Source: Clostridia bacterium (GTDB lineage Bacteria > Bacillota > Clostridia > Oscillospirales > CAG-272). Taken from it: a stretch of DNA of 51,096 bases. The DNA is taken from the NCBI GenBank assembly GCA_017522125.1, contig JAFXAC010000091.1:1-51096 (forward strand), in the 5' to 3' direction. Every line of letters starts with the position of its first letter. Within the stretch, counting starts at the first letter, position 1. Of this stretch, positions 1 through 51,096 are shown one piece after another. The notes beneath the pieces are model-generated. The model made no database searches. It saw only the letters and a list, made by a program, of their open reading frames with translations, and was not told where the DNA came from. The position numbers were made by a program, and so were the translations under genes.

Positions 1-25
1 GGTTCGAGCCCAGCAGGGGGAGCCA
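1..25 (+). tRNA. 3' end of a tRNA gene (partial)
   Basis: The window opens inside the T arm: GG, the seven-base loop TTCGAGC, then CCAGC (10-14), which would close a T stem. Next come a seven-base acceptor strand AGGGGGA (15-21), a G discriminator (22) and an encoded CCA (23-25). The anticodon lies outside the window. G73 and an inferred 5' acceptor strand TCCCCCT would suit tRNA-Asn among others, but identity cannot be assigned. Confidence 0.85.
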
Positions 26-29
26 AACG

Positions 30-64
30 AAAAGCGAGTAGCTTGAGCTACTCGCTTTTTGTTT
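30..64 (+). terminator. Intrinsic terminator after the tRNA
   Basis: A 13-bp stem (30-42 with 47-59) around a TTGA loop is followed by a T-rich tail. It starts five bases after the tRNA CCA end. Confidence 0.9.
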
Positions 65-75
65 CCCTTTCTCTT

Positions 76-336
76 GTTCGGCTTGAACCAGCTTCAACTT
101 ATACTTAGCAGTCTGTTTGCAGCTTTGCTGCGAGCACAGTTGCCGCTAAAGCGGCAACTGTGTTAATACAGGTTGTCATTTATGGAGCTTTTTCTTTTTC
201 CCCACCCCAACCCCCCACCCGCACACCCCAGCGCGGCTTGCGCCGCGCGCACGCCCCCGCGCCGTCCCCCCAGGGGGCAACCATCTTACACCATTGCACC
301 CCTTTTGTCCCTTATGCCTTGAAGTTGCTACTTCAA
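76..336. repeat. Palindrome-rich spacer
   Basis: The 358 bases between the terminator and the XRE gene hold no convincing gene. They carry several hairpins with 3-5 nt loops: 76-88 (4 bp), 119-131 (GCAGC/GCTGC, loop TTT), 135-162 (12 bp, loop TAAA), 231-248 (GCGCGGC/GCCGCGC, loop TTGC) and 319-336 (TTGAAGT/ACTTCAA, loop TGCT). The style resembles the hairpin arrays elsewhere in this window, but no constant linker separates the units here. Confidence 0.5.
200..229 (-). other. Putative G-quadruplex motif on the minus strand
   Basis: The plus strand has five C runs (200-203, 205-208, 211-216, 218-220, 226-229) separated by 1-5 bases. Read on the minus strand this fits the G3+N1-7 pattern for a G-quadruplex. 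It lies about 140 bp upstream of the XRE promoter. Formation in vivo is not shown by sequence. Confidence 0.5.
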
Positions 337-368
337 CCGCAGGTTGAAAAATATAAACCATTGGCTTA

Positions 369-397
369 TTGTATAAATGAATTACATGTGATATAAT
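369..397 (+). promoter_or_regulatory. Sigma-A promoter of the XRE repeat gene
   Basis: TTGTAT (369-374), a 17-bp spacer and TATAAT (392-397) with an upstream TG form an extended -10 promoter. An AAAGGAG ribosome binding site follows before the ATG at 423. Confidence 0.75.
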
Positions 398-422
398 TAA
401 TTCAACGAAAGGAGTTGACAAA

Positions 423-1154
423 ATGGAAAATACAAATATGGTTTTAGCAGCAAATATTTTAAAGTATAGAAAGAAAAGCGGTTTAAGTCAAGATGAGCTT
501 GCACAAAAGTTAGGTGTTACTTTCCAATCTGTTTCAAAATGGGAAAATGCAAAAGCCGCCCCCGATGTTACGTTCTTGCCGATAATGGCTGACATTTTCG
601 GTTGCTACATCGATGAGCTGTTTTCACGAGAGGTCAATGCCGAAATTCATTACGACCACTGTGCGGAATTCCCATGGGCGGATGATACCGTTATTCGCGG
701 AGTAGTTTGCGAAGGAAGAAAAATACTGCAATATGATTCTTTAGTCGATAGATTCACCTTTGAGATAATTGGAGATGCAAAGAATGTGCAGAGTGAATGC
801 AATATTGAGGTAAATGGGAATATATCCGGCGGTTGTAAAGCGGGAAAGAATATCAATGTTTCCGGCCTTGTCTCCGGAGGATGTAATTCGGGAGCAGAGA
901 CCGTTATTGGCGGTCTTTTGTCGGGCGGTTGCAATAGTGGTGGAGATATCACGGTCGCAGGCTCTTTTTCGGGAGGCTGTAATACAGGCGGCACAATTAC
1001 TTGCGGTGGAAATCTTTCGGGAGATATTAACTGTGGAGGAGACGTGACAGTAAAGGGAGATGTTGAAGCTGTAAAAATTAAAGGAAATGTTATTTGCAAT
1101 TCTCTGAAATGTGATAAAGTTGAAGGCGACATTACGATAAATAGTGTTGGCTAA
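423..1154 (+). CDS. XRE-family regulator with Cys-containing beta-solenoid-like repeats
   Basis: This 243-residue protein has an N-terminal Cro/C1-type helix-turn-helix (about residues 8-65, with the typical FQSVSKWENAKAAPD recognition segment), so DNA binding is expected. The C-terminal half is built of five consecutive 16-residue units starting at residue 135. Four begin SGGC (SGGCKAG, SGGCNSG, SGGCNSG, SGGCNTG) and the fifth, degenerate one begins SGDIN. The regular Gly/hydrophobic pattern suggests a right-handed beta-solenoid, as in polymer-forming proteins; this is inference. The repeated Cys could bind metal or sense redox, also inference. The start is set by AAAGGAG at 410-416. The gene is clearly AT-richer than most of the window, consistent with acquisition by transfer. 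Confidence 0.85.
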   Translation: MENTNMVLAANILKYRKKSGLSQDELAQKLGVTFQSVSKWENAKAAPDVTFLPIMADIFGCYIDELFSREVNAEIHYDHCAEFPWADDTVIRGVVCEGRKILQYDSLVDRFTFEIIGDAKNVQSECNIEVNGNISGGCKAGKNINVSGLVSGGCNSGAETVIGGLLSGGCNSGGDITVAGSFSGGCNTGGTITCGGNLSGDINCGGDVTVKGDVEAVKIKGNVICNSLKCDKVEGDITINSVG

Positions 1155-1184
1155 AAAGGTTCAAATTTGTTGGGGCAACCCAAG

Positions 1185-1216
1185 AAAAAAGCACTTGCGT
1201 ACGCAAGTGCTTTTTT
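1185..1216. terminator. Bidirectional terminator
   Basis: A perfect 32-nt palindrome (16 bp each side, centre CGTACG) has A6 on one side and T6 on the other. It can end the XRE gene (+) and, after the hairpin array, the SemiSWEET-like transcript (-). Confidence 0.9.
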
Positions 1217-1220
1217 CATC

Positions 1221-1374
1221 CAATCCGAAGGATTGGTAAGGAATCGCCGCGCTCCGCGCGGCGTATGGCATCCGTCGCAAAGCGACGGCATGGCATCACG
1301 CGTAGCGTGTATTTTACCTTTGGATTGATTCTATACACGGCTTTGCCGTGATGATATGCAATTCCTTCGGAATT
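1221..1374. repeat. Hairpin array 1
   Basis: Six perfect hairpins with three-base loops lie in a row: 1221-1235, 1245-1263, 1272-1288, 1297-1309, 1336-1350 and 1360-1374. Stem sequences are unrelated (for example CAATCC, CCGTCGC, CACGGC, AATTCC). Spacers carry GATGATAT- and ATGGCAT-like words. In the sense of the minus-strand gene at 1492-1764 the array lies between its stop codon and the terminator at 1185-1216. No gene is seen here; 1375-1491 holds nothing else recognised. Confidence 0.75.
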
Positions 1375-1491
1375 GATGATATACAGCCCGTGAAAGTTAA
1401 GATATACACGGCCTGCAGAGAGCATCTTTTTGTAAGCCTTGCTTGCAATGGTTATCGCTGTGCTCGGCGGAGTGCGTGTGTATTTTTGCTT

Positions 1492-1764
1492 TTACGCCGC
1501 AACGGCTTTTTCGCGCCTTGCGTTGATAAAGTACAGCCCGAGGTCGATGCTTACAACGATCAAATTGATAAAGTAAAGCGCCACGACGTAGGTGAATTGC
1601 TGATTTACGATCTTGCCTACGATTCCCGAGATATAGCCGATTATGATAGCAATGATGAAAATTACACTTTTTCCTTTAGTTGATTTTGAGCGTATGCTTT
1701 TGTATACGGAGATGGGCCAAGACATACCAAAGCATAGGAGCATAATAATTTCGAAAATCTGCAT
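1492..1764 (-). CDS. SemiSWEET/PQ-loop-like small membrane protein
   Basis: A 90-residue protein with three predicted hydrophobic helices. The first helix carries a PQ-loop-like segment (FGMSWPISVYKSIRSKSTKG), with Trp-Pro at the kink. Length and three-helix layout fit bacterial SemiSWEET-type half transporters, which work as dimers and move small sugars; the substrate here is unknown. The start at 1764 is chosen because AGGAGG lies eight bases upstream; a longer upstream extension lacks a ribosome binding site. It is divergent from a LysR gene across about 110 bp, so LysR control is plausible. Composition is AT-rich. Confidence 0.7.
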   Translation of the reverse strand: MQIFEIIMLLCFGMSWPISVYKSIRSKSTKGKSVIFIIAIIIGYISGIVGKIVNQQFTYVVALYFINLIVVSIDLGLYFINARREKAVAA

Positions 1765-1801
1765 TTTTTCTTCCTCCTGATAAGATACTTTAATTATACT
1801 C

Positions 1802-1830
1802 TTGACAAATGCAAAAGTAAAATATATAAT
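1802..1830 (+). promoter_or_regulatory. lysR promoter
   Basis: TTGACA (1802-1807), 17-bp spacer, TATAAT (1825-1830). It overlaps the region that must also drive the divergent SemiSWEET-like gene (possible minus-strand -10, ATTATA on plus, at 1793-1798). Confidence 0.8.
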
Positions 1831-1843
1831 TATTATCAAAATA

Positions 1844-1858
1844 ATAGGTTTTTCCTAT
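1844..1858. promoter_or_regulatory. Candidate LysR-type operator
   Basis: ATAGG-TTTTT-CCTAT is a 5-5-5 dyad fitting the T-N11-A pattern known for LysR-type regulators. It lies between the lysR promoter and the lysR start, suggesting autoregulation. Assignment is by pattern only. Confidence 0.45.
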
Positions 1859-1873
1859 ATAATGGGGGGAGTT

Positions 1874-2731
1874 ATGGATATACAAAAGCTGAAATATTTT
1901 CAAACGACTGCTCGGCTTGAGCATATCACACGCGCCGCGGAGGTGTTACATATATCTCAGCCGTCCCTCACTCAAGCGATCCATTTGCTTGAGGACGAGC
2001 TTGGCGTGCCGTTGTTTCGGCGCGAGGGAAGGAGAGTGGTGCTGACCGAGTTTGGCGTTTATCTGAAGCAGCGCTTGGACGTGTTGATACCCGAATTCGA
2101 CCGTCTTGCGCTTGAAATGGAGGAATTAAAACAATCGGTCACGAAAAAGGTAAGGCTTAACATACTTGCCGCCTCATCCCTCGTCATAAACGCGATCATG
2201 GAATACAAAAAGGAGAACGGCGAGGCGATCTTTGATTTCGAGCAGAACGAAACGAAAAGCAACTGCGACATACTTATCACGACCAACGGATTGAGCGGCG
2301 AACCCGAAAACAAATGCGCGCGCCGCTTCGTGAAAAAGGAAAAAATTTATCTTGCAGTCCCGCGGGCTTCAAAATATGCCGAGGTCTCGTCGGTAGCTTT
2401 GAGCGAGGTAAGGAACGAAAGCTTTATTATGCTGTCGAACACCCGCCTCTTCGGTGCTATTTGCAGCAGGTATTGCTCCATGGCGGGCTTTTATCCCAAG
2501 GTCATATTCGAATCCGATTCGCCCACCGCCGTGCAGAATATTATCGGTATGGGCGCGGGGATAGCGTTTTGGCCCGAGCACTCGTGGGGCAAGCTTCACG
2601 ATGAAAGCTTGAAGCTCGTCAGTATTGCCGAGCCCGTTTGCGAGCGCGATCTAATCGTGGAGCTGCACGGGCGGCATCCCACGTCCGTTTACGCGGAGGA
2701 TTTTTACAACTTTTTGATAAATAAGCTTTGA
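1874..2731 (+). CDS. LysR-family transcriptional regulator
   Basis: A 285-residue protein with a typical LysR winged helix at residues 1-60 (DIQKLKYFQTTARLEHITRA, then SQPSLTQAIHLLEDELGVPLF) and a C-terminal periplasmic-binding-fold effector domain. The effector is unknown. The start at 1874 is chosen for the usual LysR N terminus and the G-rich SD at 1864-1871; an in-frame ATG at 1862 is the alternative. It is transcribed away from the SemiSWEET-like gene, the usual arrangement for a LysR regulator and its target. Confidence 0.93.
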   Translation: MDIQKLKYFQTTARLEHITRAAEVLHISQPSLTQAIHLLEDELGVPLFRREGRRVVLTEFGVYLKQRLDVLIPEFDRLALEMEELKQSVTKKVRLNILAASSLVINAIMEYKKENGEAIFDFEQNETKSNCDILITTNGLSGEPENKCARRFVKKEKIYLAVPRASKYAEVSSVALSEVRNESFIMLSNTRLFGAICSRYCSMAGFYPKVIFESDSPTAVQNIIGMGAGIAFWPEHSWGKLHDESLKLVSIAEPVCERDLIVELHGRHPTSVYAEDFYNFLINKL

Positions 2732-2753
2732 GATATCTCGGCTAAAGGAAATA

Positions 2754-2782
2754 TTGGATCATTACCATTCGTGTGATATAAT
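2754..2782 (+). promoter_or_regulatory. Promoter upstream of a short ORF
   Basis: TTGGAT (2754-2759), 17-bp spacer, TATAAT (2777-2782) preceded by TGTGA (extended -10). Confidence 0.6.
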
Positions 2783-2806
2783 TTGACAAAGGAAGGCTGT
2801 GGAAAA

Positions 2807-2986
2807 ATGGCAAGAGATCGGCGCGAGGGCGACACGGAAGCCTTCGACGTGCCTCATTTTCCGATCTACGGCTTGAGGGAGATCAGAAAATTCAATAGGA
2901 GAGTCAAGCTGAAATGCGATAAGCAGGTATGGCTTTTGGCTCTTTCACCGACCGCGGTTGCCGTGATCGATGGGTTTATCAGATAA
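2807..2986 (+). CDS. Short hypothetical protein
   Basis: A 59-residue open frame just downstream of a good promoter. A purine-rich AAGGAAGG lies about ten bases before the ATG. The N-terminal half is charged (MARDRREGDTEAFDVPHF) and the C terminus is hydrophobic (VWLLALSPTAVAVIDGFIR), possibly one membrane segment. No family is recognised. It may be a remnant of a longer gene. From 2987 to 3065 only a weak imperfect hairpin is seen. Confidence 0.3.
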   Translation: MARDRREGDTEAFDVPHFPIYGLREIRKFNRRVKLKCDKQVWLLALSPTAVAVIDGFIR

Positions 2987-3065
2987 ATTAAAATCATCAG
3001 TTAAATGCAGAAGCGCGCTTTTGCCGCCTCTGCGTCGGGGATTAATTTTTGTGATGGCGCACGTA

Positions 3066-3094
3066 TTGAAAAGCCCACGATTATGTGATATAAT
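3066..3094 (+). promoter_or_regulatory. Promoter of the DUF2500-like gene
   Basis: TTGAAA (3066-3071), 17-bp spacer, TATAAT (3089-3094) with TGTGA upstream. Confidence 0.75.
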
Positions 3095-3159
3095 TAGCTA
3101 AAGCGTTTGGTGTCAGCCCATTACGAAAGGATATAGTTTATAAGGAGTATATATCAACA

Positions 3160-3501
3160 ATGTTCGGAATGTTTTACGTAGTGTTTTTTCTCGCGATAGC
3201 AATGTTTATCTTCGTTTTCGCAAGGCTCATCATCGAATGGGTCAGGAACAACAACTCACCGAGGCTGTCGGTGGACGCAAGGATCGTGGATAAGCGGACG
3301 TCAATACACTACCATCACGGCAACGGTCACCACCACCACTCGCATTCTTACCACGTTACGTTTGAGGTGCAGAGCGGCGATCGTATAGAGCTGACGGTGC
3401 CGATCAGTGAGTTTGGCTTGCTCGTGGTGGGCGACGAGGGCGTGCTGTCTTTTCAGGGAACGCGCTACCTCGGATTTGATAGGAAAATGAAAGAAAATTG
3501 A
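3160..3501 (+). CDS. DUF2500-like membrane-anchored protein
   Basis: A 113-residue protein with one N-terminal membrane helix (about residues 5-26), a short linker, then a beta-rich soluble domain. The order VDARIVDKR, YHVTFEV, GLLVVGDEGVLSFQGTRYLG matches what is known of DUF2500 proteins, whose function is not established. A His-rich insertion (HYHHGNGHHHHSHSYH, about residues 46-62) lies where such proteins have a variable loop. It could bind metal, which is inference. GGAG lies about 13 bases before the ATG. The next gene follows after 34 bp and is probably co-transcribed. Confidence 0.75.
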   Translation: MFGMFYVVFFLAIAMFIFVFARLIIEWVRNNNSPRLSVDARIVDKRTSIHYHHGNGHHHHSHSYHVTFEVQSGDRIELTVPISEFGLLVVGDEGVLSFQGTRYLGFDRKMKEN

Positions 3502-3535
3502 AGATGCGATCCGATAAAAAAGGCGGTGCGAGGCG

Positions 3536-3952
3536 GTGAAAGAAAAAATCTTTATATACAAATGGTTGATTTCCGTTTTCGTCGGGATCGTCGCCGCAAT
3601 TATTGGGATCGTAGGTTTTATTATAAGCTACGTCGAGATGGGAGTGGTATTTTCGCTGTTTGGTGTCGTTAATACTGCTTGGTACGCGGCTTTTGTTCCG
3701 CATAGCTTCGTGTTCCATAGTAAAAAAATAACGGCTCTTTACGTTTTTAAAAAGCAAGAGGTCAAATACGCCGATATAAGAAGCTGTGATAAGGAAGAAA
3801 GCGGTATCAGAAATTATCCGTGGGGCGCGTATTATCGCGTTATGGCAGACAAGCCGTTTTGGCGAGAGATGAAAATCCCTTCGACGAAGGAAATTGATAT
3901 ACAAGTAAAAAATCACATAGGGCTTGGTAAAATCAAAAGGCGTTTGCCGTAA
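3536..3952 (+). CDS. Membrane protein with a PH-like C-terminal domain
   Basis: A 138-residue protein with a GTG start preceded by AAAGGCGG. Two hydrophobic helices (about residues 9-32 and 36-58) are followed by a short soluble region (KKITALYVFKKQEVKYADI...). This resembles the bacterial PH-like domains found after two membrane helices in DUF304/YdbS-type proteins, a weak resemblance only. No function is assigned. It probably forms a two-gene unit with the DUF2500-like gene. Confidence 0.6.
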   Translation: MKEKIFIYKWLISVFVGIVAAIIGIVGFIISYVEMGVVFSLFGVVNTAWYAAFVPHSFVFHSKKITALYVFKKQEVKYADIRSCDKEESGIRNYPWGAYYRVMADKPFWREMKIPSTKEIDIQVKNHIGLGKIKRRLP

Positions 3953-3969
3953 CGCATCAAGCCAAAGAA

Positions 3970-4191
3970 GGGGCTGTCTCATTTAGCGCAGAACAAAAAT
4001 ACAAAAATAAGTAAAGAAAAAAAGACCGTTTTTTTCGTCCAAAAGGATGAAGAAAGCGGTTTTTTAAGGTAGAAATCCTCACGGATTTCGATTTTTATAC
4101 GTATTTTTTAGCCGCGATTTTGCCCTCTGGCGTACCCTCGTACGCCGACGACGACAAAATCGCGACTTCTGCATCTAACTGAGACAGCCCC
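3970..4191. mobile_element. MITE-like element with 24-25-bp imperfect terminal inverted repeats
   Basis: The left end (3970-3993, starting GGGGCTGTCTCATTTAG) and the reverse complement of the right end (4167-4191, starting GGGGCTGTCTCAGTTAG) match at nearly all positions. The 222-bp interior has no coding frame but several nested hairpins: about 4027-4064 (terminator-like with T runs), 4072-4089 (GAAATCC/GGATTTC) and about 4115-4162 (GCGATTTTG/CAAAATCGC enclosing GGCGTAC/GTACGCC). A non-autonomous element moved by a transposase encoded elsewhere fits this layout. No clear target duplication is seen. It fills most of the gap between 3953 and 4224. Confidence 0.8.
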
Positions 4192-4224
4192 TTTTCTACC
4201 ATTGGTTGATAAAGGATTTCTTTA

Positions 4225-4253
4225 TTGAAAAGCACGGCGGCTTATGCTATAAT
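4225..4253 (+). promoter_or_regulatory. Promoter of the M3-type peptidase gene
   Basis: TTGAAA (4225-4230), 17-bp spacer, TATAAT (4248-4253), with TG two bases before the -10. Confidence 0.8.
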
Positions 4254-4283
4254 TGATTTAGCGAAATATGATGGAGGATAAGA

Positions 4284-5951
4284 ATGAAACGGTCGGTCAG
4301 AATAATTGCTCTGCTTTTGAGCGTTGTGACGCTTGCTTGTGCGCTTTTGTCGTGCGCTAAGGGTGACGACGCTCCTGTCGGCAATACGAGCATTGACGAG
4401 GGCGAAAAATACGTTTTTGAAATCGTTTATCCCTCGGTTCACGTGTCCTCACTGAAATTTGAGCTTACCGATGACGACCTTGAGGAATATAAAGGCGAGG
4501 TGCTTAAGGTCAAGGACTTGTTTAGCAAAGCCGATTCCGTGGGGGTGGATGAATTTAAGGATGCGCTTTATAAGCTTTTGTCCTTCATGGCGCAAATAGA
4601 AACGCAGCGCGATATAGCACAGCTGCAGTATTACTGTGATACGTCGAATTCCGCCGCGTGGAATGATTATCTGTACGCATACGAGGCTTATGATGAAGCG
4701 CACGGGCTTTTCTGGGAGTTTTATAACGAATCCAAGAGCGCGGAAAACGAGCTTTCAAGGGCATTCGTTGACGTAGTGCAAAGGGAATTCGGGGACAGTA
4801 TGATCTCCGTAACTCCGTCTACCGACTCCTATGCGTATGAAATGGAGCTTCTTGAAAAAGAATACAATTCTCTTAAAAATAGCAATGCAAGCGACGAAAG
4901 GATGTTTGAGGTATATAAGGACTACCTCATAGCGGCGGACGGCTATGCCACGTCTGTTCTTACCTCTAATTATTACGAATATTCAAGCAAGCACAGGTAT
5001 TACAGGGGGGATACGCCCGTCCAGCGAAAGGCTCTGCGCAGATACGTAAAAAAATACCTCGTTCCTCTGTATAAGAAGCTTGCCTTAAAAAGCTATACGT
5101 TTGACGCGGGGCTTTCGAGCGCTGAATATACTCTTTCGAACAAGTATTTGGGCGCGAGGTACGATTCATTTGACGAAAACTATCTTGCCGATTATTTCTC
5201 CTCGTTGCCGAAAAGTGCCGCAAATGCTATGCTCGGCGCTTTTGAAAACGACAGGGTGATTATAGCAAGCAAGGCGGGCGCATACAACCACGCAATGCTC
5301 TATCACGCGGGAAATACGCCGATATGCTATTTCCACAAGGACCAAGCGGCGCTTGAAACAATCGCGCACGAGATCGGGCATTATTATGCGGCGGTCGTAA
5401 GCGATAACGAGTGCCACGCATACGACCTTAAGGAAACGCAATCTACTGCAAACACCGCCCTTATGTACAGCTACCTTTCAAGCAAGCTTGGCAACAAGGG
5501 TATAAGGAGCGCGGAGCTGTATTCGCTATCTAATTGGGTCTATCAGGTAATTTGCAGCGTCATCAAGGACGAATTTGACGAGATAATATTTACGCGCGAC
5601 CCGTCGACGCTGACGCTTGCGGATTTTGATCGCATAATGAGCGAGCTTATAGACGAATACGACGTGGGTGGCTTGACGAGTAGCATAAGAAATCAGCTTA
5701 TGACCTATTGGCGAAGGCTTGGGATCGTTTATCCTACGTCGAATTATTGCTACGCTACGGCGGGTATTGCCGCGCTTCAGATATATATGAAAAGCAAGAC
5801 GGACTATTCCGCCGCGTGCGAGGTATACAGAAGGATAGTGGAAGAGCCGCAGGACGGTGGCGTTTTCCTTTCGACTATCGTAAATGCGGGGCTTACGTCG
5901 CCTTATGACGAGCAAACTTACGTCGAGCTGCAAAAGCTTGCGGAAAAATAA
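4284..5951 (+). CDS. M3-family-like metallopeptidase lipoprotein
   Basis: A 555-residue protein. It starts with a lipoprotein signal (MKRSVRIIALLLSVVTLACA, lipobox LLSC near residue 24), so it should be anchored outside the membrane. The zinc motif HEIGHYY lies at about residue 360. Downstream is a Glu-containing segment (ECHAYDLKETQSTANTALM), as in gluzincins of the M3/oligoendopeptidase F type. Family members are usually cytosolic and around 560-600 residues; the lipid anchor is the unusual point. The probable role is cleavage of oligopeptides for nutrition. GGAGG precedes the ATG and the gene has its own promoter. Confidence 0.8.
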   Translation: MKRSVRIIALLLSVVTLACALLSCAKGDDAPVGNTSIDEGEKYVFEIVYPSVHVSSLKFELTDDDLEEYKGEVLKVKDLFSKADSVGVDEFKDALYKLLSFMAQIETQRDIAQLQYYCDTSNSAAWNDYLYAYEAYDEAHGLFWEFYNESKSAENELSRAFVDVVQREFGDSMISVTPSTDSYAYEMELLEKEYNSLKNSNASDERMFEVYKDYLIAADGYATSVLTSNYYEYSSKHRYYRGDTPVQRKALRRYVKKYLVPLYKKLALKSYTFDAGLSSAEYTLSNKYLGARYDSFDENYLADYFSSLPKSAANAMLGAFENDRVIIASKAGAYNHAMLYHAGNTPICYFHKDQAALETIAHEIGHYYAAVVSDNECHAYDLKETQSTANTALMYSYLSSKLGNKGIRSAELYSLSNWVYQVICSVIKDEFDEIIFTRDPSTLTLADFDRIMSELIDEYDVGGLTSSIRNQLMTYWRRLGIVYPTSNYCYATAGIAALQIYMKSKTDYSAACEVYRRIVEEPQDGGVFLSTIVNAGLTSPYDEQTYVELQKLAEK

Positions 5952-6060
5952 GAGAACGCAACGCGAAAGCAAAAGCCGCGGATTGATTTTCTGCGGTTTT
6001 TGTGCTACAATATGGTAAAAGTGCATTTCGGTGATGAAAAGAGGCGCTTTGGAGGGCGAA

Positions 6061-7158
6061 ATGGAAAATAAAAGCATTTACGATATTGCCGTAGTGGGCG
6101 CGGGACCTGCGGGTGCGGTCTTTGCAAAGGAAATGGCGCGCTCTCGCCCCGAGCTTAAGATACTGCTTATCGACGGGCAATCGCCCGACTCCGCAAAGCC
6201 GTGCGGCGGACTTCTTGCGCCCGACGCGCAAAAGCTGCTTGCAAGGTTCGATCTCGTGCTTCCGAAAAGCGTTCTTGAGGACCCGCAGATATTTGCGGTG
6301 GAAACTATAGATATCGACAAGGGGCTCGTCAGGTATTATCAGCGACACTATCTCAATATGGACAGGTACGCCTTTGACCGTTGGCTGATCTCGCTCGTTT
6401 CTCCGAGCGTTGACGTGGTGAAGGGAAGATGCGGCGAGATAAAAAGGGACGGCGAGCTTTACAGCGTCAGCATTGAGCGCGACGGCGGCTCGGAAACGGT
6501 CAGCGCACGCGCCATCGTCGGCGCGGACGGCGGCGGCTCGGTGGTAAGGCGCACGTTTTTTGCGCCTATGCGCGTTCAGTACGTCGCTATTCAGCAATGG
6601 TTTGAAAACAAGGGGCAGAGCCTGCCGTATTACTCCTGCATATTCGACGAAAGGACGAGCGACAGCTGCTCGTGGACGATACATAAGGGCGGCTACGTTA
6701 TTTTCGGCGGCGCTTTCAAAAAGCAGGGTTGCCGAAAGGCGTTTGACGAGCAAAAGGCAAGGCTTGAGGCGTTTATTAAAAACTCCTTCGGCGACGCCGT
6801 AAGGACCGAGGCGTGCCTTGTGTCGAGTCCGCGTGCGATGAAGGATTTTTGCACGGGCAAGGACGGCGTTTTCCTGCTTGGCGAGGCGGCGGGCTTTATA
6901 AGCGCCAGCTCGTTTGAGGGGCTCAGCAGTGCGATGTACAGCGGAAAGGTGCTTGCCGACGCGATCGCGCTTGCGCTCGGAAGGGGCAAAACCTACGCGG
7001 ACGCACAGCGCATATACCGCAAGGATACGCGCTCGCTGCGCCTGAAGCTCCGTATGAAATCGGTCAAAAGGATACTTTTGTGCTGCCCGCTTACGCGCGG
7101 ACTTATAATGAGAAGCGGAATTCAGAGCATTCGCCCCTACGCAAAGGGCGAAAAATAA
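6061..7158 (+). CDS. FAD-dependent oxidoreductase (geranylgeranyl-reductase/FixC-like)
   Basis: A 365-residue flavoprotein. The N-terminal Rossmann motif VVGAGPAGAVFAKEMA binds FAD, and KPCGGLLAPDAQ follows, as in the geranylgeranyl reductase/FixC group. The second FAD motif is GADGGGSVVRR. The third is VFLLGEAAGFISASSFEG (residues about 274-291). Substrate and electron partner are not evident from neighbours. The start at 6061 has GGAGGG seven bases upstream; an upstream in-frame ATG has no ribosome binding site. It lies 109 bp after the peptidase gene and ends at a strong terminator. Confidence 0.85.
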   Translation: MENKSIYDIAVVGAGPAGAVFAKEMARSRPELKILLIDGQSPDSAKPCGGLLAPDAQKLLARFDLVLPKSVLEDPQIFAVETIDIDKGLVRYYQRHYLNMDRYAFDRWLISLVSPSVDVVKGRCGEIKRDGELYSVSIERDGGSETVSARAIVGADGGGSVVRRTFFAPMRVQYVAIQQWFENKGQSLPYYSCIFDERTSDSCSWTIHKGGYVIFGGAFKKQGCRKAFDEQKARLEAFIKNSFGDAVRTEACLVSSPRAMKDFCTGKDGVFLLGEAAGFISASSFEGLSSAMYSGKVLADAIALALGRGKTYADAQRIYRKDTRSLRLKLRMKSVKRILLCCPLTRGLIMRSGIQSIRPYAKGEK

Positions 7159-7163
7159 AAATT

Positions 7164-7201
7164 GCACGAAAACGGCGGGGCAAGCCCCGCCGTTTTCGTG
7201 C
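7164..7201. terminator. Strong hairpin terminator
   Basis: A perfect 17-bp stem (7164-7180 with 7185-7201), loop CAAG, with an internal A4/T4 block but no long external T tract. It lies between the flavoprotein stop and the mgtE promoter. Confidence 0.75.
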
Positions 7202-7248
7202 TTTGGGCGACTGCCGCCGAGCGTGCGGCGTGCAAGGGGATTTGTGTG

Positions 7249-7277
7249 TTGACACGGGTTTTTATTTATGCTATATT
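7249..7277 (+). promoter_or_regulatory. mgtE promoter
   Basis: TTGACA (7249-7254), 17-bp spacer, TATATT (7272-7277). The leader to the ATG at 7356 is only about 70 nt and has one small hairpin (7323-7337), too short for an M-box. Confidence 0.8.
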
Positions 7278-7355
7278 GAATAAAGAGGCATCAAAGGTCG
7301 GTAATACTCAAATATGCTAAAGCGGCGCAAAGCGCCGTTTGTCAGGGGTGATCTA

Positions 7356-8756
7356 ATGGAAGAAAGAGCTGTTTATAAAACCGAGGACAGGGACTACCGC
7401 GCCGATATTTTGGAAGTTATCAGAAGCGGCAGGGAGGCGGAAGAAATAAGGCTTCTGCTTGAGGATTATCACGATAACGATATAGCGTCCGCCTTTGAGG
7501 AGCTTAGCGCTGAGGAAAGGGGCGCGCTTTTGCATATTCTCGGAATCGAGGGTATGTCGAGCGTCCTGCCCTTTCTTGACGATGCGGGTGAGTATCTTTC
7601 GGAGCTTGACGCCGACGAGGCGGCGGACATTATCGAGCAGATGGATGCCGACGAGGCTCTTGAAGCGCTTGACGAGCTTGACGACGACGTAAGGCAAGAG
7701 GTGCTTGAGCATCTTGAGGACGATATAAAGGGGGACATAGAGCTTCTTGACTCCTACGAGGACGATGAATTCGGCAGTAAGATGAGTACGAATTTCATCT
7801 GCGTTTCGCGCGGAATAAGCGTAAAGGCGGCGATGAAGGCGCTCGTTGCCGAGGCGGCGCAAAACGACAATATATATACTATTTTCGTAAAAAACGGGGA
7901 CGGGAGCTTTTACGGAGCTATCGACCTTAAGGACCTTATCGTTGCAAGGAGCGACACGCCGCTTGAGGAGCTGATATATACGAATTTCCCATACGTTTAC
8001 GATAAGGACATCATATCGGAGAACATCGAGCGTCTGCGCGCTTATTCCGAGGAGCTTATCCCCGTGCTGTCCTCGGGCGGCGAGCTTTTGGGAGTTATCA
8101 CGGCTATTGATATTGCGGAGATTGTCGACGAGGAGCTGGGCGACGATTACGCAAAGCTTGCGGCTCTCAGCTCGGAGCAGGAAAAGGACGAGGGGATCCT
8201 TGCAAGTATGAAAAAAAGAGTCCCGTGGCTCATCATCTTGCTGTTTCTGGGGCTTGGCGTGTCTGCTGTGGTGGGATTTTTCGAAAACGTGGTCAAGGAG
8301 CTTCCTATGATAGTGGCGTTTCAGTCGCTCATTCTCGGAATGGCGGGAAACGTGGGAACGCAGTCGCTTGCCGTTACGGTAAGATATCTCGGAAGCAACG
8401 AGGAGTTAAGCCTTCGTGAGCAGCTTATGCTCACCGTCAAGGAAACGCGCGTCGCGCTTTTGGGCGGATTTGCGCTTGGCTTGTTTTCGTTTGCCATAGT
8501 CGGCGCGTATCTTTTACTGCTCGGCGGATACGGCGCGGGCGTTGCCTTCTCCGTCGCGGCTTGCGTTGGGGCGGCGCTGTGGTTTGCTATGACGGTTTCG
8601 GGCTTTACGGGCGCGGCAATACCATTGTGCTTTTACCGCCTCGGAATAGACCCCGCCGTTGCGTCGGGGCCGCTTATCACCACCGTGAACGACCTTGTCG
8701 CCGTCATCAGCTATTACGGACTCGCGTGGGCGCTTTTGCTCAATTTCGGCGCTTGA
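7356..8756 (+). CDS. mgtE: Magnesium transporter MgtE
   Basis: A 466-residue protein with the MgtE domain order. First is an acidic N-terminal superhelical domain (repeated DADEAADIIEQMD and LDELDDDVRQ segments). Two CBS modules span about residues 140-265. A plug helix is followed by five membrane helices from about residue 285 to the end. It moves Mg2+ across the cytoplasmic membrane and is gated by cytosolic Mg2+ through the N and CBS domains, as known for the family. The start at 7356 has AGGGGTG upstream; an in-frame extension to 7314 lacks a ribosome binding site. Its stop is followed by a terminator at 8776. Confidence 0.96.
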   Translation: MEERAVYKTEDRDYRADILEVIRSGREAEEIRLLLEDYHDNDIASAFEELSAEERGALLHILGIEGMSSVLPFLDDAGEYLSELDADEAADIIEQMDADEALEALDELDDDVRQEVLEHLEDDIKGDIELLDSYEDDEFGSKMSTNFICVSRGISVKAAMKALVAEAAQNDNIYTIFVKNGDGSFYGAIDLKDLIVARSDTPLEELIYTNFPYVYDKDIISENIERLRAYSEELIPVLSSGGELLGVITAIDIAEIVDEELGDDYAKLAALSSEQEKDEGILASMKKRVPWLIILLFLGLGVSAVVGFFENVVKELPMIVAFQSLILGMAGNVGTQSLAVTVRYLGSNEELSLREQLMLTVKETRVALLGGFALGLFSFAIVGAYLLLLGGYGAGVAFSVAACVGAALWFAMTVSGFTGAAIPLCFYRLGIDPAVASGPLITTVNDLVAVISYYGLAWALLLNFGA

Positions 8757-8775
8757 AAATAAGTCTTTCATAAAT

Positions 8776-8816
8776 AAAAACAGGAAGAAATGCAAGCATT
8801 TCTTCCTGTTTTTTTC
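8776..8816. terminator. Bidirectional terminator between convergent genes
   Basis: A stem (8776-8792 with 8797-8813, loop CAAG) is flanked by A5 and T7. It serves mgtE (+) and the S51 peptidase (-). The core GGAAGAAA/TTTCTTCC and the following CCTTAATGTTTGCC closely match the terminator-array junction near 27521-27581. Confidence 0.9.
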
Positions 8817-8823
8817 CTTAATG

Positions 8824-8922
8824 TTTGCCAACGGCAAACACATCATTCATCATACGCGCAGCGTATATCATATTTGCCGCAAGGCAAATATATCATTTTG
8901 GATCCGTTCCGACGGAACGGAT
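8824..8922. repeat. Hairpin array 2
   Basis: Four perfect hairpins: 8824-8839 (GTTTGCC/GGCAAAC core, loop AAC), 8853-8866 (ATACGC/GCGTAT), 8873-8888 (TTTGCC/GGCAAA, loop GCAA) and 8902-8922 (ATCCGTTCC/GGAACGGAT, loop GAC). Linkers are CATCAT- or ATATCAT-like. In the sense of the minus-strand peptidase gene the array starts directly after its stop codon (8923-8925) and ends at the terminator. Confidence 0.8.
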
Positions 8923-9585
8923 TCAAACGCCTATCACGTCAACGTGTCCGACGGTGCGGATCTTGCCGTCCTCGACGACTATTCCGCCCTCGCGCGTGTG
9001 GAAAACGTATATTGGCACGCCGCCCTCGGCGCGTGCGCGGCGAATGCCCTCGTCCTGCTGTGCGCGATGCTCGTAATGCACCTCAAGGTCAAAGCCCGAA
9101 AGGTAGGGAAGCCCCTCGTAGTAGCCGAACTCGGCGTAGTCCGCGTCGGGTGAGATGTGGTAGCGTCCAAGCTGGATAACAGCACCCGCGCTGTAGCCCA
9201 TCACCACGCCGCCATGCGCCAAAAGCACGTCGCAAAGGTCAAGCTCGCGTATCCTGTCCATCATTCTGTCGGGCAATCCGCCCGTAAAATACACCGTGTC
9301 GGCGTCAAGTATCTTTTGCCTTGCGGATTCGTGCGTGTCGGTAAAGTAATTGATAAACGTTATATTTTCCTCGCGCACGCCGAATGGGCGGAAGGAGTCG
9401 ACGGTTTCAAAATACATTCGTCCGACACCCCTGCCGAAAACGCGCTCCCACGATGCCGCGTCGAACACCTCGTCGTCGTAAAATGAAAACGCGACCACGG
9501 CGACCTTCGTTTCGGGGGAGAAATATTTCTTAAGCTCATCGTAAAAATCGTCGATATTGGGGCAATCAAATAAAATATTTACCAT
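8923..9585 (-). CDS. Peptidase S51 (dipeptidase E-like)
   Basis: A 220-residue protein with the S51/class I glutamine-amidotransferase-like fold. The nucleophile elbow GYSAGAVIQL (Ser at about residue 135) and an upstream YFTGGLPDRM segment fit dipeptidase E or cyanophycinase-type hydrolases. A His-containing segment (EVHYEHRAQ) could complete the site. The expected role is cytoplasmic cleavage of small peptides. The start at 9585 is preceded by AAAGGAGGCGG; a longer in-frame upstream start has no such site. It is monocistronic with its own promoter and ends against a hairpin array. Confidence 0.85.
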   Translation of the reverse strand: MVNILFDCPNIDDFYDELKKYFSPETKVAVVAFSFYDDEVFDAASWERVFGRGVGRMYFETVDSFRPFGVREENITFINYFTDTHESARQKILDADTVYFTGGLPDRMMDRIRELDLCDVLLAHGGVVMGYSAGAVIQLGRYHISPDADYAEFGYYEGLPYLSGFDLEVHYEHRAQQDEGIRRARAEGGVPIYVFHTREGGIVVEDGKIRTVGHVDVIGV

Positions 9586-9607
9586 TTTTCCGCCTCCTTT
9601 TTTCGAT

Positions 9608-9636
9608 ATTATACCACCCGATACAGATAAAGTCAA
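9608..9636 (-). promoter_or_regulatory. Promoter of the S51 peptidase gene
   Basis: On the minus strand: TTGACT, 17-bp spacer, TATAAT. Confidence 0.8.
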
Positions 9637-9668
9637 CTCGGCGCGGGGCGTATTCTTTGCAAAACGTA

Positions 9669-9697
9669 TTGATTTTTTTCGCTTTTGATGATATAAT
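9669..9697 (+). promoter_or_regulatory. Promoter of the glycan locus (pulA)
   Basis: TTGATT (9669-9674), 17-bp spacer, TATAAT (9692-9697). AAAGGAG follows at about 9717 before the ATG at 9730. Confidence 0.8.
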
Positions 9698-9729
9698 GAA
9701 CTCAACTATAATAATAAAAGGAGAAGAAC

Positions 9730-12399
9730 ATGAAGAAATTTGTGCGAATCATCTCTCTCGTTATGGCGCTTTTGATGGCGCTTTGTTTTATGCTCTCCTC
9801 GTGCGGCGGCACGGGTGCGTCGGGCGACACTACCACGGGTAGTGAGACCACGGGTGCGGATACTACCACCACCCCCACCGATGAATTTACCCTTCCGCTT
9901 GAGGACGGCTACAACCAGCTTACGCTTTATTGGACCCACAAGGGCAGCTACGAAAACTGCGACATCTGGATGTGGTGGGGCGATAAGGCAGGTCAGGGCT
10001 ACACCTTCCACGAATGCGCTTACGGCGGCAAGGTCGTTATAAACGTTCCCGAGGGCGTGGAGGAGGTCGGCTTCATCGTCCGCGTGGATTGCTCCGAGCC
10101 CGGCGGAACGTCTTGGGGAAGTGCGACGAAGGACTTCGATCAGGACAGATTTGCCGTTATCGACGGCCGCGAGACCGTTATTTACCTCAAGGCGGGCGTT
10201 GAGGACCAGTACAGAAGTAACGACGGAGGAAAAACTCTCGAAATGATTAAGAAATTCTCTCTTGCGGGAATGACCGACGAAAGCAAGATACAGTTCAGAG
10301 TTACTCCCAAGGTAACCATCTCAAGTCTTGATCAGGTCAAGGTCTACGACGGCGAGCGCGAGGTCGCAGTAAAGAGCGTTTCCACGCTTGGAGTGGGGGC
10401 GATCACGGGCTACATAGAGGTAGCAGAGCCCCTTGATATCTCGGGCAACTACCGCGTTTCCATTGCGGGCTACGGCGAAAAGGCAGTGGTTCCCACGGGC
10501 ATTTTCGACAGCAAGTATTTTGCGGATAATTATCACTACGAGGGCAAGGACCTCGGCGCGACGGTAAGCGGTGACAGCACCGTATTCAAGCTCTGGGCGC
10601 CCACCGCGCACAAGGTAGTGCTCAATCTCTTTACCGCGGGCAACGGCGTTGAAGCCTACAAGCAGGTAGAGCTTACCCGCGGCGACAAGGGCGTTTGGTC
10701 GCACACCGAGCAGTGCGGACACGGCACGTACTACACCTATTCCGTTACCACCTCGGTCGGCACGCAGGAGGCGGTCGACCCCTACGCTAAGGCGGCAGGC
10801 GTGAACGGCGAGCGCGGAATGGTCGTTGACCTCTCCCGCACGAACCCCGAGGGCTGGGGCGAGGACGCATCTCTTAAGAGCGTTTCGAGCTATTCCGAGG
10901 CGGTCATTTGGGAAATTCACGTTCGTGACTTCTCCAACAAGATAAGCTCCTCGCAGTACAAGGGCAAGTACCTTGCATTCACCGAAAACGGACTTGTAAA
11001 CGAGCACGGTCAGGCAGTCGGCGTTGATTACCTTAAGAATCTCGGCATCACGCACGTTCACCTGCTCCCCGTTTACGATTACGCATCCGTTGACGAAACT
11101 GCCCCCGACACGCAGTTCAACTGGGGCTATGACCCCGAGAACTACAACGTTCCCGAGGGTAGCTACTCCACCGACCCCTACAACGGCGAGGTAAGAATAA
11201 AGGAATTCAAGCAGATGGTCATGGCTCTGCACAAGGCGGGCATCGGCGTTGTTATGGACGTCGTATATAACCACACCTACGATGCGAACAGCTCCTTTAA
11301 CAAGATAGTTCCTTACTACTACTACAGATACACCACCTCGGGCGCGAACTCCTCTGCCAGCGGCTGTGGAAACGATACCGCCTCCGAGAGATATATGTAC
11401 GGCAAGTTTATGGTCGAGTCCACGTCCTATTGGATGGAGGAATACAATCTTGACGGCTTCCGCTTCGACCTTATGGGACTTCACGACCTTGCGACTATGC
11501 AGGAGGTCGAGAGTGCCGTCCATACGATAAACCCGAACGCGCTGATATACGGCGAGGGCTGGACGATGGGCTTTACCATCGACGGAAGTCCTCAGGCTAA
11601 CCAGACGCAGATAAGCAATATCAAGCCCACGGGCAGCGCAATCGGCTCGATTGCCGTATTCAACGACGTAATGCGCGACGGACTTAAGGGAAGCGTGTTT
11701 GAAAAGACCGCACAGGGCTACATCAACGGCGCACCCAACAGCGCAAACCTTTCAAAGATAATTTTCAGTATGAAGGGCGGCGTTGGTGTTGGCAAGGGCT
11801 GGACTGTGGAAAACTCTATGGTCGTAAACTATATGAGCGCACACGATAACAACACCCTTTGGGATAAGCTCCTTCTCTCCAACGCTACCGCGTCCGACGC
11901 GGAGAGGGCGGCTATGAACCGTCTTGGCGCGGCTATCATTCTCGCGTCCAAGGGTATGCCCTTCTGGCAGGCGGGCGAGGAGATGCTCCGCACCAAGGGC
12001 GGCGACGAAAACAGCTATATGTCCTCTGACGAGGTAAATAACATCAACTGGTCCGTTCTCAAGGAAGGCAATGCAGAGTACGAAATGATGCTCTACTACA
12101 AGGGACTTATCGAAATGAGAAAGACCTACGGCATCTTCTCCGATAACGCGACCGACGTTCAGTATACCCAGCTTGGAAGCGGTGTCGTTGCGGTTACGTT
12201 TGACAACGGAAACGGCGGCAAGGCGCTCTTCGTAATGAACGCCAACAAGACGGCTCTCCCCTACACGCTTGACGGAGAGTGGAATCTCGTTGCCGACGCT
12301 ACCCGCGCAGGCGGCAGCGTTATTGCAAAGGAAAGCGGCTCCGTTACCGTTGACTCCTACGGTGTGAGAGTATACGTAAACGACGCTCTCGTAAAGTAA
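9730..12399 (+). CDS. pulA: Type I pullulanase, lipoprotein (GH13)
   Basis: An 889-residue lipoprotein (signal MKKFVRIISLVMALLMALCF, lipobox LSSC) with a Thr-rich linker. A CBM41-like alpha-glucan-binding domain (about residues 54-160; LYWTHKGSYENCDIWMWW) follows. After it come a short Ig-like domain, a CBM48-type domain (VFKLWAPTAHKVVLNLF) and a GH13 barrel. Catalytic residues are visible: Asp in GFRFDLMG (about 579), Glu in IYGEGW (about 609) and Asp in YMSAHDNN (about 704). The pullulanase signature FNWGYDPENYNVPEGSYS is present. It cleaves alpha-1,6 branches of pullulan, starch or glycogen at the cell surface. First gene of a compact run of four hydrolases with gaps of 4-22 bp. Confidence 0.95.
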   Translation: MKKFVRIISLVMALLMALCFMLSSCGGTGASGDTTTGSETTGADTTTTPTDEFTLPLEDGYNQLTLYWTHKGSYENCDIWMWWGDKAGQGYTFHECAYGGKVVINVPEGVEEVGFIVRVDCSEPGGTSWGSATKDFDQDRFAVIDGRETVIYLKAGVEDQYRSNDGGKTLEMIKKFSLAGMTDESKIQFRVTPKVTISSLDQVKVYDGEREVAVKSVSTLGVGAITGYIEVAEPLDISGNYRVSIAGYGEKAVVPTGIFDSKYFADNYHYEGKDLGATVSGDSTVFKLWAPTAHKVVLNLFTAGNGVEAYKQVELTRGDKGVWSHTEQCGHGTYYTYSVTTSVGTQEAVDPYAKAAGVNGERGMVVDLSRTNPEGWGEDASLKSVSSYSEAVIWEIHVRDFSNKISSSQYKGKYLAFTENGLVNEHGQAVGVDYLKNLGITHVHLLPVYDYASVDETAPDTQFNWGYDPENYNVPEGSYSTDPYNGEVRIKEFKQMVMALHKAGIGVVMDVVYNHTYDANSSFNKIVPYYYYRYTTSGANSSASGCGNDTASERYMYGKFMVESTSYWMEEYNLDGFRFDLMGLHDLATMQEVESAVHTINPNALIYGEGWTMGFTIDGSPQANQTQISNIKPTGSAIGSIAVFNDVMRDGLKGSVFEKTAQGYINGAPNSANLSKIIFSMKGGVGVGKGWTVENSMVVNYMSAHDNNTLWDKLLLSNATASDAERAAMNRLGAAIILASKGMPFWQAGEEMLRTKGGDENSYMSSDEVNNINWSVLKEGNAEYEMMLYYKGLIEMRKTYGIFSDNATDVQYTQLGSGVVAVTFDNGNGGKALFVMNANKTALPYTLDGEWNLVADATRAGGSVIAKESGSVTVDSYGVRVYVNDALVK

Positions 12400-12403
12400 T
12401 AAG

Positions 12404-14395
12404 ATGAGGGTAAAAAGACTTGCCGCGCTCGTCGCGCTTGCGCTTGCCTCTGTGCTCCTTGCCGCCTGTGGCGGCAGGGAGCTGAATGCCGATTGGCGTC
12501 CGCACGCGAGCGACGCCGAGGTAAGCTCCGATACCCTTTACGTAAAAAAGGTGGAGTCACTTTCCGAGGATTTTATCCTCGGAATGGACGCCTCGTGCGT
12601 TCCCGCGCTTGAAAAAAGCGGCGTAAAATACTACGACCACAGCGGCGCGGAGCGCGACGTGTATGAAATTCTTGCAAATAACGGGATAAATTACGTGCGC
12701 GTGCGCGTGTGGAACGACCCCTTTGACGCCGACGGCAACGGCTACGGCGGCGGAAATTGCGATATCGACAACGCCATAGAGGTGTGCAAGCGCGCCACCG
12801 CCGCGGGAATGAAGCTGCTCGTCAACTTCCATTATTCTGATTTCTGGGCAGACCCGGGTAAGCAGATGGTGCCGAAGGCGTGGGCGCAAATGAGCATCGA
12901 CGAAAAGGCGGACGCGCTTTATTCCTACACAAAGGAAAGCCTTTCAAGGCTTATCGCACAGGGCGTTGACGTGGGAATGGTGCAGGTCGGAAACGAGACC
13001 AACGGCGCTATGTGCGGTGAAAAGTCAAGCTCGCTTGGTGGCTGGGAGCGTATAACGCGCCTTATGTCAGCGGGCGCACGCGCGGTGCGCGAGGTGTGTC
13101 CGAACGCGCTCGTGGCGGTGCATTTTGCCAATCCCGAAAAGGTCGAGGCTTACGAAGGCTACGGCAAAAACCTTGACTACTACGGCGTGGATTACGACGT
13201 TTTCGCCTCGTCCTACTACCCCTACTGGCACGGAAGCCTTGAAAATCTTTCAGCCGTGCTTGCCGATATAAACGCAAAATACGGCAAGAAGGTAATGGTT
13301 GCCGAAACGTCCTACGCGTTTACCGCCGAGGACAGCGATTTTTCGGGAAACACCATCGGTGAGGGCGGCGACTTTGTAAAAAGCTACCCCTTTACCGTGC
13401 AGGGACAGGCAAATCTCGTGCGCGACGTGATAGACACCGTGGCGCACACGGCGGGCGGAATAGGCGTCTTTTATTGGGAAGGCACTTGGATATCCGTCGG
13501 CGGCGACAGCTACGAGGCAAATCTTGCCCTTTGGGAAAAGCACGGCTCGGGCTGGGCAAGCTCGCACGCGGCGGAGTACGACCCCGACGACGCGGGCAAG
13601 TGGTACGGCGGCTGTGCCGTTGACAATCAGGCGTTCTTCGATGCGGACGGCAGGGCGATAGAGTCGCTGAAGGTTTTTTCTCTCGTCAGAGATGGCAACG
13701 CGATACAGAACGCCGTTGACGCTATCGAGGACGTGAATCTCATTCTCGACCTCGGCGGCGATATCTCGCTCCCCGCGAGCGTCAACGCCGTTATGCGTGA
13801 TAATTCGCGTGCGAGCGTTCCCGTTGAGTGGCACGGCGTCAACGTCGAGGCTATGAAGAACGGCGGCGTGGCGAAATATACCGTGAAGGGTACGGCTGGC
13901 GGTATGGACGCTGTTTGCTACGTATCTATGGTCGAATACAATTATCTTGAAAATTGGAGCTTCGAGGAAGGCGACGCGGGCTGGACGGCGACTCCCATCG
14001 GGAAATTTGACGAGCTGAAGATTGAAAATAAGGTCAGCGACTCAATGACGGGTGAGAGCCACTATCATTTCTGGGGCGCGTCGGCAAATTGTGTGGAATT
14101 TACGCTTTCGCAAAGCGTAAAGAGCCTGCGAAGCGGAAAATATAATTATTCCATCTCGATAATGGGCGGAGACGGCGGTGCTACCGATATCTACGCCTAC
14201 GTTATGATAAACGGCGAGATGCTTTATCGCGCGGACGCGAAAATCACCGTTTACAACGAGTGGCACACCGCCGAGATAAAGAATATCGAGTATACCGAGG
14301 GCGACGAGATCACCGTCGGTATCTACGTAAAATGCGCGGGACCGAACGCATGGGGCAAGATAGACGACGCCCTTTTAAATTCGGTCAAGGAATAA
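12404..14395 (+). CDS. Endo-beta-1,4-galactanase lipoprotein (GH53) with Ig-like and CBM61-like domains
   Basis: A 663-residue lipoprotein (lipobox LLAAC). The GH53 catalytic domain spans about residues 55-430: RVRVWNDPF, CDIDNAIEVCKRA, NFHYSDFWADPGKQ. The acid/base Glu is in VQVGNET (about 198) and the nucleophile Glu in VMVAETSYA (about 299). A bacterial Ig-like domain (about 440-510) and a C-terminal beta-sandwich (NWSFEEGDAGW..., about 515-663) resembling galactan-binding CBM61 follow. It cuts beta-1,4-galactan side chains of pectin at the surface. It starts five bases after the pullulanase stop, so it is surely co-transcribed. Confidence 0.9.
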   Translation: MRVKRLAALVALALASVLLAACGGRELNADWRPHASDAEVSSDTLYVKKVESLSEDFILGMDASCVPALEKSGVKYYDHSGAERDVYEILANNGINYVRVRVWNDPFDADGNGYGGGNCDIDNAIEVCKRATAAGMKLLVNFHYSDFWADPGKQMVPKAWAQMSIDEKADALYSYTKESLSRLIAQGVDVGMVQVGNETNGAMCGEKSSSLGGWERITRLMSAGARAVREVCPNALVAVHFANPEKVEAYEGYGKNLDYYGVDYDVFASSYYPYWHGSLENLSAVLADINAKYGKKVMVAETSYAFTAEDSDFSGNTIGEGGDFVKSYPFTVQGQANLVRDVIDTVAHTAGGIGVFYWEGTWISVGGDSYEANLALWEKHGSGWASSHAAEYDPDDAGKWYGGCAVDNQAFFDADGRAIESLKVFSLVRDGNAIQNAVDAIEDVNLILDLGGDISLPASVNAVMRDNSRASVPVEWHGVNVEAMKNGGVAKYTVKGTAGGMDAVCYVSMVEYNYLENWSFEEGDAGWTATPIGKFDELKIENKVSDSMTGESHYHFWGASANCVEFTLSQSVKSLRSGKYNYSISIMGGDGGATDIYAYVMINGEMLYRADAKITVYNEWHTAEIKNIEYTEGDEITVGIYVKCAGPNAWGKIDDALLNSVKE

Positions 14396-14409
14396 CAGGG
14401 AGAAGATAA

Positions 14410-16008
14410 ATGACAAAGAAAATTGCTTTTTTATTGGCGGTGGTTATGATGCTTGCGGCTTTTACGCTTACGGGCTGTGATAAGCCAGAGGAAGCTCCCG
14501 CACCGCAGGTCGACCCCATAAACGATAACTACAGGACGTTTTATCAGATATTCGTAGGCTCGTTCTCCGACTCGAACAGCGACGGCATCGGAGATCTGCG
14601 CGGAATCATCAACCGCTTTGACTATCTCAACGACGGCAACATAAATTCGGGCAAGAGCCTTGGCGTGCAGGGAATATGGCTTTCCCCCATCTTCTCCTCG
14701 CCCTCGTACCACAAGTACGATGCAAAGGATTACTACCAGATAGACTGGCGCTTCGGCACGGACGCCGACCTTAAGGAGCTTATCGAGCTTTGCCACTCGC
14801 GCAACGTAAAAATTATACTTGACGTTGCCATAAACCACACCTCAAGCTCGCACCCGTGGTATCTTGAGTTCAAGAGCGCGCGTGCGTCGGGCGACACGCA
14901 GAACAAGTATTATAATTACTACTCCTGCGTAACCTCGGCAGAAAAGAAGAACGGCATCGCATATCAGAAGATAGCGGGCGTTGACTGCTTTGTTGAATGC
15001 AATTTCTCGGGAGATATGCCCGAGCTGAATTTTGACAACCCCGAGGTAAAGACCGAGGCTCTTAATATCGCAAAGCACTATCTTGATATGGGCATCGACG
15101 GCTTCCGCTTCGACGCGATAAAGTACATCTACTACGGCGATACCCCCCGTTCCGTTGCGTTCTGGGAGTGGTATATGAGCGAGCTTCGCGCGATAAAGCC
15201 CGATATATACTGCGTCGGCGAGTGCTGGTCGGGCGAAACGGAGATACTCGACTACTACGGCGCGATGAACTGCTTTAACTTTGCAATGTCGCAGGCGGAG
15301 GGCTTTGCCGCGTCTGCCGCAAAGGGCTCGTCCATCAACAACTTTACGAAGTACGTTGAGGGCTACAACGCAAAGATAGCAAAGGAAAATCCAAACGGTA
15401 TGGCAATGTCCTTCCTGTCCAATCACGATATGGACAGAATCGCGGGCGCGTTCGTCACCGAAAACCATATGCGTATGGCGGCAAATCTCTATCTCTTAAG
15501 CCCGGGCTCGCCCGTTATCTACTACGGCGAGGAGATAGGAATGCGCGGCTCGCGCGGCGGTGAGAACACCGACGCTAACCGCCGTCTTGCAATGCTTTGG
15601 GGCGACTCCGACCTTATCAAGGACCCCGTGGGCGCGACCTACCCCGACAAGAATCAGATAAAGACGACCGTCGCACAGCAGATGGAGGACGAGGGCAGTA
15701 TGTATAATTACTACTGCAAGCTCATTGCCATTCGCCACAAGTACGGCGCTATCGCACGCGGCGAGTACAAGTCCGTAGACTGCTCAAGCAGATATCTCGG
15801 CGGCTTCGTTATCGAGCATGACGGCGAAAAGATAGGTCTTTTCCACAACACCTCCGCGACCGAGGAGCTTACCGTCGACCTTTCGAAGTGCGCGGCTCTT
15901 TCGGGCATCAATTTCGTGGCTGTTTGCGACTCTATCGGCATTTCAAGCGCAAAGCTTGAGGGAACGATACTCACCGTCGGACCTCAGACCAGTGTTATTA
16001 TAAAATAA
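14410..16008 (+). CDS. Alpha-amylase-family lipoprotein (GH13)
   Basis: A 532-residue lipoprotein (lipobox LTGC). The GH13 barrel starts with FYQIFVGSFSDSNSDGIGDL. Conserved regions are DVAINHTSS, GFRFDAIKYI (nucleophile Asp about 234), VGECW (acid/base Glu about 269) and FLSNHDMDR (Asp about 339), followed by a C-terminal beta domain. There is no separate carbohydrate-binding module. It should hydrolyse alpha-1,4-glucan outside the cell and so complement the pullulanase; oligo-1,6-glucosidase-like activity cannot be excluded. It begins 14 bp after the GH53 gene with a GGGAGAAG ribosome binding site. Confidence 0.92.
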   Translation: MTKKIAFLLAVVMMLAAFTLTGCDKPEEAPAPQVDPINDNYRTFYQIFVGSFSDSNSDGIGDLRGIINRFDYLNDGNINSGKSLGVQGIWLSPIFSSPSYHKYDAKDYYQIDWRFGTDADLKELIELCHSRNVKIILDVAINHTSSSHPWYLEFKSARASGDTQNKYYNYYSCVTSAEKKNGIAYQKIAGVDCFVECNFSGDMPELNFDNPEVKTEALNIAKHYLDMGIDGFRFDAIKYIYYGDTPRSVAFWEWYMSELRAIKPDIYCVGECWSGETEILDYYGAMNCFNFAMSQAEGFAASAAKGSSINNFTKYVEGYNAKIAKENPNGMAMSFLSNHDMDRIAGAFVTENHMRMAANLYLLSPGSPVIYYGEEIGMRGSRGGENTDANRRLAMLWGDSDLIKDPVGATYPDKNQIKTTVAQQMEDEGSMYNYYCKLIAIRHKYGAIARGEYKSVDCSSRYLGGFVIEHDGEKIGLFHNTSATEELTVDLSKCAALSGINFVAVCDSIGISSAKLEGTILTVGPQTSVIIK

Positions 16009-16030
16009 TGAAAAATAATTCAGAACAAGG

Positions 16031-17140
16031 ATGACAGGATATATGATACTTGGAATAGACGCATCTACCTACCTTGAGGAGCTGGAGCACGGTGCGAGAT
16101 TTTTTGACGGCGAGCGCGAGATAGACCCGCTTGCCGCGCTTGCGGACAACGGCGTCGACTGTATGCGCATCCGCGTGTGGAACGACCCGCGCGGCGAGGA
16201 CGGCACGCCCTATCTTGCGGGCAACTGCGACATAGACAATTACGTAAGGCTCGGAAAGCTTGCAAAAAGCCGCGGATATAGCCTTCTGCTCGATTTTCAT
16301 TACAGCGATTTCTGGGCAGACCCCGCAAAACAGCTTCTTCCGAAGGCGTGGCGCGAGTTCAGCTTTGACGAGGTTTGCGACGCGGTGTATTCGTTTACGC
16401 GCGAGTGCCTTGTGACCGCCGTGGAAAACGGCGTTGCCCCCGCGTATATTCAGGTCGGCAACGAGATAACCCACGGTATACTCTGGCCTCACGGCAGACT
16501 TGAGGAGGACGGAAGGCGCGGAAATTACGAGGGCTTTTGCCGTCTTATCAAGGCGGGCGTGCGCGCCTGCCGCGAGATATGCCCCGATGCGAAGCTTATC
16601 CTCCACCTTGAGCGCAGCAACGATGCGGCGGTATATCAGGAGTTTTACACGAAAATGGACGAATTTGGCGTGGATTACGATATTATCGGCGCGTCCTTCT
16701 ACACTTATTGGCACGGCACGCCCGACGAGCTTTTTGCAAATCTTCGCGCCTGCCGCCGCTTCGGTAAGCCTATAATGATAATGGAGCTTGGCTACGGCTT
16801 TACTGACGAGCCGTATTACATCGACGGCAAGGCGTACCCCATCATCATCGATGCCAAAAGAGCGTATATCAAGGGATTGTCCGAAAAATATCCCTTTACT
16901 CACGACGGTCAGGCGCGCTTTATACGCGACCTGCTTGCAAGAGCGCGTGCCGACGGCATAGCGGGCGCATTTTATTGGGAACCGCTGTGGATACCGCGCA
17001 AGGGGATCTGCTGGGCGTCCGAGTCAGCGCTCGAATATATCGGCGAGGCGGGCAAGCCCACCGCGAACGAATGGGCTAACCAATGCCTCTTTGATTACGA
17101 GGGAAGAAAGCTCCCTGCCTTTGACGAATATAGAAAATAA
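16031..17140 (+). CDS. Cytoplasmic GH53 endo-beta-1,4-galactanase homologue
   Basis: A 369-residue GH53 enzyme without signal peptide or accessory domains. It matches the lipoprotein paralogue over RIRVWNDP, NCDIDNYV and FHYSDFWADPAKQLLPKAW. Catalytic Glu residues are in VQVGNEI (about 145) and IMELGYG (about 252). The lack of an export signal points to cytoplasmic breakdown of imported galacto-oligosaccharides; intracellular GH53 enzymes are uncommon. The start is uncertain: ATG 16031 has AAGG almost abutting it, and ATG 16043 has AGGA three bases upstream. It is the last gene of the hydrolase run; the next gene has its own promoter. Confidence 0.88.
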   Translation: MTGYMILGIDASTYLEELEHGARFFDGEREIDPLAALADNGVDCMRIRVWNDPRGEDGTPYLAGNCDIDNYVRLGKLAKSRGYSLLLDFHYSDFWADPAKQLLPKAWREFSFDEVCDAVYSFTRECLVTAVENGVAPAYIQVGNEITHGILWPHGRLEEDGRRGNYEGFCRLIKAGVRACREICPDAKLILHLERSNDAAVYQEFYTKMDEFGVDYDIIGASFYTYWHGTPDELFANLRACRRFGKPIMIMELGYGFTDEPYYIDGKAYPIIIDAKRAYIKGLSEKYPFTHDGQARFIRDLLARARADGIAGAFYWEPLWIPRKGICWASESALEYIGEAGKPTANEWANQCLFDYEGRKLPAFDEYRK

Positions 17141-17226
17141 TTCCATTCAATTTTACGTTTTTGTTAAAAAATTAACTGAGTGTTTTGTATAAAGTCCATA
17201 AATCTAATCAATTTTTGATAGTCTTA

Positions 17227-17255
17227 TTGACAAAACATCAAAAATACCTTATAAT
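17227..17255 (+). promoter_or_regulatory. Promoter of the sugar ABC transporter operon
   Basis: TTGACA (17227-17232), 17-bp spacer, TATAAT (17250-17255). AGGAGG lies just before the ATG at 17309. The AT-rich stretch 17141-17226 has no other feature recognised. Confidence 0.88.
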
Positions 17256-17308
17256 AATAGGGACGCCTTGTGCGTGAATAAAAAAATTACATCAGGAGGA
17301 CAACTTTA

Positions 17309-18846
17309 ATGAAGAAGTTTCTTGCTCTTATGCTGTCTGCTCTCATGCTCGCAGCATGCCTGACCGCTTGTGCCGGCACCGGCGACGGCGGCGACACCAC
17401 TACCGGTGGTGCAACTGAGGTTGATCTTACCGGTACTTATGAGATCACTATGTGGGTTTCTGAGAAGGAAGGCGTTTCCGCCCTCTTCCAGCAGCAGATC
17501 GACGCTTTCGAGGCTGCTAACCCCGGCATCGTTATCAACGCTCAGATCGAGGGCGTTACCGAGGCTGACGCAGGCTCCCTCGTAGTAACGACGTTGCAAC
17601 CGCTCCCGACATCTACTGCTTTGCACAGGACCAGCTCGCTCGTCTTGTTCAGGCTTCCGCTCTCGCAGCTCCCGGTAAGGCAGCTTCCGAGAACATCATC
17701 GCAAGCAACGATGCAGGCTCCGTAGCAGCAGCTACCGTAGCAGGCACTCTTTACGCTTACCCCATGACCAGCGACAATGGTTACTATATGTACTATGACA
17801 AGAGCATAATCTCTGACGAAGACGCTGAGAGCCTTGAGAAGATCATCGCAGCTTGCGAGGCTAAGGGCGTTAAGTTCCGTTACGCTCTTGAGAACGCTTG
17901 GTACACCGCTTCCTTCTTCTTTGCAACCGGATGCCACTCCAACTGGACCATGGATGCAGAGGGCAACTTCAACGCAGTTGACGATACCTTCAACTCCGCT
18001 GCAGGTCTTGCAGCTATGAAGGGTATGCAGAAGCTCGCTAAGTCTACCTGCTACGACAGCAACGCTGACATCTTCACCGATGCAGGTGTTGTTATCACCG
18101 GTATCTGGGCAGCAGAGGATGCAGCTGCACACTTCGGCGCAAACCTCGGTGCTACCGACCTTCCTTCCTTCAACGTTGACGGTAAGGATTACCACCTCGG
18201 CTCCTACACCGGTAACAAGCTTATGGGTGTAAAGCCTCAGAGCGACGCTAAGAAGGCAGCCGTTCTCTCCAAGCTCGCACAGTACCTCACCGGTGAGGAG
18301 TGCCAGAACCAGAGATTCGCAAACTTCCAGTGGGGTCCCTCCAACAAGGCAGCTCAGGCTTCCGAGGCAGTTCAGGCAAACATCTCCCTTGCAGCTCTTG
18401 CTAAGCAGGGTGAGTACGGTGTTCCCCAGGGCCAGATCCACGGTTCTTGGTGGGATATCGCAAAGGTTCTCGGCGCTGACGCTAAGGCAGCAGCTTCCGA
18501 CGCTGACCTCCAGACTGCTCTTAACGAGTACAAGGCAGCTATCGACGGTCTTCTTACCATGACCGACGAGCAGAAGAGCGCATGGGGCGTTATCGGTAAT
18601 ATCTGCGGTACCAACTGGGATACCGACTTCCCCATGACCAAGATCAACGACACCACCTACGAGTCTGCAGTTCTCGAGCTGAAGGCTGGTCAGGAGTTCA
18701 AGGTTCGCCAGGGCGCATCTTGGGACGTAAACTTCGGTGTTGGCTTCAACGGCGGTAACATCGTTGTAGAGGCTGACGGCAACTACAAGGTACAGCTTGT
18801 TTGGGACGGCGCACAGACCGGCACCGTAACCCTTATTCCCGCATAA
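17309..18846 (+). pseudogene. Maltodextrin-type ABC sugar-binding lipoprotein, frameshifted near 17586
   Basis: The first frame (17309-17725) encodes a lipoprotein signal (lipobox LTAC) and the start of a family-1 solute-binding protein (YEITMWVSEKEGVSALF...GVTEADAGSLV), then turns to unrelated residues. The natural continuation lies in another frame from about 17587 to 18846: NDVATAPDIYCFAQDQLARL, then YAYPMTSDNGYYMYYDKS and onward. Loss of one base in the codon at 17585-17586 explains both. The restored protein would be about 512 residues. It has a MalE-like fold and a C-terminal beta domain (about 85 residues; GTNWDTDFPMTKINDTTY...) resembling starch-binding SusE/SusF domains. Codon use is strongly biased, as in highly expressed genes. 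It may be a true mutation or a sequence error; intact permease and ATPase genes downstream favour the latter. Confidence 0.85.
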
Positions 18847-18860
18847 ACGAATCATTTACA

Positions 18861-18944
18861 GGTTGGGGAGCTCTTAGCTCCCCAACCTTGAAAAAAAGGC
18901 ATTGTTAGCCGGATACATAGTTATGTATCGCCTGACAATGTTTT
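18861..18944 (+). terminator. Two hairpins between the binding-protein and permease genes
   Basis: The first is a perfect 11-bp stem (18861-18871 with 18877-18887) without a T tract. The second is an imperfect long stem (about 18900-18919 with 18922-18940) followed by TTTTC. Together they look like an mRNA-stabilising hairpin plus a partial terminator. This is the usual way to make more binding protein than permease. Confidence 0.65.
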
Positions 18945-18988
18945 CTTATTATTAAAAGGAGTTTATAAACTCGGTTTATGTTTTGGCT

Positions 18989-20560
18989 ATGAAAAGATTA
19001 AACGATTTAGATTATTTAAAGCTAAATAAGTTCGGAAAACTTTTATATAAGCTAAAGCTGTTCCTTTTTGCCATTCCCGTTTTCTTCAAAAATCTCGGGC
19101 TTAAAATATTCGGAGCCATCAAGGGCTTCGGCTTGGGTATCAAGAACAGCGTTTCGGATATTGCTTACACCTTTGTAAAGGGTAATTGGGCTGTAAAGCT
19201 TTCATTTTTAATATTTGGCTTCGGTAATTTCTACTACGGTCAGATACTTCGCGGAATCCTCTTTTTGCTTTTTGAGGTGGTATTTATCGGGTACATGATA
19301 GTTCCCAGCGGCGGAGCTTATTGGCTCTCGAAGGTAAACTGGTTCCAAAACGGTGCTACCGTCGGAACGGTTCAGGGTGAGTTCAAGTACAACGAGCTTT
19401 ACGACACGGACATTTGGGTAGCGGGTGACGACTCCGTTAAGGTCCTTCTTTACGGACTTCTTACCGTTATTTTCATAATTGCCTTCGTTTACACCTGGCG
19501 TATGCAGATCAAGCAGTGCCGTATCTGTATGGACATTACCGCAAAGGGCAAAAAGGTCAAGAGTGGCAAGGACGACCTTCGCTCACTCGTTGACGACCAG
19601 TTCCATAAGACGATGCTCTCTCTCCCTCTTGCGGGCATACTTATCTTCACGGTGCTTCCCATCATTTACATGGTGCTTATCGCCTTTACGAGCTACGATG
19701 CCGCGCACGACGGATACTCCAACCTCTTCTCTTGGGTAGGTCTTGAGCATTTTAACGAGCTTTTGGACTTCGGCAAGGGCGGTATCGGTCTTGCCTTCGG
19801 TGAAATTCTCGCATGGACCCTTATGTGGGCGTTCTTTGCAACGTTTACCAACTACTTCCTTGGTATGTTCGTTGCGATACTCATAAACAAAAAGGGCATA
19901 AGACTTAAAAAGCTCTGGAGAACGGTGCTGGTTATGACTATCGCTATTCCCCAGTTCGTTTCTCTGCTTTACGTTGCTAAGCTCTTTGACTCGTCGGGTA
20001 TTATAGGCAAGCTTTTGCTTGACTGGAATCTCATTCCCGACTCGATGCTTGCGGCAAAGCAGTTCTCGCTTTGGCAGAACCCGATCTCGTCGAAGATACT
20101 TCTTATCGTTCTGAATATCTGGGTAGGTATCCCCCACATTATGCTTATGGCAACGGGAATACTTATGAATATTCCGCAGGACCTTTACGAGTCCTCCCGC
20201 ATTGACGGTGCAACGGGCTGGAAGCAGTATTCAAAGATCACGCTTCCCTATATGATGTTCGTTATGGGCCCGTATCTGCTGACGAGCTTCGTTAACAATC
20301 TCAACAACTTCAACGTTATCTACCTGCTTACGCAGAACAACCAGCTCATCAATACCGACATCGGTACGGCGGGCGGTGTTTCGGTCTGCGAAACGGACCT
20401 GCTTATCACGTGGCTGTATAAGATGACGCTGAACAGCGCAGAGAGTAAATACTATATGGCGTCGATCATTGGTATTCTCGTCTTCGTCGTCGTTGCGGTG
20501 CTGTCCCTTATCGTATATAACGTAATGCCGTCTACGAGAAACGAGGAGGATTACAAGTGA
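18989..20560 (+). CDS. MalF-type sugar ABC transporter permease
   Basis: An about 523-residue membrane protein. An N-terminal extension has two membrane helices (about residues 70-110), a large outside loop and a third helix (about 150-170). The permease core of six helices begins near residue 205. The EAA loop that contacts the ATPase is ESSRIDGATGWKQYSKITLP. Size and layout match MalF-like subunits of Clostridia maltodextrin importers. The start is uncertain: ATG 18989 overlaps the stop of a four-codon frame (18978-18992), and the only strong ribosome binding site, AAAAGGAG (18954-18961), lies before that frame. It overlaps the next gene by one base. Confidence 0.9.
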   Translation: MKRLNDLDYLKLNKFGKLLYKLKLFLFAIPVFFKNLGLKIFGAIKGFGLGIKNSVSDIAYTFVKGNWAVKLSFLIFGFGNFYYGQILRGILFLLFEVVFIGYMIVPSGGAYWLSKVNWFQNGATVGTVQGEFKYNELYDTDIWVAGDDSVKVLLYGLLTVIFIIAFVYTWRMQIKQCRICMDITAKGKKVKSGKDDLRSLVDDQFHKTMLSLPLAGILIFTVLPIIYMVLIAFTSYDAAHDGYSNLFSWVGLEHFNELLDFGKGGIGLAFGEILAWTLMWAFFATFTNYFLGMFVAILINKKGIRLKKLWRTVLVMTIAIPQFVSLLYVAKLFDSSGIIGKLLLDWNLIPDSMLAAKQFSLWQNPISSKILLIVLNIWVGIPHIMLMATGILMNIPQDLYESSRIDGATGWKQYSKITLPYMMFVMGPYLLTSFVNNLNNFNVIYLLTQNNQLINTDIGTAGGVSVCETDLLITWLYKMTLNSAESKYYMASIIGILVFVVVAVLSLIVYNVMPSTRNEEDYK

Positions 20561-21444
20561 TGAAAAAAACCGATAATAAAGCTATTAAAAAGACGGGCCT
20601 CGGTGCAAAGGCAAGCCGCAGGATCGACAATACCGTCGTATATATAGTGCTTATTCTTATTTCTCTTATATGGCTCTTCCCCCTGTTCGGCTTGATCCTT
20701 GAGTCCTTCAAGGTAGAATATCAGGGACAGACGGGCTATTTGTGGCCTCAGCAATTCGGATTTGATAACTATATCAGGCTCTTCAAGGAAACGGATTTCT
20801 TTAAGTGGTTCATCAACACGGGCATTATGGGCGTTTGCACCGCCGTTTTGCAGACGATTTTCGTGCTTTCCATGAGCTACGTTCTGTCCCGACTCAGATT
20901 CAAGGGCAGAAAGGGACTTATGAACGCTATGCTCGTTCTGGGAATGTTCCCCGGCTTCCTTACCATGATCCTTATCTACAAGGTCTTTTCCGACCTCGGA
21001 CTCGTTTTGGAAATGGCTCCCGTCGGACTTATCATCGTGTACTGCGCATCCAGCGGTATGGGATACTACGTTTCCAAGGGCTTCTTTGACACTATTCCGA
21101 AGAGCCTTGACGAGGCGGCAAGAGTTGACGGCGCAACGCGCTTTCAGGTGTTCTACAAGGTTATAATGCCGCTTGCGAAGCCCATCGTAATTTATACGAT
21201 ACTTATGGGCTTTATGGCACCTTGGGGCGACTTTATGCTCGCAAGCTATCTGATACATCAGAACAGCGCGGGAATGAACGTTGCCGTCGGTATGTTCGAA
21301 TGGCTTTCTAAAACTATGGTAAACTCACACTACACCATGTTCTGTGCTGCGGGCGTTGTTGTCGCCATTCCCGTAACCACCGTATTCCTCTGCTTGCAGA
21401 AGTATTACGTTGAGGGCGTCACGGGCGGAGCAGTAAAAGGATAA
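20560..21444 (+). CDS. MalG-type sugar ABC transporter permease
   Basis: A 294-residue permease with six predicted membrane helices. The EAA loop DEAARVDGATRFQVFYKVIM is followed by PLAKP. It pairs with the MalF-type subunit to form the channel of a carbohydrate importer. Start and stop overlap as TGATG with the preceding gene, showing translational coupling; AGGAGG lies eight bases upstream. The substrate is probably malto- or galacto-oligosaccharides from the flanking hydrolases (inference). Confidence 0.92.
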   Translation: MKKTDNKAIKKTGLGAKASRRIDNTVVYIVLILISLIWLFPLFGLILESFKVEYQGQTGYLWPQQFGFDNYIRLFKETDFFKWFINTGIMGVCTAVLQTIFVLSMSYVLSRLRFKGRKGLMNAMLVLGMFPGFLTMILIYKVFSDLGLVLEMAPVGLIIVYCASSGMGYYVSKGFFDTIPKSLDEAARVDGATRFQVFYKVIMPLAKPIVIYTILMGFMAPWGDFMLASYLIHQNSAGMNVAVGMFEWLSKTMVNSHYTMFCAAGVVVAIPVTTVFLCLQKYYVEGVTGGAVKG

Positions 21445-21456
21445 GAGGAGATAAAA

Positions 21457-22581
21457 ATGGCTACTGTAAAATTAACTAACGTAAAGAAGGTCTACGGCAA
21501 GGACACCGTTGCCGTTCAGGACTTCAATCTTGATATCGCAGACAAGGAATTTATCGTTTTCGTAGGCCCTTCGGGCTGCGGAAAATCCACTACTCTCCGT
21601 ATGATAGCAGGTCTTGAGGACATTTCGGCAGGTACCGTTGAGATCGACGGCGTCGTTGTAAACGACCTTCAGCCCCGCGACCGTGATATCGCAATGGTCT
21701 TCCAGAACTATGCGCTCTATCCCCATCTTACGGTATTTGAAAATATGGCGTTCAGCCTTCGCCTTAAGAAGGTCCCGCAGGACGTAGTTTACGAAAAGGT
21801 TACTCAGGCGGCTGAGATCCTCGGAATTACCGAGTATCTTATGAGAAAGCCCCGCGCTCTTTCGGGCGGTCAGAGACAGCGTGTTGCTATCGGACGCGCT
21901 ATGGTTCGTGACAGTAAGGTATTCCTTATGGACGAGCCGCTTTCCAACCTTGACGCAAAGCTCCGTAACCAGATGAGAGCCGAGATCATTCTGCTCCGTC
22001 AGAAAATCGACACCACCTTTATCTACGTTACGCACGACCAGACCGAGGCTATGACTCTCGGCGACCGTATCGTAATTATGAAGGACGGCTTCGTTCAGCA
22101 GGTCGGCACGCCCACCGAGGTGTTCGATATGCCCGACAACCTCTTCGTTGCTGAGTTCATCGGCGCTCCCAAGATGAACACCTTTAAGACTCAGCTCGTT
22201 TACGAGGACGGCAAGTACTACGTAACTCCTTACGGCGCAAAGATCGAGGTAACGGGTGCAAAGGCAGAGATGCTCAAGGCGCGCGGCATCACCTCCCGCG
22301 AGATCGTTCTCGGCATTCGTCCCGAGCATTTCGTGCTTTCGAGCGAGGGCGACAGCGCGGCTATCCCCTGCAAGATCACCGTAAACGAGATGATGGGTAG
22401 TGAGCTTCACCTGCACGGTGTTGAGGAGAACGGCGACAAGCTCATCGTTCGCATTCCTACCATTTCTCTTACCGACGAGCAGAGAAGCTCGCTGACCTTC
22501 GGTTCTTACATTTACGTTACCTGCGAGGGTAAGGTAATGCATTTCTTCGACCCCGAGACCGAAAAGAACCTTCTCACATAA
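21457..22581 (+). CDS. msmX: Sugar ABC transporter ATPase (MsmX/UgpC type)
   Basis: A 374-residue ATPase with Walker A GPSGCGKST (about residues 37-45), Q loop VFQNYALYPH, signature LSGGQRQRVAIGRA, Walker B VFLMDEPLSNLDAKLR and H-loop VTHDQTEAM. A C-terminal TOBE-type domain begins near 240. It powers the MalF/MalG pair; enzymes of this class often serve several sugar importers in one cell. It starts 12 bp after the MalG-type gene with a GAGGAG ribosome binding site. Confidence 0.95.
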   Translation: MATVKLTNVKKVYGKDTVAVQDFNLDIADKEFIVFVGPSGCGKSTTLRMIAGLEDISAGTVEIDGVVVNDLQPRDRDIAMVFQNYALYPHLTVFENMAFSLRLKKVPQDVVYEKVTQAAEILGITEYLMRKPRALSGGQRQRVAIGRAMVRDSKVFLMDEPLSNLDAKLRNQMRAEIILLRQKIDTTFIYVTHDQTEAMTLGDRIVIMKDGFVQQVGTPTEVFDMPDNLFVAEFIGAPKMNTFKTQLVYEDGKYYVTPYGAKIEVTGAKAEMLKARGITSREIVLGIRPEHFVLSSEGDSAAIPCKITVNEMMGSELHLHGVEENGDKLIVRIPTISLTDEQRSSLTFGSYIYVTCEGKVMHFFDPETEKNLLT

Positions 22582-22598
22582 TATTTTTGAGGGCAGAA

Positions 22599-23222
22599 AT
22601 GTTTGAAGAAAAAGAATTTCACGGCTTAAAATATCTCGTGCGCTATCCTGCGGGGCACAAGGCGGGCGACAAGCACCCGACCATACTGTTTCTGCACGGC
22701 GCGGGCACGCGCGGCGACGACCTTGGAATGATAAGGGCAAACTCGTTCTTCCGCATCACGGGAGAGTATGAGGATTTCCCCTTCGTCTGCGTTGCGCCGC
22801 AGTGCAGGTGCGTTGACACCTGGTATGATTATTGGGAAACGCTCAAGGCGTTTGTGAAGGATATTCTCGCGTCGGATTATTGCGACGAGCATCGCTTTTA
22901 CGTTATCGGCAACAGCATGGGCGGCTACGCCACCTGGCAGATGGGCATCAGTATGCCCGAGGTCATTGCCGCTATCGCGCCCATTTGCGGCGGCGGAGTT
23001 GCTTGGAACACGGGCAGGCTCAAGGACGTTCCCGTGTGGGCGTTCCACGGTGCTAAAGACCCCGCGGTAAATATCGCCGAGTCCATCAGAATGGTCGACG
23101 GCGTAAACAAGCGCGGCGGCAACGCCAAGCTGACGGTATACCCTGACGTTCAGCACGATTGCTGGCTCAACGCTTACGCAGACCCTGCGCTCTTCGAGTG
23201 GTTTCTGTCACATACGAAATAG
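22599..23222 (+). CDS. Alpha/beta hydrolase (esterase/dienelactone hydrolase-like)
   Basis: A 207-residue cytoplasmic protein with the alpha/beta-hydrolase fold. The oxyanion segment is ILFLHGAGTRGDD. The nucleophile elbow GNSMGGYATWQM has Ser at about residue 109. Asp is in WAFHGAKDPAV and His in PDVQHDCW. Similar small esterases accompany polysaccharide loci and may remove acetyl or feruloyl groups; the substrate is not shown. The ATG at 22599 is preferred because GAGGGC lies seven bases upstream; a TTG at 22587 is in frame. It is the last gene of the transporter operon and its stop codon abuts hairpin array 3. Confidence 0.82.
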   Translation: MFEEKEFHGLKYLVRYPAGHKAGDKHPTILFLHGAGTRGDDLGMIRANSFFRITGEYEDFPFVCVAPQCRCVDTWYDYWETLKAFVKDILASDYCDEHRFYVIGNSMGGYATWQMGISMPEVIAAIAPICGGGVAWNTGRLKDVPVWAFHGAKDPAVNIAESIRMVDGVNKRGGNAKLTVYPDVQHDCWLNAYADPALFEWFLSHTK

Positions 23223-23430
23223 CGTTGTGCCCGTAAGGGCACAACGCATCGATATCAATCCCTTGCGGGATTGTCGATATGTTGCTGACGCAACTCGATA
23301 TGCCTACGGCTCGATATGTTTGCTACGCAAACGAGGGATTGATATCATATCGAAACCGACCGAAAGGGAGGTTATATCGAATTTGACGAAAGGCAAATAT
23401 ATCGAGCTGAGCGTAGCGAAGCATATCGAC
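23222..23430. repeat. Hairpin array 3
   Basis: Clear units: 23222-23247 (11-bp stem, loop GTAA), 23256-23273 (CAATCCC/GGGATTG), 23281-23294 (GTTGC/GCAAC), 23302-23310 (GCC/GGC) and 23318-23332 (GTTTGC/GCAAAC). The linker TCGATAT occurs at exactly seven bases three times (23274, 23295, 23311). From 23333 to 23430 the units are degenerate, but CGATAT words persist (GATATCATATCGAAA, TATATCGAG, CATATCGAC). The first stem starts on the last base of the hydrolase stop codon, and the array ends at a terminator. Confidence 0.82.
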
Positions 23431-23449
23431 AATTGAATACATACAAGAA

Positions 23450-23486
23450 AAAAGGACGGAGAACGCAAAAATCTCTGTCCTTTTCC
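23450..23486 (+). terminator. Terminator after hairpin array 3
   Basis: The stem GGACGGAGA (23454-23462) pairs with TCTCTGTCC (23472-23480), one G-T pair, followed by TTTT. It closes the ABC transporter/hydrolase operon. 23487-23569 has nothing else recognised. Confidence 0.75.
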
Positions 23487-23569
23487 TGTCGGTGGGGAAC
23501 GTATTGTATTGAATTTCGAGAAACTATTATTAAGAGTGCCCCGTTGCAGAGGATATTTATGTAAACAAC

Positions 23570-23597
23570 TTGACTTTTCCATAAAATAAGTTATAAT
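23570..23597 (+). promoter_or_regulatory. Promoter of the beta-galactosidase gene
   Basis: TTGACT (23570-23575), 16-bp spacer, TATAAT (23592-23597). Confidence 0.8.
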
Positions 23598-23606
23598 ATA
23601 CAATAG

Positions 23607-26213
<2,607 letters not shown>

Positions 26214-26229
26214 GTAAAGGAGCAAGGCT

Positions 26230-26877
26230 ATGCCCGAAAACAAGAACGCCCGCGGAAAATTTATAGTTTTTGAGGGAACGGACGGCTGTGGCAAGACCAC
26301 GCAGACCGAGCTTTTGCGCCGCCGCATAGCCGAGTATACGGGCTCGCCCTGCCTTATCGAGCGCGAGCCTGATTCGAGAAACATAGTGGGTGCGGTCATT
26401 CGCTCCGCACTTTACGGCGGCGTGAGGATATCGCCCGACAGTATGGCGTATCTCCACGTTGCCGACAGGCTTGAGCATATTGATTTCGTGCTTCCTTTGC
26501 TCGAGGGCGGAAGCCACGTCGTGTGCGACAGATACTACCTTTCGAATATGGCGTACAATTCGGGGGATACGCTCAGCGTTGCGGATATTTACGAGCTGAA
26601 TCGCCCCTGCGCCGAGCGTCTTGCGCCCGACGCGGTGGTGTATCTTGACGTGCCGCCCGAGGTAACTCGCGCGCGCCGCGCGGCTGACAGAGCGTCCGAG
26701 GAGATATACGATGCGGACGAAAAGCAACGCAAGGTAAGGGAGCGCTTTGAGAGCGCGCTTGCCCACGTTGCCAAGATGGAGGGCGAGGAAAAGATCATAA
26801 GGATCAACGCCGCCCGCCCGCTTGACGAGGTCGCGGACGAGATCTGGGCAAGAGTAAAAGCACTTTTGTTTGAATAA
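26230..26877 (+). CDS. tmk: Thymidylate kinase
   Basis: A 215-residue enzyme with P-loop FEGTDGCGKTTQTELL (about residues 15-30). The dTMP-binding segment is CDRYYLSNMAYNS, where DRYY replaces the more usual DRY-x-S. A YLDVPPEVTRARRAADRAS lid region follows. It phosphorylates dTMP to dTDP for DNA synthesis. AAAGGAG is nine bases upstream. It follows the beta-galactosidase gene by 16 bp although its role is housekeeping, so co-transcription is positional only. A perfect bidirectional terminator follows. Confidence 0.93.
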   Translation: MPENKNARGKFIVFEGTDGCGKTTQTELLRRRIAEYTGSPCLIEREPDSRNIVGAVIRSALYGGVRISPDSMAYLHVADRLEHIDFVLPLLEGGSHVVCDRYYLSNMAYNSGDTLSVADIYELNRPCAERLAPDAVVYLDVPPEVTRARRAADRASEEIYDADEKQRKVRERFESALAHVAKMEGEEKIIRINAARPLDEVADEIWARVKALLFE

Positions 26878-26883
26878 AAAGTC

Positions 26884-26932
26884 TATAAAACACACAAGGT
26901 CAGAGAACTTCTCTGACCTTGTGTGTTTTATA
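26884..26932. terminator. Bidirectional terminator with a 23-bp perfect stem
   Basis: The arms 26884-26906 and 26910-26932 are perfectly complementary with a three-base ACT loop. Outer A4/T4 tracts serve tmk (+) and the small Cys-rich gene (-). Confidence 0.92.
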
Positions 26933-26943
26933 AAAAGCAGCAG

Positions 26944-27195
26944 TTAACGTTTGGGGTCATTTATACAAGATAAAATTTTTGCTTCGTTCGCTTCATACAG
27001 TAAGCGGTATTTCTCATATTTGATATATTCTTCAATTTGTATATCAAATTCGGGAAAGCAAAGTAAAAAGTAGTCGCACTCGTCGCAACAACACTCAAAG
27101 CCTTGCTCTCCGTTGCCAAGACAAACGGTGGGTTCCCCCGGCGTAAGCTCTATTCCTGTAACGTCTATTACCTTTTTCGGAATATCATTGCTCAT
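26944..27195 (-). CDS. Small Cys-rich acidic protein, unknown function
   Basis: An 83-residue protein. A conserved-looking core reads LTPGEPTVCLGNGEQ, then a cluster CCCDECDYFLLC, then FPEFD, and the C-terminal half is helical and charged. The five Cys in a C-C-C-x2-C-x5-C cluster plus one upstream Cys suggest metal binding (inference). I have an impression of similar short proteins in gut Clostridia but cannot name a family. The start at 27195 follows AGGGGG on the minus strand; an in-frame extension into the leader to 27279 would run through the terminator hairpin and is unlikely. It lies in an AT-rich patch behind a structured leader. Confidence 0.7.
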   Translation of the reverse strand: MSNDIPKKVIDVTGIELTPGEPTVCLGNGEQGFECCCDECDYFLLCFPEFDIQIEEYIKYEKYRLLYEANEAKILSCINDPKR

Positions 27196-27217
27196 ATATT
27201 TACCCCCTGTCCTCATA

Positions 27218-27379
27218 CAAAAAGGTGCGCCCCCGAAGGAAACGCACCGAAAAAATGTTTTCCTCACAATTGTTGTCACACGAATTGCTCACCAATAACG
27301 GAATGAGAAAAGAGAGAAAACACTTTTTACCAAAAAAGAATTTTCCCGTTATTGGTTGCAAATATTCAATTCGTGTGAC
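27218..27379 (-). ncRNA. Structured leader or small RNA ending in a terminator
   Basis: On the minus strand the predicted transcription start coincides with the 5' arm of a long hairpin. A 13-bp perfect stem (27367-27379 with 27275-27287) comes first, then an internal loop, a 10-bp stem CCAATAACGG/CCGTTATTGG, then GAAAA/TTTTC and CTTTTT/AAAAAG around a TGGT loop. About 26 nt later comes a terminator hairpin (GGTGCG/CGCACC, 27224-27248) followed by T5, only about 22 nt before the start codon of the Cys-rich gene. It could be a cis-acting attenuator or a stand-alone RNA of about 160 nt. It does not match a riboswitch class I know. Confidence 0.6.
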
Positions 27380-27385
27380 AAGTAT

Positions 27386-27414
27386 ATTTTACCACATTTC
27401 TTCCGAGTTGTCAA
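27386..27414 (-). promoter_or_regulatory. Promoter of the structured leader
   Basis: On the minus strand: TTGACA, 17-bp spacer, TAAAAT. The expected start, about 7 nt on, falls at 27379, the first base of the hairpin arm. Confidence 0.85.
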
Positions 27415-27484
27415 CAAAGCGTTAGGATTTGGTGAAAAATATTGCTTATCGGACGAAAAGCGCCCCTTGCATAATTTTAAGGTA

Positions 27485-27506
27485 GCTTTTTGCTTTCGCA
27501 AAAAGC
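27485..27506. repeat. Isolated hairpin
   Basis: GCTTTTTGC/GCAAAAAGC with loop TTTC, located between the leader promoter and the terminator at 27521. It resembles single units of the hairpin arrays. Confidence 0.5.
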
Positions 27507-27520
27507 GTTCTATAAAAAAC

Positions 27521-27556
27521 AAAAGCGGAAGAAACTCGCGTTTCTTCCGCTTTTTT
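27521..27556. terminator. Bidirectional terminator for the lipoprotein operon
   Basis: A 15-bp stem (27521-27535 with 27540-27554, loop TCGC) has A4 and T6 flanks. In the minus sense it comes after the lipoprotein stop and hairpin array 4. Confidence 0.9.
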
Positions 27557-27563
27557 CCTTAAC

Positions 27564-27667
27564 GTTTGCCGAAAGGCAAACACATCACTCGCCGTAGGCG
27601 AACATCACTGCGCCAACGGCGCAACATCATTACGGCGAAGCCGTACATCATTTGCGCCAGCGGCGCA
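27564..27667. repeat. Hairpin array 4
   Basis: This is the most regular array. Five perfect hairpins: 27564-27581 (GTTTGCC/GGCAAAC), 27589-27601 (TCGCC/GGCGA), 27609-27623 (TGCGCC/GGCGCA), 27631-27645 (TACGGC/GCCGTA) and 27653-27667 (TGCGCC/GGCGCA). Loops are GAAA, GTA, AAC, GAA and AGC. The linker is ACATCAC or ACATCAT, seven bases, at 27582, 27602, 27624 and 27645 (the last shares one base with the stem). In the minus sense the array lies between the lipoprotein stop (27673-27675) and the terminator. Confidence 0.88.
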
Positions 27668-27672
27668 TTTTT

Positions 27673-28116
27673 TTATTGCGCGGGCGGTGTTGAAACCTCC
27701 GCGGCGGCAAGGAGAGCGTCAAAGATATCCTTGTTGAAATCAACTATCTTATATCTGCCTTCTCTGCCCGAATTGACTATCGGATTGATATATATCTCGG
27801 ACACCTCGTCGTTGATGTAGAATACCTGATCCTCAATGGCTATCCTGTAGTACTGCCTTTGCTTGAACACGGTATCGGTGTCATCATCGTCGTCGAATTT
27901 TTCGTAGGTGCAGCCGTTAAGCATATCAATGAAAGCCGTTATCTGCGTCTGATCCTTGATGACGTATATTCCGCCGCCCTTTCTCACGTCGTTGATGGTG
28001 ATAAGATCGGTCTGGTCGATCGACGCAAAGGGGCGTCCGTTGGGATAGCACGCCGAAAGCAGAAGGGCGCAAAGCGCAAAGAGCGCGATAAGAGATATCT
28101 TTCGGGAACGAAGCAT
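27673..28116 (-). CDS. Hypothetical lipoprotein
   Basis: A 147-residue protein with a clear lipoprotein signal (MLRSRKISLIALFALCALLL, lipobox LSAC at about residue 23). The mature part has alternating beta-like segments (GGGIYVIKDQTQITAFIDML, YYRIAIEDQVFYINDEVSEI) and an acidic stretch DDDDDTD. No family is recognised. AAAAGGAG lies before the ATG. It follows the alcohol dehydrogenase gene by 27 bp on the same strand and is probably co-transcribed. Its stop is followed by hairpin array 4. Confidence 0.75.
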   Translation of the reverse strand: MLRSRKISLIALFALCALLLSACYPNGRPFASIDQTDLITINDVRKGGGIYVIKDQTQITAFIDMLNGCTYEKFDDDDDTDTVFKQRQYYRIAIEDQVFYINDEVSEIYINPIVNSGREGRYKIVDFNKDIFDALLAAAEVSTPPAQ

Positions 28117-28143
28117 TTTTGATGTTCTCCTTTTAATTTTAGC

Positions 28144-29256
28144 TTAGTCCTCGGCTACGAATGCGATCTTGAGGCCTTCCATGGAGATGTTCATTTCCAT
28201 AGCCTCGTTCATCTTGTCGAGGGGATACTTGTGGGTAAGAAGGTCGGTAATGGGCAGACCTCTGTCCTGAGCTTCCTTGAGGAAGGAGAAGGACTGAATC
28301 CAGTCCTGAGCCTGATAGGTCCAAGAGCCGATGACCTTAACTTCCTTGTTGCAAAGGTCGAGGTGGGGGTTGTAGGTGGTGTCGCCGTTGTTTACGAAGA
28401 AGCCAAGCTCGCAGTAGGAGCCGCCGCGACGGACGTAGCTCCAAGCCTTGGAAGCAGCCTTGGGAGAGCCCGTGCACTGGAAGAGCATTTCTGCGCCAAG
28501 TCCGCCCGTGATAGCCTTTACCTGCTCGGTGGCGTCAGCGTCGCCTGCGTTTACGGTGTAAGCCGCGCCGAGGCGCTTAGCCATAGCAAGACGCTTTTCG
28601 TCCATATCGCAAGCGATGATGTTGCGAACGCCAAGGCAACGAACCATAGCGAGAAGGAGAAGTCCGATAGGTCCGCAGCCCTGAACGAGAACGTAGGAAT
28701 CGAACTTGAAGTCGAATATCTTCTTAGCCTGCTCAACGGCGTGAACGATAACAGCCGCGGGCTCGATAAGAATGCGAAGGTCGCGGTCCATATCGGAAAC
28801 GTTGAATACGACGCCGCCTGCGTTGACCTTCATATATTCGCCGAACCAGCCGTTGAAGTAGTTAGCCTCACCGGGCATAAGTCCGAAGATCTCGCCGCCC
28901 TCGCAAAGGTGAACGATCTCGGGCTTGAACTTGCAAACGTCGCACTCGCCGCAGGGCTTAAGTCCCGTAACGATCTTGTCGCCGACTGCAAGGGGCTTGC
29001 CCGTGTAGTCCTTGGTTATATTTTTGCCGAGCTTAACGATGGTACCCGTACCCTCGTGGCCGAGCTGAACGGGGCAGTATCCGAAGGGATCGCCCTTGAA
29101 TTCGTGAACGTCGGTGCCGCAGATGCCGCAGCCCTCGACCTTAACGAGTATCTCGTCGTCGCCGATCTCGGGAATGGGAAGCTCCTTGAGAACCATTTTG
29201 CGGGGCTCTTCAAGTACGGAAATTTTTGCGGTCTTGGGGATATCAAATTGTGCCAT
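28144..29256 (-). CDS. Zinc-dependent medium-chain alcohol dehydrogenase
   Basis: A 370-residue enzyme of the MDR superfamily, sorbitol/threonine dehydrogenase-like. The catalytic zinc region is CGICGTDVHEF with GHEGTG. The structural-zinc Cys cluster is CGECDVCKFKPEIVHLC, with nine residues before the last Cys instead of the usual seven. The NAD(P)-binding motif is VQGCGPIGLLLLAM. It oxidises a polyol or secondary alcohol with NAD(P); the substrate is unknown. An AGGAAAA-type ribosome binding site precedes the ATG. It has its own promoter and is separated from the phosphatase gene by a terminator. Codon use is regular, suggesting good expression. Confidence 0.9.
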   Translation of the reverse strand: MAQFDIPKTAKISVLEEPRKMVLKELPIPEIGDDEILVKVEGCGICGTDVHEFKGDPFGYCPVQLGHEGTGTIVKLGKNITKDYTGKPLAVGDKIVTGLKPCGECDVCKFKPEIVHLCEGGEIFGLMPGEANYFNGWFGEYMKVNAGGVVFNVSDMDRDLRILIEPAAVIVHAVEQAKKIFDFKFDSYVLVQGCGPIGLLLLAMVRCLGVRNIIACDMDEKRLAMAKRLGAAYTVNAGDADATEQVKAITGGLGAEMLFQCTGSPKAASKAWSYVRRGGSYCELGFFVNNGDTTYNPHLDLCNKEVKVIGSWTYQAQDWIQSFSFLKEAQDRGLPITDLLTHKYPLDKMNEAMEMNISMEGLKIAFVAED

Positions 29257-29305
29257 TTTAGTTTTCCTCCGTTAATTTATTTATGTAGGGAATTGGCTAT
29301 TATTA

Positions 29306-29334
29306 ATTATACAATATTCTTTTAGGAATGTCAA
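29306..29334 (-). promoter_or_regulatory. Promoter of the alcohol dehydrogenase gene
   Basis: On the minus strand: TTGACA, 17-bp spacer, TATAAT. Confidence 0.85.
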
Positions 29335-29345
29335 CTATAAAAATA

Positions 29346-29370
29346 AAGCGGATGGCAACGCCATCCGCTT
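29346..29370 (-). terminator. Terminator of the alkaline phosphatase gene
   Basis: AAGCGGATGGC/GCCATCCGCTT with a three-base loop, followed on the minus strand by a T-rich tail (TATTTTTAT). Confidence 0.88.
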
Positions 29371-29382
29371 CTGTTTAAGTTT

Positions 29383-31263
29383 TTAGGGCATGGGGATAAA
29401 TCCAGACTGACCAAACTCAGTCGCGCCGAAGATGGAAGCGATGTGCTTCGCAACGTCGATGTTCTCAAGGGCATAGGTGCTGTCTACCCACTCCTTGACG
29501 CCGCCGCCGAGGGCGAACAGGGGAACGTTCGTATTGGTGTGGTTGTTGCTGGTGTAGATGTAGTTGTCTCCGTCTGCGGTAATGCCGCCGCACTCGTGGT
29601 CAGCGGTGATGATGAGCGCGGTGGTGGGGTGGAGCATAGTGAATGCGATGCAGTACGCAATGCACTCGTTGTAGCGCTCAACGCAGTTCATTGTGGATTC
29701 GTGGTCGTTGTTGTGGGAGTTCTTGTCGATATACGCTTCCTCTATCATAATGAAGAAGTTTTCGTTGTTTGCGGAAATCTGACCGAGAGCCTCGCGTGCC
29801 TTGGGAACGAGCTGACGGCGGAGCGAGGACGAGGTCGCGCCCCAAACGTAGTCTACGGCGTTTTCGGCAACGAGCGCGTCTATCTGTTCCTGAAGCACTG
29901 CGGAGTCGTTTCTGTTGTCAAGGTGGCAAAGGAAGCCCGAGGGCGTTGCGCCCGTGATAACGTCGGTGGTAACTACTGCGGTGTTGTAGCCCTTGGAGTG
30001 TGCAAGCTCGCGGACGTTCTGCACGCTCTGGTTGGTAAGCTCGTCAACGGGTATCATTCCGAGGTAGCCGTTAAGCGTCTTGTAGCCCGTAGCGAGCGCG
30101 GTCGCGGACGCGGCGGAGTCGGTGTAGGTCGCAACGCCGTTGATAACGGACTGCGAGTAGGTCTTACAGGTGGTAACTACGGGAAGTCTTGCGGCTACGA
30201 ACTCGTCTATCTTCTGCGTCTTGATGGTCATATCAATGTGGCTCTGTCCCATACCGTCGCCTATCATAAGAATGGCAGAGGTCGCCTTGGGGAAGGTGAA
30301 GGTCGACGCCTTTGCGGTGGTGGGAAGTCCCGTTACGTCAAGGGTTACGTTAGTGCCGCTTGCGTTGGCGTATTTGTTTACAAATTCGCCTGCCGCCGCG
30401 CCTACGTAATAGGACGCGCCCTGCATAACTATCTTATTGCCCGTCTGCCAGAGTATGTATTTATCGTCGCCGAGGGATATCTTTGCCGCCTCGGTGGAAA
30501 CGGTACGGTTGGTAACGCCTACGAGGAACTCGTATTCGCTCTCCTCCTTGGAGTCGTCGACCACCTCAAGCTTATAGCCGAGGTTGGAGTTTACGTAATC
30601 CGCAAGAGCAACGGCGGTAAAGTAGGTGATGCGGTCGGAGTCCTTCGGATAAACTATCTTGTAGTTTTTGATATCAACGCCGTTTATCGAGAGAGCTTTG
30701 AACATATAGGGACGGCTCTCGCGCACGTCGGGTGCGGCGGAGTTGAGGACGATAGATGACGCGCCTGCGACGACGTATTTTTCGATAAAGAAGTCAACTG
30801 CCTTTTCAAGCACTCCGTCGCTTCCGCCCGTAATGATGATGCGGTCGTTTTCAAACGCAACGCCGTAATCAAGCTCACGCATCATTTCCTGATACTTCGT
30901 GGACTCGGGGCGGTTGGTGTAGCCGATAAGTATCTCGCAAGCCGTAGCGGGAACCTCCTCGTTCTTGCCGAGGGTGTCAGCCATAAGACCGGGCTTCGTG
31001 CCGAGGGTGTCGCCGATAGCGTTGCGCACCTTCTGCGCAAGTGCTATGGTTTCGTTGCTTGCATACTCGTATCTTACTACCTTATAGGACGCAAGCTTTT
31101 CTACGGGTATTTCTACGGGGATATAAGGGCCCGTGGTTTCCTCGGGCGCGGTCGTGCCGTCCGTGGTTCCGTCAGTGCCGCCGACGGATGCGGGGGTACA
31201 GCCGACAAGCGCGAGGGTGGCCATAAGAATAGCTAAAAATAAAGCGGTTGCCTTTTTGAACAT
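29383..31263 (-). CDS. Alkaline phosphatase lipoprotein with duplicated N-terminal domain
   Basis: A 626-residue lipoprotein (lipobox ALVGC) with a Thr/Gly-rich linker. Two related domains of about 100 residues follow. Each contains the pattern [EIL]IG[VY]TNR, then an [ND][RK]I[IV][IM] strand, then a [FY]F/VN-KY[VA] helix (EILIGYTNRPES..., EFLVGVTNRTVS...). The alkaline phosphatase domain then begins with AILMIGDGMGQSHI. Metal and catalytic residues are visible: Asp in IGDGMG, Ser in YTDSAASATALATG, Asp/His in ITADHECGG and His in NHTNTNVPLFALGG. It should release phosphate from monoesters at the cell surface. The start at 31263 follows GGAGG. Transcription probably begins at the TGTGATATAAT box about 50 bp upstream. 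Confidence 0.92.
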   Translation of the reverse strand: MFKKATALFLAILMATLALVGCTPASVGGTDGTTDGTTAPEETTGPYIPVEIPVEKLASYKVVRYEYASNETIALAQKVRNAIGDTLGTKPGLMADTLGKNEEVPATACEILIGYTNRPESTKYQEMMRELDYGVAFENDRIIITGGSDGVLEKAVDFFIEKYVVAGASSIVLNSAAPDVRESRPYMFKALSINGVDIKNYKIVYPKDSDRITYFTAVALADYVNSNLGYKLEVVDDSKEESEYEFLVGVTNRTVSTEAAKISLGDDKYILWQTGNKIVMQGASYYVGAAAGEFVNKYANASGTNVTLDVTGLPTTAKASTFTFPKATSAILMIGDGMGQSHIDMTIKTQKIDEFVAARLPVVTTCKTYSQSVINGVATYTDSAASATALATGYKTLNGYLGMIPVDELTNQSVQNVRELAHSKGYNTAVVTTDVITGATPSGFLCHLDNRNDSAVLQEQIDALVAENAVDYVWGATSSSLRRQLVPKAREALGQISANNENFFIMIEEAYIDKNSHNNDHESTMNCVERYNECIAYCIAFTMLHPTTALIITADHECGGITADGDNYIYTSNNHTNTNVPLFALGGGVKEWVDSTYALENIDVAKHIASIFGATEFGQSGFIPMP

Positions 31264-31304
31264 AATTTTCCTCCGAATTTGAATATTATTCAAATATTTT
31301 TACT

Positions 31305-31313
31305 AATTATATC
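31305..31313 (-). promoter_or_regulatory. Extended -10 of the alkaline phosphatase gene
   Basis: On the minus strand TGTGATATAAT, with no clear -35. It lies about 45-50 bp upstream of the start at 31263. Confidence 0.55.
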
Positions 31314-31353
31314 ACACTTGTGCGCCGCAAATGTGAACTTTTGGTTAATTTTG

Positions 31354-32136
31354 TTATGGTATGGTGACGAAAGCGCAGACGGGAAGGTGGTCGGAAAGGA
31401 AAAAGCCGTCGCGGTCGTATTCGTCAACGACGTAGGTGCGCTCCGCCTCGCAGGGCATATCGGTGAAGATATAGTCTATCTTGATGGGATCTTTAAGCCT
31501 GCCGAAGTCGTGGAACGTGCCGCCGCACAGGCGCGTAGCGTCAGTAACGGGCGCACCGCAAAGCGCGTCGGCGGTAAAGGAACGTATTGCCGCGGAGTCG
31601 GGCAGGGCGTTCATATCGCCCGTAAGGATAAAGGGCAGACCTATCTCGGCAATGCGCTTTTTTATCACCGCCGCGCCGCGCACGCGGGCGTTTTCGCCCT
31701 CGTGGTCGAGGTGGGTGTTGATGAAAAGGAAGGGAGCGTCGGCTTCCTTGTGCTTCAGAACGAGGGCTGTGTGTATTCGGGGAAAACAGCTCTGGTCGCC
31801 TTCAAAGCGCGAGCCTGGGGTGAGGGGCGTGTCCGAAACCCAACGGTTTTCAAGGGAGAAAAGCTCCATATTTTCGTGCTTGTAGGCAACTATCACGGAC
31901 TCGCCGCGCATATTGGAATCTCTGCCGCATCCGACGGTTATGTAGCCGCGTCTTGCAAGCTCCTCGCGCAGGTAAAGGCGCATGGGATTTGTCGCCTCCT
32001 GAAAGCCGATGACGTCGGGGGAGTGCTTTTCGATAGATGCAAGCACGGTCTCGCGGCGGTTGAGGAAGCGATGCACGCCGTCCCCCGCTACGTCTACGCG
32101 CAAATTGAAGGTCATAATTTTAAGCTCTACTGACAT
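31354..32136 (-). CDS. Endonuclease/exonuclease/phosphatase-family protein
   Basis: A 260-residue EEP-fold protein without signal peptide. Motifs appear in family order: IMTFNLRVD, VIGFQEA (metal Glu), NTHLDHEGENAR, ILTGDMNA (Asp/Asn), KIDYIF and a terminal SDHLPV (Asp-His). The reaction is metal-dependent phosphodiester or phosphate cleavage; similar proteins act on nucleic acids, sphingolipids or inositol phosphates, so the substrate is open. The start at 32136 has AGGAG seven bases upstream. It lies 17 bp after the anti-sigma gene and is likely the last gene of the dusB-sigma-anti-sigma run. Confidence 0.88.
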   Translation of the reverse strand: MSVELKIMTFNLRVDVAGDGVHRFLNRRETVLASIEKHSPDVIGFQEATNPMRLYLREELARRGYITVGCGRDSNMRGESVIVAYKHENMELFSLENRWVSDTPLTPGSRFEGDQSCFPRIHTALVLKHKEADAPFLFINTHLDHEGENARVRGAAVIKKRIAEIGLPFILTGDMNALPDSAAIRSFTADALCGAPVTDATRLCGGTFHDFGRLKDPIKIDYIFTDMPCEAERTYVVDEYDRDGFFLSDHLPVCAFVTIP

Positions 32137-32153
32137 GGGGTTCTCCTTTTTTG

Positions 32154-32849
32154 TTATTGCTTCTTTTTGGCGGCAAACACGAACGCCGCGAGTGCCGCGA
32201 CGGACGATAGCGCAAATATTGCGCAAAGTCCGAAAATGATAAACGTTATGCTTTCGCTGTCAAGGGGGCTCGACTGCCCGTTTTCCGCGCCCGCCGAGGA
32301 CTCAACGCCCGCCGCCGAGGACTCAACGCTCGGTGCGGTGGTTACGGCATCGTGTGGCGGCGCGTCCGTTTCGTCGGGGGCGGCGGGGGGCGGCGCGGCG
32401 TCGTTTAGCTCCTCGTCCACTATGACGGAGCCGTTTGGCAGCGCGTCCTCGGTAGCCTTGTCGGAGCCTGTGTTAAATCTCGTCGGCGTGGACATAAAGA
32501 ACGCGGCGACAAGAAAGATGCAAAGGAAGGCGGCAACGAAGGGAATGAAGCGCGAGATGCGCGGTATCTCCTGCGCCCTGACCCTTGCGGCGGCGGCATC
32601 CGTCTTGACCGACGCCATTATGTGCGCGTGGAGTCCGCGCGGCAGAGGCGTCATTTCGGGAACGTCCACAGCCTCCTCGGTCTTTACGGTAATTTCAAGA
32701 TAGCGGCGGCATTCGGGGCATACCTCGGCGTGCTCGAAAAGCTCGCTTATTTCCTTTTCGGTAAGCTCGCCGTCTATATATTTATCCGCATACGAGGCAA
32801 AGCGGTCAAGCTGTTCACAGCTATGCCCCGATATATTTTTGTTTTCCAA
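32154..32849 (-). CDS. Anti-sigma factor with zinc-finger-like N terminus and two membrane helices
   Basis: A single protein of about 231 residues from a TTG start. The N-terminal domain has the zf-HC2/ZAS pattern (SCEQLDRFASYADKYIDGEL, then FEHAEVCPECRRYLE) that grips ECF sigma factors. A first membrane helix (RFIPFVAAFLCIFLVAAFF) is followed by a Ser/Ala/Pro/Asp-rich outside region and a second C-terminal helix (FIIFGLCAIFALSSVAALAA). It would hold the sigma factor at the membrane until a signal releases it. The TTG at 32849 is chosen because AAAGGAGG lies eight bases upstream; the in-frame ATG at 32876 has no ribosome binding site. Confidence 0.85.
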   Translation of the reverse strand: MENKNISGHSCEQLDRFASYADKYIDGELTEKEISELFEHAEVCPECRRYLEITVKTEEAVDVPEMTPLPRGLHAHIMASVKTDAAAARVRAQEIPRISRFIPFVAAFLCIFLVAAFFMSTPTRFNTGSDKATEDALPNGSVIVDEELNDAAPPPAAPDETDAPPHDAVTTAPSVESSAAGVESSAGAENGQSSPLDSESITFIIFGLCAIFALSSVAALAAFVFAAKKKQ

Positions 32850-32888
32850 GACCTTGCCTCCTTTCGTAGTACTCATTTTTTATGACGT

Positions 32889-33488
32889 TCAGCGTGGCGG
32901 AACGTTCCGTTTTTTTAGAATTTCGCACAGTTTCTTGCGCGCGCGGTGCAGTCGGCTTTTCACCGTACCCTCGGGAATGCCGAGAAGCTCCGCTATCTCC
33001 GCGTAATCGGCGTTTGCCATATGGCGCAGATATATCATTCGGCGCATATCGGGCGGCAATTCGTCCACCGCGGCGCGTACCTCCGCCGCCTCGGCGCGCC
33101 TTACGTAGTCCTCGTCGGGCGTTGGCGACGTGTCGGGAATATCTATTTCCGTTTCCTCGCCGTCCTCGTCGGTGTAAACGAGGGGAAGGGGAGCGCGTCT
33201 GCGCCTGCGCAGAACGTCAAGCGCAGAGTTGCGACAGATGCGAAGGACGTAGGAGTAGAGCGACGCCGTCGTGCCGCGATATTCGGGCAGGGCGCGCCAT
33301 AGCTTTAGGAAGGTGTCCTGCGTTGCGTCCTCGGCATCCTCGCGATGCTCCGTAAGCGAGAGGGCAAGTCCGTAAACGTAGCCCTCGTAGGCGTAAAGTA
33401 TCTCCTCGAAGGCGGCGACGTCCCCCTCCTTCGCGCGGGAAAGCACGTCCGCGCTGACTGCGGCAGGACGCTTATCTGCGGTTTTCAA
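32889..33488 (-). CDS. ECF-type RNA polymerase sigma factor
   Basis: A 199-residue sigma-70-family protein. Region 2 is FEEILYAYEGYVYGLALSLT, then HREDAEDATQDTFLKLWRAL. Region 4 is VDELPPDMRRMIYLRHMANA with the DNA-recognition helix IPEGTVKSRLHRARKKL. A long acidic insert (YTDEDGEETEIDIPDTSPTP) separates the regions. It starts with TTG behind AAAGGAGG, the same arrangement as its anti-sigma partner next downstream. Its regulon cannot be read from the window; autoregulation is common but no promoter was found directly upstream. Confidence 0.93.
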   Translation of the reverse strand: MKTADKRPAAVSADVLSRAKEGDVAAFEEILYAYEGYVYGLALSLTEHREDAEDATQDTFLKLWRALPEYRGTTASLYSYVLRICRNSALDVLRRRRRAPLPLVYTDEDGEETEIDIPDTSPTPDEDYVRRAEAAEVRAAVDELPPDMRRMIYLRHMANADYAEIAELLGIPEGTVKSRLHRARKKLCEILKKRNVPPR

Positions 33489-33521
33489 GAGGCTCGCCTC
33501 CTTTCGCGGTTTTAGTGGGAT

Positions 33522-34523
33522 TTAGGGCAAAAGCACCCGAAGCAGAGCCTCCTCGATGGCGGCGGCACTGCTTTGCGCCATTATTTCGGCGCGTGCGCGC
33601 GTTGCGCCGTGAAGCCCCTTGACGTAGTGGGAAAGCGTTACCTTTACCTCTGCCACGCCCTGACGCTCGCCCTTTTCGGCAACGCTGCGCCGCAGCTGCT
33701 CGACGGCGGTGGCGGCTATCTCCTCGGCACTCGGCGGCACGTACTCCGTGCCGTCAAGGGCGGCTGATATCTCGTTGAATATCCACGGGTTGCCCATTGC
33801 GGCTCTGCCCACGGCAAAGCCGTCACAGCCCGTTTCGCTTTTCATTTTGAGCGCGTCTGCGGCGCAGCTTATGTCACCGTTTCCGAAAACGGGAATGCGC
33901 ACCCTCTCTTTGACGAGGCGTATTATCTCGGGCATAATGCCCGGGGTGTAGAATTGCTCGCGCGTTCTCGCGTGTACGCACACGGCGGCGGCGCCCGCAC
34001 TCTCGGCGGCGGCGGCGCATTCGGGCGCGTTTAAGCTATTTAAGTCCCAGCCTGCGCGAAGCTTTACGGTCACGGGAAGGGCGGACGCGCGACAGACGGC
34101 GGAAACGATGTCGTATATTTTTTCGGGTGTGCGCATCAGCGCACTGCCCTCGCCACAGCTTACTACCTTTTTGACGGGACAGCCCATATTTATATCCACG
34201 GCGGCGGGTAAAATGCCGCAAAAGCCGCGGTACTCGCCGCTTGACAAAAGCCGCGCCGCCTCAGCCATAAATTCGCTATCCGAGCCGAATATCTGAATGG
34301 CGGTGGGTATCTCTCCGTCTATTTTGCAAAGGGCGGCGGTCTTTGTGGGGGCGCCCGCACGCGCCCCTTGCTCGTAGACGAGCGCCTTTGCCGACACCAT
34401 CTCGCTTACGGCATATTCCGCGCCCCTGTCGGCGCATATCTTGCGCATAGCGAGGTCGGTCACGCCCGCCATCGGCGCAAGCATCAGCCCGTGGCGAAGC
34501 GCGGTATTTCCTATCTTTATCAT
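33522..34523 (-). CDS. dusB: tRNA-dihydrouridine synthase DusB
   Basis: A 333-residue FMN enzyme. Key segments are LAPMAGVTDLAMRKIC, EMVSAKAL, DINMGCPVKKVVSCGEGSAL (first Cys is the catalytic acid), VKLRAGWD, VHARTREQFYTPG, VFGNGDIS and GFAVGRAAMGNPW. It reduces uridines in the tRNA D-loop. It has its own promoter and diverges from recG. The sigma factor gene follows after 33 bp on the same strand, so read-through into the sigma operon is likely. Confidence 0.95.
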   Translation of the reverse strand: MIKIGNTALRHGLMLAPMAGVTDLAMRKICADRGAEYAVSEMVSAKALVYEQGARAGAPTKTAALCKIDGEIPTAIQIFGSDSEFMAEAARLLSSGEYRGFCGILPAAVDINMGCPVKKVVSCGEGSALMRTPEKIYDIVSAVCRASALPVTVKLRAGWDLNSLNAPECAAAAESAGAAAVCVHARTREQFYTPGIMPEIIRLVKERVRIPVFGNGDISCAADALKMKSETGCDGFAVGRAAMGNPWIFNEISAALDGTEYVPPSAEEIAATAVEQLRRSVAEKGERQGVAEVKVTLSHYVKGLHGATRARAEIMAQSSAAAIEEALLRVLLP

Positions 34524-34552
34524 CGTGTCACCATAGTAATCTTAATAAAATA

Positions 34553-34581
34553 ATAATATCACAGAAAATGGTACAAGTCAA
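34553..34581 (-). promoter_or_regulatory. dusB promoter
   Basis: On the minus strand: TTGACT, 17-bp spacer, TATTAT with TGTGA upstream of the -10. Confidence 0.75.
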
Positions 34582-34595
34582 TATTAAATCGGCAC

Positions 34596-34625
34596 TTGAC
34601 GGAAAGTGGTAATAAGTGGTATAAT
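34596..34625 (+). promoter_or_regulatory. recG promoter
   Basis: TTGACG (34596-34601), 18-bp spacer, TATAAT (34620-34625). The -35 lies only 15 bp from that of the divergent dusB promoter. Confidence 0.78.
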
Positions 34626-34647
34626 TAGAAAAAAAGGCGGTGGTAAG

Positions 34648-36780
34648 ATGGCAGAAAAGATAAAAAGCAATATTTCTCCCTCCTCGCCCGTCAGCGTGCT
34701 GTCGGGTGTTGGTCCTACGCGTGCGGCGGCGTATGCCAAGTCGGGCGTTACCACGCTTTTGGAGCTTCTTTACCACGTTCCCCGCGCCTACGAAAACAGG
34801 GGGGATATAAGACCGCTTTCCGAGTCGTACACGGGTGGCGGAAAATCCGCGCTCGTGCTTACGATAGCCACCGAGCCGCGTGCGGCAAAGCTGCGCGGAA
34901 GAATGACCGTCGTAAAGCTTCGCGCCTTTGATGAAAGCGGAACGTGCGAGCTGACCTTTTTCAATCAGCCGTATCTGAAGCAGACCTTTACCGTCGGCAG
35001 TGAGTGGCGCTTTTACGGCGTGGTGGAGCAAAAGGCAACGCGCAGCGGCGTAAGGTACTATATGACCTCGCCCGCGTTCGAGCCGTGGCGCGAGGGTGCG
35101 CTCCCCGATTTTTGCGCGGTGTATCCGCTGTCCGAGGGGCTTACGCAAAAGCAGGTGGCGCAAAACGCCGCCGAGGCGATACGCTACTGCCTGCCGACCC
35201 TTTCCGACCATCTCCCCGACGAGATAAGGACGGCGCGCGGGCTTTGCACGCTTGCCTTCGCTATAAGGAACATACACTCGCCCGAAAGCTATACGGCGCT
35301 CGCGGCGGCAAAGCGCAGGCTTATATTTGACGAGCTGTTTTTCTTCTCGCTCGGACTTGCGATGCAAAACAAGCACGAGAAAAAGAGAGGCGCGTTCCCC
35401 TGCAAAAAACAGAATATTTCCCCGATGCTACCCTTGCTTGGGTACGAGCTTACGGGTGCGCAGAAGCGCGTTATCAGCGAGATAGCCGCCGATATGCGCA
35501 CGGACGTGCCGATGAGCCGCATCGTCGTTGGCGACGTTGGCTGCGGAAAGACCGCGGTCGCGGCGGCGGCGATGTATATCGCCGCGCTAAACGGCAGACA
35601 GTCCGCGCTCATGGCACCCACGGAGATACTCGCGCGTCAGCATTACGAGGACCTCGCGCCGCTTTTTGAAAAGCTCGGCGTTAAGTGCGCACTGCTCGTC
35701 GGCGCGACGACGGTGGCGGAGAAAAGGCGCGTCCGCGCCGCGCTCGTTTCCGAGGGTGAGGACAGGTGCGATATCGTTATCGGCACTCACGCGCTCATCT
35801 CGTCGGGAGTTGAGTTTTCAGCCCTTTCGCTCGTCGTTACGGACGAGCAACACCGCTTCGGCGTGGCACAGCGTGCGACGCTTGCGGAAAAGGCGCAGAA
35901 CGTTCACGTTCTCGCTATGAGCGCAACGCCCATACCGCGCTCGCTCGCGCTTGCGGTTTACGGCGACCTTGATATCTCAAAAATAGACGAAATGCCCGCG
36001 GGCAGACAGCGCGTGGACACCTTCACGGTGGACGAGAGCTACCGCACGCGGCTTAACGCCTTTATCGAAAAGACCGTAGGCGAGGGCGGACAGGTGTACG
36101 TCGTTTGCCCCGCGATAGAGGAAAACGCCACGCCAAGCGGCGAGGTGGAGCTTTCGGATATCGGTATGGACGGCATCGAGCAAAAGCCGCCGCTTAAGGC
36201 GGCTACCGTGTACGCCGAGGAGCTTTCCGAGGCGTTGCCGAGCGTCAGCGTCGCGCTCGTTCACGGCAAGATGAAGGCGGCGGAGAAGGAAGCCGTAATG
36301 ACGACGTTTTCGGCGGGGGATATCGACGTGCTTGTTTCCACCACCGTTATCGAGGTCGGCGTAAACGTGCCGAACGCCTCGCTTATGATAGTTGAAAACG
36401 CGGAGAGGTTCGGGCTTTCACAGCTCCATCAGCTTCGCGGCAGAGTGGGCAGGGGAGCGCGGAAATCGTACTGCATCCTCGTGTCCGACACGCACAGCCC
36501 CACCTCGCGCAAGCGACTTGACACCATGCGCGACAATTACGACGGCTTTTCTATTGCCGAGGTCGACCTTGAGGCACGCGGTCCGGGCGACTTCTTCGGA
36601 AAGGACGGCGTAAGACAAAGCGGCGGCGTGCGATTCCGCTTTGCCGACCTTTGCGGCGACGCGTCACTCCTTGCCGCGGCTACCGAGTCGGCGCACGCCC
36701 TGCTCGCGGCGGACCCCGCGCTTGACGGGCATACTGAGCTTAAAAAAATAATGACGGAAATGCTTTCGGTTTCCGATTGA
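34648..36780 (+). CDS. recG: ATP-dependent DNA helicase RecG
   Basis: A 710-residue helicase. An N-terminal OB-fold wedge domain (about residues 15-190; VLSGVGPTRAAAYAKSGV...LLYHVPRAYENR) precedes a superfamily 2 motor. Motor motifs are VVGDVGCGKTAVAAAAM (Walker A, about 293), APTEILARQHY, VTDEQHRFGV (DEQH box, about 395), AMSATPIPRSLAL, DVLVSTTVIEVGVNVPNA and QLRGRVGRG. It regresses stalled replication forks and branched DNA. Length is near the family norm. The start at 34648 follows AAAGGCGGTGG. The amidase gene follows after 16 bp. Confidence 0.96.
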   Translation: MAEKIKSNISPSSPVSVLSGVGPTRAAAYAKSGVTTLLELLYHVPRAYENRGDIRPLSESYTGGGKSALVLTIATEPRAAKLRGRMTVVKLRAFDESGTCELTFFNQPYLKQTFTVGSEWRFYGVVEQKATRSGVRYYMTSPAFEPWREGALPDFCAVYPLSEGLTQKQVAQNAAEAIRYCLPTLSDHLPDEIRTARGLCTLAFAIRNIHSPESYTALAAAKRRLIFDELFFFSLGLAMQNKHEKKRGAFPCKKQNISPMLPLLGYELTGAQKRVISEIAADMRTDVPMSRIVVGDVGCGKTAVAAAAMYIAALNGRQSALMAPTEILARQHYEDLAPLFEKLGVKCALLVGATTVAEKRRVRAALVSEGEDRCDIVIGTHALISSGVEFSALSLVVTDEQHRFGVAQRATLAEKAQNVHVLAMSATPIPRSLALAVYGDLDISKIDEMPAGRQRVDTFTVDESYRTRLNAFIEKTVGEGGQVYVVCPAIEENATPSGEVELSDIGMDGIEQKPPLKAATVYAEELSEALPSVSVALVHGKMKAAEKEAVMTTFSAGDIDVLVSTTVIEVGVNVPNASLMIVENAERFGLSQLHQLRGRVGRGARKSYCILVSDTHSPTSRKRLDTMRDNYDGFSIAEVDLEARGPGDFFGKDGVRQSGGVRFRFADLCGDASLLAAATESAHALLAADPALDGHTELKKIMTEMLSVSD

Positions 36781-36796
36781 AGAAAGGAAAAATATT

Positions 36797-37405
36797 ATGG
36801 AAAAAACAAGAGGAATTATCGTAGTAGACGCAGGCCACGGCGAAAAGGGCAACCCCCACACCACGCGCGAGGGCTTTTACGAGGGAACGCAGAACTATAA
36901 GCTGTCGCTTTATCTGCGCGACGAGCTTGTCGCGCGCGGCTTTGAGGTAAAGCTTACGCGTGAAGAGGTCACCGACGACCCCGAGCTTATGTGGCGCGGC
37001 GGTATCGCGGGTGAGATAGGCGCAGTTATGTTCATTTCGCTCCACTCCAACGCCCCTGCTACGAACATTCCGCCCGAGGAATATATTGCCACCCGCGGCG
37101 TTGAAACGTACTATTCCGTCAAGGACCTTGAGGGCAACGCCCCCATCGCAAAGGCACTTAACGACGCCGTTATCGGCGTTATGAACACCGCCGACCGCGG
37201 CATAAAGATACGTCGCTCGAACGAAAATCCCGACGAGGATTTTTACCGCGTTATCAGAAGCGCGGCAAATTCGGGCTGTGTTCGCGCGTTCCTCGTTGAG
37301 CACGGCTTCCACACCAATCCCGAGGACTCCGCAATGCTTCAGAGCGACGAGTATCTTGCAAAAATTGCCAAGGCAGAGGCAGAGGTCATTGATAAATTCT
37401 TTTAA
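36797..37405 (+). CDS. N-acetylmuramoyl-L-alanine amidase (Amidase_3)
   Basis: A 202-residue single-domain enzyme. Zinc ligands are His in VVDAGHGEKG, Glu in FYEGTQN and His in SLHSNAPA; the catalytic Glu is in LVEHGFHTN. It cleaves the bond between N-acetylmuramic acid and L-alanine in peptidoglycan. There is no signal peptide or cell-wall-binding domain, unlike most housekeeping wall amidases. It may be exported by another route or act on lysis or recycled fragments. AAAGGAAAA lies before the ATG, and the gene follows recG closely. Confidence 0.9.
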   Translation: MEKTRGIIVVDAGHGEKGNPHTTREGFYEGTQNYKLSLYLRDELVARGFEVKLTREEVTDDPELMWRGGIAGEIGAVMFISLHSNAPATNIPPEEYIATRGVETYYSVKDLEGNAPIAKALNDAVIGVMNTADRGIKIRRSNENPDEDFYRVIRSAANSGCVRAFLVEHGFHTNPEDSAMLQSDEYLAKIAKAEAEVIDKFF

Positions 37406-37494
37406 TTGACCGAGAATTTATTATTAGGAAACAAAATACGGCGTTTGCCGAGATATAATATTTAATAAGTAACTACGAAAGAGAGGATAAGGAT

Positions 37495-38430
37495 ATGCCC
37501 GGACCAGGCGGAGGATCAAGAGGCGGAGGCTTCGGCGGAGGCGGCTCACGCGGAGGCGGCGGAGGCGGCTCGCGCGGAGGATTTGGCGGCGGAGGCTCGC
37601 GCGGAGGCGGAGGCTTCGGTGGCGGAGGATTTGGAGGTCACCACAGACCGCCGCATCACAGACCGCCCCATTTTCACGGCCCGCATTTCGGCTGGGGCTG
37701 GCACAGACCGCGCTATTACGGCGGTGGCGGCGGAGGTTGTCTCGGTGCGCTTTTAGCTCCGATCATAATAATTATTTTTGCTGTTTTTATGCTTATCTCC
37801 ACGGTATTTTCAGGGATTGGCGGACTCTTTGCGCAGGACGATGAATACGATGAGGAGGTAATGCAGGACTACGCAAACGCGCAGTACGCGGCGGAATTCC
37901 CCGCGGGCGATACCTACGAGGACAATATTCTCATCGTTTTCCTTGCCAACGAGGATATGGAGAGGTATTATTGCATATCGTTGGTAGGTAACAACCTTAA
38001 CGAAAGCGTAAACGACCTTTTCGGCGCTCGCTTTGAGTCCGTTGTAGCGTCAAGATTCGGCGGACTTTACAAGTATTCGCTCCCCGCGGACCTTGCCTAC
38101 GTTATAGAAACGATGGGTGCTAACGTTGAAGAACTCGGACTTGAGTCCTCGTTTAAGTACGAAACGGACGGCGCTCGCGCGACGTCACATCTGACCAACC
38201 ATAGCGAAATGCAGATAGACGATATTCTCATAAATAAAAAGCTTGCCGAGTTTACCGAAAAGACGGGAATTCCCGCCGTTATCGTCGTTGCGGATGAAAC
38301 GGACGTTTTCGTGCCCTCGGACTTTAGCTGGGTAGGCATCGTTCTCGTCGTTGCGCTTGTAGGAGTGGCAATATTCCTGATAGTCAGAACGGTCAAAAAG
38401 AATAAGGAAGAGGAAATGGCACGCAAATGA
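37495..38430 (+). CDS. Gly/His-rich membrane protein with TPM-like domain
   Basis: A 311-residue protein. Residues 1-48 are almost entirely Gly, Ser, Arg and Phe in GGGSRGGG/GGFGG repeats. Residues 49-75 are rich in His, Pro and aromatics (HHRPPHHRPPHF...GWGWHRPRYY). A membrane helix follows (about 86-108), then a soluble domain (about 120-275) and a final helix (about 282-300) with a basic tail. A segment LAEFTEKTGIPAVIVVADET resembles TPM-domain proteins, but the match is partial. The function is unknown; low-complexity ends of this kind are seen in proteins that self-associate (inference). It overlaps tcdA by four bases. Confidence 0.8.
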   Translation: MPGPGGGSRGGGFGGGGSRGGGGGGSRGGFGGGGSRGGGGFGGGGFGGHHRPPHHRPPHFHGPHFGWGWHRPRYYGGGGGGCLGALLAPIIIIIFAVFMLISTVFSGIGGLFAQDDEYDEEVMQDYANAQYAAEFPAGDTYEDNILIVFLANEDMERYYCISLVGNNLNESVNDLFGARFESVVASRFGGLYKYSLPADLAYVIETMGANVEELGLESSFKYETDGARATSHLTNHSEMQIDDILINKKLAEFTEKTGIPAVIVVADETDVFVPSDFSWVGIVLVVALVGVAIFLIVRTVKKNKEEEMARK

Positions 38431-39119
38431 GTCTTGACACGTCAAGAACGGAATATATTTTGGGCAAGGACGGCTGTCGCCGTCTTGCCGAGTCGCGCGT
38501 TCTCGTTTTCGGTGTGGGCGGCGTCGGCGGACATCTGTGCGAGGCGCTTGCCCGCGCGGGCGTCGGCACGATAACGGTCGTCGACGGCGACGACGTTGCG
38601 CCCTCGAACCTCAACAGGCAGATAATCGCGCTCTCATCGACCGTCGGCAGACCGAAGGTCGAGGTAATAAAGGAGCGCATTGCCCTTATAAATCCCGATT
38701 GCAAGGTCGAGGCAAAAAAGCTGTTCTATCTGCCCGAAAACGCGGACGAGATAGATTTTGGCGCGTACGATGCCGTTGCGGACGCGGTCGACACCGTGGC
38801 GGCGAAGGTGGATATAATCTGCCGTGCAAAAGCGGCGGGTGCTTTCGTGATATCCTCGATGGGCGCGGGAAATAAGCTATATCCCGAAAGATTTCGGGTG
38901 GGCGACATCTACTCCACCAGCGTTTGTCCGCTTGCCCGCGTTATGCGGCGCGAGCTGAAGGCGCGCGGCGTAAAGTCGCTTTCGGTGGTGTGGTCGGACG
39001 AAGCGCCCATCGCGCCGAAGGTAGCCGTCGAGGGACGCGCTCCGGGCAGTATCTCCTTCGTACCCGCCGCCGCAGGGCTTATAATGGCGGGTGAGATAGT
39101 GCGCAGATTGGCATTGTGA
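38427..39119 (+). CDS. tcdA: tRNA threonylcarbamoyladenosine dehydratase (TcdA/ThiF-like)
   Basis: A 230-residue E1-like protein. The ATP-binding motif is VLVFGVGGVGGHLCEALARAG. DGDDVAPSNLNRQ and a Lys in GRPKVEV are as in ThiF/MoeB/TcdA enzymes. ADAVDTVAAKVDI marks the nucleotide-site Asp. The IYSTSVCPLARVMRRELK segment is typical of TcdA, which cyclises t6A to ct6A in tRNA. The start ATGA overlaps the stop of the preceding gene, indicating translational coupling. A terminator follows nine bases after the stop. Confidence 0.93.
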   Translation: MSLDTSRTEYILGKDGCRRLAESRVLVFGVGGVGGHLCEALARAGVGTITVVDGDDVAPSNLNRQIIALSSTVGRPKVEVIKERIALINPDCKVEAKKLFYLPENADEIDFGAYDAVADAVDTVAAKVDIICRAKAAGAFVISSMGAGNKLYPERFRVGDIYSTSVCPLARVMRRELKARGVKSLSVVWSDEAPIAPKVAVEGRAPGSISFVPAAAGLIMAGEIVRRLAL

Positions 39120-39128
39120 TTTTTGACG

Positions 39129-39158
39129 GGGGTTTTTGAAATTTTTTTCAAAAACCCC
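39129..39158. terminator. Terminator after tcdA
   Basis: GGGGTTTTTGAAA pairs with TTTCAAAAACCCC around a T4 loop. It abuts the T-box promoter, whose -35 starts one base later. Confidence 0.75.
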
Positions 39159-39187
39159 TTGACAAAGCGAGTGCGCTATGCTAAAAT
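39159..39187 (+). promoter_or_regulatory. Promoter of the T-box operon
   Basis: TTGACA (39159-39164), 17-bp spacer, TAAAAT (39182-39187). Confidence 0.9.
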
Positions 39188-39194
39188 GACTTCA

Positions 39195-39447
39195 TAATTT
39201 CAAAATCAAACGCAATGACGGAAAATGCGTAAGTGAAAAGCGTTTCAGAGAGCCGACGGCAGCTGTGAGTCGGTACGCGGACACGGTACGCTCTCATTCC
39301 CGAGTGGGACATCTGAAAAGGGTGTCACGGATGCCACCGTTACAGGGCAGGGAGCTGTTAGGCTCTTGTAAAAGAGGTCGCGCAAGCGGCAATCTGGGTG
39401 GTACCGCGGTTTTTATCGTCCCTGAAGCATGGCTTCGGGGGTTTTTT
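39195..39447 (+). promoter_or_regulatory. T-box leader (probably Leu)
   Basis: A tRNA-sensing leader. Stem I is closed by TTTCAGA (39243-39249) and TCTGAAA (39312-39318). It contains GAGAGCC and a small GC-rich hairpin as in the distal part of T-box Stem I. The diagnostic T-box sequence TGGGTGGTACCGCGG is at 39395-39409. The terminator CCCTGAAGC/GCTTCGGGG with a T tract is at 39420-39447. Uncharged cognate tRNA would bind and allow read-through. A CTC triplet followed by A (about 39292-39295) is a possible Leu specifier; the alignment is by eye and tentative. Confidence 0.93.
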
Positions 39448-39502
39448 GTTTTTTACGGCACTCCCGCAAAATTTAGAAAATATTTTAAGAGAGGTTCTGA
39501 CT

Positions 39503-40915
39503 ATGAACGCAAACGCAAGAAGGATCAAAATATCTGACGCTACTATTCGCCTCGGCGCTATGGGCTATACCTTTAAGGAAAAGCTTGAGGTGCTTCGTAT
39601 GCTCGGCAGGATAGGCGTGGACATTATCGAGCTTGGCTCTATCAGCGAGACCGAGGCAAAGAGCGACGCGCTCCTTTACCGCACCGCGAGTGCGATCCTT
39701 GAGGGTTGCACCCTTTCCGTAAGCGTTGCCGCCGACAAGGCCGGCATCGACGCGGCTTGGGCGGCTATCAGCGGTGCAACGAATCCGCGCCTTTCGGTAG
39801 CTCTGCCCGTTTCCACCGTTCAGGCTGAATACGTATATCATAAAAAGCCCGAGGCTATGCTTCCCGTCATCAGCGACACCGTCGCATACGCCAAGAGCCT
39901 TGGTGCAGAGGTCGAGTTCCGCGCGCTTGACTCCACGAGGTGCGACCTTGACTACCTCATCGCCGCATCCGAGGCGGCAGCCGCCGCGGGAGCGTCCGTC
40001 ATCACCGTTTGCGACACCGCGGGCGAGTCGCTCCCACACGAGATAGGCGCTATCGTTTCCGCCCTGCGCGGCGCAGTTGCGGGCGTGAGCATCGGTATTG
40101 AATGCTCCGACGCTATGGGACTTGCCAACGCCGCCGCACTTTCCGCTATCTCCGCGGGCGCTGACGAGGTCAGCACCGTGTTCTGCCGCGGCGGAGCTTC
40201 CGTTTGCGACCTTGCCGCCGCTATCGCGATAAAGGGCGGCGCGATGGGCGTAAGTCTTGGCATTGACACCACCAAGCTTTCCAGCACCGCTGACAGAGTT
40301 TCTCACCTTTCGGGCGACCGCCACGGCAAGAGCGTAAAGAGCGTGGTTTCCGCCTACGACGACAGAGAGATACCCACCGACGCCGACATTATCACCGTTG
40401 GCGAGGCAGCCGCCGCTATCGGCTACAGCCTTACCGAGGACGATAGGGCAAGAGTTTACGAATCGCTCCACCGCCTTGGCGAAAAGACGGGCAGAAAGAG
40501 CATCACCACACGCGAGCTTGACGCGATAATTGCCGCCGACGCTTTGCAGGTGTCCCCCACCTACCGCCTTGTTTCCTACCTTATCAACAGCGGAAACACC
40601 ATTACCGCCACCGCACAGATCACCCTTGACAAGAACGGCGAGCTGATGACGGGACTTTGCGCGGGCGACGGTCCTATCGACGCCGCCTTCCGCGCTATCG
40701 AGCAGATACTCGGATACCACTACGAGCTTGACGATTTCCGCATCAGCTCCGTTACCGAGGGCAAGGGCGCAATGGGCGACGCGCTCATCCGTCTGCGCTA
40801 CGAGGGCAAGCTCTATTCGGGCAGGGGACTTTCCACCGACATCATCGGTGCGTCCATCAGAGCGTACGTCAGCGCACTCAATAAGATCGTGTACGATCAG
40901 AATAACTCAAAGTAA
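39503..40915 (+). CDS. LeuA-like protein lacking catalytic and metal residues
   Basis: A 470-residue protein with the 2-isopropylmalate synthase layout: an N-terminal TIM barrel (about 1-270), a linker region and a C-terminal LeuA regulatory domain (about 365-465; MTGLCAGDGPIDAAFRAIEQ, then GKGAMGDALIRLRYEGK and GRGLSTDIIGASIRAYV). Family catalytic signatures are lost. The RDGEQ motif is RLGAM (about residue 17). The metal-binding HxH segment is ECSDA (about 201). The GERAGN loop is replaced by CRGGAS. Classical LeuA chemistry is therefore unlikely. It is probably a leucine-binding regulator, a subunit or an enzyme of altered chemistry (inference). The start at 39503 follows AAGAGAGG. First gene behind the T-box; the next gene follows after 16 bp. 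Confidence 0.88.
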   Translation: MNANARRIKISDATIRLGAMGYTFKEKLEVLRMLGRIGVDIIELGSISETEAKSDALLYRTASAILEGCTLSVSVAADKAGIDAAWAAISGATNPRLSVALPVSTVQAEYVYHKKPEAMLPVISDTVAYAKSLGAEVEFRALDSTRCDLDYLIAASEAAAAAGASVITVCDTAGESLPHEIGAIVSALRGAVAGVSIGIECSDAMGLANAAALSAISAGADEVSTVFCRGGASVCDLAAAIAIKGGAMGVSLGIDTTKLSSTADRVSHLSGDRHGKSVKSVVSAYDDREIPTDADIITVGEAAAAIGYSLTEDDRARVYESLHRLGEKTGRKSITTRELDAIIAADALQVSPTYRLVSYLINSGNTITATAQITLDKNGELMTGLCAGDGPIDAAFRAIEQILGYHYELDDFRISSVTEGKGAMGDALIRLRYEGKLYSGRGLSTDIIGASIRAYVSALNKIVYDQNNSK

Positions 40916-40931
40916 TTAAGAGGGATATCCT

Positions 40932-43466
40932 ATGAAACTTTCACTTTCGACTAACGGCTGGGAGCAATACGGCTGGGACGGGCTTTTCGAGGCCTTCCGT
41001 GACGCAGGGCTTGAGGGCATCGAGCTTCACGGAATAACCTCGCCCGAGCTGTCGGGCGCGGGCAAGCCGTTTTCCACCGAGAATATAAAGACCACCGCAC
41101 GCCGCTTTTCCGACGTGGGAATCGCGGTAAGCTGCGTTGACTCGCTTTCCGACGTTTCGCAAAGCGACCCCGACGCTATCGACTCCGCGATATATGAAAT
41201 TGAGGAATGTATACTTGCCGCGCACGATCTGCGTTGCAGATTCGTAAGACTTCACGCCTTTGGCGAGGACAAGGGCGAGGCTACCGATGCCGCCGTGCGC
41301 CGTATGATAATGCGTCTGCTCGGCACGGCTGTGAAGATGGGCGTTACTCTGCTCGTTGAAACTGCGGGCATTTACGCCGACACGGAAAGGCTTTGCGAGC
41401 TGCTTAATTCCTTTGCGTCCGACAACGTCGGTGCGCTGTGGGATATGCACCATCCTTACAGATATTGCGGCGAGGACCCCGAGGTGACCATTCAGCGTCT
41501 TGGCGCGTACGTCAAGCACGTCCACATCCGCGATTCCGCAAAGAATGCGTCGGGGGAGGTGGAGTTCTGCCTTATGGGCGACGGAGATCTTCCCGTTGCC
41601 GAGATGCTTGACGCGCTCGATTCCGTCGGCTACGGCGGCTATATTAGCTACGAATGCGACAAGGGCGTTATCGAGGACTTTGGCGCGGCGGACATCGTTC
41701 TGCCCCATTTCGTCAGCTATATGCAGAAATTCGGCAAAAGCTCCTCGGCTAAAAAGTCCCGTCTGCCCGAAAACCGTTCGAGAACGGGCCGCTTCGTCTG
41801 GCCGAAGAACGAGCTTATCGACCTGACATTCCCGCAGGTGCTTGACCGTATGGTAGAGGAATTCCCCGACCAGCTTGCGTTCAAGTACACAACTCTTGAC
41901 TATACTCGCACCTACTCGCAGTTCCGCGACGACGTGGATAATTTTGCGCGCGCGCTCATCGCTATGGGCGTTGGCGTGGGCGACCACGTTGCTATCTGGG
42001 CGACCAACGTCCCCGCGTGGTTCATCACCTTCTGGGCGGCGACGAAGATAGGCGCGGTGCTGGTTACCGTAAATACCGCTTATAAGATACACGAGGCGGA
42101 ATATCTGTTCCGTCAGTCCGATACGCATACGCTCGTTATGGTCGAAAGCTGCCGCGATTCCGATTATCGCGCTATCATCAACGAGATATGCCCCGAAATC
42201 GCTTCCACTCCCTCGGGTCAGCCGCTTCACTGCAAGAGACTTCCGTTCCTTCGCAACGTCGTTACCGTCGGCTTTTCGATGGCGGGCGGCGTGACTCTTG
42301 AGGAGGCTATGCGAATGGGCGAGAGCGTTCCTGCCGAGGAGGTATCAAGGCGCGCCGCCGCCGTCCGTCCCGACGACGTTGCAAATATGCAGTACACGTC
42401 GGGTACTACGGGCTTCCCCAAGGGCGTTATGCTCACGCACCGCAATATAGTCAATAACGGCAAATGTATAGGCGACAGAATGGACCTTTCCACCGCCGAC
42501 CGTATGATGATACAAGTGCCGATGTTCCATTGCTTCGGAATGGTGCTGTCGATGACGTCGTCAATGACGCACGGCGCAACGCTCCTTCCGATGCCGTATT
42601 TCAGCCCCAAATCCTCGCTTGCCTGCGTTCAGGCGGAGCGCATAACCGTGTTTAACGGCGTTCCTACGATGTTTATTGCAATGCAGTCGCACGCGGACTT
42701 TGCAAAGACCGATTTTTCGTCCGTCCGCACGGGCATTATGGCAGGCTCTAACTGCCCTGCCGACCTTATGCTCAGCGCGACCAAGACGATGAATATGAAG
42801 GAGATAATAAGCGTCTACGGTCAGACCGAGGCGTCGCCCGGCTGTACTATGAGCTGTGTTGACGATCCTCTTGAGGCGCGTGTGGGTACCGTTGGTCACG
42901 CCTTCCCGAACGTCGAGTGTAAGATAATCGACCCCGAAACGGGAGAGGACCTGCCCGACGGCGAGAACGGCGAGTTCGTTGCGCGCGGATATAACATAAT
43001 GAAGGGCTATTACAAGATGCCCCGCGCAACTCGTGAGGCAATTGATAGCGACGGTTGGCTCCACACGGGCGACATCGCCTGCCGCGATGCCGACGGAAAC
43101 TACCGCATCACGGGCAGACTTAAGGATATGATAATCCGCGGCGGCGAGAACATCTACCCCCGCGAGCTTGAGGAATTCCTCTTTACGCACCCCAAGGTCA
43201 GCGACGTTCAGGTCGTCGGCGTTCCCGACAAGAGATACGGCGAGGAATGTATGGCTTGGGTAATTCCGAAGGAGGGCGAGGAGCTTACTCCCGAGGAGCT
43301 TCGCGAGTATTCGCTTGAGAGAATGGCGCGTCACAAAGTGCCGAGATACATTCACATCTGCTCAAGCTTCCCGATGAACGACGCGGGCAAGATACTCAAG
43401 TACAAGATGCGCGAGTGGGGCGCCGAGATGATAGCAGACCCCGAAAATCCCCTCTCCAAGCAGTAA
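40932..43466 (+). CDS. Fusion of sugar-phosphate-isomerase-like TIM barrel and AMP-forming acyl-CoA ligase
   Basis: One uninterrupted 844-residue frame. Residues 1-275 form a xylose-isomerase/AP-endonuclease-2-type TIM barrel with the usual metal residues: Glu in VETAG (about 143), Asp in WDMHHPY (about 171), His in KHVHIRD (about 197) and Glu in SYECDKG (about 241). A polar linker (SSSAKKSRLPENRSRTG) joins it to an acyl-adenylate-forming domain (about 293-844). That domain carries YTSGTTGFPKGVMLTH (about 487), YGQTEASPG, LHTGDIACRDADG (about 709), GRLKDMIIRGGENIYP and the catalytic Lys in AGKILKYKMR (about 817). The ligase half looks like medium-chain FadD-type enzymes. Both halves keep their key residues, so both may be active. 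The pairing is unusual. Probably in the T-box operon; ilvE next has its own promoter. Confidence 0.9.
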   Translation: MKLSLSTNGWEQYGWDGLFEAFRDAGLEGIELHGITSPELSGAGKPFSTENIKTTARRFSDVGIAVSCVDSLSDVSQSDPDAIDSAIYEIEECILAAHDLRCRFVRLHAFGEDKGEATDAAVRRMIMRLLGTAVKMGVTLLVETAGIYADTERLCELLNSFASDNVGALWDMHHPYRYCGEDPEVTIQRLGAYVKHVHIRDSAKNASGEVEFCLMGDGDLPVAEMLDALDSVGYGGYISYECDKGVIEDFGAADIVLPHFVSYMQKFGKSSSAKKSRLPENRSRTGRFVWPKNELIDLTFPQVLDRMVEEFPDQLAFKYTTLDYTRTYSQFRDDVDNFARALIAMGVGVGDHVAIWATNVPAWFITFWAATKIGAVLVTVNTAYKIHEAEYLFRQSDTHTLVMVESCRDSDYRAIINEICPEIASTPSGQPLHCKRLPFLRNVVTVGFSMAGGVTLEEAMRMGESVPAEEVSRRAAAVRPDDVANMQYTSGTTGFPKGVMLTHRNIVNNGKCIGDRMDLSTADRMMIQVPMFHCFGMVLSMTSSMTHGATLLPMPYFSPKSSLACVQAERITVFNGVPTMFIAMQSHADFAKTDFSSVRTGIMAGSNCPADLMLSATKTMNMKEIISVYGQTEASPGCTMSCVDDPLEARVGTVGHAFPNVECKIIDPETGEDLPDGENGEFVARGYNIMKGYYKMPRATREAIDSDGWLHTGDIACRDADGNYRITGRLKDMIIRGGENIYPRELEEFLFTHPKVSDVQVVGVPDKRYGEECMAWVIPKEGEELTPEELREYSLERMARHKVPRYIHICSSFPMNDAGKILKYKMREWGAEMIADPENPLSKQ

Positions 43467-43506
43467 TATTTGTAAATTCAAAAAATATAGTGCATTTTGC
43501 GCTGTA

Positions 43507-43518
43507 ATGTGATATAAT
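43507..43518 (+). promoter_or_regulatory. Extended -10 promoter of ilvE
   Basis: AATGTGATATAAT, with TATAAT at 43513-43518 and TG upstream; no convincing -35. It allows ilvE expression independent of the T-box. Confidence 0.65.
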
Positions 43519-43549
43519 TGACTTAACCTAAAACAAGGAGAAAAAAGCT

Positions 43550-44614
43550 ATGGAAATCAAGATTACAAGAACTACAACTCCCAAGGCAAAGCCTGCAAAG
43601 GGTCAGGCTCTTGGCTTTGGCAAGATCTTTACCGATCATATGTTTATGATGAACTACACCGAGGGCAAGGGCTGGCACGATGCCAGAGTAGAGCCCTTCC
43701 ACAATATCGAGCTGTCCCCCGCCTGCGTGGTATTCCACTACGGTCAGGAGATGTTCGAGGGACTTAAGGCTTACCGCGGCGTTGACGGCAAGGTCCGCCT
43801 TTTCCGCCCCGAAATGAACGCTCGCCGCACTAATGCGTCCAACAAGCGTCTTTGCATTCCCGAGCTTCCCGAGGAGATGTTCGTCGAGGCTGTTCGCGCG
43901 GTAGTTGACGTTGACGCGGATTGGATACCCACCGACGACGGTACGTCCCTCTACATTCGTCCCTTCATCATCGGTACGGATGAATTCCTCGGCGTTGCGC
44001 CCTCCAAGACCTACCTTTTCTGCATCATTCTTTCTCCCTCGGGCGCGTACTACGCAGACGGACTTAAGCCCGTTGGTATCTGGATCGAGGACGATTACGT
44101 AAGAGCAGTTCGCGGCGGAATGGGCTTTGCAAAGACGGGCGGTAACTACGCTTGCTCCCTTGCGGCTCAGGTAAAGGCGCACGACGACGGATATTCTCAG
44201 GTGCTTTGGCTCGACGGCGTTGAGAGAAAGTACATTGAGGAGGTCGGTGCTATGAACATCTTCTTCAAGATCGGCGGCAAGGTAGTAACTCCTATGCTCA
44301 ACGGCTCAATTCTGCCCGGTATCACCCGTGACAGCGTTCTTACGCTCTGCCGCGCGTGGGGACTTGAGGTTGAGGAGCGCAAGATATCCGTTGACGAGCT
44401 TATCGAGGCTCAGAAGAACGGCACTCTTGAGGAGGTATTCGGAACGGGTACTGCCGCAGTTATCTCCCCCGTTGGCAAGCTCCGCTACGTTGACGAGGTA
44501 ATGACCATCGGCGACGGCTCTATCGGTCCTCTCAGCCAGAAGCTCTACGACACCGTAACGGGTATCCAGTGGGGCAAGGTAGAGGACAATATGGGCTGGA
44601 CTCAGACCGTATAA
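43550..44614 (+). CDS. ilvE: Branched-chain amino acid aminotransferase
   Basis: A 354-residue PLP enzyme of fold type IV, in the longer BCAT form. MFEGLKAYRGVDGKVRLFRP marks the N-terminal domain. GFAKTGGNYACSLAAQ holds the PLP-binding Lys (about residue 194). EEVGAMNIFF and FGTGTAAVISPVG bind the cofactor phosphate and substrate. It interconverts Leu/Ile/Val and their 2-oxoacids with glutamate. AAGGAG lies before the ATG. It lies between the T-box genes and a 2-oxoacid oxidoreductase that would use the same 2-oxoacids. Its stop (TAA) is followed after one base by the next start. Confidence 0.95.
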   Translation: MEIKITRTTTPKAKPAKGQALGFGKIFTDHMFMMNYTEGKGWHDARVEPFHNIELSPACVVFHYGQEMFEGLKAYRGVDGKVRLFRPEMNARRTNASNKRLCIPELPEEMFVEAVRAVVDVDADWIPTDDGTSLYIRPFIIGTDEFLGVAPSKTYLFCIILSPSGAYYADGLKPVGIWIEDDYVRAVRGGMGFAKTGGNYACSLAAQVKAHDDGYSQVLWLDGVERKYIEEVGAMNIFFKIGGKVVTPMLNGSILPGITRDSVLTLCRAWGLEVEERKISVDELIEAQKNGTLEEVFGTGTAAVISPVGKLRYVDEVMTIGDGSIGPLSQKLYDTVTGIQWGKVEDNMGWTQTV

Positions 44615-44615
44615 T

Positions 44616-45332
44616 ATGAAGTCGATACTCAAAAGAGAAGCCAGAGTGACGCTTTTCGCGGGACACTACGGAAGCGGAAAAAGCACGGCGGCAATAGCGT
44701 TTGCCGCCGCGCTCCGCGCCGCGTTCCCCGACGAGCCCTTGGCTCTTGCCGACCTTGATATAGTAAATCCGTATTTCCGCACCACCGACTCGGCAGAGCT
44801 TCTTCGCTCGCTTGGGGTGGAGATGGTAGCGTCGGATTTTGCAGGCACTAACGTGGACGTTCCCGCGCTCCCCGGTGCGGCGTACTCGATAACCGAAAGG
44901 CGCGACGTGCGCGCCGTTATCGACGTTGGCGGCGATGACCGCGGCGCGCTTGCGCTCGGTCGATACGTTCCCGCCCTCAAGGAGGAGGGAAGCTACGATA
45001 TGCTTGCGGTCATAAGCCCCTACCGCCCGCTTACGCGCACCGTCGCGGACACCGTGGAGGTGCTTCGCGAGATAGAGGCGGCGTGCGGCTTGGCTTTCAC
45101 GGCGATACTCAATAATCCCGCGCTCGGCGCAAACAGCACCGCCGACAGCGTGGTGGCGGCAACGCCCTACGCGCTCGGAGTTGCCGAGGCTATGGGCATT
45201 CCCGTGGCGTTCACGATGGCAAGGGAGGACCTTTGCGACGAGCTTAAAAAAAGAAGCTCCGAGCTGCCTGCCGAGGGGCTTTTGCTACCGTTCAGCCATA
45301 AAATCGCCCACGGCGGCATAGTAAACGGGTAA
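44616..45332 (+). CDS. P-loop ATPase (ParA/MinD/CobQ-like)
   Basis: A 238-residue P-loop protein. Walker A is GHYGSGKST (about residues 16-24). ALADLDIVNPYFRT recalls the switch region of SIMIBI-class ATPases. VIDVGGDDRGALALG provides a Walker-B-like Asp. A role in metal-centre or cofactor delivery to the neighbouring oxidoreductase is possible (inference). There is one base between the ilvE stop and this start, so translation is coupled. A terminator follows. Confidence 0.8.
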   Translation: MKSILKREARVTLFAGHYGSGKSTAAIAFAAALRAAFPDEPLALADLDIVNPYFRTTDSAELLRSLGVEMVASDFAGTNVDVPALPGAAYSITERRDVRAVIDVGGDDRGALALGRYVPALKEEGSYDMLAVISPYRPLTRTVADTVEVLREIEAACGLAFTAILNNPALGANSTADSVVAATPYALGVAEAMGIPVAFTMAREDLCDELKKRSSELPAEGLLLPFSHKIAHGGIVNG

Positions 45333-45338
45333 AATTAT

Positions 45339-45368
45339 AAAAAAACGGCTTTTGAAAGCCGTTTTTTT
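45339..45368. terminator. Terminator after the P-loop gene
   Basis: AAAAAACGGCTTT/AAAGCCGTTTTTT stem with a T7 tract. Confidence 0.9.
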
Positions 45369-45379
45369 GCAAAAAACTG

Positions 45380-45408
45380 TTGAACAAACGGGAATTATAA
45401 TATATAAT
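45380..45408 (+). promoter_or_regulatory. Promoter of the 2-oxoacid oxidoreductase operon
   Basis: TTGAAC (45380-45385), 17-bp spacer, TATAAT (45403-45408), in a very AT-rich stretch. Confidence 0.8.
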
Positions 45409-45450
45409 AATATAATAAGTTAAATTTTACATACCGAAAGGGAAACTAAA

Positions 45451-45660
45451 ATGGTAAAAATCAGCTTCAGAACCGACAGATGTAAGGGCTGCGGACTTTG
45501 CGTTACCGCCTGCCCCAAAAAGCTGCTCGCTATGGACAGCGAGAAGATAAACGCGCAGGGCCATCACCCTGCCACCATCACCGACGCATCCGCTTGCGTA
45601 GGCTGCGCTTCCTGCGCACTTATCTGCCCCGATTGCGTCATTACGATAATCAAGGAATAA
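45451..45660 (+). CDS. 2[4Fe-4S] ferredoxin-type delta subunit of 2-oxoacid:ferredoxin oxidoreductase
   Basis: A 69-residue protein with two cluster motifs, CKGCGLCVTACP (about residues 12-23) and CVGCASCALICPDC (about 50-63). It carries electrons between the thiamine-diphosphate site and external ferredoxin. It is the first of four subunit genes with gaps of 12-15 bp. A GAAAGGG ribosome binding site is seen. Confidence 0.93.
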   Translation: MVKISFRTDRCKGCGLCVTACPKKLLAMDSEKINAQGHHPATITDASACVGCASCALICPDCVITIIKE

Positions 45661-45672
45661 AGGAGAAAGAAA

Positions 45673-46734
45673 ATGGCAGAAAAGGTACTTATGAAGGGTA
45701 ACGAGGCTATTGCCGAGGCTGCTATTGCCGCAGGCTGCCGCCATTATTTCGGTTACCCCATCACCCCCCAGACAGAGATAGCTGCATATATGGCAAAGCG
45801 TATGCCCAAGATAGGCGGCGTTTTCCTTCAGGCAGAAAGCGAGGTTTCAGCCGTTAATATGGTCATCGGTGCGGCTTCCGCAGGCGTGCGCGTTATGACC
45901 TCCTCCTCCTCCCCCGGAATATCCCTTAAGAGCGAGGGTCTTTCCTACATGGCAGGCTGTGACCTGCCCGCCCTCATCGTCAACGTACAGCGCGGCGGCC
46001 CCGGTCTTGGCGGTATCCAGCCCTCTCAGTCCGACTATTTTCAGGCTACCCGCGGCGGCGGACACGGCGACTATCATATGCTCGTTCTCGCTCCCAACTC
46101 CGTTCAGGAGATGGCACAGCTGACCATTCAGGGCTTTGCCCTTGCCGAGAAATACCGTATGCCCTGTATGCTTCTTGCCGACGGTACTATGGGACAGATG
46201 ATGGAGCCCGTTGAGCTTCCCGATTCCGCACCCGAAATGGCTGAAAAGCCCTGGGCACTTACGGGCACGGGACTTTCCCGCAAGCACAATATCATAAACT
46301 CCCTCTCTCTTACTCCCGACGAGCTTGAGAGATGGAATATCGACAGATATGCAAGATACGCAAAGGTAGAGGCTGACGAGGTAATGTACGAGGAGTATCT
46401 TACCGAGGACGCCGACGTTTGCGTCGTTGGCTACGGAATCGCCGCAAGAGTTGCGCGCAACGCCGTTAACGCCGCACGCGCCAAGGGCATCAAGGCGGGA
46501 ATGTTCCGTCCCATCACTCTTTGGCCCTTCCCGAAGGCAGCGCTTAACAAGCTCGCTACCACCTGCCGTGCGTTCATTTCCGTTGAGCTTTCTATGGGAC
46601 AGCTTATCGAGGACGTTGAGCTTGCAATCCGTTGCAGCCGCCCCGTAACTCTTTGCAACCGCACGGGCGGTATGATACCCTCACCCGAGCAGGTGCTTGC
46701 CTCTATCGAGGAAGCCGCCGCAAAACTTAACTAA
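45673..46734 (+). CDS. vorB: 2-oxoacid:ferredoxin oxidoreductase alpha subunit (VorB type)
   Basis: A 353-residue subunit with the pyrimidine-binding fold: MKGNEAIAEAAIAAGCRHYF, then GYPITPQTEIA, with the conserved Glu in QAESEVSAVNMVIGAA. TSSSSPGISLKSEGLSYMAG and GGPGLGGIQPSQSDY follow. Domain II is near the C terminus (MFRPITLWPFP, FISVELSMGQLIEDV). With the beta, gamma and delta subunits it oxidatively decarboxylates 2-oxoacids to acyl-CoA, or carboxylates acyl-CoA with reduced ferredoxin. The nearby ilvE favours branched-chain 2-oxoacids; 2-oxoglutarate is the main alternative. Confidence 0.93.
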   Translation: MAEKVLMKGNEAIAEAAIAAGCRHYFGYPITPQTEIAAYMAKRMPKIGGVFLQAESEVSAVNMVIGAASAGVRVMTSSSSPGISLKSEGLSYMAGCDLPALIVNVQRGGPGLGGIQPSQSDYFQATRGGGHGDYHMLVLAPNSVQEMAQLTIQGFALAEKYRMPCMLLADGTMGQMMEPVELPDSAPEMAEKPWALTGTGLSRKHNIINSLSLTPDELERWNIDRYARYAKVEADEVMYEEYLTEDADVCVVGYGIAARVARNAVNAARAKGIKAGMFRPITLWPFPKAALNKLATTCRAFISVELSMGQLIEDVELAIRCSRPVTLCNRTGGMIPSPEQVLASIEEAAAKLN

Positions 46735-46748
46735 GGAGGACGCAGAAA

Positions 46749-47498
46749 ATGGCAGTTGTATTTGAAAGACCCCACGCACTTACCGACGTACCCATGCACT
46801 ATTGCCCCGGCTGCGGACACGGTATAATCCACCGCCTCGTTGCAGAGGCTATCGACAGCCTCGGTATCGAGGGCAAGACCATTGGCGTTGCCTCGGTAGG
46901 TTGCTCGGTATTTTCCTATAACTACTTCAACACCGATATGGTTCAGGCGGCTCACGGCCGCGCTCCCGCCGTTGCTACGGGCGTAAAGCGCGCTAACCCC
47001 GAAAACGTCGTTTTCACCTATCAGGGTGACGGCGACCTTGCCGCTATCGGTACTGCGGAGACGGTTCACGCCGCCGCAAGAGGTGAAAATATCACCATTA
47101 TCTTCGTAAATAACGCAATTTACGGTATGACGGGCGGTCAGATGGCTCCGACCTCTCTGCCCGGTCAGATCACGCAGACCTCGCCCTACGGACGCGACGT
47201 CAACACCGTCGGCTATCCCGTAAAGGTCAGCGAGATGCTCTCTCAGCTTGACGGCGCGGCTTACATCGAGCGCGTTGCCATCAACAACACCAAGAACATT
47301 CGCGCCGCCGCAAAGGCAATAAAGAAGGCGTTTACTTATCAGACCGAGGGCAAGGGATTTACTCTTATCGAGGTAGTTTCCACCTGCCCCACCAACTGGG
47401 GACTTACTCCCGAAAAGGCTATGGGCTGGCTTGAGGAGAATATGCTTCCTTACTATCCTCTCGGCGTTTACAAGGACAAGTACGCCGACAAAAACTGA
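46749..47498 (+). CDS. 2-oxoacid:ferredoxin oxidoreductase beta subunit (thiamine diphosphate binding)
   Basis: A 249-residue subunit. It has CPGCGHGIIHRLVAEA and VGCSVFSYNYFNTDMVQAAHGRAPAVATG. The thiamine-diphosphate/Mg motif is GDGDLAAIGTAE, then NNAIYGMTGGQMAPTS. It forms the active site with the alpha subunit. The order delta-alpha-beta-gamma with short gaps shows one operon. An AAGGAGG ribosome binding site lies upstream. Confidence 0.94.
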   Translation: MAVVFERPHALTDVPMHYCPGCGHGIIHRLVAEAIDSLGIEGKTIGVASVGCSVFSYNYFNTDMVQAAHGRAPAVATGVKRANPENVVFTYQGDGDLAAIGTAETVHAAARGENITIIFVNNAIYGMTGGQMAPTSLPGQITQTSPYGRDVNTVGYPVKVSEMLSQLDGAAYIERVAINNTKNIRAAAKAIKKAFTYQTEGKGFTLIEVVSTCPTNWGLTPEKAMGWLEENMLPYYPLGVYKDKYADKN

Positions 47499-47513
47499 TA
47501 GGGGGTAAAGATT

Positions 47514-48050
47514 ATGACTAAGAATATTCTTATTGCGGGCTTTGGCGGACAGGGTGTGCTTTTCACGGGTAAATTCATCGCCTACGGCGCACTCATCGAG
47601 GGTAAGGAGCTTAGCTGGCTCCCCTCCTACGGCCCTGAAATGCGCGGCGGAACGTGCAACTGCTCCGTTATCGTAAGTGACGAGCCCGTAGGCTCTCCCA
47701 TCGTTAACGAGCCCGACGTGCTTATCGCTATGAACCGTCCCTCGCTTGACAAGTTCGAGGACGCGGTAGTTCCCGGCGGCGATATTTATATCGACTCCTC
47801 TCTCGTTGACAGAGAGGTTCGCCGTACCGACGTAAACGTTCACTATATCCCCGCTACCCGCCTTTCCACCGAGCGCGGCTTTGACGGTATCGCTAATATG
47901 ATACTCCTCGGCAGCGTTATCAAGGGAAGCGGCGTTATCAAGGAGGAAACTATCCCCGCGGCTATGTCGAAGGTAGTTTCGGCAAAGCGTCAGAATCTTT
48001 TTGATTTCAACATCCGTGCGCTTGCGCTTGGCGCGGAAGTGCTTGAATAA
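47514..48050 (+). CDS. 2-oxoacid:ferredoxin oxidoreductase gamma subunit
   Basis: A 178-residue subunit typical in length. It has [20 protein letters not shown] at the start, [20 protein letters not shown] and [17 protein letters not shown]. It completes the four-subunit enzyme and contributes to CoA binding. It is followed after ten bases by the XRE-cupin gene. Confidence 0.94.
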
Positions 48051-48060
48051 TAGGTGAAGT

Positions 48061-48624
48061 ATGGCTAAAACACATTCCGACGAGCTTCGCGAGATAGCCG
48101 CACGTCTTCGCGATATGCGCGAGATATGCGAGATATCCGAGGCGGAAATGGCGCAAAGGCTTGGCGAGACGCTTGAGGATTATCAGTCCTACGAGCGCGG
48201 TGAAAAGGATTTTCAGATAAGCTTTCTTTGCGAGGCGGCAAATATCCTCGGCATCGACGTGCTTGACCTTATGAGTGGCACGTCCCCGACGCTTTCCGTT
48301 TGCACCGTCGTTAAAAAGGGTCAGGGCTTTAACGTTGACCGTAACAGCGCGTACAAATACAAGCATCTTGCGTTCCCCTTCCGTAACAAAAAGGCAGAGC
48401 CCTTCCTCGTTACCGTTGAGCCTAACGACAGCGTTCCCGCGCTCAACTCGCACCCAGGTCAGGAATTTGACTATATGGTTTCGGGCGCGATGAAGCTCTT
48501 TATCGGCGAGGAGGAGTATCTTCTTGAGGCGGGAGACAGCGCTTATTTCGATTCCTCAACTCCCCACGCGCTCAAGGCAGTAGGCGATACCGCCGCAGAA
48601 TTTTTGGCAATAGTTATCAAGTAA
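48061..48624 (+). CDS. XRE-family regulator with cupin domain
   Basis: A 187-residue protein: helix-turn-helix at about residues 8-68 (MRDMREICEISEAEMAQRLG region) and a C-terminal cupin barrel (about 110-185; NSHPGQEFDYMVSGAMKLFI, then YLLEAGDSAYFDSSTPHALK). Cupins in such regulators bind a small ligand. Its place between the oxidoreductase and an acyl-CoA ligase suggests it senses a substrate of this pathway and controls the operon (inference). Confidence 0.92.
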   Translation: MAKTHSDELREIAARLRDMREICEISEAEMAQRLGETLEDYQSYERGEKDFQISFLCEAANILGIDVLDLMSGTSPTLSVCTVVKKGQGFNVDRNSAYKYKHLAFPFRNKKAEPFLVTVEPNDSVPALNSHPGQEFDYMVSGAMKLFIGEEEYLLEAGDSAYFDSSTPHALKAVGDTAAEFLAIVIK

Positions 48625-48633
48625 GGACGAAAA

Positions 48634-50328
48634 ATGGCTATTTATGAAAAATATCTGGGGCGCTCGCGGGACAGCTTTTCCTCGCTGAAGGACGCGCAGG
48701 AGAACCTGCGCCTTTCCTGCCCCGACGATTTTAATTTCGCGTATGACGTTATCGACGAGCTTGGCAGGACCAAGCCCGACAAAACGGCTATGGTCTGGGT
48801 ATCAAAGAATTGGGAGGAGAAGATAATCAGCTTCTCCGAGCTTTCGCGTGAGTCCGACCGCGCCGCCGCGTTCCTTTACGGGCTCGGCATTCGCCGCGGT
48901 GACAGGGTCCTGCTCGTTCTGAAGCGTCACTACTATTTCTGGTATCTGCTCCTCGGTCTGCACAAGATAGGTGCTGTCGAGGTACACGCAACCGCTATGC
49001 TCACGGCAAAGGACTACGTTTACCGTTGCAACGCCGCAAAGGTCAAGGCGGTAGTGCTTTCGTGCGACGACGGCTGTACCGAGCATTTTGACGGCGGCAA
49101 CGGCAAGTACGAAACGGTCGAGCATCGCTTCGTCATCGGCGGCAACGCCCCCGACGGCTGGCGCGATTTCAACGCCGAGTTTGAGTCGACTCCTGCCGAG
49201 TGGAAAAAGCCCGATTACCTTTCGGATTTCTCCGCCGACGAAACGATGATGCTTTGCTTCTCGTCGGGAACGACGGGCTACCCCAAGCTCATCTCCCACG
49301 ATTACCGTTATCCCCTCGGTCACATTATGACGGGCGTTTTCTGGCACCGTTGCGTTGACGGCGGACTTCACCTGTCCGTTTCCGACACGGGCTGGATGAA
49401 GGCGTTCTGGGGCAAGATGTACGGTCAGTGGTTTGCCGAAAGCGCGATAATGGTATACGATTTTGACCGCTTTAACGGCGACGATATACTTAAAATAGTG
49501 GAAAAGTACAAGGTTACTACCTTCTGCGTTCCCCCCACTATGTACCGTATGATATTACTTAAGGACGTCGAGAAATACGACCTTTCCTCGCTTACGCATT
49601 GTTGCACGGCGGGCGAGGCGCTCGGCCCCGAAATTTACAACGAGTGGCTCACTCGCACGGGACACAAGATATACGAGGGCTTCGGACAAAGCGAAACTCC
49701 CGTTATCATTGCATCTCTTGCGCCCTATACCGAGCCCGTTCCCGGTGCGGCGGGACTTCCCGTTCCGGGATATGACGTTCAGATAGTGGACGAGGATTGC
49801 AACCCTTGTCCGCGCGGTGTGAACGGCGAGATATGCGTCCGCGTGGACAGCATAGCAACGCGCCCCTACGGTCTGCTTTCAAGCTATAATTTCAACGAGG
49901 AGGAAACTGCCAACGCCTACCGTGACGGCTTTTATCACACGGGCGACATCGCCTACCGCGATGAAAAGGGTATGTTCCGCTACGTTGGACGAAACGACGA
50001 TATAATCAAATCGTCGGGCTACCGTATAGGTCCGTTTGAGATAGAGTCGGTCATGATCGAGCATCCTGCGGTGCTTGAGGTCGCAGTTACGGGCGTTCCC
50101 GACGCTCTGCGCGGCTTCCTCGTCAAGGCGACGGTCGTTCTGCGCGAGGGCTTTGCTCCCTCGGACGAGCTTGTAAAGGAGCTTCAGAACTACGTCAAGG
50201 TCAATACCGCACCCTATAAGTACCCCCGAATTATCGAATTTGTTGACGCGCTTCCCAAGACCTTCAGCGGCAAGATACGCCGCACGGAGATACGCCAGCG
50301 CGACGCAGAGAAATATGCGAACAAATAA
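48634..50328 (+). CDS. AMP-forming acyl-CoA synthetase (acetyl/medium-chain type)
   Basis: A 564-residue adenylate-forming enzyme of normal length. Motifs: CFSSGTTGYPKLISHD (about residues 207-222), YEGFGQSETPVI, YHTGDIAYRDEKG, VGRNDDIIKSSGYRIGPFEI, and KTFSGKIRR with the catalytic Lys (about 551). It resembles ACSM-type ligases for short or medium, including branched, acids. It would activate a free acid to acyl-CoA, the substrate or product of the preceding oxidoreductase. It starts ten bases after the regulator gene. Confidence 0.93.
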   Translation: MAIYEKYLGRSRDSFSSLKDAQENLRLSCPDDFNFAYDVIDELGRTKPDKTAMVWVSKNWEEKIISFSELSRESDRAAAFLYGLGIRRGDRVLLVLKRHYYFWYLLLGLHKIGAVEVHATAMLTAKDYVYRCNAAKVKAVVLSCDDGCTEHFDGGNGKYETVEHRFVIGGNAPDGWRDFNAEFESTPAEWKKPDYLSDFSADETMMLCFSSGTTGYPKLISHDYRYPLGHIMTGVFWHRCVDGGLHLSVSDTGWMKAFWGKMYGQWFAESAIMVYDFDRFNGDDILKIVEKYKVTTFCVPPTMYRMILLKDVEKYDLSSLTHCCTAGEALGPEIYNEWLTRTGHKIYEGFGQSETPVIIASLAPYTEPVPGAAGLPVPGYDVQIVDEDCNPCPRGVNGEICVRVDSIATRPYGLLSSYNFNEEETANAYRDGFYHTGDIAYRDEKGMFRYVGRNDDIIKSSGYRIGPFEIESVMIEHPAVLEVAVTGVPDALRGFLVKATVVLREGFAPSDELVKELQNYVKVNTAPYKYPRIIEFVDALPKTFSGKIRRTEIRQRDAEKYANK

Positions 50329-50348
50329 TTAAATAAAAGGAGTACAAA

Positions 50349-51053
50349 ATGAAAGCTTTCAAAAAATACGTAGCCGAGTTTATCGGCACGATGGTGCTTG
50401 TTGCCGTTGCTTGCGGCGTTGCCGCAGTAGTCGGCTGTGCCGACGCGGCAGGTAAGCTCATTACCTCTGTGGCGTTCGGACTCGTTATAGTTGCTATGGC
50501 ATACTCCATCGGCAACGTTTCGGGCTGTCACATCAACCCCGCGGTTTCCATTGCGATGCTTATCACAAAGAAGCTCGGATTCAAGGACTTTATCGGATAC
50601 GTTATCAGCCAGTGCCTCGGTGCTACCGTTGGTGCGTTCATCGTTGCGCTCTTCGCGGGCGGATTTAGCAATATCGGCGGCTGTGTCAACGGCACGGCTA
50701 CCCTTGACGCTATGTACGGCACGACGTGGGGAATGGTTGCCGCTATCGCGGTCGAGGTCATTCTTACCTTCATTTTCGTTATCGCTATCATGGGCGTAAC
50801 GTCAAAGAGTGAGAACAGCGCGGTCGCAGGCATCGTTATCGGCGGCGCGCTCACGCTCGTTCACCTCATCGGCACGAGCCTTACGGGAACGTCCGTAAAC
50901 CCCGCAAGAAGCCTCGGTCCCGCTATAGTGCAGGCTATCGGCGGCGATATGGGCGGACTTAAGGCGGTTTGGATATTCATCGTTGCTCCGCTCGTTGGCG
51001 GCGCACTCGCCGCTATCGTTTATTCCTTTATTTCAAAGGAAAAGGCGGAGTAA
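50349..51053 (+). CDS. Aquaporin/glycerol facilitator (MIP family)
   Basis: A 234-residue channel with six membrane helices and two NPA half-helices, HINPAVSIAM (about residue 60) and SVNPARSLGPAI (about 184). The second NPAR motif, followed by LGPAI, is aquaporin-like. It passes water or small neutral solutes. AAAAGGAG precedes the ATG; it follows the ligase gene by 20 bp and may be co-transcribed. Any role in the acid pathway is not evident. Confidence 0.94.
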   Translation: MKAFKKYVAEFIGTMVLVAVACGVAAVVGCADAAGKLITSVAFGLVIVAMAYSIGNVSGCHINPAVSIAMLITKKLGFKDFIGYVISQCLGATVGAFIVALFAGGFSNIGGCVNGTATLDAMYGTTWGMVAAIAVEVILTFIFVIAIMGVTSKSENSAVAGIVIGGALTLVHLIGTSLTGTSVNPARSLGPAIVQAIGGDMGGLKAVWIFIVAPLVGGALAAIVYSFISKEKAE

Positions 51054-51096
51054 AAACGCGCGGCGGTTTTATAGTGATATATTTGCCTTCGGCAAA
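51054..51096. repeat. Start of hairpin array 5 (cut by the window end)
   Basis: Directly after the aquaporin stop come a GC-rich imperfect palindrome with T4, a GTGATATA linker (51074-51081) and a perfect TTTGCC-TTC-GGCAAA hairpin (51082-51096). The sequence then ends. The same TTTGCC/GGCAAA stem occurs in arrays 2 and 4. Confidence 0.6.

Follow-up and report, generated by a model that had tools for sequence, protein, structure and literature searches.

A two-armed hairpin array of a Clostridia bacterium as one copy of a dispersed element with ties to S23/IVP genes and Gut-1 RNA

S23/IVP proteins adopt a pentameric fold that has been solved, and we know of no function for them. Intervening sequences (IVSs) of 23S rRNA that encode S23, for example in Coxiella, are short selfish units with a strong fold that replace a hairpin loop (PMC4990558), and hypotheses on the spread of IVS-like elements go back to 1993 (cited in PMC4990558). 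Repeats of the REP families carry GTAG or CGTC tags (PMC3733652). Gut-1 has been described as an RNA of the human gut with no known function (Weinberg et al. 2010, PMC2864571), and the literature we searched held none. A constant linker alternating with hairpins, the layout of Gut-1, also characterizes an array that we analysed in 51,096 nt of DNA from a Clostridia bacterium (the whole stretch hereafter termed the window). We read this array, with a probability of about two in three, as a gene-less, MITE-like copy of an S23-linked, highly folded mobile element with two inverted arms.

Anatomy and fold of the window array

The array is intergenic, carries no ORF and is flanked by an alpha/beta hydrolase gene and a beta-galactosidase gene. 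It consists of two inverted arms with four linkers each, and runs from a terminal hairpin through four left linkers and four hairpins, arm3, and four right linkers and three hairpins to a tail (Table 1). The first-pass annotation had reported three copies of the linker TCGATAT at exactly seven bases. Those three (23274, 23295 and 23311) are exact, and each directly separates perfect small hairpins; the count was nonetheless one short on this strand, with a fourth copy ahead of hairpin 1, and overlooked the reverse complement, ATATCGA, which occurs four times in the distal half. That half had been described as degenerate and perhaps older, and a grading of unit age along the array had been proposed as a check. 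It is neither: its four linkers are in place, and left and right halves are equally conserved among copies (81.4% and 81.2% identity, 36 pairs), with no gradient of divergence. At least four exact copies of any single 7-mer in 212 bp arose in 15 of 3000 Markov-3 sequences; four TCGATAT followed by four reverse complements in the second half lie far beyond this null.

Table 1 Positions of the parts of the dispersed unit in the window
Feature	Sequence	Position	Strand	Remark
Whole dispersed unit		~23222..23537	+	Limits of homology between copies
5' terminal hairpin	GCGTTGTGCCC-GTAA-GGGCACAACGC	23222..23247	+	First G also ends the upstream stop codon, TAG
Left linker L1	TCGATAT	23249..23255	+	Overlooked in the first-pass annotation
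Arm1	GATATCAATCCCT	23251..23263	+	Pairs with arm2 or, over 13/13 bases, with arm3
Hairpin 1	CAATCCC-TTGC-GGGATTG	23256..23273	+	
Left linker L2	TCGATAT	23274..23280	+	
Hairpin 2	GTTGC-TGAC-GCAAC	23281..23294	+	
Left linker L3	TCGATAT	23295..23301	+	
Hairpin 3	GCC-TAC-GGC	23302..23310	+	
Left linker L4	TCGATAT	23311..23317	+	
Hairpin 4	GTTTGC-TAC-GCAAAC	23318..23332	+	
Arm3	AGGGATTGATATC	23334..23346	+	Reverse complement of arm1; abuts first right linker
Right linker R1	ATATCGA	23347..23353	+	
Right hairpin 1	AACC-GA-CC-GAAA-GG-GA-GGTT	23354..23373	+	Tandem G.A mismatches
Right linker R2	ATATCGA	23374..23380	+	
Right hairpin 2		23381..23398	+	
Right linker R3	ATATCGA	23399..23405	+	
Right hairpin 3	GCT-GA-GC-GTA-GC-GA-AGC	23406..23422	+	
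Right linker R4	ATATCGA	23423..23429	+	
Terminator-like tail hairpin	AAAAAAGGACGGAGA...TCTCTGTCCTTTT	23448..23484	+	Counterpart after most copies

Folding of the array is far stronger than that of shuffled sequences (z of -9.75 as DNA and -9.59 as RNA; none of 200 shuffles as good). Arm1 can pair either with the adjoining arm2, forming hairpin 1, or over 13/13 bases with arm3, and the two pairings are mutually exclusive. Hairpins of the right arm frequently contain tandem G.A mismatches beneath a GNA or GNRA-like loop. When 11 right halves from different copies were aligned, the linkers were invariant, 10 of 16 stem pairs had changed on both sides, and 95.9% of cells were paired versus 19–49% in slid controls. 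Arm1 and arm3 likewise co-vary between copies and between families, and the closest copy (C29) has a paired change in its 5' terminal hairpin, CCC/GGG to TCC/GGA. CRISPR arrays are built of identical repeats of about 23–47 nt and unique spacers of even length; a CRISPR array is ruled out here by the anatomy, in which only 7 nt stay constant and palindromes of 9–20 nt make up the variable parts.

Other arrays occur in the window. The contrast drawn earlier with the ACATCAY linkers of the 27.6-kb array is real; that array (27521-27667) is one-armed, adjoins a terminator hairpin, lacks the opposite arm and resembles one half of an element with two arms. The wider proposal, that linkers are uniform within arrays and differ between them, holds broadly. 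Free mixing within single arrays, named in advance as the observation that would speak against it, does occur in places: at C58:12361-12697 (CATCAT with ATTTCAC) and at 8776-8922 of the window, where an array behind a terminator-like hairpin combines ACATCAT with TATATCAT. At 1220-1309, four hairpins spaced by ATGGCAT-like linkers make up a further short array. At Rfam gathering thresholds, the sole match in the whole window is a T-box leader (RF00230, 39206-39426), which precedes a LeuA-family gene.

Copies, flanks and relatives

The source genome holds about 14 copies, of which the window array is one. A blastn search of that genome (1.82 Mb, 99 contigs) found 11 further places sharing all or much of the unit in the same order, the closest being C29, with 97% identity end to end, and the others matching at 69–83% (C68, C52 (two), C73, C59, C98, C11, C99, C71 and C47). 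As copies differ by up to 31%, most are not recent. Alignments of copies with their flanks place the left edge of homology at the same base, within 1–2 bp, in most full-length pairs and the right edge about 104–157 bp beyond the last linker, giving a unit of about 320–400 bp whose tail, with its terminator-like hairpin, is common to copies. We took these edges, rather than 23222-23430, as the bounds of the window unit. Most copies have their left end close behind a stop codon. The array has been dispersed as one block. Linker order in clusters of the TCGATAT family, surveyed over 566 kb of the 1.82-Mb genome, follows ++++----, or a shorter or longer form of it, in nearly all cases. Since the whole unit is multi-copy and its order constant, linkers that appear specific to an array are specific to an element family. 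Gain and loss of units does occur on some scale: C71 has one 39-bp unit more than C99, and the short forms C98 and C11 are missing everything between arm2 and arm3. The window unit is thus dispersed, non-coding and discrete at its ends, as MITEs are; distant blastn searches of plasmid and phage collections returned no match to it.

Comparisons with congeners bear on two insertions. In 12/12 congeners the gene neighbouring the C59 copy occurs without the element, and homology begins at the element edge; sigF, which adjoins the C68 copy, ends without an element in 4/4 congeners with a match. Both insertions look lineage-specific on these alignments, although only one flank is conserved in each, so a rearrangement could also have produced the pattern. 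No close orthologue of the hydrolase gene upstream of the window copy was found among the congeners. In another genus, a 288-bp stretch of element and tail is 98.6% identical to C52, and the sequences diverge past their common right end. The C52 unit is enclosed by a perfect flanking stem of 18 bp, with GTA at both sides, and the C68 unit by a stem of 11 bp, with GTTA at both sides; these are the only two copies with apparent target duplications. Over nine copies, flanking stems were barely above, or not clearly better than, mismatched pairs: C52 and C68 are convincing, C59 exceeds background without one clean stem, and C29 and C99 are weak. We rejected a flanking stem as a general rule for copies and treat the stems with their apparent GTA and GTTA duplications as a lead only. 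The window copy has no flanking stem, and no terminal inverted repeats were seen between the two ends of its unit.

A covariance model built on the right half matched in 19/59 genomes, the source genome included, with 9–19 matches in several other genera and families and matches in only 1/12 congeners. Linkers vary by lineage (TCGATAT, GCGATAT, GTGATAT, GTGAAAT), the opposite arm carrying the reverse complement. At some loci of two genomes (G015 and G023) the arms are in reversed order. At L093, L110 and L112 the ATATCGA arm comes first and the TCGATAT arm second, separated by only a short spacer, in an order that resembles a circular permutation. Another genome (G119) carries near-identical copies of the Gut-1 type (L275-L282, L285) whose left end falls sharply at a TAAAAGG...CCTTTTA terminator hairpin, a pattern that hints at a recent burst.

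Links to S23/IVP genes and Gut-1

The small ORF next to several model matches belongs to PF05635, the S23/IVP four-helix bundle. Using a score in which S23 had no part, we detected a two-armed array within 400 nt upstream of 27/56 S23 genes, downstream of 3/56, and in 0/489 control windows from other Clostridia; 29/56 S23 genes had no detected array, and in the element-rich source genome the same score picked out 20/1405 windows. When the full anatomy, including the arm1:arm3 pairing, was required, 20/56 genes had an array upstream and 1/56 downstream (controls 0/1690). The positional link of two-armed arrays to S23 is strong. The descriptor behind the 20 upstream regions (arm1:arm3 with reverse-complement linkers) also selects the window copy, and its membership of an S23-linked superfamily is well supported. 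In the source genome, C44 has two S23 genes with TCGATAT arrays that fit the model of the window family. S23 adjoins only two of the about 14 copies of this family, and the window copy, between its two enzyme genes, has no adjoining PF05635 gene.

At many S23-linked loci a tRNA (or tmRNA) is followed by a terminator, the array and S23, with a tRNA-S23 distance of mostly 205–310 bp. A second context occurs in five genomes (L220, L224, L225, L227, L235), where S23 lies about 60–90 nt upstream of tRNA-Leu with no array detected upstream. Mean identity of S23 proteins is 79% where linkers are the same and 53% where they differ (0/2000 permutations). This correlation shows joint inheritance of linker and S23 and is compatible with recognition of one by the other; joint inheritance can produce it with no binding needed. 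S23/IVP genes have also been reported near CRISPR loci (PMC3936711, PMC10910872), and S23-adjacent hairpin arrays might in some cases pass for CRISPR arrays.

The left half of the window array resembles Gut-1 (Rfam RF01706), with a score of 17.2 bits (E 0.89, 23247-23322) that lies far below the threshold of 50. Arms of some S23-linked arrays score above that threshold, and at L134 and L229 both arms match RF01706, on opposite strands. Gut-1 covers a single arm of an element built in this way. Gut-1 is present in 60/147 genomes of the order, and S23 is found in 54 of these 60 versus 21 of the 87 others (raw counts, uncorrected for phylogeny), so that 21 genomes have S23 without Gut-1. Over the 147 genomes, S23 follows the copy number of the element with a rho of 0.76.

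Competing explanations and described systems

Under the reading of the window array as a gene-less copy of an S23-linked mobile element, the element would have been copied as a block into the 3' end of the alpha/beta-hydrolase gene, and fuller members of the superfamily would be those with the array directly upstream of an S23/IVP gene. The hairpins would fold in single-stranded DNA (or upon transcription of the region), and an S23 of the matching clade would bind arrays of linkers and hairpins from its own family. S23, together with a recombinase or host enzyme, may then help to copy the unit, acting in trans for gene-less copies, with targets in or next to terminator hairpins and the 3' ends of genes. 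We infer the S23 binding, mobilisation by S23, its action in trans and single-stranded DNA as the working form. A broader proposal, which we advance tentatively and at less than even odds, is that S23/IVP and two-armed, GNA-looped arrays form a new class of mobile element. Each S23 clade would recognise its own linker and move its unit (in trans where a copy lacks the gene), with terminator hairpins and the 3' regions of tRNAs as targets; Gut-1 would be one arm of such an element, and the 23S rRNA IVSs would be relatives that choose rRNA hairpins.

The array could instead be chiefly a structured RNA, either a 3'-UTR or terminator-region element or, at S23 loci, a 5' leader; it would influence termination, the stability of the RNA or the expression of S23, and its spread would be incidental. 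Such a role would suit the likeness of the left half to an Rfam RNA, the strong fold as RNA, the terminator-like hairpin of the tail, the left ends close after stop codons, and the many S23-linked arrays located between a tRNA and the S23 start. The loops argue otherwise. Left arms favour T..C loops (69 to 4) and right arms G..A loops (45 to 8), counts that are not independent as the sequences are related; since loop type follows arm polarity, neither transcript has G..A loops throughout. On the G..A strand of these related sequences, GNNA loops have A (25), C (15) or T (13) as their third base and never G (0), so the loops are not restricted to the GNRA type of RNA. GNA and GNNA loops make DNA hairpins particularly stable, and G..A loops on the 3' half of both strands would fit stable hairpins in DNA, of which the GNA-looped ones of Streptomyces telomeres are an example. 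Both strands of the window array fold well, and an RNA role would still require a copying step for dispersal. We consider a chiefly RNA element unlikely.

Two further explanations fare less well. The inverted pairs of hairpin units are BIME-like, intergenic and multi-copy, as expected of a palindromic repeat that is of the REP/BIME type or derives from IS200/IS605 and that a Y1 (RAYT-like) transposase moves; the S23 link would then be secondary. Hairpin sequences vary between units here, however, and the linkers alone are constant; the hairpin units start without a GTAG or CGTC tag (the linkers being TCGATAT and ATATCGA), and no transposase was recognised among the proteins adjoining copies, which were read by eye. 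This makes such an origin quite improbable. Growth in place by adding linker-plus-hairpin units, as first suggested, would account for uniform linkers and for changes in unit number (the additional unit of C71, the short forms), but the whole unit recurs in the same order at many loci, once as a near-identical full-length copy at C29, its second half is an inverted form of the first, and there is no age gradient. We give growth in place very little credence as the origin of the array.

The mobile element we favour resembles several described systems in part. Palindrome arrays of Streptomyces telomeres (PMC7205883) are capped by GNA loops and fold in single-stranded DNA; the likeness is one of working only, as the present element is interstitial and multi-copy and does not lie at chromosome ends. 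Bacterial MITEs and small repeats such as BOX and RUP of pneumococcus (PMC3049150) are likewise short, non-coding, intergenic, multi-copy and folded. Unlike the usual MITE, this element has two inverted arms, constant linkers and freely varying hairpins in place of an ordinary terminal inverted repeat, and its putative helper gene, S23, is not a transposase. Gut-1 shares the alternation of linker and hairpin (consensus linker GUGAAAU) and an occurrence in gut bacteria; as defined it is a single arm, without arm3 or an S23 gene, and the available part of its report (PMC2864571) describes no dispersal. The S23-encoding IVSs of 23S rRNA differ in having one long terminal stem where this element has multi-hairpin arrays, and the window copy lies between two protein genes, outside rRNA, with no ORF. 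Nonetheless, the IVS is also a short, strongly folded, S23/IVP-linked unit, and two copies described here (C52, C68) also sit inside a flanking stem. Many odd intergenic hairpin arrays of gut Clostridia may then be copies of one kind of element. S23/IVP and Gut-1 become tied by position, co-occurrence and linker-specific subfamilies, which bears on the possible spread of IVS-like elements.

Follow-up and report, generated by a model that had tools for sequence, protein, structure and literature searches.

Among the closest described counterparts of the hairpin array analysed here is Gut-1 (Rfam RF01706), an RNA family in which a constant 7-nt linker likewise lies between hairpins, with GTGAAAT/ATTTCAY in place of ATGATGT/ACATCAY. 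The passages on Gut-1 in its description present it as a likely noncoding RNA known only from human gut environmental sequence, and they mention no link to IVP, DNA or a mobile element (Weinberg et al. 2010, PMC2864571). IVP, or S23, is the 23S rRNA intervening-sequence protein family, which the arrays described below share with the intervening sequences (IVSs) of the 23S rRNA. The Coxiella IVS carries an S23/IVP ORF preceded by three tandem heptamers (GACAGAT), is bordered by complementary sequence and is seated in a hairpin; IVSs replaced tetraloops in the 23S rRNA, a location similar to that of the fold-back elements found here in terminator hairpin loops. However, this IVS lies in rRNA, whereas the array elements lie at tRNA, tmRNA and gene terminators and have hairpins between their heptamers. 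The same paper states that neither what IVSs do nor where they come from is clear (PMC4990558).

REP/REPIN and BIME sequences associated with RAYT likewise consist of palindromic, non-autonomous repeats whose evolution is coupled to that of a partner protein, but this partner is a Y1 transposase and not a four-helix bundle, and what is constant in the present arrays is the linker, not the palindrome. The promoters of the phage N4 virion RNA polymerase are small DNA hairpins whose stable-loop strand is recognised. Their likeness to the arrays is confined to the stable-loop hairpin: there is no sequence relation, and they are promoters, not mobile arrays. Finally, TAACTGA heptamer repeats form similar intergenic arrays in Beggiatoaceae and cyanobacteria, and their author suggested that the mobile element may be a protein that binds the repeats; no hairpins are described in the passages on these repeats, and the paper contains no IVP/S23 or intervening-sequence term (PMC4679880). 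Among open-licence PMC papers, nothing on IVP with heptamers or hairpins was found beyond the Coxiella and Beggiatoaceae papers, and none was found that joins Gut-1, hairpin arrays, heptamers and IVP. As a family of small bacterial mobile elements, IVP elements are barely described.

The hairpin array and its neighbours

The array occupies positions 27564-27667 of the window, by which we mean the whole 51,096-nucleotide stretch of DNA that was analysed. It is the window's densest 104 nt for hairpins with a stem of at least 5 bp and a loop of 3-4 nt. An earlier note on this DNA had described five perfect hairpins joined by a linker held at ACATCAC or ACATCAT, and both observations were reproduced: 2000 dinucleotide shuffles of the stretch gave only 0, 1 or 2 hairpins each, and the linkers begin at 27582, 27602, 27624 and 27645. 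The DNA fold of the array has a z score of -6.7, equalled by none of 200 shuffles. The features of the array and its surroundings are as follows.

27479..27506, minus strand: type A head hairpin, as found in the dispersed copies (GCTTTTTGC-GAAA-GCAAAAAGC-TACCTT), inverted relative to the array
27521..27554, no strand assigned: terminator-like hairpin, perfect 15-bp stem, T runs on both strands, downstream of the array as read from the gene at 27673-28116
27564..27581, plus strand: hairpin 1, GTTTGCC-GAAA-GGCAAAC, 7-bp stem, GAAA loop
27577..27653, minus strand: sub-threshold match to Rfam RF01706 (Gut-1), 32.2 bits against a curated cut-off of 50 bits
27582..27588, plus strand: linker 1, 7-nt heptamer repeat ACATCAC
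27589..27601, plus strand: hairpin 2, TCGCC-GTA-GGCGA, 5-bp stem, GTA loop
27602..27608, plus strand: linker 2, 7-nt ACATCAC
27609..27623, plus strand: hairpin 3, TGCGCC-AAC-GGCGCA, 6-bp stem, AAC loop
27624..27630, plus strand: linker 3, 7-nt ACATCAT
27631..27645, plus strand: hairpin 4, TACGGC-GAA-GCCGTA, 6-bp stem, GAA loop
27645..27651, plus strand: linker 4, 7-nt ACATCAT, its first A being also the last base of hairpin 4
27653..27667, plus strand: hairpin 5, TGCGCC-AGC-GGCGCA, 6-bp stem as in hairpin 3, AGC loop
27673..28116, minus strand: 147-aa reading frame, no Pfam match, stop codon abutting the array

The description of the stems as mostly different or unrelated holds in general but is slightly overstated for the window, since hairpins 3 and 5 share TGCGCC/GGCGCA and are 93% identical. 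An 84-aa TTG reading frame at 27566-27820 on the plus strand crosses the array and is likely spurious.

That no named family follows this rule, as the note also suggested, proved incorrect, because the sister lineage with the GTGAAAT linker is the Rfam Gut-1 RNA. The window array has the Gut-1 layout of three hairpins split by a linker, with AUGAUGU/GUGAUGU instead of GUGAAAU, and is a sub-threshold relative of that family; two other loci, L478 and L043, reach the cut-off.

In the direction of the gene at 27673-28116, the stop codon is followed by the array (as ATGATGT), the terminator hairpin and the inverted type A head, so that the array would fall in the 3' untranslated region of this gene. 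Such a position between stop codon and terminator, the minus-strand RNA fold (z = -4.1) and the coverage of one linker lineage by Gut-1 are all compatible with a structured RNA, the arrays acting as transcripts, either as small RNAs or as 3' UTRs that stabilise or terminate messages, as proposed for Gut-1. Nevertheless, judged from sequence comparison, the array is probably a non-autonomous copy of one end, or arm, of a mobile element that encodes an IVP/S23 four-helix-bundle protein. The window copy is a single arm without its inverted counterpart and has no IVP nearby, and would therefore be an orphan, non-autonomous or decayed. IVPs of the same linker clade are present elsewhere in the genome, on contigs C49 and C96. 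A search of 12 same-genus relatives for the orthologous site, whether empty or with a target-site duplication, found no match to the neighbouring gene. No rRNA match was found in the window, and the array is thus not located in a 23S rRNA helix. Elsewhere in the window, a T-box leader lies at 39206-39426 (RF00230, 98.4 bits).

A dispersed array family and its partner gene

The genome to which the window belongs (G000; 1.82 Mb in 99 contigs, the window being C89) contains 59 matches to a two-linker pattern at about 15 places, against none for the reversed control pattern. The note had proposed searching related genomes with such a pattern. This search recovered three-linker arrays with many different stems in 46 of 295 genomes of the order, with an almost empty reversed control, and the rule of a constant 7-nt linker between variable perfect hairpins is valid order-wide.

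One recurrent form, type A, consists of the head GCTTTTTGC/GCAAAAAGC-TACCTT followed by the hairpins TTGCGCC, GGGC, TTGCC, TACGGC and TTGCGCC. In an alignment of ten copies, stems and linkers hardly vary, while nearly every copy has loops of its own; some stems have changed on both sides, e.g. GCGCC/GGCGC to GCGGC/GCCGC. Beyond type A, the commonest form, comprising most arrays, is a fold-back with ATGATGT linkers on one side and ACATCAY on the other. Contigs C1, C73, C76 and C77 of the own genome end inside or close to fold-back elements; the draft assembly therefore breaks there, and copy number is probably underestimated. At three loci (L036, L037 and L046), the right end of a type A array continues into ATTTCAC-linked hairpins, so that two linker lineages are joined in one array.

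Because the copies in the own genome share the same ordered stems, they form a dispersed repeat family and do not point to de novo creation of palindromes. The note had offered compensatory selection or a palindrome-making copying process as explanations; the structural constraint is borne out, in that stems hold and loops vary, and the creation of new palindromes is not. The fold-back layout, the IVP gene and the linker code had escaped the note. A neutral origin by replication template switching, which would yield perfect palindromes without any protein partner, could account for the loop differences between copies and for one clear whole-loop inversion (the same end hairpin, with matching stems, carries the 6-nt loop GATAAA in L031 and TTTATC in L039). 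It is nonetheless disfavoured and very improbable, as the stems are conserved position by position among dispersed copies, the linker is constant and, as described below, loops are polar and the linker is inherited with IVP.

The gene beside many fold-back arrays encodes a member of the IVP/S23 family (PF05635, E = 6.6e-28; TIGR02436, four helix bundle). Many fold-backs are followed by a promoter and then by the IVP gene, and homology between loci ends at the IVP stop codon. Comparison of the loci shows that a full element has the order host tRNA or gene, terminator, ATGATGT arm with hairpins, inverted ACATCAY arm with hairpins, promoter and IVP gene. IVP was detected in 40 of the 46 array-bearing genomes and in 99 of the 249 others (Fisher p = 1.4e-9); the six array-bearing genomes without a detected IVP are drafts, and two of their array matches resemble coding repeats. 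In the own genome, at least five of the six IVPs have a fold-back hairpin array ahead of them whose linker is specific to the lineage, namely ACATCAT (C49 and C96), ATTTCAY (C31) and ATATCGA (two in C44). In L478, Gut-1, which corresponds to the ATTTCAY lineage, matches both fold-back arms upstream of IVP, and Gut-1 could be reinterpreted as belonging to a mobile DNA element.

REP/REPIN-like repeats spread by an IS200/IS605 or RAYT (Y1) transposase would equally be expected to consist of short palindromes that are dispersed, form inverted pairs and prefer hairpins and terminators. This explanation is disfavoured and hardly tenable, given that Y1_Tnp (PF01797) had no match in four array-bearing genomes (G000, G001, G034 and G038) and was rejected as array partner, and that the flank is ACATCAY and not a GTAG/CGTC tag.

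Linker code and hairpin loops

A hairpin array lies upstream of 52 of the 101 IVPs sampled. The linker cores of these 52 hairpin-class IVPs include CATCA, CTTCA, TATCA, TTTCA, TATCG, CATCG and TTAGC, and the full linkers of lineages other than that of the window include ACTTCAY, ATATCAC, ATTTCAY and ATATCGA, as well as TTTAGC. Mapped on the IVP protein tree, the linker label requires 24 changes, whereas shuffled labels require 62.1 and none of 200 shuffles reaches so low a count; CATCA and CTTCA take two changes each. The tree is built from 121 columns and has many open forks, and near copies inflate the clustering, but its main clades are supported. These counts show linker and IVP lineage to be co-inherited.

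Where an IVP lacks a hairpin array, repeats of period 7 flank the gene on either side, mostly in inverted orientation across it, and the lag-7 self-match of these tandem-class flanks is 0.44 and 0.50 against about 0.27. Hairpin-array and tandem-heptamer flanks are separated by only two changes on the tree, and the basal IVPs are flanked by inverted tandem heptamers, not by hairpin arrays. Since the linker follows the IVP tree and other IVPs have period-7 flanks, the linker, constant between hairpins, seems to be the IVP element's heptamer repeat, with the hairpins as spacers acquired in one derived clade. The IVP family would thereby be tied to a readable DNA code, linker or heptamer, that diverges with the protein and is open to a binding assay.

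A linker that tracks IVP phylogeny, in arrays directly upstream of the IVP promoter, could also belong to operators by which IVP regulates its own promoter, orphan arrays marking other regulated genes and mobility being incidental. We regard this as improbable: in the tandem-heptamer class, inverted arrays flank the IVP gene on either side, orphan arrays lie 3' of genes or in terminators and not in promoters, and elements without IVP recur in several families.

For the analysis of loops and spacers, the pooled spacer set was replaced by arrays from fetched genomes; viral-contig pattern matches that had entered the first pooled set looked largely like chance matches in coding sequence and were dropped. 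Among 122 distinct hairpins with stems of at least 5 bp, read on the linker strand, 71 have GNA/GNNA loops and one has a TNC/TNNC loop (p = 2e-16 against control), compared with 87 and 89, respectively, among 937 control hairpins elsewhere in the same loci. This polarity is identical in every linker lineage. GNA and GNNA loops closed by G-C pairs form exceptionally stable DNA minihairpins (PMC4686876). Several imperfect hairpins, read by eye, have tandem GA/GA opposed on the same strand. RNA loops of the UNCG and GNRA types were considered and rejected, the TTC loops being triloops and out of register for UUCG.

These loops bear directly on the structured RNA explanation. Both fold-back arms keep their loop polarity relative to the linker despite lying on opposite strands, so that a single transcript could have the favourable loops in one arm at most, and position 3 is a pyrimidine in 19 of 35 GNNA loops, which fits the DNA GNNA rule (PMC4686876) and not RNA GNRA. 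Moreover, the linker code follows the IVP protein. Arrays do often come after tRNA terminators, a same-strand tRNA lying ahead of 33 of the 52 hairpin-class IVPs and of none of the 28 tandem-class IVPs (p = 2e-9), but the array then lies beyond an intact terminator. A role as transcript is thus unlikely, and the evidence favours folded single-stranded DNA as the form under selection, without amounting to proof.

Insertion sites and a candidate mechanism

Several kinds of site support mobility. An IVP-carrying element separates a stop codon from its terminator in genome G256 and is absent from ten same-genus orthologs. TGCGGATTTGTGAAGTAT flanks it at either end, but this sequence includes a linker and so may not represent a genuine target duplication. 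A search with the flanks of a tRNA-Gly element found no empty site in genus g78. Target duplications are clear only in the tandem class, where 14-23 bp direct repeats of tRNA-Leu 5' ends bracket three IVPs (L465, L471 and L463); in the hairpin class there is one case, doubtful. At L531, a hairpin-class IVP element with the TTTAGC linker abuts the 3' end of a tmRNA (Rfam RF00023 match at 292-640).

Elements without IVP provide further cases. A fold-back of about 327 bp with sharp ends and 79-94% identity occurs between unrelated flanks in genomes of several families, although contamination could explain part of this sharing, as the genomes are drafts. These fold-back relatives have the traits of MITE-like elements (multi-copy, non-coding, sharp ends, unrelated flanks), the copy number being that of type A. 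In two related fold-back subfamilies, the left and right flanks together make up a single hairpin in 5 of the 9 copies for which both flanks were read. These split hairpins are mostly terminator-like, with scores of 10-18 against at most 8 for swapped flanks, and inspection by eye added three terminator-loop cases, namely L109 and two contig pairs, L041/L040 and L404/L407. Besides these three, the loci recorded with a fold-back without IVP in a terminator-like hairpin loop are L077, L086, L163, L396 and L444. Sequence comparison thus shows one empty site and insertions into terminator loops.

We infer that movement is driven by IVP, against which counts the lack of a known catalytic domain in this protein; the only solved relative found, 2rld, gives no function. 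In the mechanism that we propose, the heptamer would be the recognition repeat of the IVP protein, and the hairpins would snap back whenever the linker strand becomes single, during replication or supercoiling. Hairpin sequence would therefore be free provided that folding is kept, and the folding would bring the heptamers into register. An IVP oligomer could then bind the series of heptamers in the two arms, and the element might be copied by host enzymes or by template switching at the fork to a new site, preferentially at terminators and tRNA/tmRNA ends. The IVPs of C49 and C96 could mobilise the window copy in trans.

More tentatively, and with the odds somewhat against it, these elements could form a novel class of mobile DNA that has no known recombinase, in which an S23/IVP oligomer reads a lineage-specific 7-nt code on single-stranded DNA with ultra-stable minihairpins as spacers and inserts the element at the loops of hairpins and at terminators. 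If true, this would also explain the entry of IVSs into 23S rRNA hairpins. IVP elements are moreover a possible source of the many tRNA-adjacent hairpin clusters and of the heptamer repeats around IVP genes in Clostridia. At two further GTDB loci, L190 and L099, tandem arrays lie after IVP genes, with heptamers in a Prevotellaceae MAG and octamer-like repeats in L190.

Follow-up and report, generated by a model that had tools for sequence, protein, structure and literature searches.

Results

Organization of the pLeuA locus

The window (the whole stretch of DNA analysed, 51,096 nucleotides) contains a gene of the 2-isopropylmalate synthase (LeuA) superfamily, here called pLeuA, preceded by a T-box leader and followed by an apparent operon with these features:

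39206 to 39426, plus strand: T-box leader with leucine specifier CUC (Rfam RF00230, 98.4 bits, gathering threshold 93)
39503 to 40915, plus strand: pLeuA, a LeuA-derived pseudoenzyme of 470 aa (Pfam, NCBIfam, alignment and AlphaFold2 model)
39515 to 40318, plus strand: degenerate TIM barrel of pLeuA, residues 5-272 (D17L, H200E, H202S, GER deleted)
40502 to 40888, plus strand: LeuA_dimer leucine-binding domain of pLeuA, residues 334-462 (PF08502, 109.3 bits; leucine-pocket positions)
40932 to 43466, plus strand: fusion of a TIM barrel (AP_endonuc_2) and an acyl-CoA ligase, 844 aa, the proposed isovalerate-CoA ligase, here called TIM-ligase (Pfam; AMP-binding motifs)
43550 to 44614, plus strand: branched-chain amino acid aminotransferase, BCAT (NF009897, 502.6 bits, cut-off 307)
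44616 to 45332, plus strand: P-loop protein of 238 aa, family unknown (no Pfam or NCBIfam match)
45451 to 45660, plus strand: VorD-like ferredoxin subunit, 69 aa, with two CxxCxxCxxxCP-type clusters (read from the sequence; name inferred)
45673 to 46734, plus strand: VorB, 3-methyl-2-oxobutanoate:ferredoxin oxidoreductase subunit (NF005507, 534 bits, cut-off 399)
46749 to 47498, plus strand: oxidoreductase TPP (beta) subunit (Pfam TPP_enzyme_C; PorB/KorB-type models below cut-off)
47514 to 48050, plus strand: gamma-like subunit, 178 aa, with a GFGGQGV motif (read from the sequence; name inferred)
48061 to 48624, plus strand: HTH-cupin regulator-like protein, 187 aa (read from the sequence and from the fused domains of relatives)
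48634 to 50328, plus strand: second acyl-CoA ligase, 564 aa (Pfam AMP-binding)

The operon genes all lie on the same strand as pLeuA with short gaps between them, and bring together an acyl-CoA ligase, a 2-oxoacid:ferredoxin oxidoreductase and a BCAT; in other pLeuA loci the genes for the last two enzymes often lie elsewhere. As far as these gene assignments go, the operon encodes the enzymes needed to take an acid through its acyl-CoA and 2-oxoacid to an amino acid. VorB of the operon is the only VorB match in the genome.

Two of the accessory genes have relatives worth recording. Most loci with a VorB gene also encode the 238-aa P-loop protein beside it. In relatives of the last two genes (L038, 1831-4128; L098, 768-3155), the HTH, cupin and AMP-binding domains form one protein of 760-800 aa, often present as two in tandem; these fused proteins join a transcription-factor-like domain to a CoA ligase, and the window keeps two separate genes (48061-50328).

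A leucine T-box precedes pLeuA

The initial annotation had placed the gene under T-box control, and the Rfam match listed above bears this out. A hairpin followed by a T run can be read directly from the sequence at about 39421-39453. Twenty-five family leaders were aligned, of which one (L062, 6846) was excluded as an additional T-box that does not immediately precede pLeuA; the specifier is CUC in 23 of the remaining 24, the window included, and CUG in the other. Among 107 loci with sufficient sequence upstream, a wider motif search recovered the T-box core in 76, of which 70 have a leucine codon (CUC in 54, CUG in 16). A locus counted here as soon as one candidate triplet in the expected region was a leucine codon, and the 24-leader alignment is the cleaner evidence. 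The motif was not found in the other 31 of the 107 loci, although at least one of these, L055 (the same as L028), has a T-box by Rfam. Unlike the window, five loci of the same genus (L005, L006, L007, L009 and L010) gave no T-box upstream of pLeuA up to an E-value of 0.01.

Catalytic residues are lost across the family

Pfam divides pLeuA into an HMGL-like domain (residues 8-266, 1.3e-30) and a LeuA_dimer domain (334-462, 1.6e-31). Its best NCBIfam matches are 2-isopropylmalate synthase models, with scores of 182-266 bits against cut-offs of 517-748, and no isopropylmalate synthase equivalog cut-off was reached, the best being 265.8 bits against 532; the leuA_bact model TIGR00973 gave 238 bits (cut-off 598.7). 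When pLeuA is aligned with eight LeuA proteins of related genomes, RDGEQ is seen to have become RLGAM, with L17 in place of the aspartate of RDG, HCH to have become ECS (E200 and S202 for the HxH pair), and GERAGN to be deleted. These replacements agree with the earlier description, which somewhat understated the loss, since the subdomain I motifs HESGIHQHG, TYEIM and GKHSGRHA are deleted from the linker as well. The residue list for Mtb LeuA, in the portion of the source available (PMC2704214), assigns the lost motifs to metal and substrate ligands and to the likely acetyl-CoA groove.

The four LeuA metal ligands (Asp, His, His and Asn, equivalent to Mtb D81, H285, H287 and N321) were then scored over 110 distinct pLeuA members, 113 sequences minus three genes reached twice; counts of pocket residues, subdomain I residues (Mtb H379 and Y410), pairwise identity, T-box motifs and barrel conservation use all 113. 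None of the four metal ligands is kept in 99 members, the window protein among them, one is kept in 10, and two in a single member, while 10 of 10 LeuA controls keep all four. GER of GxGERxG is gapped in 110/110, and the subdomain I columns, which would contact acetyl-CoA, are gapped in all or nearly all. Recurrence of the losses in 110 distinct homologues, set against intact controls, places them beyond chance. No replacement metal motif, and no new His/Cys/Asp set, is conserved in the pLeuA barrel in the family alignment, and the suggestion that shifted residues supply the metal ligands, which would have refuted the initial reading, was rejected.

One protein, in L173 (6821-8260), has more LeuA residues left than the other members: R and E are still present in the first motif, as is the E of EDATR, whereas HxH is gone. 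From its sequence it looks like a possible evolutionary intermediate. Within the barrel, E109, K115, D143 and R146 are kept in 113/113 members. K115 is T or S in LeuA, and the conserved barrel residues are mostly inherited from LeuA; a residual pocket or unknown activity built on these four residues is possible.

By descent pLeuA belongs to the LeuA superfamily, but by the features tested it is no functional LeuA. The family-wide loss of catalytic residues led us to reject an identity as ordinary LeuA, and sequence evidence makes it almost certain that pLeuA is not an isopropylmalate synthase. Both its status as a pseudoenzyme and its link to leucine are well supported.

The leucine-sensing domain is conserved

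Leucine-pocket positions were taken from published Mtb LeuA residues, again from the accessible part of that report (PMC2704214), and correspond in pLeuA to I392, D393, L409, F412, S416, A423 and G425. Across the family the pocket residues are much as in LeuA, and together with the PF08502 match they confirm the well-kept C-terminal regulatory domain first noted. At the equivalents of Mtb 558 and 565, pLeuA has S/A and A, whereas CimA has V/I and mostly T. An isoleucine sensor of the CimA type was rejected on this account, since the pocket is LeuA-like and unlike CimA at both positions.

Constraint on the two parts of pLeuA is the reverse of that in LeuA. On average, pLeuA barrels are 0.404 identical in pairwise comparison and pLeuA sensors 0.659; the corresponding LeuA means are 0.548 and 0.402. 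Median dN/dS is about 0.11 for the barrel and 0.037 for the sensor (32 close pairs each, some with dS nearly saturated), and both parts are under purifying selection. The AlphaFold2 model of pLeuA (mean pLDDT 88, pTM 0.58) has the fold of LeuA (3eeg_B, Z 38.1, with 264 residues superposed at rmsd 1.4). Against leucine-bound LeuA (3fig_A) the model gave Z 31.0 and rmsd 11.9 over 376 residues, and the placing of its two halves is uncertain.

pLeuA forms a single clade with a near-invariant partner

A full-length or split pLeuA relative was found in 36 of 98 related genomes (E < 1e-80) and, in an even draw of the class, in 26 of 293, after one apparent carrier (G418) was dropped as a canonical LeuA (787 bits). 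In a scan of public genomes the best 80 loci all have pLeuA; 78 of these are from Bacillota, mostly Clostridia, and by record titles most come from gut and rumen samples. The two records outside Bacillota belong to Eggerthellaceae and Salinivirgaceae. The latter (L138) is a MAG assigned to Bacteroidota whose pLeuA locus falls amid Clostridia relatives, and it may be a mis-binned contig. A figure of 589 public-genome relatives was rejected as a count, since true LeuA proteins match one of the search patterns as well.

In a tree of 56 proteins, the 38 pLeuA included (of 113 sequences) group together as a single clade with SH-aLRT 100, which has a long stem and stands next to type I LeuA. Of 112 loci, 111 have TIM-ligase immediately downstream of pLeuA in the same orientation; the exception (L150) stops at a contig edge. 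The two genes overlap by 4 nt in 45 loci. The partner also follows pLeuA in 11/11 further loci; by contrast, a canonical leuA locus (L165) has no TIM-ligase neighbour. The check suggested in the initial annotation, whether this clade is conserved beside the fusion gene, came out positive.

The TIM part of TIM-ligase is xylose-isomerase-like. Mean identity within the family is 0.742 for the ligase part and 0.426 for the TIM part, and the AMP-binding motifs and the C-terminal Lys are invariant in 20 aligned members. Two TIM-domain residues that we take to be metal ligands are less constant, E143 being kept in 64/98 relatives and D171 in 62/98. The TIM domain of the window (40932-41786) retains its putative ligands, and about a third of the 98 relatives have lost E143 or D171. 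The nearest solved ligases are varied acyl and aryl enzymes; the substrate cannot be read from the sequence, and isovalerate is inferred. The model of the fusion is poor (mean pLDDT 74, pTM 0.44). No natural fusion of pLeuA to the ligase was seen among the open frames, where the longest pLeuA frame has 561 aa. A conserved ligase and a conserved leucine sensor, with two faster-changing barrels between them, form the pattern that we would expect if the barrels transmit a signal.

LeuA, LeuB and LeuC are absent from the nearest carriers

No LeuA, LeuB or LeuC was found in the window genome, which is 92% complete, and this answers the question of a separate true LeuA raised by the initial annotation. 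The remaining HMGL-like genes of this genome resemble those for a Re-citrate synthase and a carboxyltransferase subunit. The same genome has ilvA, ilvB, ilvC and ilvD in one cluster (L164, contig C16): the valine and isoleucine pathways are kept and the leucine branch is lost.

Over 96 related genomes, LeuA of either type is present in 0/36 pLeuA carriers versus 50/60 non-carriers (Fisher 1.3e-17, or 3.4e-14 when the window's genus is collapsed), although shared ancestry of the genomes makes these p-values optimistic. LeuB over cut-off follows the same pattern (0/36 versus 41/60), as does LeuC (0/36 versus 38/60), which was called at 520 bits or more; matches near 370-410 bits lie mostly in frames of 640-720 aa and look like aconitase. 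VorB is commoner with pLeuA (30/36 versus 31/60; it was not found in six of the 36 carriers), and IlvC is rarer (6/36 versus 31/60). The LeuA/B/C, ilv and VorB searches did not cover two of the 98 genomes, G059 and G097, and LeuA-like matches exist in G059.

Replacement of LeuA by the pLeuA route is not universal. A true LeuA also occurs in 4 of the 25 carriers from the rest of the class and in 7 of 50 named carriers, a test that took in 50 of the 80 named loci and relied on a PF08502 search, to which a LeuA lacking that domain would be invisible. In an Eggerthellaceae genome (L109; L158, 4563-13117) the gene order is pLeuA, TIM-ligase, LeuC, a gap where LeuD would fit, LeuA and LeuB. Because this leucine operon holds the pLeuA-ligase pair, the pair is tied directly to leucine.

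Discussion

Our analysis computed directly the catalytic loss, the kept pocket, the gene pair, the T-box specifier, the absence of LeuA, LeuB and LeuC from the window genome and its nearest carriers, and the downstream operon. That pLeuA serves leucine supply is highly probable, and that isovalerate is a route to leucine here is likely, the substrate being inferred in the absence of labelling data. On balance, though without great confidence, we favour the reading that pLeuA is the leucine-sensing feedback subunit of an isovalerate-CoA ligase and that leucine is made from isovalerate; the substrate, leucine binding, the physical complex and the direction of control are all inferred.

Under this proposal, uncharged tRNA-Leu would open the operon through the T-box at leucine shortage. 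TIM-ligase would convert isovalerate, the inferred substrate, to isovaleryl-CoA, to which the four-subunit 2-oxoacid:ferredoxin oxidoreductase would reductively add CO2 to give 2-oxoisocaproate, and the aminotransferase would then yield leucine, bypassing LeuABCD. Excess leucine is presumed to bind the regulatory domain of pLeuA, whose degenerate barrel may pass the signal to the fused TIM barrel and slow the ligase; both complex formation and inhibition are inferences. In this way the sensor of the lost route would exert end-product control over the opening step of the new one. Evidence for a physical complex is confined to the pairing of pLeuA with its partner, since only gene pairing and overlap were seen.

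The initial annotation had offered two readings, a leucine-sensing pseudoenzyme that controls a partner, or an enzyme with new chemistry. The former is supported by the family-wide loss, the pocket, the constraint on the sensor, the partner, the T-box and the 36 nearest carriers without LeuA/B/C, with leucine binding and control of the partner remaining inferred. The latter, in which pLeuA would carry out metal-independent chemistry on an acyl-CoA or 2-oxoacid in series with TIM-ligase, is disfavoured but not excluded, and we consider it improbable. Purifying selection on the barrel and its four invariant residues, K115 among them, speak for such an activity, but conservation is lower in the barrel than in the sensor, opposite to LeuA, the conserved barrel residues are mostly inherited, no new conserved metal set is seen, the acetyl-CoA-contacting subdomain is gone from all or nearly all members, and the known route from acyl-CoA to leucine requires no extra step. 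The claim that pLeuA is merely a decaying leuA pseudogene can draw on the free drift of catalytic residues among members; it was rejected on the barrel dN/dS and is already refuted, the 110 distinct members, the single clade in the tree of 38, the conserved partner and, in most, the leader leaving it virtually no room.

It is also conceivable, if unlikely, that pLeuA senses leucine but acts on the oxidoreductase, a transporter or gene expression, or that it only stabilises the ligase as a scaffold. Retention of the sensor domain fits the other targets, and the frequent loss of putative metal ligands from the ligase TIM domain is compatible with a structural pair. However, the ligase is the one near-invariant neighbour, whereas genes for the oxidoreductase and BCAT frequently lie elsewhere, and a pure scaffold would have no need of a leucine pocket. 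Isovaleryl-CoA can prime iso-fatty acids, and the pair might make it mainly for iso-branched lipids or for catabolism, with leucine as a cross-signal. We regard this as quite improbable, since a leucine T-box switches genes on at leucine shortage, BCAT and the oxidoreductase share one apparent operon, the pair and LeuA/B/C exclude each other among relatives, and the Eggerthellaceae pair sits in a leucine operon.

A fuller account, which could go either way, is that these Clostridia, on giving up LeuABCD in favour of isovalerate carboxylation, kept the valve of the abandoned pathway, whose first enzyme lost its chemistry and became a leucine-sensing pseudoenzyme wired to an acyl-CoA ligase with a partly degenerate, docking TIM barrel; the pair would then supply the genes and the point of control hitherto lacking for a 60-year-old isovalerate-to-leucine route in gut bacteria. 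If so, a feedback sensor would clearly have survived the loss of its enzyme and been rewired to a non-homologous one, with end-product control as a module that outlives its pathway. Annotation would be corrected where weak isopropylmalate synthase matches can yield wrong calls of leucine prototrophy, and prediction of gut bacteria that rely on their neighbours' branched-chain fatty acids would be aided. A concrete candidate operon and regulator for the isovalerate route can now be tested in vitro. A full-text literature search, which left most subscription papers out of scope, found no account of a pseudo-LeuA, of a leucine T-box on such genes or of genes for the isovalerate route.

Carboxylation of isovalerate to leucine by rumen bacteria is on record, as cited in the accessible part of a later article (PMC7356843, citing Allison and co-workers 1962, 1966). 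The pLeuA operon shares with that route the proposed substrate, CO2 addition, transamination and habitat, but the same search found neither genes nor a feedback subunit for it. CimA, the isoleucine-sensing relative, has the superfamily and the type of regulatory domain in common with pLeuA, which differs in its leucine-type pocket at the Mtb 558/565 equivalents and in having no catalytic residues. With LeuA itself (TIGR00973; DRE-TIM metallolyases), pLeuA shares fold, domain order, the leucine-binding dimer domain and leucine-linked regulation, but it is without the metal ligands, GERAGN and the acetyl-CoA subdomain, and it is paired with a CoA ligase. A further parallel is HisZ of ATP-phosphoribosyltransferase, a pseudoenzyme regulatory subunit in which the dead paralogue of one enzyme controls another in an amino-acid pathway, as we propose for pLeuA; unlike HisZ, however, pLeuA would be the dead first enzyme of the abandoned route to the very amino acid concerned, and would have an acyl-CoA ligase as partner.
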